Virus record (IMG/VR): IMGVR_UViG_3300032462_000089
Span: 1-23,739 of that record
DNA length: 23,739 bases
Reading direction: 5' to 3' (one strand)
Source of the DNA: a virus
Below, piece after piece: positions 1-23,739 of this stretch. Numbering within the stretch: position 1 is the first letter of the stretch; the number at the start of each line of letters is the position of its first letter. A program made the translations under genes and the position numbers. The notes under the pieces were generated by a model. The model was not told the DNA's origin. It worked only from the letters and a program-made list of their open reading frames with translations, and searched no databases.

Positions 1-1745
1 GGGTTTCCAGTAATAATTGCAATAGCTCCATCAAGTGCCGCGTCAGACTGTATATCGCCGAAATTAACACTTCGGTTAGCTTTTTTAGCTATAGTTACTA
101 TGAGTCTTTTTAATTCCTGAACAGAACTAAAAGAGTCTGCATAACCTTTGCGGTCTACTATTATATCTAATTGTTGACGTAGTTCTTGAGCTACCTTATC
201 AGCAACTCGGCTGATTTCTGCATCACCGATAGTTCCTTTTTCGTATTTTCGACCATACTTACTATTAACACTTTGCACCCAGTCATGTGCTAATACAGGG
301 TCATTTCCAATACCATTAATTTGTCGTGCAAATCTATTACCTGTTGCTCTTGAGATTTCTCCACGCTGTATAGCGTCTTCAATAACTTTCATAGATGTTC
401 CTATATCAACAGTTCTTCCAACTCCTTTTGCATCCTCTACTGTCTTCCGTGCAACAACTGAAACCTTGTTACCAAGCTCTTGGACTGCTGAAATAAACTC
501 ATTTGCTGAGGCATCTTCAAAGTTAAACTTCTTAGTTGAGTTGCTTCCAATAGGGGATTTTGAGTCAGGAACATTTATATCTGTATCATTTGCTAACATT
601 GTAAGACCTTGCTTTGCTTTTGTGATAGCATCTTCTGCTTTTACTGCATCTTGAGTAACACCTTGATATAGGTTCCGAAGTGTCTTATCAGCTTTTACAT
701 TAAAAAATTGTGCAGGGTTTGATACTCGACTTATTGCTCTACCTGCAACGCTAGCACCTGCTCCCAATACTGGACCTGCGACACCACTCAATACAGTTTC
801 TAATCCTACAGCACCGACTGCTTCTCTAAATGGTACTTCTTCTTTAATACTTCGACCAGTAGAGCCTAGAAACCCTTGAGCTAGACCCTCTTTTGCAAGT
901 GGGATAGCTGATTGTCTAAATGTTTGCTTTACTGGTTCAGTTAGTGCCTTTTTAGCAATACTTGCACCTTTTACAATAGGAATAAATTGTGATGCTTCAA
1001 TACCAGAACCCACAGCTTTCATAAAACCTTTTCTACTTTCTGGTCCGAAGCTCGTTACATCAAAACCCTTTCCAAGTGGCTCTACTGTACCTAAGAAATT
1101 AGATTGTAAGTCTGTTTGTTCTTCTCCTTTAACTGTTTGAGCTATATTTTGAAGACTGGCTCCTAGTGCAGGTAATTGTGTTGCTTCTAATGCACCACGA
1201 ACTAAATTACCACCAAAACTTGGCGTAGCTTTTCCTGTTCTTTCAAATCGTTGTTCTGTACTTACAGGGAGTCCTTGTTCAATTCTTTGTTCTCTACTCT
1301 CTTGTGGTGCTTGAGTTTGTTGTGCAAATAATGACTGTTTAGGTTCAAGAGTAGAAGCCTCTGCGGTCTGAGGTTTTAATGATTTATATGCACCACCAAC
1401 CTTTGCAACATACGCTGGCACATCATAAGCTACCCCAAATTTATTAGTTCCTACTTTCCCTTTATAGTCTGGTTTCCCACTATTCCAAATAGAAGCGATT
1501 TCACTAGCTTTGTGCCCTTTGTCTTTTAACTCTTTAATCTTAGAGTACGCAACTTTGTTTTGGTTTATTTTATCAGGCAACGCATTAGAGTCACCTAAGT
1601 ACTGTTTCGACCAACTTTTCCATGTTTCAGGCATAAATTGATACGCCCCAAATTCCCCAGAACCCCCTCTAGCGTTGTAATCTCCACCACTCTCGACTTG
1701 GCGTATAGATTTAGCTAATCGTAATGCGTCTTGGTCTAGTGCCAT
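1..1745 (-). CDS. Virion protein with N-terminal lytic transglycosylase (SLT-like) domain, 3' end cut by window edge
   Basis: An uninterrupted frame runs from ATG 1745 off the left edge, at least 581 codons. Residues 10-80 look like an SLT/lysozyme-like fold: the catalytic-type glutamate is E18 in RQVESGGDYNARG, followed by the conserved GAYQFMPETW at about 33-42. Such domains cleave peptidoglycan glycan strands. At the end of a tail operon they are usually internal virion or tail-tip proteins that open the wall during DNA entry. The rest is long, Ala/Gly/Lys/Gln-rich and partly helical, with no domain I recognise, which fits an ejected internal protein. It starts 5 bp after the upstream gene stops, with no Shine-Dalgarno site. 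A free endolysin is less likely given the length. The fold call is fairly sure; the exact virion role is inferred. Confidence 0.8.
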   Translation of the reverse strand, partial: MALDQDALRLAKSIRQVESGGDYNARGGSGEFGAYQFMPETWKSWSKQYLGDSNALPDKINQNKVAYSKIKELKDKGHKASEIASIWNSGKPDYKGKVGTNKFGVAYDVPAYVAKVGGAYKSLKPQTAEASTLEPKQSLFAQQTQAPQESREQRIEQGLPVSTEQRFERTGKATPSFGGNLVRGALEATQLPALGASLQNIAQTVKGEEQTDLQSNFLGTVEPLGKGFDVTSFGPESRKGFMKAVGSGIEASQFIPIVKGASIAKKALTEPVKQTFRQSAIPLAKEGLAQGFLGSTGRSIKEEVPFREAVGAVGLETVLSGVAGPVLGAGASVAGRAISRVSNPAQFFNVKADKTLRNLYQGVTQDAVKAEDAITKAKQGLTMLANDTDINVPDSKSPIGSNSTKKFNFEDASANEFISAVQELGNKVSVVARKTVEDAKGVGRTVDIGTSMKVIEDAIQRGEISRATGNRFARQINGIGNDPVLAHDWVQSVNSKYGRKYEKGTIGDAEISRVADKVAQELRQQLDIIVDRKGYADSFSSVQELKRLIVTIAKKANRSVNFGDIQSDAALDGAIAIITGN

Positions 1746-1750
1746 ATAAG

Positions 1751-3580
1751 TTAAAAATCAAAATCTGCATCGCTCGGACTAGAGCTTGCACTAAAATTTC
1801 CTTGTAAATCAATAGTTGCTCCCGCTTGTAGGTTGTTAAATGTTTGTTCGATAGTTTGTAGGTTTGCGATAAGTATTTCTGGACTAAGTCCAATGTCTAA
1901 GTTAGATACAGTTGAACCCAATAGGTCAAGTTCACGTTCTGATACTTGTCCTAATGCTCCACCAGTTTTAGAAGCATTACGCATTTCCTGTAAAGCACTA
2001 AATGATAATATAGCTTGAAGTGTAGTTATAGCTTTTTTTAAGTCAAATGCTGGTGTTCCTTGAATACGAGAAGATTGCTTTCGTGCAAATCCACCTAGAT
2101 TAATTGATGAGTTTTTTGAAATTTGAGTTAGTGCATTAAGACCACTCTCTGCTTGTTTTAATGTATTCTGACGTGCTAACTGTTCTATAGCTTGGTCTTT
2201 TCCTCCCTCTCTCTCTGACAGTTGACCTGTAGCAATTAAGTTTCCTTCAGAGTCCACAAGCACTTGGTCTTTACTTAGTGTTGTTCGTGAATCCGTTTCT
2301 AATTTAGTCATTTCTCTTTCATCTTTTGCAATAGCTCGCTGTTCTTCCATAGCTGTTGCTTCTGCTTGTTGTTTGATTACTCTAAATGAGTTTTTAATTT
2401 GTTGTACTGTAATACCTGCGTCTTTTGCAATACGAGTTAGTTTTGCTGGTTCGATTTCATCATCTGTAACGCCTGAATTAAATATACTCATAGCAATATC
2501 TTCAGAGATAGCTTCTTTAGCTACACCTGCACCTCTGATTGATTCTAGGTAGTTTGTAAGTCCTGCTTCTTTAGCTGAACGTCTATCTTGAAAGAATTGA
2601 TTACCTAACTGTCGAGCTTGTCCTTCGATTTGTGCGATTGCCATTAGTTTTTGTGCCATGATTCCACTTTCTACTGAAGCGTTATCAGATGCTACACGTT
2701 CTTGTGCGGCGTTTCCAAAAGAGCTATCAACTGCACCTGAATTAAAGTTTTCTGCTCGTGTTGAACCTAAACGACTTTGACCCATTATTCCTGCTTGTCG
2801 TAATTGTTCTGCATACACTGAATTAGTAGCGTCAATTTCTCCTTGAAACTGTCGCATTGTATCTCGGAATATTCTGTTTTGGTTTACATCTTGAGCACCT
2901 TCTTGTCGGTTAAAGTTTGCAAGATTATTTCGTGCTTCTTCTTCTGCGATTTGTTGTGGTGTTCTATTGTAATTAAAATCTGTTGACCCAATCATAGAGC
3001 CACCAACAGGTACAGCAAGACTTCCTTGACCTACAGCGTTTGGTCCACTAACTGCACTTGGTGTAGCAACAGCACTTCGGAAAGAAGATTGTGCTACTGG
3101 AGAACTAGCTTGTGAGCTACCTTGTGAGCGTGCTTGTGGACTTACTGGTAAGCCTGATTGTGAATTACTTGATACATTTGAGCTACTTGGTAATAAGGTG
3201 CTACCTCGTTGTGCTCTAGGTGTACTTTGTGCAGTTTTTCCTGCACTAGCTTGAGGTAGTAAAGTTTGATTTGGTCCGCTATACGAAGGGTCACCAAAAG
3301 GTACTAATGTTTGGTTTGGTCCCCTAAATAAAGGGTCGCCAAAAGGTGCTACTGACTTATTAGGCAAAGGTGCACCATATACTGTCTTTTCAATCTGTCT
3401 TTGTCCTGCATAAGAAACTGGGAACTCCATTCTTTGACTTCCTGAGTTTTGATTGTTGTTTTGTATTCCTAATACATTTTTAGCCGCGTTCACTTTCTTT
3501 CCAAGAACTGTTCCACCAAAAGCACTACGCACTGCGTTTCCTACTCTTGTTCCTCCTTTTTTTCTTTTGAATATTGCCAT
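1751..3580 (-). CDS. Large helical, low-complexity putative internal virion protein
   Basis: 609 residues, no family recognised. The N-terminus is basic (KRKKGG), followed by a Ser/Gln/Pro/Gly-rich linker (about 40-200) holding two adjacent copies of a 15-residue repeat (PFGDPxxxGPNQTL plus V or L, residues 79-108). Residues about 215-480 are Gln/Glu/Ala-rich and predicted helical or coiled coil, and the C-terminus is acidic (ending DADFDF). The position between the tail fibre and the transglycosylase gene matches that of internal/ejection proteins in short-tailed phages, such as T7 gp14-16 or P22 gp7/gp20/gp16. The role is inferred from position and composition only. The start is preceded by AT-rich sequence without a ribosome-binding site, 18 bp after the fibre gene. 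Confidence 0.7.
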   Translation of the reverse strand: MAIFKRKKGGTRVGNAVRSAFGGTVLGKKVNAAKNVLGIQNNNQNSGSQRMEFPVSYAGQRQIEKTVYGAPLPNKSVAPFGDPLFRGPNQTLVPFGDPSYSGPNQTLLPQASAGKTAQSTPRAQRGSTLLPSSSNVSSNSQSGLPVSPQARSQGSSQASSPVAQSSFRSAVATPSAVSGPNAVGQGSLAVPVGGSMIGSTDFNYNRTPQQIAEEEARNNLANFNRQEGAQDVNQNRIFRDTMRQFQGEIDATNSVYAEQLRQAGIMGQSRLGSTRAENFNSGAVDSSFGNAAQERVASDNASVESGIMAQKLMAIAQIEGQARQLGNQFFQDRRSAKEAGLTNYLESIRGAGVAKEAISEDIAMSIFNSGVTDDEIEPAKLTRIAKDAGITVQQIKNSFRVIKQQAEATAMEEQRAIAKDEREMTKLETDSRTTLSKDQVLVDSEGNLIATGQLSEREGGKDQAIEQLARQNTLKQAESGLNALTQISKNSSINLGGFARKQSSRIQGTPAFDLKKAITTLQAILSFSALQEMRNASKTGGALGQVSERELDLLGSTVSNLDIGLSPEILIANLQTIEQTFNNLQAGATIDLQGNFSASSSPSDADFDF

Positions 3581-3598
3581 ATATTGATAATTAATTTA

Positions 3599-5818
3599 TT
3601 ACGGTTTTGTTACTGGGAATAAAGCTATTCTGTAACCTAATGCAACAGTTGCGTTGTATACATTATAAGCAAATCCAATGTACATTCTTTGAGGGTCTAT
3701 GTTTACAATAAATCCACCTGCAACGTCTCCTCCTGTAATTGACCATGTTCCGACTGTTTTTGTAGTTACAACACTTGATGATGCAAGAATATCTGCCCAT
3801 TTTCTGATTGTAAATGATTGATTACCACTCTGATAAGCAGAATATAATACACCTTGTCTATCTACCATAACGGATGTATTTGAATTATTAAGTGTACTTG
3901 TAGGTATTGTCGATGTACTCTCAGCAGTCATTGTTGTTCCTGAAATTGACCATCTTCGTAATGTTGTAGCACTGCTAGCAGAGTTTACATAAATAGAAAC
4001 ACCATCAGTCCAAGCGTAGTTGTATGCAGTAGAAGCCACTGTCGGCACTGTCATTACTTGTTCTCCTGTTAAATCTGATGCAAGAAAACGTGAGCAGATA
4101 ATGTTTGTTGAATCATTTGCAAACACATAAATAAAAGTACCGATTTCAACTATTGAACCGAAGTCAGTATTTGGCACTGCAATAGTAGGGTTGATACTAT
4201 GTGTTTGGAAATATTGTCCTGTTAGAGCATCACGTTCGTATCTAAAGAAGTTTGTTGTACCAACTAAGATATATATAACACTTCCACTTATGTTAGAGCC
4301 AAAACATTGTCTTTCTAAAAAGTCTGATGACAACGCTAACTCTTGGAAAAAAGCAGGCACAGGCATTTCAGCTACATCATAAAATGTATCTTCTATTTTA
4401 CCACTTGTATTAGTTTTAATAACCTGACTTACTGTACCTTGTATTGTTGAGAAATATAAATCAACAGTTGCAACAGTAACCCAACCGTCTGTTGTGTTGT
4501 TGAATTTTACTCCACCACTTGCATATCCACCTGCTGTGTTTATTCCAATATTAGGGCGGTTAGAAGTATCTGCTGTTGATGTTTGAATTACAATCCAGTA
4601 AAGACTTCCTGCAATGACACTTGAGAATTGTGATGAAAATAAAGATTCAAAAACACCAACACCTGTTTGTATCCATTTTGTGTTGCTGATAGTAACTGTC
4701 GCAAGAGATGTTCCTGAAGGATTACCTGCTGTGTCTGCTTGTAGTGAAATTGTAACTGTTCCTGTAAATGAACCTGTGTCTGCTGATTTGAAAAGATTAA
4801 CTCCTCGTATCTTTGTGAAAGTAGGAATAAATGACTGTGCTAGTCTGTTGCGAAGTCCTGTTGTGTTTGCTTCTCCTACTGTACTTGAACTGTCTTGTGT
4901 TAGTTGAGATTGTCCTGTAAGTCCTGTTGATGTGTTATCTTCAGAAACATATCTGTTAGTAGTAGAAGGAACTCCTGTTGAACCTGCCATAGCATCTTTT
5001 TCTTTTTGTGTAGGCAGTGTTTTTAATAGTGGATTGAAAAGTAGTATTGTTGCACTTAAAGCCCAACCAATAAATACAGAGTTTGTCCCTGCTGTTGTTG
5101 TTATTGCACCTGCTGTGTTTGATAGATAGTATTTAGAGCCTGCTGTAAGCCCTGAGAAGCCTGATACGGGTCCTGAAATAGCTACTTGGATAGTTTGTCC
5201 TGAAGCAGTAGCAAGTGTCTTACAGATACCGATTTGAAGTTGGTCAAAAGTTGCGGTTAGGTCTGCATCTGCTTTATACCAAAGTGCGTCTGACTCTTTG
5301 AAATAGACAATATCATTTATTGCGATAGCTTCGCCTGATGTTTGAGCAGAGATAGTTTGTTGGTCAAAAGTTACAGCACCTCCGTTTACTACACCAAGAA
5401 CATAAGCAACTGTTGCAAGTTGGTTTCCTGTGACTGAAACTGGTCCGTCATATCCAAGTGGGCTAGTGCTATTAAGAGCTGTTGCACCAGAAACAAGGTC
5501 ATTAATGAATTTCAAGTGTCCAAAGTTTGTAATTTTAACAGAAGCACCGATACGATGTTTTCGTACAACACCAACAGTTTCAACTCCTTGTCGTGATACT
5601 GACTTTATATTTGTTATTGCTGTTCCTACTAAATCACACGAGATGTGTTCTTTTGAAGAGTTACCATTATCAGTTGTTAAAAGATAACGCCCTGAAGGTA
5701 AGGCAATACCATCATCATCTGTTGCAGACGATAAAGTGGCAGTAGTTCCGCCTACTGGTAAATCTGTTGATAATGAAGTTGTAAAATCTGCGATTATTTT
5801 TCCTAGTAGTGTTGCCAT
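3599..5818 (-). CDS. Tail fibre / receptor-binding protein
   Basis: 739 residues, rich in Thr/Ser/Gly/Val and low in charge, typical of beta-structured fibres. The N-terminal part (1-110, MATLLGKIIADFTTSL...) looks like a virion-attachment region. Residues about 120-270 resemble repeated phage fibre modules (YKADADLTATFDQLQIGI; TNSVFIGWALSATILLF). About 300-480 looks like a jelly-roll carbohydrate-binding type domain (QSFIPTFTKIRGVNLF). The last 250 residues contain repeated beta-strand/turn units that could form a propeller-like receptor-binding head. It probably recognises the host surface. Its own extended -10 promoter lies just upstream, and the 28-nt region before ATG contains a TTGGGGA motif. 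Fibre assignment is from composition and position; domain folds need structure prediction. Confidence 0.75.
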   Translation of the reverse strand: MATLLGKIIADFTTSLSTDLPVGGTTATLSSATDDDGIALPSGRYLLTTDNGNSSKEHISCDLVGTAITNIKSVSRQGVETVGVVRKHRIGASVKITNFGHLKFINDLVSGATALNSTSPLGYDGPVSVTGNQLATVAYVLGVVNGGAVTFDQQTISAQTSGEAIAINDIVYFKESDALWYKADADLTATFDQLQIGICKTLATASGQTIQVAISGPVSGFSGLTAGSKYYLSNTAGAITTTAGTNSVFIGWALSATILLFNPLLKTLPTQKEKDAMAGSTGVPSTTNRYVSEDNTSTGLTGQSQLTQDSSSTVGEANTTGLRNRLAQSFIPTFTKIRGVNLFKSADTGSFTGTVTISLQADTAGNPSGTSLATVTISNTKWIQTGVGVFESLFSSQFSSVIAGSLYWIVIQTSTADTSNRPNIGINTAGGYASGGVKFNNTTDGWVTVATVDLYFSTIQGTVSQVIKTNTSGKIEDTFYDVAEMPVPAFFQELALSSDFLERQCFGSNISGSVIYILVGTTNFFRYERDALTGQYFQTHSINPTIAVPNTDFGSIVEIGTFIYVFANDSTNIICSRFLASDLTGEQVMTVPTVASTAYNYAWTDGVSIYVNSASSATTLRRWSISGTTMTAESTSTIPTSTLNNSNTSVMVDRQGVLYSAYQSGNQSFTIRKWADILASSSVVTTKTVGTWSITGGDVAGGFIVNIDPQRMYIGFAYNVYNATVALGYRIALFPVTKP

Positions 5819-5829
5819 ATTGTTTTATA

Positions 5830-5836
5830 TCCCCAA
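5830..5836 (-). promoter_or_regulatory. TTGGGGA leader motif of the fibre gene
   Basis: TTGGGGA lies 11 nt before the fibre ATG at 5818 and downstream of the TGGTATAAT promoter. The same heptamer is found in the leaders of capsid, scaffold and portal. It does not match the usual GGAGG ribosome-binding site, although an atypical Shine-Dalgarno role cannot be excluded at this spacing. Confidence 0.5.
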
Positions 5837-5846
5837 GTTACTTATA

Positions 5847-5855
5847 ATTATACCA
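5847..5855 (-). promoter_or_regulatory. Extended -10 promoter for the fibre gene
   Basis: TGGTATAAT is a perfect extended -10 element in the short gap between the upstream tail gene (stop at 5863) and the fibre ATG (5818). Expected initiation is about 7 nt downstream, giving a leader of roughly 20-25 nt. No good -35 box is seen, as is common for extended -10 promoters. It would allow separate fibre expression within the late operon. Confidence 0.65.
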
Positions 5856-5862
5856 CAGATTG

Positions 5863-7758
5863 CTAAAATATTGGATTAGCGTTGTTCGTTGAGCCTGTTA
5901 CTGGATTGACGTTCTGCTTTTGTCTAAATCGTGAAGGTAATTTGTTCTCGTATGTGTCAATATCTAAATCGATATGCCTTTCGATGTCTACATAACCTAT
6001 ACCTAATGCTTTATAAGTTATTGCCCTTGTTCTAAACTTCGGCACTTTCTTTAATTTAATCTGCAAGAAGTATGGGTAAACGTCTATGGTATCTTCTCCA
6101 CCTATCTCATCAACTCCGACCATACCAGAACCGATAGTTTGAGGAGAAGTTACATCAACATAGCTACCTGTTCCAAAAATAGTTCCTGCAAGCTGTCTTC
6201 CACTACTATCATAATCAACAAATACTTGATAGCTTTGCTCTGGTTGGATACGCCCTTTCAACCTAAGATAACGATATTTTTTTAATTCATTAGAACCCCA
6301 CGATTCACTTTTACCAGTCCAAAAGTTTTCAATAGCATATCCGTCATCATCAAAACCACTAAATAACTCATACACACTTTCTGATAGTGATGAGCCTATA
6401 AATATCTTTCCGCCATCTTTTGCGAACGTTCTTGCGTTGTATGATGTAATATCAACAGTTTGATTGACCATATCACACAAAAGAATAATGTTATTTGCAT
6501 CTGCGTTGATTGTTTTACAAGCGACAACAACATATCTACCGAACGTGTCTAATACACAATCATCATACTCATAGTTTGCAAATTTGAAATGCTGGAACAG
6601 TGCGAAAGGTTCAACAGCATCTCCTGTGGTGTTTTTCTGCAAGATAGTAAACTCTGGCTTTTCTGGTCGTGATGTGTTGATAAAAACAATACCTTTATCT
6701 GTTGAGATTGATGCACGCCAAGAAGGTAATCCAACTTCTTTTCTGAATACATCGTTTGATATAACTAAATCACTTGTATCAATTGCGAAAAGATACGTTG
6801 ATTGAGATTTCATAGAATAATAACCTCCTGTACCGATAAGGACATTAAGAATAGCATCCCCTCCTTCATCTTGAGGAATACGAAAGCCTTCGCCTGCTAA
6901 ACGTGTTGCTGATTGTGTAAAATCTGTAATTCCACTGTTGTTAGTGTTCTGATGAACATACGTTGCAAGCACCTGTACGCCTGCTGTAGGTGCGATTGGG
7001 TAAGTTAGAGTATATGTGCCAGTTGTGTAGTTAATCGTGCCTGTAGCCCCTTGTGTGCCTCCTGACGCTATGATTAGACCTACGTTGTTGTCTTGTGAAG
7101 TGACTAAACCTGCAACGATAGCAATATCGTAACAAGTATTCTTTGGATTACCTGCTCGAAACGCTAAAGTTCCTGAAAATACAGTCTGTGTGCCATTACC
7201 TGTTCCTAGTAATTCATTAGTTATTGTTGTGTCGGTAGTATTATCGACAAAAGAACCTCTAAGAGCTGTTCCGTCATTTGCTAAATCCCACATAATCATA
7301 CGCCCTTTATCAATAATTGCTTTTCCTTTGAAGTTTTTTACTGCGTCATACATATCAGTGAAACTTTCTGGGTTTGCTGTGTGTATTTTATATATTCCGT
7401 CTACTCCGACCGCAAAGGTAAAAGTACCAGCTAGTGATGAGTAGTTAGCGAAAGAATAATCTGCACTTGATGTAAGACCTGTAACAGTATCAGTCCATGT
7501 TGAGCCATTTAGATATTGTATCTTTGTTCCAACTTTGCGAAAGTGAACCTTTGTTCCGTCTGCTTTATATCCAAACTGTTCTCCTGTTACTGAACCTGCA
7601 ACACCAGTTGCACCGATGACAAGTTTTCCGTTGATAAGAGCAATCCTTCCGTCTTGTGTGTACCAGTTCATTTCATCTGCTGATGCATCACTTGGGATAT
7701 TCTCAGAATCAAGAAGATTATGTGTACCTTTTGAAAATAATGAGATTTCTTTATCCAT
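5863..7758 (-). CDS. Tail/neck structural protein, beta-rich (gp10/tail tubular B-like position)
   Basis: 631 residues, starting ATG at 7758. The N-terminal MDKEISLFSKGTHNLLDS and the following NWYTQDGRIALINGKLVIG resemble the start of tail proteins that cap the portal, such as P22 gp10 DNA-stabilisation proteins and T7-like tail tubular protein B. The body is beta-rich with repeated Gly/Thr/aromatic units (for example YLNGSTWTDTVTG and IENFWTGKSESWGSNELKKY), consistent with a propeller or beta-sandwich ring. The C-terminus (RFRQKQNVNPVTGS) looks flexible. It follows the connector gene by 1 bp and precedes the fibre, the usual order in short-tailed phages. The family is not proven; this is an inference from gene order and composition. 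Confidence 0.65.
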   Translation of the reverse strand: MDKEISLFSKGTHNLLDSENIPSDASADEMNWYTQDGRIALINGKLVIGATGVAGSVTGEQFGYKADGTKVHFRKVGTKIQYLNGSTWTDTVTGLTSSADYSFANYSSLAGTFTFAVGVDGIYKIHTANPESFTDMYDAVKNFKGKAIIDKGRMIMWDLANDGTALRGSFVDNTTDTTITNELLGTGNGTQTVFSGTLAFRAGNPKNTCYDIAIVAGLVTSQDNNVGLIIASGGTQGATGTINYTTGTYTLTYPIAPTAGVQVLATYVHQNTNNSGITDFTQSATRLAGEGFRIPQDEGGDAILNVLIGTGGYYSMKSQSTYLFAIDTSDLVISNDVFRKEVGLPSWRASISTDKGIVFINTSRPEKPEFTILQKNTTGDAVEPFALFQHFKFANYEYDDCVLDTFGRYVVVACKTINADANNIILLCDMVNQTVDITSYNARTFAKDGGKIFIGSSLSESVYELFSGFDDDGYAIENFWTGKSESWGSNELKKYRYLRLKGRIQPEQSYQVFVDYDSSGRQLAGTIFGTGSYVDVTSPQTIGSGMVGVDEIGGEDTIDVYPYFLQIKLKKVPKFRTRAITYKALGIGYVDIERHIDLDIDTYENKLPSRFRQKQNVNPVTGSTNNANPIF

Positions 7759-7759
7759 A

Positions 7760-8401
7760 TTAATAGTTAGTTAGTTGAGCGTTCCATAGTGCAAGGTCTG
7801 CAAGATAGTTTTCATAAAGAGCTTGATTTTCTGGTGCATAGCTTTTAGCCTTTGGAGATAATTGCACGATGTCATTTTCAACTGCCATACCATAAACAAG
7901 AATATCTTGAAAACGATTTGGAATAACTGGAGTATCTGATGCTGTTAATGTAGCTGGGAATTTTATATAATCCATGAAGTAAGTTGTTGCTATTGGAATA
8001 CCTGTAAAGACAATTCTGTTGTTAGCTAAATCTAGGTAGCAATACCCTCCATTTCCAAGATATTTGTATCGGTCTGAATAGTTTACTACTTGATAAGGTG
8101 CTTTATTTGTTCCTATGTAAATAACTCTAGGATTTGCGTTTAATTGAACTGCAATAGAATTGTCTGTCCAGTTATAGTTATCATAGAAGAAAGAAAAGTC
8201 TGTAGGTACTGTGATATAAAAACCATCTATTCCTGAACCAAGTAGTGTTCCTGTAAGTGCTGTTTTTAGAAATTCCCAAGCTCGGTCACTACATACACGT
8301 TGATAAACACGATTCATGACAATATACTCCTCTGATGTTGAGAGTTCTGTTATATCGCTTATTTGCAATTCAAAGTTTGTAATTATTTCTGATGCTATCA
8401 T
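7760..8401 (-). CDS. Head-tail connector (tail tubular protein A / gp4-like)
   Basis: 213 residues from ATG 8401 (MIASEIITNFELQISD). A GTG at 8464 would add 21 residues, but the ATG gives the usual start of this family, a short helix followed by SxxEYIVMNRVYQRVCSDRAWEF. The sequence then has a beta region (GFYITVPTDFSFFYDN, FMDYIKFPATL) and C-terminal helices (LSPKAKSYAPENQALYENYLADL), the pattern of portal-binding adaptors in podoviruses. Its position directly after capsid and before the larger tail protein supports a ring that joins portal to tail. A 5-bp hairpin (ACCCT-4-AGGGT) lies in the gap at 8437-8450. Confidence 0.65.
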   Translation of the reverse strand: MIASEIITNFELQISDITELSTSEEYIVMNRVYQRVCSDRAWEFLKTALTGTLLGSGIDGFYITVPTDFSFFYDNYNWTDNSIAVQLNANPRVIYIGTNKAPYQVVNYSDRYKYLGNGGYCYLDLANNRIVFTGIPIATTYFMDYIKFPATLTASDTPVIPNRFQDILVYGMAVENDIVQLSPKAKSYAPENQALYENYLADLALWNAQLTNY

Positions 8402-8436
8402 GTTATCTAGGTTATTTTTTAATATCCACAACCCAA

Positions 8437-8450
8437 ACCCTGTAAAGGGT
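8437..8450 (-). other. Small hairpin in capsid-connector intergenic leader
   Basis: ACCCT TTAC AGGGT (minus strand) forms a perfect 5-bp stem with a 4-nt loop, about 35 nt before the connector ATG. No T-run follows, so it is not a classic intrinsic terminator. It may be an mRNA processing or stability hairpin after the highly expressed capsid gene. Confidence 0.35.
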
Positions 8451-8470
8451 CTGAATGTAAACACTAAAGG

Positions 8471-9679
8471 TTATACCACCGCTAGTTTCACGTTTAGGAA
8501 TTTCTTTTGACCATCCGCAAATGTTTTGAGACCTGCGAGATATGAACTAAAGACGTTGTTTCCACGGCGGTCTGCTGTCTGTCGAATATCGACTTCTGTC
8601 ATACTTTGTACTACCAAGTCAATAGCTCCTTTCTTACCATAATAGCAGTTTAAGAAGTTAAGTGACCAAACGTCGGTAGCGTCTGTAAGTGTTTCAGAAA
8701 CAAGTACACGTCCACCTCCAGTTTTAACAATAGACAAAGTGTTTGCTGTGTCGTTGTTTGTTGCAACAACTCCTGAAAGCAATTTTCGGTTTGCTGCTGA
8801 TACTTCAAAGTATCCAGTATTTACGTCTTTTCCTGTAAGTGAAGCGTTGAATGCGTTTGCAAGAATTGCACGAGTTGCATCTGCATCTGCTCCAATATCA
8901 AATTCTCCTGCTACTGATGGTACTGCACGAGCTGTCCATACAACGCCGTTGTAAGTGATAGTATCTGCTGCTGTTACGTTTGTCGCTAGTGCCAATACTG
9001 ATGATGAAGTAAGGTTGCTTGAGATAAACATTTCTGCTGAACCAACATCTCCAACGTATCCGTTCTTGAATGCTGAACCTGCGATGTCAATGTTCTTTGA
9101 GATGATAAACTCTGAAATGTTTGCTGCTGCGTAGTAATCTACAACGAGAGCCATGTTTGACATGATGTCAATATCATTTGCGTTTCCTAGTTTAGCACCC
9201 ATTCGAGTTGTCATTTGTGGAACTGTAGTTGATGAAAGTGTGATTGGAGTTCCTGATGAAACACCAGTTGTAAGGTCACCTGTATCGAATGTTGCTCCTG
9301 CGTTCAATACTTCTGCGAAACATCGTCCGTCAAGGTCTGCTGCTAACTTTCGAGCGTTGTGGCTACCTGCGAATTCCATAGCTTTTAGAGGTCCTGTTTG
9401 TTTAACTTCTCCGTCTGAAAGGTGGAATGCCATTTCTTTCTCAAGGTTGATAGTCAAAGCTTCTGTTGTATCTGTGATAGAGTCAATAACTGACGCTGCA
9501 CCACGAGTTACTGAACGTACTTCTACTCCTGAAAGGTCCATAGCAACACGAGTAACTGAACCTCCGTATGTAAGCATAGGCTCCAAACGCATGTTCATTA
9601 TTTTCTTTGCTACTAATTTTTTATCGAAAATCTCTTGATAAGTATTATCGAATGCTACTTTATAATCTGTCAATGCCAT
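8471..9679 (-). CDS. Major capsid protein (HK97 fold, P22 coat-like) with inserted domain
   Basis: 402 residues. It forms the icosahedral shell. The N-terminal helix (MALTDYKVAFDNTYQEIFDKK), the E-loop-like region about 30-100, and the helix SHNARKLAADLDGRCFAEVLNAG (106-128) fit HK97-type coat proteins of the P22-like branch. Residues about 230-338 (TITYNGVVWTARAVPS, DIGADADATRAILANAFNA) look like a separate domain inserted before the final strands and helix (CYYGKKGAIDLVVQSMTEVDIR), comparable in position to insertion domains of P22-like coats. The gene follows scaffold directly, the usual order. The leader holds GATTGGGGA at 9702-9710. Codons are G/C-richer than in the early region, as expected for a highly expressed gene. 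Confidence 0.85.
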   Translation of the reverse strand: MALTDYKVAFDNTYQEIFDKKLVAKKIMNMRLEPMLTYGGSVTRVAMDLSGVEVRSVTRGAASVIDSITDTTEALTINLEKEMAFHLSDGEVKQTGPLKAMEFAGSHNARKLAADLDGRCFAEVLNAGATFDTGDLTTGVSSGTPITLSSTTVPQMTTRMGAKLGNANDIDIMSNMALVVDYYAAANISEFIISKNIDIAGSAFKNGYVGDVGSAEMFISSNLTSSSVLALATNVTAADTITYNGVVWTARAVPSVAGEFDIGADADATRAILANAFNASLTGKDVNTGYFEVSAANRKLLSGVVATNNDTANTLSIVKTGGGRVLVSETLTDATDVWSLNFLNCYYGKKGAIDLVVQSMTEVDIRQTADRRGNNVFSSYLAGLKTFADGQKKFLNVKLAVV

Positions 9680-9701
9680 ATAATTTGTAAATTTAATCTA
9701 A

Positions 9702-9710
9702 TCCCCAATC
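9702..9710 (-). promoter_or_regulatory. GATTGGGGA leader motif of the capsid gene
   Basis: GATTGGGGA lies 22 nt upstream of the capsid ATG (9679), in the 38-bp scaffold-capsid gap. It is identical to the motif before the portal gene. No -10 box precedes it here, so it is probably read as part of a longer transcript. Confidence 0.5.
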
Positions 9711-9717
9711 ATAGAAA

Positions 9718-10440
9718 TTAGAAACCTCTTGTTAGCATGTTCGCATTGTATTGAGCTTTCTTCTTTGGACTTTTCATAATCTCATTAAAGTAGGCAATAT
9801 CTTTTTCTGCTCGTGCTAGGTCTAAGGGTTCTGGGTCGTTTCCTCCCGCTGGTTGTCTTGTTTCTATAGTACGCTTTCCAGTCAAAGCATTACCATATGT
9901 TTCTTCAAGTAATTGAGAAACTGTTTTGTTTTTGTTTTCTGGGATTTTAGCAAGTGATTTGATAACATTTGCATTTGCAATAGACTTGAACTCTGGTCCT
10001 CTGTCTAATGCTTGTGCCATTTGTTTATCAAACGCTGTTTCAAATCTTTCTGCTCTTTCTTTTGCAGACAATTTGTCTGAATACTTTTGGTCAAGTTTTG
10101 CAGTAGCTGAATCGACAAGGCGTTGTATAAACGCTGGGTCGGTATCAAATTCTTCTGCGATACTATTAACGTCTACATCAATATCACTAAGAGATTGACC
10201 ATGACTAATAGATTCTTGTAGTGCCTTTAATTCTTTTTCGACTGCCTTTCGTGCTTTCTTTTCAGCAACAAAAGCGTTTTGAGAAACAACTCGCTGTTCA
10301 GGTTCTTCTTCTCCTTCAAGCTCGGCTATTGTTTGTTCGTCTTCTTGAGTATTTTCCTCAATAGTTTCCGCAGTTTCTTCTGCTACTCCTTCTGAAACAA
10401 TATCCTCTGTTTCTTGAGCATCATTTTGGAAATCTTCCAT
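9718..10440 (-). CDS. Scaffolding protein
   Basis: 240 residues, strongly acidic at the N-terminus (Glu/Gln/Thr-rich, about 1-60), then a charged helical middle (AEKKARKAVEKELKALQES) and a basic C-terminus (SPKKKAQYNANMLTRGF). This charge pattern, with a helical C-terminal coat-binding end, is classic for phage scaffolds. The gene sits between portal and capsid, the usual place. A TTG at 10494 would extend the frame by 18 residues and ATG 10452 by 4; ATG 10440 has the AATATT-ATG context common in this genome, so I chose it, but 10452 is equally possible. It would direct capsid assembly and then leave the head. Confidence 0.75.
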   Translation of the reverse strand: MEDFQNDAQETEDIVSEGVAEETAETIEENTQEDEQTIAELEGEEEPEQRVVSQNAFVAEKKARKAVEKELKALQESISHGQSLSDIDVDVNSIAEEFDTDPAFIQRLVDSATAKLDQKYSDKLSAKERAERFETAFDKQMAQALDRGPEFKSIANANVIKSLAKIPENKNKTVSQLLEETYGNALTGKRTIETRQPAGGNDPEPLDLARAEKDIAYFNEIMKSPKKKAQYNANMLTRGF

Positions 10441-10457
10441 AATATTTAACATTTTTA

Positions 10458-10472
10458 CAAAGTTGCACTTTG
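10458..10472 (-). other. Hairpin in scaffold leader
   Basis: CAAAGT GCA ACTTTG is a perfect 6-bp stem, 3-nt loop, about 17 nt before the scaffold ATG at 10440. Together with a second hairpin at 10508-10521 it makes the 5' leader of the scaffold mRNA unusually structured. Confidence 0.4.
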
Positions 10473-10507
10473 GAGTTTTTTGTCCGTCTCTCAAACGTAT
10501 AGATTTA

Positions 10508-10521
10508 GAGTATCTCTACTC
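10508..10521 (-). other. Hairpin next to TTGGGGA in scaffold leader
   Basis: GAGTA GAGA TACTC forms a perfect 5-bp stem with a 4-nt loop. Its first two bases overlap the end of the TTGGGGA motif (10520-10526), so folding and any binding to the motif could influence each other. Confidence 0.4.
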
Positions 10522-10526
10522 CCCAA
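10520..10526 (-). promoter_or_regulatory. TTGGGGA motif at the predicted 5' end of scaffold mRNA
   Basis: TTGGGGA begins 7 nt after TATAAT, so the transcript should start at or within a base of the motif. It lies 79 nt before the scaffold ATG, too far for a ribosome-binding site, which argues that the motif has another function. Confidence 0.5.
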
Positions 10527-10533
10527 TATAATA

Positions 10534-10542
10534 ATTATACCA
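10534..10542 (-). promoter_or_regulatory. Extended -10 promoter for scaffold/capsid
   Basis: TGGTATAAT, identical to the fibre, portal and small-terminase promoters. It lies downstream of the structured element at 10559-10635 and would drive scaffold and probably capsid, two proteins needed in large amounts. Confidence 0.65.
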
Positions 10543-10558
10543 CATTACGCATCTTTTT

Positions 10559-10635
10559 AGAGTAATGTAGCTTGTTCTAGTATCTCCGACCGATTGGGGG
10601 TTAGTCTTCAATACCAGAAAGAGCTACACTACTCT
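10559..10635 (-). ncRNA. Putative structured RNA element with C-rich loop
   Basis: 77 nt in the 3' region after the gene ending at 10640. Minus-strand arms AGAGTAGTGTAGCT (10635-10622) and AGCTACATTACTCT (10572-10559) pair over 14 bp with one G-U. An inner stem CTGGTAT/ATACTAG (10617-10611 with 10583-10577) pairs over 7 bp with one G-U. A 4-bp stem GACT/GGTC then closes the 11-nt loop AACCCCCAATC. Both imperfect pairs are G-U only if the minus strand is the RNA; on plus they would be A-C mismatches, so transcription is probably minus. There is no T-run after the stem, so it is not an ordinary terminator. The loop is complementary to GATTGGGG in late gene leaders. Function unknown. Confidence 0.5.
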
Positions 10636-10639
10636 TTGG

Positions 10640-10936
10640 TTATTCTGCTTCGTTAAGTTCTTTCTCTAACAGGTCTTGATAATATTCCATGTTGCCTTGT
10701 GAGCTTGTGATGACTTTGATAAGGTCTATGTTTACTCTTACTTTAGCCCCTAAAGCGATGAACTCTTGCTGTGTAAGTGTGTTGTGATTGTCTGCAATAT
10801 TTTCAATAGCACTTATAACATCTTTAATCATACCTTTCACAATCGTCTTACCACCTTCGGAATTGCGTATCTCTGCAATAGATTTCTGTAATCCTAAATC
10901 TTCTTGCAACATTTCAACCTTTTCTTTATCAATCAT
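10640..10936 (-). CDS. Hypothetical helical protein between portal and scaffold
   Basis: 98 residues from ATG 10936, chosen because AAGGAG sits 9 nt upstream, one of the few clear Shine-Dalgarno sites here; a longer frame from 10984 would overlap the previous gene by 47 bp. Sequence MIDKEKVEMLQEDLGLQ... is charged, all-helical, with Asn/Leu/Ile-rich heptads and no Cys. It starts 1 bp after the upstream stop, so the two are coupled. It could be a head-assembly accessory factor given its place, but no family is recognised. The structured element at 10559-10635 follows directly. Confidence 0.65.
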   Translation of the reverse strand: MIDKEKVEMLQEDLGLQKSIAEIRNSEGGKTIVKGMIKDVISAIENIADNHNTLTQQEFIALGAKVRVNIDLIKVITSSQGNMEYYQDLLEKELNEAE

Positions 10937-10937
10937 A

Positions 10938-11381
10938 TTATTTATCTCCTTCAATTTGTAATTCCCCTTCGACAACTTCTGCACTAGGGATAAGAGCTAG
11001 TTCTGGTATTTGTTTAAGTACCTCTGCTAGTTCTTCTTTGTCTTCTTGTAGTTGTACTTCGCACTTTTCCATATTCTTTTGGAATACATCTCGGCTAGTT
11101 TTTGCGTCTTTGTACGCCCACACTACATGGATTTGTTCTGGTGTTAGCTTTTTAATAAACTTGTGATGATGCTCTATGTTTTCAACAATAGCGTTTCGAT
11201 GAGTAAACATACCCTCTTGTTCTTTCCTGTGTGTTTCTACTTCTGCGATATTGTTTTCAAGTTCGTTTATAGAAAACTTAATCACATATCCGTGCTTTTC
11301 GATAATCCTATCTTTAAGATTAGGAAACTCTAGTTTTTCATCAGTTGCGTCTATGTTAATTTTTTTAAGCTCGTATTTCAT
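10938..11381 (-). CDS. Hypothetical coiled-coil protein downstream of portal
   Basis: 147 residues (MKYELKKINIDATDEKLEFP). Residues 35-70 and 95-135 are Glu/Lys/His-rich helices likely to form a coiled coil (SINELENNIAEVETHRKEQE; QLQEDKEELAEVLKQIPE). Starts 2 bp after the portal stop. No domain recognised; position in the head operon suggests an assembly or minor head role. Its last codons carry the AAGGAG that serves the next gene. Confidence 0.6.
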   Translation of the reverse strand: MKYELKKINIDATDEKLEFPNLKDRIIEKHGYVIKFSINELENNIAEVETHRKEQEGMFTHRNAIVENIEHHHKFIKKLTPEQIHVVWAYKDAKTSRDVFQKNMEKCEVQLQEDKEELAEVLKQIPELALIPSAEVVEGELQIEGDK

Positions 11382-11383
11382 AT

Positions 11384-13336
11384 TTAGAATTGTGGAGGTA
11401 CTTCCCCATTAGTATTTATAACGTCTTTCACTTCTTCCATTTGTGTTTGCCCACCTTGTTGCTCTTGCTGTGGTCCTTCAACTTGTTGTTTAATCTGATT
11501 CATTTGTTGTTTGAACAGTAAATCATTTGCTTGCTTGACCATGTTTCTCATAATAATTTCGTCTAACCCTACAAGATATTTTGAGAGGTCTTGTAGCTGG
11601 TCACCTGTAATATGTTCTTCATTGTCTTGCATATAATCAACAAAGCGTTGTTTGTATGCTGTTGTAGCTGATTGATTAGGTGCAATCTTCTCTCCGTCAA
11701 GGATTGCTTCAATATCTCTTTCTGCTTCTGACATAAGCTCTGCACTTCCGTACTCTGAAACATCAAGTAATTGTTTGATTGTATCTTCTTCAAATCCTGC
11801 AATAGTTGCTTGTAGCTCGTATGCTTTTTGCTGGTTCTGAATAGGATTGACTGCTTGGCTGTTTAGGAACGCAATCTTTGTTCTTTTTTCTACTTCTGAT
11901 AATGTTGACTCTGCATTTGATGACTCGACCATTGTTCCAAACTTATCATCTTTTCTGAATATATCTCGTCTTGAAACATCAAACATCTCTACGCCATTTG
12001 GTCCAAGAATATCAATCGCTGTTTTCTTTACCAAGTGTTCTCGTACTCCATGTTCATATAGTTTTGCAAACCTTTTATATCCGAATGAGTATGACTTGTT
12101 AAGGAATCCGAATCTATCGGCAGAGTTAGCTTGATTTCCTTCATAGATTCCTACTTTGTCTTCGTCTGACATACCTTTAGCACCTGCTGTAACTCCTGAC
12201 GCTTTCTCCTGAATAGAATCAAGTAGTGTAAATACTTCGATAGGTGTATTGATTGATGGTGTCATCAGTGTCTGTACTGCTTGATTTAGGTCTATGTCTT
12301 TGTTTACTTTGATATAGCCATCTCGTCTGTATTTTAATTCTGCAAGGTTTTTTACTGCTGATACGTTTACAAGTTTAGTAGGCTTAATTATCTGTTCTGC
12401 GTTATCAAGCATTTGATTGATTGAGGTAGCTTGAGCCATAAAGATTTCTCGAACGTAATCACAGAATGATGGTGTCCAAAACTCTGTAAGGTCTGGGAAC
12501 GCCGCCCAAGACCAGAAAGGATATAGGTCTGATTCAAATATATCTTTCAAAGGTTCTACTCGTACAGCTGTTGCTCCGTCTTCTTGCAATAGTAGATAGA
12601 ATCGTTCTCCTTCGTAAGTTGTAAACCACTCCCAGAACTTATACTTATTTACATCTCCAATCTCTTTGTTTTGTTTCCATACGTTAGTGTCGTATGTTCT
12701 GTTTTGTTTGTTTACTTGTTCTTGGCTCATTTCATCACTGTTTCCAGCTCCTTCAAGTAAGATATTAGTTTCAGTCTTTAGGTATATCTTATCTTTGATA
12801 CCTTGTTTTAATTCATGGCGTGATTTTACTACTCCATAACTTCCTAAATAAAATGCTGATTCTAAATCAAGTCCACCTGCTGAAGGGTCAATAAGAAAAT
12901 CATAAACGTCAATAGGTTCTAGGTTTGACTTATATACTCCGTCTGGTGATTCTGCTGAATAAGAATAAATAGAACGACCATAAATAATCGCTTGTTTCTT
13001 TCCTGCAATATCTTTAATATCCCAGCTGTTGAGTTCTTGGTCTGATGCACGTAATGCGTTCAGATATTTTACTCTTTTTAGTTGTGACTCTTTACGTTTA
13101 ATAAACTTAAAAATAAGAGGGTTATCAATCTTTGAAAGCAAAGTATGTACGAATGATGACATTTGTCCCAAATCTACGTTAGCTCTTGCTGACGATTGAT
13201 TGATTTTGCGTGAATAATACAAGTCTTCGTTGATTTTCCAGTTAGAAACCTTACCTTGCTTGTATTCTCGAGCAAATTCTATTTCTTTTAGTGCTTGCCT
13301 GATGATTAGTTGTCGTTTTTCAAAAGATATTACCAT
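11384..13336 (-). CDS. Portal protein (head-to-tail connector)
   Basis: 650 residues, normal for podovirus/P22-like portals. The N-terminus (RQALKEIEFAREYKQGKVSNWKINEDLYY) and the block about 120-165 (GRSIYSYSAESPDGVYKSNLEPIDVYDFLIDPSA) match the typical portal pattern in which a vertex protein describes a '...V.P.dfl.DP.A' core. A central region about 280-400 (SINQMLDNAEQIIKPTKLVN; TPSINTPIEVFTLLDSIQEKASGVTAGAKG) fits the wing/crown part. The C-terminus is Gln-rich (QQMNQIKQQVEGPQQEQQGG), as in the barrel tails of many portals. It makes the dodecameric ring through which DNA enters and leaves the head. It lies right after the large terminase, with its own promoter and a hairpin leader. Confidence 0.85.
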   Translation of the reverse strand: MVISFEKRQLIIRQALKEIEFAREYKQGKVSNWKINEDLYYSRKINQSSARANVDLGQMSSFVHTLLSKIDNPLIFKFIKRKESQLKRVKYLNALRASDQELNSWDIKDIAGKKQAIIYGRSIYSYSAESPDGVYKSNLEPIDVYDFLIDPSAGGLDLESAFYLGSYGVVKSRHELKQGIKDKIYLKTETNILLEGAGNSDEMSQEQVNKQNRTYDTNVWKQNKEIGDVNKYKFWEWFTTYEGERFYLLLQEDGATAVRVEPLKDIFESDLYPFWSWAAFPDLTEFWTPSFCDYVREIFMAQATSINQMLDNAEQIIKPTKLVNVSAVKNLAELKYRRDGYIKVNKDIDLNQAVQTLMTPSINTPIEVFTLLDSIQEKASGVTAGAKGMSDEDKVGIYEGNQANSADRFGFLNKSYSFGYKRFAKLYEHGVREHLVKKTAIDILGPNGVEMFDVSRRDIFRKDDKFGTMVESSNAESTLSEVEKRTKIAFLNSQAVNPIQNQQKAYELQATIAGFEEDTIKQLLDVSEYGSAELMSEAERDIEAILDGEKIAPNQSATTAYKQRFVDYMQDNEEHITGDQLQDLSKYLVGLDEIIMRNMVKQANDLLFKQQMNQIKQQVEGPQQEQQGGQTQMEEVKDVINTNGEVPPQF

Positions 13337-13340
13337 TTAT

Positions 13341-13356
13341 GTGATTCCCCAATCAC
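13341..13356 (-). promoter_or_regulatory. Hairpin leader of portal gene with GGGG loop
   Basis: GTGATT GGGG AATCAC is a perfect 6-bp stem presenting GGGG as the loop, ending 4 nt before the portal ATG (13336). It contains TTGGGGA (13346-13352). The placement would cover the ribosome-binding region, so opening or binding of the loop could control portal translation. Confidence 0.55.
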
Positions 13357-13376
13357 TTATTGTTATTAATACAAGT

Positions 13377-13385
13377 ATTATACCA
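13377..13385 (-). promoter_or_regulatory. Extended -10 promoter for portal
   Basis: TGGTATAAT in the 53-bp gap between the terminase stop (13390) and portal ATG (13336). Predicted leader about 35 nt, containing the hairpin at 13341-13356. Confidence 0.65.
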
Positions 13386-13389
13386 TATT

Positions 13390-14610
13390 CTACATCCCAA
13401 TCGACGGGTAAAGTGGTTCTTCTTCTTCCCAATACTCCTCAATTACCTCTTGTTCATGCGGATTTAGTGATTGAATAGCATATCTGACTGCATCAAGTGC
13501 ATGGTCAAGCCCTCCTTCTGGTGTATTAAGAGTCTTTCCTTCTCTATCTTTCATCCAAGTGTAGTTTAGATATTCTTTATACAGGTTTACCGAACGTTTT
13601 GTTATCCAAATAGGTATTCCTTGTATTAATTGTATTCCTTGAGTGATACTTCCTGCACCTTTCTTGGCACCAATAACAGGTAATCCATAAGAAACCAACT
13701 CATCATTAGATTTAGGCTCTGAACTATCCGCAACAGTAAGTATGTCATCAAATAGTTTTAAGGCATCTGATATAGCTTTATTAGACATTCCTTTTTTGTA
13801 CAGCTTTTCATTAAGAACATATCCTCCGTTATACTTGTATATATCTACAATAGCAGTAGGGTCGTTCGTATATCCGTAATCAAGCCCTCTACGCTCAAGT
13901 TTAGCCTCCTCAGGCACATCCTCAATACGTACCCAGCCATCGAATACTCTACCTTCATGGCTTGATGGTTCTCCTAGCCATTTTGTTTTATATAAAGCTG
14001 GTCTGTGAGCTTTGTCTGATTCCATTTCATCAAACATAACCTTTGGCATCCAGTCATATTTTATAGCAACATCATAGTTTGCGTTTATAATTAAAGTGTT
14101 TGGTCTGCCTTCTAGCACTAATCGTTTGTGTACTGGGTCTTCTTCATCTAGTCTGTTGTAAGTATAAATAATCTGTGAGCCTTTTTTACGAACTGTAGGT
14201 GTAAGGATTTCTATTGATTGCTCTGATACAGTTTGAGCTTCTTCAACCCAAGCTATGTCAATACCCTCAATAGATTTAACGCTTTGTTCGTTTCGTCTTA
14301 ATCCTTTGAAAAGAAAGTCTGAACCTGTAATAGTATTTACGATAGCTTTATCTGTTACAACAAAATCGTTTAGCTCGTACAAGGCAATAAGGTCTGATAG
14401 TAATTGATGAGAACTATCTGTGATAGAGTTTTGAAATTCTCTAAAGCAACCCATACGCATCTTTTCTTGTCTTGCTCGTATTAAAAGTATTCTTGCTACT
14501 GTATGTGACTTTAACGAGAAACGACCGCCATAAACGGCAGCCTCTCTCCAGTCTTTATCTAACAACCTAGAGAACTCTTTAGGTATTTGTATCTTCTTCT
14601 GATTTGGCAT
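13390..14610 (-). CDS. terL: Terminase large subunit
   Basis: 406 residues. It is the packaging motor: an N-terminal ATPase and a C-terminal RNase H-like nuclease. The Walker A region is YGGRFSLKSH (27-36), with K34 and S35 kept but F and L in place of the usual G residues. Walker B is GIDIAWVEEA (116-125), with the catalytic glutamates E123/E124. Motif III/coupling is likely TYNRL (150-154). Nuclease acids are D244 in GLDYGYTNDPTA, D295 in VADSSEPKS, and D369/D373 in GLDHALDAVRY. Terminase_3 (PBSX/P22-like) family by pattern. It overlaps the small subunit gene by 32 bp, indicating coupled translation. Start ATG 14610 chosen; there is no stronger signal upstream. Confidence 0.92.
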   Translation of the reverse strand: MPNQKKIQIPKEFSRLLDKDWREAAVYGGRFSLKSHTVARILLIRARQEKMRMGCFREFQNSITDSSHQLLSDLIALYELNDFVVTDKAIVNTITGSDFLFKGLRRNEQSVKSIEGIDIAWVEEAQTVSEQSIEILTPTVRKKGSQIIYTYNRLDEEDPVHKRLVLEGRPNTLIINANYDVAIKYDWMPKVMFDEMESDKAHRPALYKTKWLGEPSSHEGRVFDGWVRIEDVPEEAKLERRGLDYGYTNDPTAIVDIYKYNGGYVLNEKLYKKGMSNKAISDALKLFDDILTVADSSEPKSNDELVSYGLPVIGAKKGAGSITQGIQLIQGIPIWITKRSVNLYKEYLNYTWMKDREGKTLNTPEGGLDHALDAVRYAIQSLNPHEQEVIEEYWEEEEPLYPSIGM

Positions 14611-14902
14611 TTATGATTTCAACTAATACAGATTGTATATCTTTACCATTGCTAGTAATATCAGACTTGCTTTCAGCTTTACCCTCTGCCATCTCCCATA
14701 CTTTAATCTTATCTATTCCTTCAAAAAAGGCTTCTTTCTCATCATCTGTCATATTTGATAAGTATTTCTTAGCATAGTCTTTTAGAGAACTACCTTTTGG
14801 TCTTCCAGCAGGGTTACCTGACTGTCCTTTCTTAAACTGCCAAGGTTGTATTCTTAACGCTCTGCTTTCTGGTTGTTCTTCGCTTGATGTTTCAGTATCC
14901 AT
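14579..14902 (-). CDS. terS: Putative terminase small subunit
   Basis: 107 residues. The basic segment FKKGQSGNPAGRPKGSSLKDY (about 24-44) is the GNPAGRPKG motif of a family often found beside phage large terminases. The following helices (YAKKYLSNMTDDEKEAFFEGIDKIKVWEMAEGK) and the polar tail (ESKSDITSNGKDIQSVLVEI) match the arrangement of such small proteins. It would bind the packaging site and present DNA to TerL. The frame overlaps the terL start. The ATG at 14902 lies only 7 nt after a TATAAT box, so the mRNA is predicted to be leaderless. Function inferred from motif and position. Confidence 0.7.
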   Translation of the reverse strand: MDTETSSEEQPESRALRIQPWQFKKGQSGNPAGRPKGSSLKDYAKKYLSNMTDDEKEAFFEGIDKIKVWEMAEGKAESKSDITSNGKDIQSVLVEIINAKSEEDTNT

Positions 14903-14909
14903 ATATTCT

Positions 14910-14918
14910 ATTATACCA
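14910..14918 (-). promoter_or_regulatory. Extended -10 promoter, leaderless start of terS
   Basis: TGGTATAAT followed by 7 nt (AGAATAT) and then ATG. Normal initiation 6-8 nt after the box places +1 at or beside the A of the start codon. The promoter fits entirely in the 18-bp gap before the terS start and after the methyltransferase stop. Confidence 0.65.
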
Positions 14919-14920
14919 TA

Positions 14921-16087
14921 TTAGATATTATTTGTCTTTGCGTGTTCAATCCTTGCTTCTGCTATTTTGCAATACTCTGGGTCAAGTTCAATTCCTATAA
15001 AGTCAAAACCTTCTAGTATGCAAGCCTTGCCTGTTGAGCCTGAACCCATGAAAGGGTCAAGGACTGTTCCTCCTTTTGGTGTTACAAGTCTTACTAGATA
15101 TTGCATAAGGGAGGTGGGTTTGACTGTTGGATGTGAATTTTTATTTATAGATTGTTCTGCTCTTGGTGTTGGCTCTCTACCTTCTTCGTACCTAAACTCT
15201 GATGCGTTCATTCTTGCTGTCGCCTTCTTCTCCTCAAACACTCCCAGCCCCTCATTCCTATCTTTCTTTGAAGCCTTCGCACAGTAGAAGAAGCGTGAGG
15301 CTGAGCCTGAGTCTGCGTATCCTACTGTTTCTTGTGCTGGTGTCTCACTGACAGACCACGTTCTTCCGTTTCCATAAGGGTTTGCTTTGTTTTTTCTTAT
15401 AGCACTTCCGACTTGCTTCGTATCAGGAAACAACCCTACCACCTCATCACTTCCGTCTAAAATCAGGTTCGAAGGAAACCTGCCTTGAGGGTGAGCATCT
15501 CCTCCTGGGTGTTCTGTTTGTTTGCCTAGTATTCCTCCGCTTCGCCCTCCCTTGTTTGGTGCAACTGATTTCCACGCTTCGCCCTCCACCCTACACCCAT
15601 CTATATTTATCCCACCCGTTCCCCACTTCAATACATTCTCTGCGATAGTGCTTTCAGATAGTGGCTTTCTTGCCAGAGTCCATATTTCCACTGCAGGCTT
15701 TAGAGCAGTTCCAAATCCTGCAAATTCTTTAGATTTTTCTGTCTCGCCCATTTTTATTAAAGTTTTTTCTATATTGTGAGATTTTGGGAATCCTGAGCCA
15801 AATGCATGGTAGATGCAATCTCTAATTTCAAAACCAGCGTCTTCTATCGCAACCATTACTCTGTGATGTGTTCTACCAATCCCTGCAGCCAATAGATGTG
15901 AACCAGGCTTCATTGTTTTTAGTACAAGTTTCCAAAACTCTACATCGTCAGCAGGATTTCCATTTTCCCTATCAAACTCCTTACCCATAAAATTCAAAAG
16001 GTAAGGAGGGTCGCAAACTACTGAATCCATTGATTTCTCAGGTATTTTTTTTAACCACTCGTAGCTATCCCCTTGAAGCAAGTACAT
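14921..16087 (-). CDS. Beta-class DNA methyltransferase (N6-adenine or N4-cytosine)
   Basis: 388 residues from ATG 16087, chosen over an upstream ATG at 16198 because AAAGGA lies just before it and the family begins with this xxLLQGDSYEWLKKIPEKSMD pattern. Motif IV DPPY is at 26-29, and motif I DPFMGSGSTGKA is near the C-terminus (about 343-354), followed by GIELDPEYCKIAEARI. The order IV-then-I defines class beta. The middle (about 150-290) should hold the target-recognition domain, with GTGGINIDGCRVEG and SHPTVKPTSLMQYLVRLVTPKGGTVLD as typical family blocks. It methylates DNA with SAM, probably to protect phage DNA from host restriction. No cognate nuclease is beside it. Its start overlaps the HNH gene by 23 bp. 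Confidence 0.88.
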   Translation of the reverse strand: MYLLQGDSYEWLKKIPEKSMDSVVCDPPYLLNFMGKEFDRENGNPADDVEFWKLVLKTMKPGSHLLAAGIGRTHHRVMVAIEDAGFEIRDCIYHAFGSGFPKSHNIEKTLIKMGETEKSKEFAGFGTALKPAVEIWTLARKPLSESTIAENVLKWGTGGINIDGCRVEGEAWKSVAPNKGGRSGGILGKQTEHPGGDAHPQGRFPSNLILDGSDEVVGLFPDTKQVGSAIRKNKANPYGNGRTWSVSETPAQETVGYADSGSASRFFYCAKASKKDRNEGLGVFEEKKATARMNASEFRYEEGREPTPRAEQSINKNSHPTVKPTSLMQYLVRLVTPKGGTVLDPFMGSGSTGKACILEGFDFIGIELDPEYCKIAEARIEHAKTNNI

Positions 16088-16487
16088 TTGTCCTTTTTCT
16101 GCGTTGATATTCCCTTGAGGCATTTCGGACACATTCAGAACAGTTACGCCCTTTCTTATCCTTTCGCTTGTATTCAAATCTTGAGTAGTCATGTCCATTT
16201 ATGCATTTAATCTTAATAAAATGTGGCTTTGCTGTGATACCACGATTGATATTAACTTTCGGAGTAACAGCTTCCAAGTGGTCTGGGTTGCAACACGCTG
16301 GAACTCGACATAAGTGGTCAATATGATACCCTTTAGGGATTTCACCTTTTGTCCACTCGTAAGACAGACGATGAGTATAATATTTTTTGTTCTTAATGCG
16401 TATTTCACCATAACCAGACCCATTGTTTGAGCCAGTCCATAACCAGCAAGTTTTAGTTTTTTTAACCTTATTCCAAAATGTTTCCAT
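16065..16487 (-). CDS. HNH homing-type endonuclease
   Basis: 140 residues. The core is YHIDHLCRVPACCNPDHLEAVT (about 54-75): H55, D57, H58, N67 and H70 form the HNH beta-beta-alpha metal site, with C65/C66. The N-terminal CWLWTGSNNGSGYG and HRLSYEWTKGEIP are usual in phage HNH genes. A C-terminal Cys/His ribbon (C95, H99, C116, C119) follows. Such nucleases nick or cut DNA and spread by homing. The gene has its own extended -10 box 6 nt before its ATG, sits between a cut-off methyltransferase start and an intact methyltransferase, and its last 7 codons overlap the latter's start. This is the typical pattern of a free-standing selfish gene. It could also be a packaging-associated HNH, but those usually adjoin terL. 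Confidence 0.88.
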   Translation of the reverse strand: METFWNKVKKTKTCWLWTGSNNGSGYGEIRIKNKKYYTHRLSYEWTKGEIPKGYHIDHLCRVPACCNPDHLEAVTPKVNINRGITAKPHFIKIKCINGHDYSRFEYKRKDKKGRNCSECVRNASREYQRRKRTNVLASRG

Positions 16488-16493
16488 AATCCC

Positions 16494-16502
16494 ATTATAT
16501 CA
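16494..16502 (-). promoter_or_regulatory. Extended -10 promoter, leaderless start of HNH gene
   Basis: TGATATAAT followed by GGGATT and ATG (6-nt gap), so transcription would begin at or near the start codon. It gives the nuclease independent expression from within the methyltransferase remnant. Confidence 0.6.
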
Positions 16503-16531
16503 CATATCCCATAAAGTATGCAAGTGTTCTC

Positions 16532-16606
16532 TGTTACGATTGCATCTACAGAGTTTTCTTCTAAAGTTTTTAATATTTCTAAGCTATCTCCGTTTATTAT
16601 TTTCAT
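16532..16606 (-). pseudogene. Truncated N-terminus of a second DNA methyltransferase
   Basis: Twenty-five codons starting at ATG 16606 read MKIINGDSLEILKTLEENSV then DAIVT, the start of beta-class methyltransferases, and align with the intact copy (MYLLQGDSYEWLKKIPEKSM then DSVVC). The family normally continues directly with DPPY, but here the sequence changes to ENTCILYGICDIMG and runs into the HNH promoter. The open frame goes on to 16199 only by reading the HNH gene out of frame, which I treat as an artefact. Interpretation: an older methyltransferase was cut just before its active-site motif when the HNH gene came in. Confidence 0.65.
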
Positions 16607-16614
16607 ATTATATC

Positions 16615-16920
16615 TTAAGGATAGAAAGCATTACGCTTACCTACAACAAAAGGTCTGTTGCGTATTCTGTCTATTAACTTTCTGGTTTTATAATAGTCTA
16701 GCTCTTGTTGTTTATATTTCTTGTTTTCTATGTCAACTAAATCACATTGTAGTTTGAAATCTTTGTCTGCACATTTTGAGCATAATGCGTAATTTAGTTT
16801 TTCAGCATTTCTATCACTGTAACTATAATCTTCTTTAGAAAATATATGTGAGATTACTTTGCTTTTATTAGTTATGTCTTCTCTGCATAAGAAACAGTGT
16901 ACTTCATAGTTTATTGTCAT
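16615..16920 (-). CDS. Small zinc-finger-like protein of unknown function
   Basis: 101 residues. Two Cys pairs (C9/C12 in HCFLCRED and C47/C50 in LCSKCADK) spaced about 35 residues suggest a structural zinc site. The C-terminal part is basic and helical (DYYKTRKLIDRIRNRPFVVGKRNAFYP), possibly nucleic-acid binding. Its ATG overlaps the stop of a 38-codon ORF upstream (ATGA), implying coupling. Function unknown. Confidence 0.6.
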   Translation of the reverse strand: MTINYEVHCFLCREDITNKSKVISHIFSKEDYSYSDRNAEKLNYALCSKCADKDFKLQCDLVDIENKKYKQQELDYYKTRKLIDRIRNRPFVVGKRNAFYP

Positions 16921-17033
16921 ATTATATCTTCACGTTTTAGCTTTCTAACTAATAAATCCACTCTCCTGCCTCGTATTTTTTCATGAGCACAGTGTATGAG
17001 TATTAGATAGTGAATAAAGTAATTAGTGTTCAT
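16917..17033 (-). CDS. Short ORF coupled to the zinc-finger gene
   Basis: 38 residues beginning MNTNYFIHYLILIHC and ending in a basic stretch (KIRGRRVDLLVRKLKRED). The stop overlaps the next ATG in an ATGA arrangement, as in genuine phage operons, which is the main reason to believe it. No family recognised. It fills the gap between the metallopeptidase and zinc-finger genes. Confidence 0.4.
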   Translation of the reverse strand: MNTNYFIHYLILIHCAHEKIRGRRVDLLVRKLKREDII

Positions 17034-17051
17034 TTTTATTTGTTTAACATT

Positions 17052-17432
17052 TTATTTTTTCATTAAAAGTCTTAATGCTTCTTTATGTTCAATAATATTT
17101 CCATAAAGAGAGCTTGATAGATTTTTTGCTGATTCTATAGCTACTTTTACTCTAATGTTTCCATCCTTTATGCTTTTGAGCTGTGTTTGGTATGCTTCTA
17201 TTTCCATTAAAAGACGAAAATGTTTGTCGTTTAGATATTTCTCTACCCAGTTTTTTAATCCGTACTCGTCTTGTTGCTTATGGTGTGTTTGTTCGTGGAC
17301 AATAAGATGTTCTGGTAAGTTTGTATTACTATATATCTTATGGTCATAAGCAAAGATAGCATTTGGTGTAATGTCAAAGTGTTTTGAGTATTCTTTTAGA
17401 AGTGGAAACTCTGACTGTGGGTAAAGTATCAT
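17052..17432 (-). CDS. Putative zinc metallopeptidase (HExxH)
   Basis: 126 residues. HEQTH at 46-50 in EHLIVHEQTHHKQQDEYG is the HExxH zinc-binding and catalytic motif, and E77/E79 in LMEIEAYQTQ could be the third ligand. The surrounding pattern IYSNTNLPEHLIVHE-T-H-KQQ...NWVEKY...F-R...E-EAY is one I know from small phage proteins of unknown target. It may act in particle maturation or against a host protein; there is no signal peptide, so it probably works in the cytoplasm. Starts ATG 17432 in AT-rich sequence. Confidence 0.7.
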   Translation of the reverse strand: MILYPQSEFPLLKEYSKHFDITPNAIFAYDHKIYSNTNLPEHLIVHEQTHHKQQDEYGLKNWVEKYLNDKHFRLLMEIEAYQTQLKSIKDGNIRVKVAIESAKNLSSSLYGNIIEHKEALRLLMKK

Positions 17433-17483
17433 ATTTATTTCTTCTTTTTTGGTTTCAGTTTTGGTTTATATTGACATTTCATA

Positions 17484-17675
17484 TTATTTCTTTGGTTTAA
17501 CTACTGGTTTTGGTAATGGTGCTTCTTTTGGTTCTACGTGTTCTGCTGGAACTGGGTTTGTAAAAAACTCAACTGCTTCTGCGATTACTTTTGCATCTTT
17601 TAATTCAAATGCTCCTGCTTTGTTTGCTAATTGTACTGCTTGAATAAGAATACTTAATGCTTTTTGATTATCCAT
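17484..17675 (-). CDS. Small conserved-type phage protein with Pro/Lys tail
   Basis: 63 residues: two helices (ALSILIQAVQLANKAGAFELKDAKVIAEAVEFF, given here only as its key residues A-S-I-L, N-K-A-G-A-F and A-V-E-F-F) then a Pro/Glu/Lys tail (KPVVKPKK). Small proteins with this A-Q-x-G-A-x-x-L-x-x-A pattern occur in tail and late regions of phages, function unknown. A TATAAT box lies 10 nt upstream of the ATG at 17675, so the leader would be only about 3-4 nt. Confidence 0.55.
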   Translation of the reverse strand: MDNQKALSILIQAVQLANKAGAFELKDAKVIAEAVEFFTNPVPAEHVEPKEAPLPKPVVKPKK

Positions 17676-17685
17676 ATATATATAT

Positions 17686-17694
17686 ATTATACCA
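17686..17694 (-). promoter_or_regulatory. Extended -10 promoter copy 1
   Basis: TGGTATAAT inside a 14-bp sequence (AATAATGGTATAAT) repeated 63 bp upstream. It is followed by an (AT)n run and the ATG of the 63-residue gene. Confidence 0.6.
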
Positions 17695-17742
17695 TTATTT
17701 TAATAAGTCTGCGAATTTTTCTCCTCGATAGTCTATTGTCAT
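17695..17742 (-). CDS. Possible leaderless 15-residue peptide
   Basis: MTIDYRGEKFADLLK, with ATG 6 nt after the TATAAT at 17749-17754 and a stop overlapping the next promoter repeat. It could be a real micro-ORF or just a transcribed spacer. No RBS needed if leaderless. Low confidence. Confidence 0.2.
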   Translation of the reverse strand: MTIDYRGEKFADLLK

Positions 17743-17748
17743 ACTTAC

Positions 17749-17757
17749 ATTATACCA
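17749..17757 (-). promoter_or_regulatory. Extended -10 promoter copy 2
   Basis: TGGTATAAT within the second AATAATGGTATAAT copy. It is 6 nt before the ATG of the 15-codon ORF and just downstream of the inverted repeat at 17777-17813. Confidence 0.6.
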
Positions 17758-17776
17758 TTATTCATGGAAATTTCCT

Positions 17777-17813
17777 ACAAAACAATGCAAGGTTTCACGT
17801 CCTGTTGTTTTGT
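17777..17813. other. 9-bp inverted repeat upstream of the twin promoters
   Basis: ACAAAACAA and TTGTTTTGT are perfect complements separated by 19 nt that themselves carry AGG/CCT. It lies in the 145-bp gap after the gene ending at 17821. Neither side has the T-run of an intrinsic terminator. It may be a protein-binding or RNA-processing site; a 10-bp palindrome GGAAATTTCC follows next to it (17766-17775). Confidence 0.4.
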
Positions 17814-17820
17814 TCATTTA

Positions 17821-18039
17821 TTATTCTTTATCTTCTAAATAACCAATAAAACCATTTTTTTGTGCCATATTATCTAGGTTAAAATTATTTCTTTCAAGAT
17901 AATGTTTTGCATGAGGATTTTCAGGTAGCATTTCTGCCCATTTTTTTAATGTTTCATCAACGCCTTCTTCTCTTATCTCCATAAATAAATTAGCTAGTGT
18001 ATCTCTTTGTCCTATTTGGTAAAATGTGTTTTTATTCAT
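17821..18039 (-). CDS. Hypothetical protein
   Basis: 72 residues (MNKNTFYQIGQRDTLANLF), acidic, helical, no recognised family. Stop-start spacing with the upstream gene is 3 bp. The end of this gene and the end of its upstream neighbour share GATAAAGAATAAT followed by an ATGAA(T/C)AAAA start, an imperfect direct repeat suggesting that this gene was inserted or duplicated as a unit. Confidence 0.5.
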   Translation of the reverse strand: MNKNTFYQIGQRDTLANLFMEIREEGVDETLKKWAEMLPENPHAKHYLERNNFNLDNMAQKNGFIGYLEDKE

Positions 18040-18042
18040 AAA

Positions 18043-18564
18043 TTATTCTTTATCTGGTAATGGTTTGTTTAGGGAACGTATGTCAATTCCGATTTCCTCT
18101 GCACGATTTCTAAGGTACTGGTTTACTGTTGTTTGAAACGGAGTCATTTTTGCCTCTATACCTTCCATCATCATTGATTCCACTACATTAGCCCTTTCTT
18201 CTGCTACCCCTTCACTTCTCCCTGCTTCATAACCTAAACGAAACGATGAACCTTTTGCGTTTCTACCTTGTTCGTATGCTAGTGCTGTTTCTTTTTCTAT
18301 GAAAGCCCATAGCTTTTTCATATCTAGCGCAGAAATTTCATCGCACAACTGGAATCTTTGATAAGCATCCTCGAACCTTTCTTTTGTTGTACTCTCTAGT
18401 GGCTCATCCTCTCTGGTTTCTAGCTGTATCTTATCTGGATTAAATGTTTCGCCACTAGGGAATCGAACACCATAGCGATGTCTGCCATAGAAGTCATCCA
18501 TCCATGTTGCCTCGTGCCATTCGCCTGTCACTGGGTGTTTTGTTTGTTGTGAAAATGTACTCAT
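18043..18564 (-). CDS. Hypothetical protein with compact N-terminal domain
   Basis: 173 residues. The N-terminus (HPVTGEWHEATWMDDFYG, then HRYGVRFPSGETFNPD) looks like a small beta domain; the middle and C-terminal parts are charged helices (YEQGRNAKGSSFRLGYEAGR; NQYLRNRAEEIGIDIRSL). I recall similar N-termini in uncultured phages but no function. Starts ATG 18564, following the structured gap at 18565-18720. Confidence 0.55.
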   Translation of the reverse strand: MSTFSQQTKHPVTGEWHEATWMDDFYGRHRYGVRFPSGETFNPDKIQLETREDEPLESTTKERFEDAYQRFQLCDEISALDMKKLWAFIEKETALAYEQGRNAKGSSFRLGYEAGRSEGVAEERANVVESMMMEGIEAKMTPFQTTVNQYLRNRAEEIGIDIRSLNKPLPDKE

Positions 18565-18609
18565 AATGTATATCTATTTTAATTTATAATCGACAATTTG
18601 TATCTATGA

Positions 18610-18711
18610 TGGGCTTGTGGGGGCAGATAAGAATTTAACCCTTATCTACTTGAGGTCTTAAGACTGCAGTGCATGAGCCTCATCATCGCTTTCGCTAACC
18701 CCATAAACCCA
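18610..18711. ncRNA. Putative structured non-coding element, branched stem-loop
   Basis: Fills the 156-bp gap between two genes and is richer in G/C than its surroundings. Arms TGGGCTTGTGGGG (18610-18622) and CCCCATAAACCCA (18699-18711) pair at 12 of 13 positions (one wobble included, one mismatch) and enclose several smaller structures: AGATAAG/CTTATCT (18625-18631 with 18641-18647, 9-nt loop), TGAGG/CCTCA (18651-18655 with 18678-18682), the palindromes GTCTTAAGAC and ACTGCAGT, and a GCGAAAGC mini-hairpin on the minus strand. The layout resembles a cloverleaf, but T-loop and anticodon-arm rules are not met, so I do not call a tRNA. It may be a structured RNA, an origin or a recombination site. 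Strand undecided. Confidence 0.45.
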
Positions 18712-18720
18712 CCATATTTC

Positions 18721-19158
18721 TTAATTTAATAACTCCCCAATAAACGTCTTTGTTTCTTCTGACTGGTCGTTGAAGTTGTCTTTGGATAGGTTCCAATTCA
18801 TATCTCTGAAATGAAACATTAAGTTTGACCAATCGTTTCCTACATCTCCACTTTCTGCCTCTGAGTAAGTGATAGGAAGTCCCTCGTGTTTAAGGATTGC
18901 CAACATTACAATTGCTATTGTGATAGGTTTGCCGAGGATTTCAAAGAAACTTGAGTGATGAAAAACAAATCCAATATCTACTGTCCTTCCTTCTCCGTTT
19001 GTAAATAAAACTTGTGTGTTTGATACTACCACACCTTTCCCATTCAATTTATATTGCTCCTTCAAACTTTCACTTACACATATTACCTCACACCCCTCCT
19101 CTAAAGCCATACCGTCTGTCAACTCCTGTATTCGATTGATTGTTTTTTCGTGGTTCAT
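18721..19158 (-). CDS. Hypothetical protein
   Basis: 145 residues (MNHEKTINRIQELTDGMALEEGCEVICVSE...). The N-terminal helix is followed by a beta-rich stretch (CEVICVSESLKEQYKLNGKGVVVSNTQVL; positions about 23-52) and a hydrophobic segment (ILGKPITIAIVMLAILKHEGLP, about 74-95; 22 residues that are probably buried rather than membrane). The C-terminus is acidic. No family known; neighbours are other small early-type genes. One base separates its start from the next upstream stop. Confidence 0.55.
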   Translation of the reverse strand: MNHEKTINRIQELTDGMALEEGCEVICVSESLKEQYKLNGKGVVVSNTQVLFTNGEGRTVDIGFVFHHSSFFEILGKPITIAIVMLAILKHEGLPITYSEAESGDVGNDWSNLMFHFRDMNWNLSKDNFNDQSEETKTFIGELLN

Positions 19159-19159
19159 A

Positions 19160-19384
19160 TTATTTTAATCCTTTTAAGTGTTCTAATAATTTCAACCATT
19201 CTTCTTTATCCATTTCCATTCCGTAGTCTTCACATTCTTCAATATCTCTAATCATCACGCCGATTGTTTGCTTAGATAGTTCTACTTTCATAAGAGTGTT
19301 TACAGTATCTGATACTATGTAACTTTTTCTTCCTAGTGCATATCGTAGTGCTGATATGTATATGTTTTGTAGGTTGTCTGTCAT
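19160..19384 (-). CDS. Small conserved phage protein of unknown function
   Basis: 74 residues. The pattern IYISALRYALGRKSYIVSDTVN...V-MIRDIEE...D-EEWLKLLEHL is one I recognise from many phages, where it is uncharacterised. It is all-helical, acidic at the C-terminus. It sits 1 bp from both neighbours, part of a tight cassette. Starts ATG 19384. Confidence 0.65.
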   Translation of the reverse strand: MTDNLQNIYISALRYALGRKSYIVSDTVNTLMKVELSKQTIGVMIRDIEECEDYGMEMDKEEWLKLLEHLKGLK

Positions 19385-19385
19385 A

Positions 19386-19844
19386 TTATTCTTGAATTAA
19401 CTGATACTTATTCCCTCCCACTGTGATTATTTCTTCTGGCTTTGGGGTGTATAGTGGGCGGATGTCTTCGATGCTATCTTGAGAAATGCTAGTACAGTCT
19501 GAATAGTATTTCTCTATTGCACAAGTCAATAAAAACTCGTCATCACGCCAACGATACCCAAACACTTCACACCAGAGTCCGTCCCATAAAACCATATCCC
19601 CCTCGCCCACGAGCCTGCCTTTGTATTCGATAGGGGTTAGGATTTGGAGGTCTGAATTTTTGAACCAGAAATAATCTGATTTGTCTTTGGTGTATACCGC
19701 TATTGTTCCATCATTGCAGGGATAGCTTGCTTCAAGCTCTTCACCCACCATTGCTTTTGTTTCTTTGTTTGGATAACGTGTATTATCCATTACTCGCACC
19801 ATTGTCTTTAGATTGTTTATGTCTTGTAGTGATTTTATTTTCAT
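19386..19844 (-). CDS. Hypothetical protein, beta-rich
   Basis: 152 residues (MKIKSLQDINNLKTMVRVMDN). It contains two Trp/Tyr-rich segments (DKSDYFWFKNSDLQIL; VLWDGLWCEVFGYRWRDDEF), the latter resembling small SH3-like or phage 'C1q-like' beta modules, but no assignment is safe. Starts 7 bp after the membrane microprotein gene. Confidence 0.55.
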   Translation of the reverse strand: MKIKSLQDINNLKTMVRVMDNTRYPNKETKAMVGEELEASYPCNDGTIAVYTKDKSDYFWFKNSDLQILTPIEYKGRLVGEGDMVLWDGLWCEVFGYRWRDDEFLLTCAIEKYYSDCTSISQDSIEDIRPLYTPKPEEIITVGGNKYQLIQE

Positions 19845-19851
19845 GGTTTTA

Positions 19852-19983
19852 TTAATTACAAATCCCTATTAAATTCCCCTCGATGTCATGGTTGTACTCG
19901 ATACCATTTGCGACATTTCTACTAAAAAAAGCTACTATGATGATGATGAAAAATGCTGTGAGTAGTATGTGTTTTGTTTTCAT
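19852..19983 (-). CDS. 43-residue membrane microprotein
   Basis: MKTKHILLTAFFIIIIVAFF is a charged start followed by a strongly hydrophobic segment (about 6-20), then a polar tail (SRNVANGIEYNHDIEGN). It looks like a single-span or signal-anchored small protein, with a possible role at the cell envelope. It starts 1 bp after the stop of a 59-residue gene (TAA-C-ATG), the same spacing found at 20461. Lysis-related roles such as a holin or spanin are possible but unproven. Confidence 0.5.
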   Translation of the reverse strand: MKTKHILLTAFFIIIIVAFFSRNVANGIEYNHDIEGNLIGICN

Positions 19984-19984
19984 G

Positions 19985-20164
19985 TTAGCTTATTTTATCA
20001 AACACATAACTTACAGCGTTTATCATTTCTTCTTTAGTAATATTTTTGTATTTTATGTCATCAATCGCCATCTTAATATCTTTGTATAATTGTTGCTCAA
20101 CTTTATTTTTTGAATAAACTTTATTGTTTGAGTTATAATCAATTCCTTTTATTTTTATATTCAT
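19985..20164 (-). CDS. 59-residue hypothetical protein, first gene after promoter at 20202-20230
   Basis: MNIKIKGIDYNSNNKVYSKN then a helical stretch (KVEQQLYKDIKMAIDDIKYK) ending with KEEMINAVSYVFDKIS. Asn/Lys-rich and very AT-rich in codon use. Its ATG at 20164 is 37 nt after the -10 box of the strong promoter, so it is the first cistron of that transcript. No family recognised. Confidence 0.55.
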   Translation of the reverse strand: MNIKIKGIDYNSNNKVYSKNKVEQQLYKDIKMAIDDIKYKNITKEEMINAVSYVFDKIS

Positions 20165-20188
20165 ATAATTTGTTTACTACTTAACCTG

Positions 20189-20208
20189 TTAATATACTTA
20201 TATATTAA
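20189..20208. promoter_or_regulatory. Operator-like inverted repeat overlapping the -10 box
   Basis: TTAATATA TAAG TATATTAA is a perfect 8-bp inverted repeat with a 4-nt centre. It covers the -10 hexamer of the promoter (20202-20207) and continues past the start site, the usual position of a repressor site. No repressor gene is visible in the window. Confidence 0.5.
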
Positions 20209-20230
20209 CCCTATCCCTTTAATAAGTCAA
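20202..20230 (-). promoter_or_regulatory. Sigma70-type promoter with AAAGGGATAGG spacer
   Basis: TTGACT, 17-nt spacer, TAATAT. The spacer contains AAAGGGATAGG, also found in the spacer of the promoter at 23705-23733. It lies in the gap between 20164 and 20240 and would drive the block of small genes below 20164. Confidence 0.7.
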
Positions 20231-20239
20231 CAAAGAATA

Positions 20240-20461
20240 TTATTTAACTGTTGATAACTTTGGTCGCCCTCTTTCACGACCTGTCTTGCTTGGCTTTGAG
20301 CCTTGTTTACTGTAGTAGTCATTGTCTTTTCCATAAAGAGCACTCCAACGACGAAGCACTGATTGCAATTCGTTTATTATTGTTGTCTTTGATTCTGGTT
20401 CGAGCTTGATTAGCTCTCCTGATTCTATGATAGCTTTTACTGCTTTTTCTGTTTCTGTCAT
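20240..20461 (-). CDS. Small basic hypothetical protein
   Basis: 73 residues from ATG 20461 (MTETEKAVKAIIESGELIKLE). A TTG at 20494 would add 11 residues but would overlap the upstream membrane microprotein; ATG sits 1 bp after that stop, so I chose it. The C-terminus is basic (GSKPSKTGRERGRPKLSTVK) with an AT-hook-like GRERGRPK (about 60-68), suggesting DNA binding. Function unknown. Confidence 0.6.
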   Translation of the reverse strand: MTETEKAVKAIIESGELIKLEPESKTTIINELQSVLRRWSALYGKDNDYYSKQGSKPSKTGRERGRPKLSTVK

Positions 20462-20462
20462 G

Positions 20463-20546
20463 TTACTGTAAATAATAGCTAATAATAATTCCAAATGTTC
20501 CCATACACCAACCTACTATGACTCCTACTAAAAAATAAAATTCCAT
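20463..20546 (-). CDS. 27-residue single-span membrane microprotein
   Basis: MEFYFLVGVIVGWCMGTFGI plus IISYYLQ: nearly all hydrophobic, a typical single transmembrane helix with GxxxG-like spacing (GVIVG; GTFG). An in-frame ATG at 20570 would add 8 polar residues. The next gene starts 1 bp after its stop (TAA-C-ATG), the same coupling seen for the other membrane microprotein. Coding status is inferred from composition and spacing. Confidence 0.45.
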   Translation of the reverse strand: MEFYFLVGVIVGWCMGTFGIIISYYLQ

Positions 20547-20559
20547 ATTTATAAATTGT

Positions 20560-20614
20560 TTAACTTCCATTGTTCTGCTAATCTTCTTTTTGTGTTTCTG
20601 TTGTATTACTTTAT
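20560..20614 (-). pseudogene. Remnant copy of the 3' end of the gene at 20829-21116
   Basis: An 18-codon open stretch with no start codon ends in LAEQWKLNNL, against LSEQWQLDNL at the end of the gene stopping at 20829. The DNA around both stops is alike as well (CAGAACAATGG, AATTTAT[A/G]AATA). The remnant lies directly after the 71-residue gene at 20617-20832, which is therefore bracketed by imperfect repeats. Confidence 0.45.
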
Positions 20615-20616
20615 TA

Positions 20617-20832
20617 TTATGTAATAAACTTTACCTTTTTACCCATTACTTCCATAAGACCTATATCTGCATTTGTACTTAAATTAATACCCATTATTAA
20701 CTGGAAAAATTCAATAGGTAGTTCCAAGCTCTCTCTATCAGGATTTCTTGCACATTGATTTAATATAATCCTTTTAATTAAATCTTGTTCACCTATCTCT
20801 TTCCATTTGTTTGTATATTTACCCTTATTCAT
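20617..20832 (-). CDS. Hypothetical protein
   Basis: 71 residues (MNKGKYTNKWKEIGEQDLIK). Basic N-terminus and a hydrophobic middle (PIEFFQLIMGINLS). Its ATG overlaps the upstream TGA (ATGA). Bracketed by an imperfect repeat of the neighbouring gene end (see 20560-20614), which suggests insertion as a cassette. No family recognised. Confidence 0.5.
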   Translation of the reverse strand: MNKGKYTNKWKEIGEQDLIKRIILNQCARNPDRESLELPIEFFQLIMGINLSTNADIGLMEVMGKKVKFIT

Positions 20833-21116
20833 AAATTATCTAATTGCCATTGTTCTGATAAAATTTGTTTTACTTCTTTTTCTTCTCCTTGTGTTTGATG
20901 TCGGATAAGACATTCAATTGATATAGCGTCAAAGATTAAAGTTTCCCACTTATCTTTTGAGATACCGCTCTCAAGAAATGTTTGAGCGTGTAGTTTTTCT
21001 AGTATTCTGCGTGTTGCAACGTAGCGATACTTTATTAAACGTGCTTCTGGTGTTTCTATCTCCTTGAGAGTTAGGTTTCTTCTTATAGAGTTGTGATGAC
21101 CTTTATCGCTTTTCAT
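20829..21116 (-). CDS. Hypothetical helical protein
   Basis: 95 residues (MKSDKGHHNSIRRNLTLKEI). Arg/Lys-rich helices (EARLIKYRYVATRRILEKLH) suggest nucleic-acid or protein binding. Overlaps the YopX gene end by 14 bp. Ends with TGA, showing that TGA is a stop in this genome. No function recognised. Confidence 0.55.
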   Translation of the reverse strand: MKSDKGHHNSIRRNLTLKEIETPEARLIKYRYVATRRILEKLHAQTFLESGISKDKWETLIFDAISIECLIRHQTQGEEKEVKQILSEQWQLDNL

Positions 21117-21522
21117 GATATTTTAGTAGTTCAGGATTTTCGTAAATGTTTCCTATTACTTCAAAATTATCAACCCCGTAAAAGCCTACTCTCCCTAACG
21201 ACCAACCTGTTTCATTCCAAGTAACACTTGAGGTCTGCCCATCGTCAAATTGTTGTCCTAAATTAAAATCTTTTTTATAATAGTTTTCAATATCTTTTTT
21301 ATTAGATTCAGTAACTGTTTCTATGTACACCCTATGGATTATATCCCCCTCATAAATCTCTACACCGTTTTTGTCTTTAATTCCTGTATATTGAAGCGGT
21401 ATAAGATTTCCAAATACTCCATGTAAGAAATCATATATATAACCTTTATTTTCTAATATATCTTCCCACGAAACCATTCGCTTAGCACGTACTTCCCATC
21501 CTCGAAATTCAATTTTTCTCAT
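21103..21522 (-). CDS. YopX-family phage protein
   Basis: 139 residues from ATG 21522 (MRKIEFRGW), the characteristic start of the YopX/TIGR01671 family; a GTG at 21555 gives an unlikely 11-residue extension. The family body is visible: YIYDFLHGVFGNLIPLQYTG, IKDKNGVEIYEGDIIHR (about 47-82) and VTWNETGWSLGRVGFY, ending FEVIGNIYENPELL. These are small beta-barrel proteins common in phages of Gram-positive and other bacteria, function unknown. It lies among replication/recombination genes and overlaps its upstream neighbour by 14 bp. Confidence 0.8.
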   Translation of the reverse strand: MRKIEFRGWEVRAKRMVSWEDILENKGYIYDFLHGVFGNLIPLQYTGIKDKNGVEIYEGDIIHRVYIETVTESNKKDIENYYKKDFNLGQQFDDGQTSSVTWNETGWSLGRVGFYGVDNFEVIGNIYENPELLKYHEKR

Positions 21523-21832
21523 ACGATTGTAAATAACTATCTGATAATTCTTCACTGGGAAATGCTATATCTTCGCCTGTAAGTTGCCCTAGTGATAGCC
21601 TTAACTCATCCCAGATTTCGTTTAATTCTGGTGTGGTTAATTGCTCTGTACTTTCTTTACCAAATTTAGAACGTGCCATAGACTTTATGATGTCTTTTAT
21701 CGAGTGCATTGTCGGTCGTACTTCAATGTTTTTTATAAAGGCATTGAGCGGTACATTGTTTTCAATAAGTATGTCGGCTAATTGCTGGCAACCTATGTGT
21801 AATGCACCTCGTTGTTTCTTTGGTAATGACAT
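21509..21832 (-). CDS. Conserved phage protein of the recombination module
   Basis: 107 residues. The pattern KKQRGALHIGCQQLADILIENNV...IKDIIK...KFGKESTEQLTTPELNEIWDELRLSLGQ...DIAFPS is one I know from many phages, where the protein is found near SSB, exonuclease and NinB-type genes; its function is undetermined. It is helical with a C-terminal acidic tail. It starts 2 bp after the SSB stop and overlaps the YopX gene. Confidence 0.65.
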   Translation of the reverse strand: MSLPKKQRGALHIGCQQLADILIENNVPLNAFIKNIEVRPTMHSIKDIIKSMARSKFGKESTEQLTTPELNEIWDELRLSLGQLTGEDIAFPSEELSDSYLQSYEKN

Positions 21833-21834
21833 AA

Positions 21835-22269
21835 TTAGAAGGGAATATCTTCAGGAGATGAGTCATCTACAATGCCATAATTGGCGTCTATTTGCTCTTG
21901 TGTGCTGTTGTTTGGTGTTTCTTGGGTGTTTGTACCATTGGATGGTTTATTTCCAAATTGAGAGCTTTCCACAATGATTTCAGTTTTGTACATTTTCTTT
22001 CCTTCTGCTCCTTCCCATGATGAAGTCTTCAAACGACCTTCAATAAGTAATTGAGAACCTTTAACCATGTATTGAACAATGGTTTCTGCTTGTCGACCAA
22101 AAACTACGCAGTTGTGGTACTCGACTTCTTCTTGTTTATTGCCCTGCTTATCTTTCCACGTTCGGTTTGTTGCTAGTGAAAAGTTAGCTACTTTTTCTCC
22201 CGATGGTAACGATTTGATTTCTGGGTTTCTTGTAAGGTTTCCGATGATTGTTGTTTTGTTTAGGTACAT
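21835..22269 (-). CDS. ssb: Single-stranded DNA-binding protein
   Basis: 144 residues. The OB fold spans 1-106: MYLNKTTIIGNLTRNPEIKS, VANFSLATNR, EVEYHNCVVFGRQAETIVQY, GSQLLIEGRLKTSSWE, YKTEIIVESSQFG, all typical of bacterial SSB. A Gln/Asn/Thr-rich linker follows, and the acidic tail ends DDSSPEDIPF, the partner-binding tip. It coats single-stranded DNA and recruits recombination and repair enzymes. It sits directly after the YqaJ exonuclease gene. The sequence looks closest, from memory, to SSBs of Parcubacteria, which hints at the host. Confidence 0.95.
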   Translation of the reverse strand: MYLNKTTIIGNLTRNPEIKSLPSGEKVANFSLATNRTWKDKQGNKQEEVEYHNCVVFGRQAETIVQYMVKGSQLLIEGRLKTSSWEGAEGKKMYKTEIIVESSQFGNKPSNGTNTQETPNNSTQEQIDANYGIVDDSSPEDIPF

Positions 22270-22273
22270 ATAA

Positions 22274-22879
22274 TTAAAATGTTAAGTCGTTTACTATTTT
22301 GTTAATTTGCTCTAGTTTACTTTTTTGGTACTCGTGGATTTCTTGGATTTCTGTTTCAATATCAAACCTAAATATATTGAATGATATAAGTTTTAGATTT
22401 TCTGGCATCCGAGGGTCGTACATTACAAAGTGTAATACCTCTAACTTATCGTTTACAATAAAATATTGTAGGATTTGTTCGTGATAATCTTTTGGGTACT
22501 GGTTTGTTAGTTTTGCTTCTATGTGTCGAGCCGATGAAAGACATTTTACTTCGATTGCACAATTTTCTCCCTTAAATCCATCAGGACTGATTGCGATACT
22601 TGGGTTATCTTCTCTTTCCCAAATTACTAATGAAGTGTCAAATAGTATCCCTGTTTGCTCGGTGTATTTTTCTATAGCCTCTTCTTCTAGTCGTATACCC
22701 CTATCCATTGGGTTTTCATCTTCTGCTGTTATCGCAATACGTTCTGCGATAATTTCATAGTACCCTATCTTTTCACCTGAACCACGTTTTACTATAATAT
22801 CTTTTAATCGCGAACCTGTGATTTTACCTCTGCGACCATCTAGCCATTCTTCTTTTGTTTCAAACTTTTTTACTATCAT
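22274..22879 (-). CDS. YqaJ/lambda-type 5'-3' exonuclease (recombination)
   Basis: 201 residues. PD-(D/E)XK nuclease of the YqaJ/lambda Red alpha group: WLDGRRGKITGS (12-23), MDRGIRLEEEAIEKY (58-72), catalytic D100 in SPDG, E110-x-K112 in AIEVKC, and Q135 in YHEQILQYF. It degrades one strand of duplex ends to make 3' single-strand tails. Together with the annealing-type protein upstream and SSB downstream it forms a Red-like phage recombination cassette. Starts 1 bp after the upstream stop. Confidence 0.88.
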   Translation of the reverse strand: MIVKKFETKEEWLDGRRGKITGSRLKDIIVKRGSGEKIGYYEIIAERIAITAEDENPMDRGIRLEEEAIEKYTEQTGILFDTSLVIWEREDNPSIAISPDGFKGENCAIEVKCLSSARHIEAKLTNQYPKDYHEQILQYFIVNDKLEVLHFVMYDPRMPENLKLISFNIFRFDIETEIQEIHEYQKSKLEQINKIVNDLTF

Positions 22880-22880
22880 A

Positions 22881-23381
22881 TTAATTTAATGTAGTTTTTA
22901 ATTTGTTTTTATAATCCTCGACCTGCTTTTCTTGTATCACTGAACCAAGTGACGACCAACATTCTTTTAGCTCATCTTGTGTTTTACAGTCATCTAATTT
23001 ATCAATAGCACATTGGATAGCCTCTTGCTTTTTACTTTCTTGATACTCGTAATATTCTTCCATTTCTTCTCCTGTGGCAACTTCTCCATCGGCTGAATAT
23101 CCAAGAAGTGCCAACGCTCTACCGACTGAAATTGTTTCTAACTTTTCAAAGTCTTTTTGCCCTGCTTTAACTTGTAGAGCGTGACCTGTTGCATCTGCTG
23201 AAAACTCATCTGCTTTATCTTTAATAATAAAAGTTTTGAACATCATCATTCCACCTTCTTGCGGTATTGGTGTTGTTACAATACTTGCTCTTGGGTTTTC
23301 TGTCCTAAATGCTTTTAATCGTTCTGATACTTTTGCATATTGAGCACCTCCACCGATTGTAGTTGTTTTAACTTTTGTCAT
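22881..23381 (-). CDS. Putative single-strand annealing protein
   Basis: 166 residues. KVSERLKAFRTENPRASIVT then F-I-K-D-K...ATGHALQVKAG...FEKLETISVGRALALLGYS is the pattern seen in the phage group often labelled Rad52-like or Sak3-like. The conserved (E)T-(S/I)-(A/S)-VGRAL-LLG motif is at about 83-95. It would coat tails made by the exonuclease and anneal homologous strands. The C-terminus is charged helical (DDCKTQDELKECWSSLG). It is placed directly before the YqaJ exonuclease, which is strong context for the role; the family itself is assigned from memory only. Confidence 0.65.
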   Translation of the reverse strand: MTKVKTTTIGGGAQYAKVSERLKAFRTENPRASIVTTPIPQEGGMMMFKTFIIKDKADEFSADATGHALQVKAGQKDFEKLETISVGRALALLGYSADGEVATGEEMEEYYEYQESKKQEAIQCAIDKLDDCKTQDELKECWSSLGSVIQEKQVEDYKNKLKTTLN

Positions 23382-23484
23382 TTTGTTGTTCTAAATCTGA
23401 TAATGGATTATATGGTTTATATGAATTTGCTTGTACGACTTTTTCAAATTCTTGTGCCCATTTTTCTACTGTGTCGCTAATCAT
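23368..23484 (-). CDS. 38-residue hypothetical protein
   Basis: MISDTVEKWAQEFEKVVQAN then SYKPYNPLSDLEQQNDKS. The ATG at 23484 follows the 55-residue gene by 4 bp, and the frame overlaps the annealing-protein start by 14 bp. Amphipathic helix plus polar tail. No family known. Confidence 0.4.
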   Translation of the reverse strand: MISDTVEKWAQEFEKVVQANSYKPYNPLSDLEQQNDKS

Positions 23485-23488
23485 ATAT

Positions 23489-23656
23489 TTAGAATTTCTT
23501 AAACTTATCCCAATCAGTAAAACCATTTATACAGTCAGGGCAATCTATAAAGTCTTTGTCTTCTCCGTAGCAGGTCTGCAATTCTCCATCTCCGTGACAA
23601 GTTTCGCAAGTGTTCTCTGCTATAACTTCCATTACTCCGTATGTATCTAAAATCAT
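23489..23656 (-). CDS. 55-residue zinc-ribbon protein
   Basis: MILDTYGVMEVIAENTCETC then C29 and C39-P-D-C42. Two CxxC(x)G-type pairs (C17-ETC-H-G-D-G and C39-PDC-ING) resemble half of a DnaJ-type zinc domain. First gene after the strong promoter at 23705-23733. Probably binds protein or nucleic acid; exact role unknown. Confidence 0.55.
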   Translation of the reverse strand: MILDTYGVMEVIAENTCETCHGDGELQTCYGEDKDFIDCPDCINGFTDWDKFKKF

Positions 23657-23674
23657 ATTGATTGTTTTTATTAA

Positions 23675-23698
23675 AGATAGGTTACGATTTCCCTATCT
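23675..23698 (-). promoter_or_regulatory. Hairpin in the leader of the rightmost operon
   Basis: AGATAGG and CCTATCT form a perfect 7-bp stem around a 10-nt loop. It lies just downstream of the predicted start of transcription and repeats the GATAGG word found in the promoter spacer, so it may be an operator or attenuator. Confidence 0.45.
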
Positions 23699-23704
23699 AT
23701 TAAG

Positions 23705-23733
23705 AGTATAGCCTATCCCTTTTATAAAGTCAA
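23705..23733 (-). promoter_or_regulatory. Sigma70-type promoter with AAAGGGATAGG spacer
   Basis: TTGACT, 17-nt spacer, TATACT: near-consensus. The spacer contains AAAAGGGATAGG, shared with the promoter at 20202-20230. It drives the zinc-ribbon gene and probably the recombination cassette. The leader is about 45 nt and contains a hairpin. Confidence 0.75.
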
Positions 23734-23739
23734 TATAAA

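Follow-up and report, generated by a model that had tools for sequence, protein, structure and literature searches.

A hairpin RNA loop that co-varies with sites in head-gene leaders in a family of uncultivated phages

A long hairpin RNA is predicted among the late genes of the phage DNA analyzed here, and its loop is complementary to short sequences in front of several of those genes. The question raised by this locus is whether the matches reflect an RNA that pairs with the leaders, a DNA site read by a protein, or a hairpin of another kind that resembles them by chance. The window (the whole stretch of DNA that was analyzed) is a 23.7-kb virus record whose late genes are all on the minus strand, as are the late genes, TATAAT boxes, hairpins and target sites located by coordinates below. 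The late-gene set comprises TerL, portal, two small ORFs, a scaffold-position gene, capsid, adaptor and a fibre-position gene. The portal gene (11384-13336) matches PF23899 SU10_portal (E 2.1e-13) and the adaptor gene matches PF24175. Support for the major capsid gene (8471-9679) comes from phrog_267 'major head protein', matched by four of 11 aligned relatives (best E 5.6e-12), and from a weak PDB match to a major capsid protein (8e16). AlphaFold gave poor models of both the portal and the capsid protein (pLDDT 45), and a fold search with the capsid was uninformative; the gene identities rest on the PF23899, PF24175 and phrog_267 matches. The scaffold-position gene (9718-10440, 240 aa), located between portal and capsid and kept in relatives, and the fibre-position gene (3599-5818, 739 aa) have no family match; the names "scaffold" and "fibre" denote position only.

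The hairpin RNA element is 77 nt long (10559-10635) and separates the second small ORF from the scaffold-position gene, beginning 4 nt past the stop codon of the 98-aa ORF directly upstream (10640-10936). It is predicted to form 28 bp, divided into an outer stem of 14 bp, a middle stem of 10 bp and a tip of 4 bp, with a minimum free energy of -37.8 kcal/mol (z -5.7) that none of the shuffled sequences equaled. The apical loop AACCCCCAAUC (10592-10602; minus-strand DNA AACCCCCAATC) is the putative recognition sequence, which co-varies with the leaders. No Rfam 15 covariance model matched anywhere in the window up to an E value of 5, and ARAGORN gave no match for the element as a tRNA or tmRNA. 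A second structured RNA was noticed at 18600-18715 (minus strand, z -3.9), between ORFs 18721-19158 and 18043-18564; it has an outer stem of ~17 bp and several branches, is without Rfam match, and was seen only in the near-identical contig L002/L005/L085.

A TATAAT box, the predicted scaffold promoter, is found just downstream of the stem (10534-10539), and in 48 of 50 relatives a TATAAT-like hexamer follows the loop at a distance of 16-68 nt. The predicted portal promoter has its TATAAT at 13377-13382, and transcripts containing the element would probably start from it. Separately, TATAAT boxes 7-12 nt before an ATG at 14902-14915 and 17675-17691 suggest leaderless transcripts for some genes. 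Sitting as it does between two transcription units, the hairpin might merely be a terminator or insulator in front of the scaffold promoter, its complementarity to the leaders being accidental. This is hardly credible, as the stem is followed by AAAAAGAUGCG, without a U-run, no terminator-like site was called (in a scan covering loops of 3-8 nt only), and the permutation tests described below exclude chance.

The earlier note had reported complementarity of 8, 8, 7 and 6 nt between the loop and the capsid, portal, scaffold and fibre leaders, and these lengths proved exact. The capsid leader carries GAUUGGGG (DNA GATTGGGG) at 9703-9710, 23 nt before the AUG (9679), and the same 8-nt match is present in the portal leader at 13347-13354. 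The 5' end of the scaffold transcript has the 7-nt match AUUGGGG (DNA ATTGGGG; 10521-10527), ~80 nt before the scaffold AUG, and the fibre-gene leader has the 6-nt match UUGGGG (DNA TTGGGG; 5831-5836), 12 nt before the AUG (5818), with a TATAAT box as predicted promoter at 5847-5852. We considered the G-run as a Shine-Dalgarno sequence and rejected it, since the distances of the capsid and scaffold sites from their AUGs mean that such a function cannot explain all sites. GATTGGGG occurs three times in the window (expected 0.21), namely in the loop (on the opposite strand) and in the capsid and portal leaders, while TTGGGGA occurs five times (expected 1.58), the fifth copy (18734-18740) being outside any leader. 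Predicted duplex energies for the 11-nt loop were -13.8 kcal/mol with both the capsid and portal leaders, -12.1 with scaffold and -10.6 with fibre, against -9.7 (o147), -6.1, -3.1 and -2.7 kcal/mol with control leaders. In several phages (for example L003:3606, L136:6055 and L190:1069), 7-mers complementary to the loop also occur towards the portal 3' end, upstream of o147; they were not significant in the o147 permutation test.

The GGGG of the portal leader is, as previously described, the loop of a perfect hairpin, GUGAUU-GGGG-AAUCAC, with a 6-bp stem (13341-13356) that ends 4 nt before the AUG (13336). The kissing interaction proposed on this basis fits in part: strict loop-loop contact suits the portal, but the capsid site is partly single-stranded and its local hairpin would have to open. 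In the clade to which the window belongs, the G-run is held by this hairpin, UCUAAUUUCUA-UGAU-UGGGGAUUAGA (9697-9722); it has an RNAfold energy of -10.1 kcal/mol, is also present in L003 and L013, and has many G.U pairs, so that it counts as moderate evidence only. The scaffold leader downstream of the motif (10440-10520, minus strand) is conserved in relatives, with a short hairpin, whose loop is often GNRA-like, followed by CTCCAAAGTGCAACTTTG, and may contain further RNA structure.

To gain comparative evidence, relatives were collected by capsid, TerL and portal searches and by alignments of these, yielding more than 200 loci. In most contigs with this portal/scaffold/capsid module, the scaffold gene is directly preceded by a long hairpin, mostly of 25-35 pairs, whose loop is C-rich; in all, ~60 related phage contigs have a hairpin comparable in place and form. 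The stem sequences are unrelated between clades and the pairing is kept, with compensatory double changes at 15 of 28 pairs in one clade and 15 of 24 in a second. Scanning of the A1 genome collection returned four MAG contigs only. Capsid relatives occurred in two of 380 genomes from the phylum of the Parcubacteria MAG and in one of 398 from the Methylobacter phylum, and neither portal nor capsid had a relative among 50,697 phage records. Among phages beyond this head module (similar TerL, other head genes), 10 hairpins with complements were counted versus seven in the opposite-strand control, which gives no sign of spread beyond the module. Homing-endonuclease-like ORFs and group I intron-like inserts were observed in some contigs (L086:8990-9640, L086:11080-11320 and L089:12120-12890, and also in L149, L161 and L173); they sit beside the target sites, within the scaffold leader or right where the capsid gene begins.

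Our analysis uncovered strong co-variation between the loop and the capsid leader. A fixed rule selected the loops: each came from the strongest CCC-containing hairpin loop structure ahead of the scaffold gene (a few loops were trimmed by eye). Leaders were taken by position. The longest complement in the capsid leader averaged 7.86 nt for a phage's own loop versus 5.25 nt for the loops of other phages (n=50), a difference reached in none of 5,000 permutations, and 39 of the 50 phages had an own-loop complement of at least 7 nt. As C-runs and G-runs match trivially, specificity was tested with only the 4 nt adjoining the runs. In this segment, 155 of 176 capsid positions were Watson-Crick, compared with a permuted mean of 74.9 and a maximum of 97 in 5,000 permutations. 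The match was exact in 35 of 42 capsid leaders, whereas background G-runs elsewhere on the sense strand were preceded by the correct 3 nt in 2.9% of cases. The segment came in 25 different loop/leader combinations, among them AATC/GATT, ATTC/GAAT, ATCC/GGAT, GTTC/GAAC, GCCC/GGGC, GTGC/GCAC, TCTT/AAGA and GATA/TATC; over the longer match, the window has CCCCAATC/GATTGGGG and L003 has CCCCATTC/GAATGGGG.

The permutations treat related phages as exchangeable, and an analysis on the capsid tree corrects for kinship in part only. On that tree, at least 21 loop changes and at least 21 leader changes were needed, and the joint state changed only 23 times, so that most loop and leader changes were shared. 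The earlier note had raised independent change of loop and leader motifs in relatives as the observation that would count against pairing; the result was the opposite, with joint change at least 21 times. Seven of 14 independent pairs with different loops were fully compensated, and some others retain a G.U pair. Within the main set, L110, L128, L134, L181 and L222 do not fit, and the pattern is absent from L118, L141 and L197, which have very short capsid leaders.

A further scan, in which no C-run was demanded, covered loci outside the first set. In L126 and L140, the loop CTCGTTC is matched by GAACGAG in the capsid leader. L133 has AACCTCGTC/GACGAGGTT, and GACGAGG recurs in the hairpin of its portal leader; L113 has CCTGTTC/GAACAGG, with the motif at the portal too. 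In L211, GATGGA is found at the capsid and GATGGAT at the portal. The same loop/leader rule is obeyed by L229 and by the distant L237 (40% portal identity to L136), which has TTCCGTTA/TAACGGAA. That the rule is kept in loops without C-runs shows that the code is not a by-product of G-runs.

The tests supported all four leaders named in the earlier note, the capsid most strongly. Portal leaders co-vary with the loop (0 of 5,000 permutations), more weakly than capsid leaders, with 75 of 112 positions of the specificity segment Watson-Crick versus 42.7 when permuted. Fibre leaders likewise show a weaker signal than the capsid (2 of 5,000), at 38 of 64 positions versus 25.3 permuted (maximum 35). 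For the scaffold, the first 24 nt after the TATAAT gave a mean match of 5.04 with the own loop versus 4.53 with others (2 of 5,000), and the 4-nt specificity test of this leader was not significant (p 0.16). No co-variation was seen in the controls, which were the regions upstream of o147, o234 and o631 and same-sense loops.

The same co-variation might arise if the motif were a double-stranded DNA site of a phage protein, present in the loop in opposite orientation, with loop and leaders following a co-evolving protein. A reverse-complement copy is identical to a protein that binds double-stranded DNA, and three of the four sites have a TATAAT box nearby. We nevertheless consider this very unlikely. 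The capsid site has no TATAAT nearby, and the loop copy caps a long hairpin whose stem covaries. In most relatives the portal leader has a hairpin of 5-8 bp, separated from the AUG by a few nt; the motif forms its tip, and its stem sequence differs from phage to phage. Several portal leaders have GAG for GAA, a change that makes the local stem stronger and leaves a G.U pair with the loop. Positions that are not Watson-Crick are enriched for G.U in both the portal (0.63 versus 0.43; 0 of 3,000) and the fibre leaders (0.62 versus 0.49; 3 of 3,000), which favors RNA pairing over a DNA-binding protein; no such excess was seen in the capsid leaders.

Taken as sequence evidence, these observations make it highly probable that the hairpin RNA regulates phage head genes by pairing, in one direction or the other. 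The element would lie within the untranslated 3' part of the portal transcript unit and present a C-rich loop of ~8-14 nt. G-rich sites in the capsid (8-12 bp), portal, scaffold and fibre 5' leaders would be the partners of this loop. The element would be transcribed and act as an RNA, either in trans or within a read-through transcript, in which the loop could pair with the downstream scaffold motif as a pseudoknot; the action would be on translation or mRNA fate. It can reasonably be inferred that the element coordinates expression of head and tail genes, as had been suggested.

Activation of the head genes by the pairing is our working model, about as likely as not. In this model, the loop would bind the free specificity nucleotides first and then the G-run, opening the leader hairpin and freeing the start region, so that translation of the head genes would be activated and coordinated, most strongly for the capsid. 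In the capsid leaders, the G-run is locally paired in 32 of 43, the hairpin ends 0-11 nt before the AUG in 29, and the specificity nucleotides before the G-run are mostly unpaired. Loop duplexes are predicted at -8 to -29 kcal/mol, usually stronger than the local folds, although these figures leave out loop constraints. A hairpin before the AUG that is opened by the loop has the geometry of translational activation, and the best match being with the most abundant protein (the capsid, of which most copies are needed) also fits activation. In the window's own capsid leader the hairpin lies upstream and the last 17 nt before the AUG are free; opening is not obviously needed there, which leaves room for repression or an effect on mRNA fate.

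With the same pairing, the element could instead repress, by blocking ribosomes or recruiting an RNase to the head-gene messages for timing or feedback. This possibility is a doubtful one. The window's capsid site is outside any start-blocking hairpin, the element would regulate its own transcript through the portal leader, and the known phage base-pairing RNAs c4 and sar repress (PMC12197685). Yet the strongest complementarity belongs to the most-needed protein, and the 29 capsid leaders with a hairpin close to the AUG would be closed even without the element. A role mainly in mRNA fate appears still less probable. Here the stem would be an RNase III-type processing site, to which stems of 25-35 bp are suited in general, and the loop-leader pairing would protect or mark 5' ends; the scaffold and fibre sites are within ~15 nt of predicted transcript 5' ends, but the capsid leader has no nearby TATAAT and is internal to the scaffold-capsid unit.

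The capsid:portal:scaffold ratio is usually credited to promoter strength, gene order and translation signals. A widespread uncultivated phage family appears to set part of this ratio with one hairpin that recognizes several head-gene leaders. A bolder form of the activation model, an address code in which one loop switches on many virion genes in trans, is tentative and on balance improbable. If true, graded opening of the capsid, portal, scaffold and fibre leaders would set assembly stoichiometry, and diversification between relatives would prevent cross-regulation among co-infecting phages. The relatives supply natural sets of apparently orthogonal loop-leader pairs, and the loop and leader exchanges that recur in nature provide a ready compensatory-mutation series, making pairing specificity directly testable.

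In anti-antisense activators of the DsrA-rpoS type, pairing with one arm of a leader hairpin frees the start region, as it would in the activation model. Among the phages analyzed, 29 of 43 capsid leaders and most portal leaders have a cis hairpin at the start region, and the window's capsid leader is without one. These activators differ in being bacterial sRNAs, many of them Hfq-dependent, with longer pairing, whereas the element has a short loop and its activation is only inferred. Plasmid copy control by CopA/CopT relies on recognition through short G/C-rich loops that diverge between relatives, as do the loops described here. CopA, however, is encoded in cis opposite its target, so that complementarity is automatic, whereas the element and its targets occupy separate places on one strand, and their match has to be maintained by selection.

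We found no such head-gene RNA system in the open-access papers that were searched, and the word "capsid" is absent from a 2025 review of phage-derived sRNAs (PMC12197685). Among the phage-encoded base-pairing RNAs, which the element resembles in that respect, PreS of lambda targets the host dnaN and VpdS of a vibriophage competes for Hfq (PMC12197685), roles in a phage-host RNA contest that set them apart. We file the element as a base-pairing riboregulator outside every named family. The RNA that comes closest to it in its presumed mode of action is the c4 antisense RNA of P1/P7, a structured RNA whose loops are thought to be complementary to the leader at the ant ribosome-binding region of the same genome (PMC12197685). 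In both, the loop sequence is the complement of a leader encoded by that phage itself. While c4 represses a single antirepressor operon (ant/icd) in the control of lysogeny, the element faces several leaders, those of the capsid, portal, scaffold-position and fibre-position genes, with no link to lysogeny.
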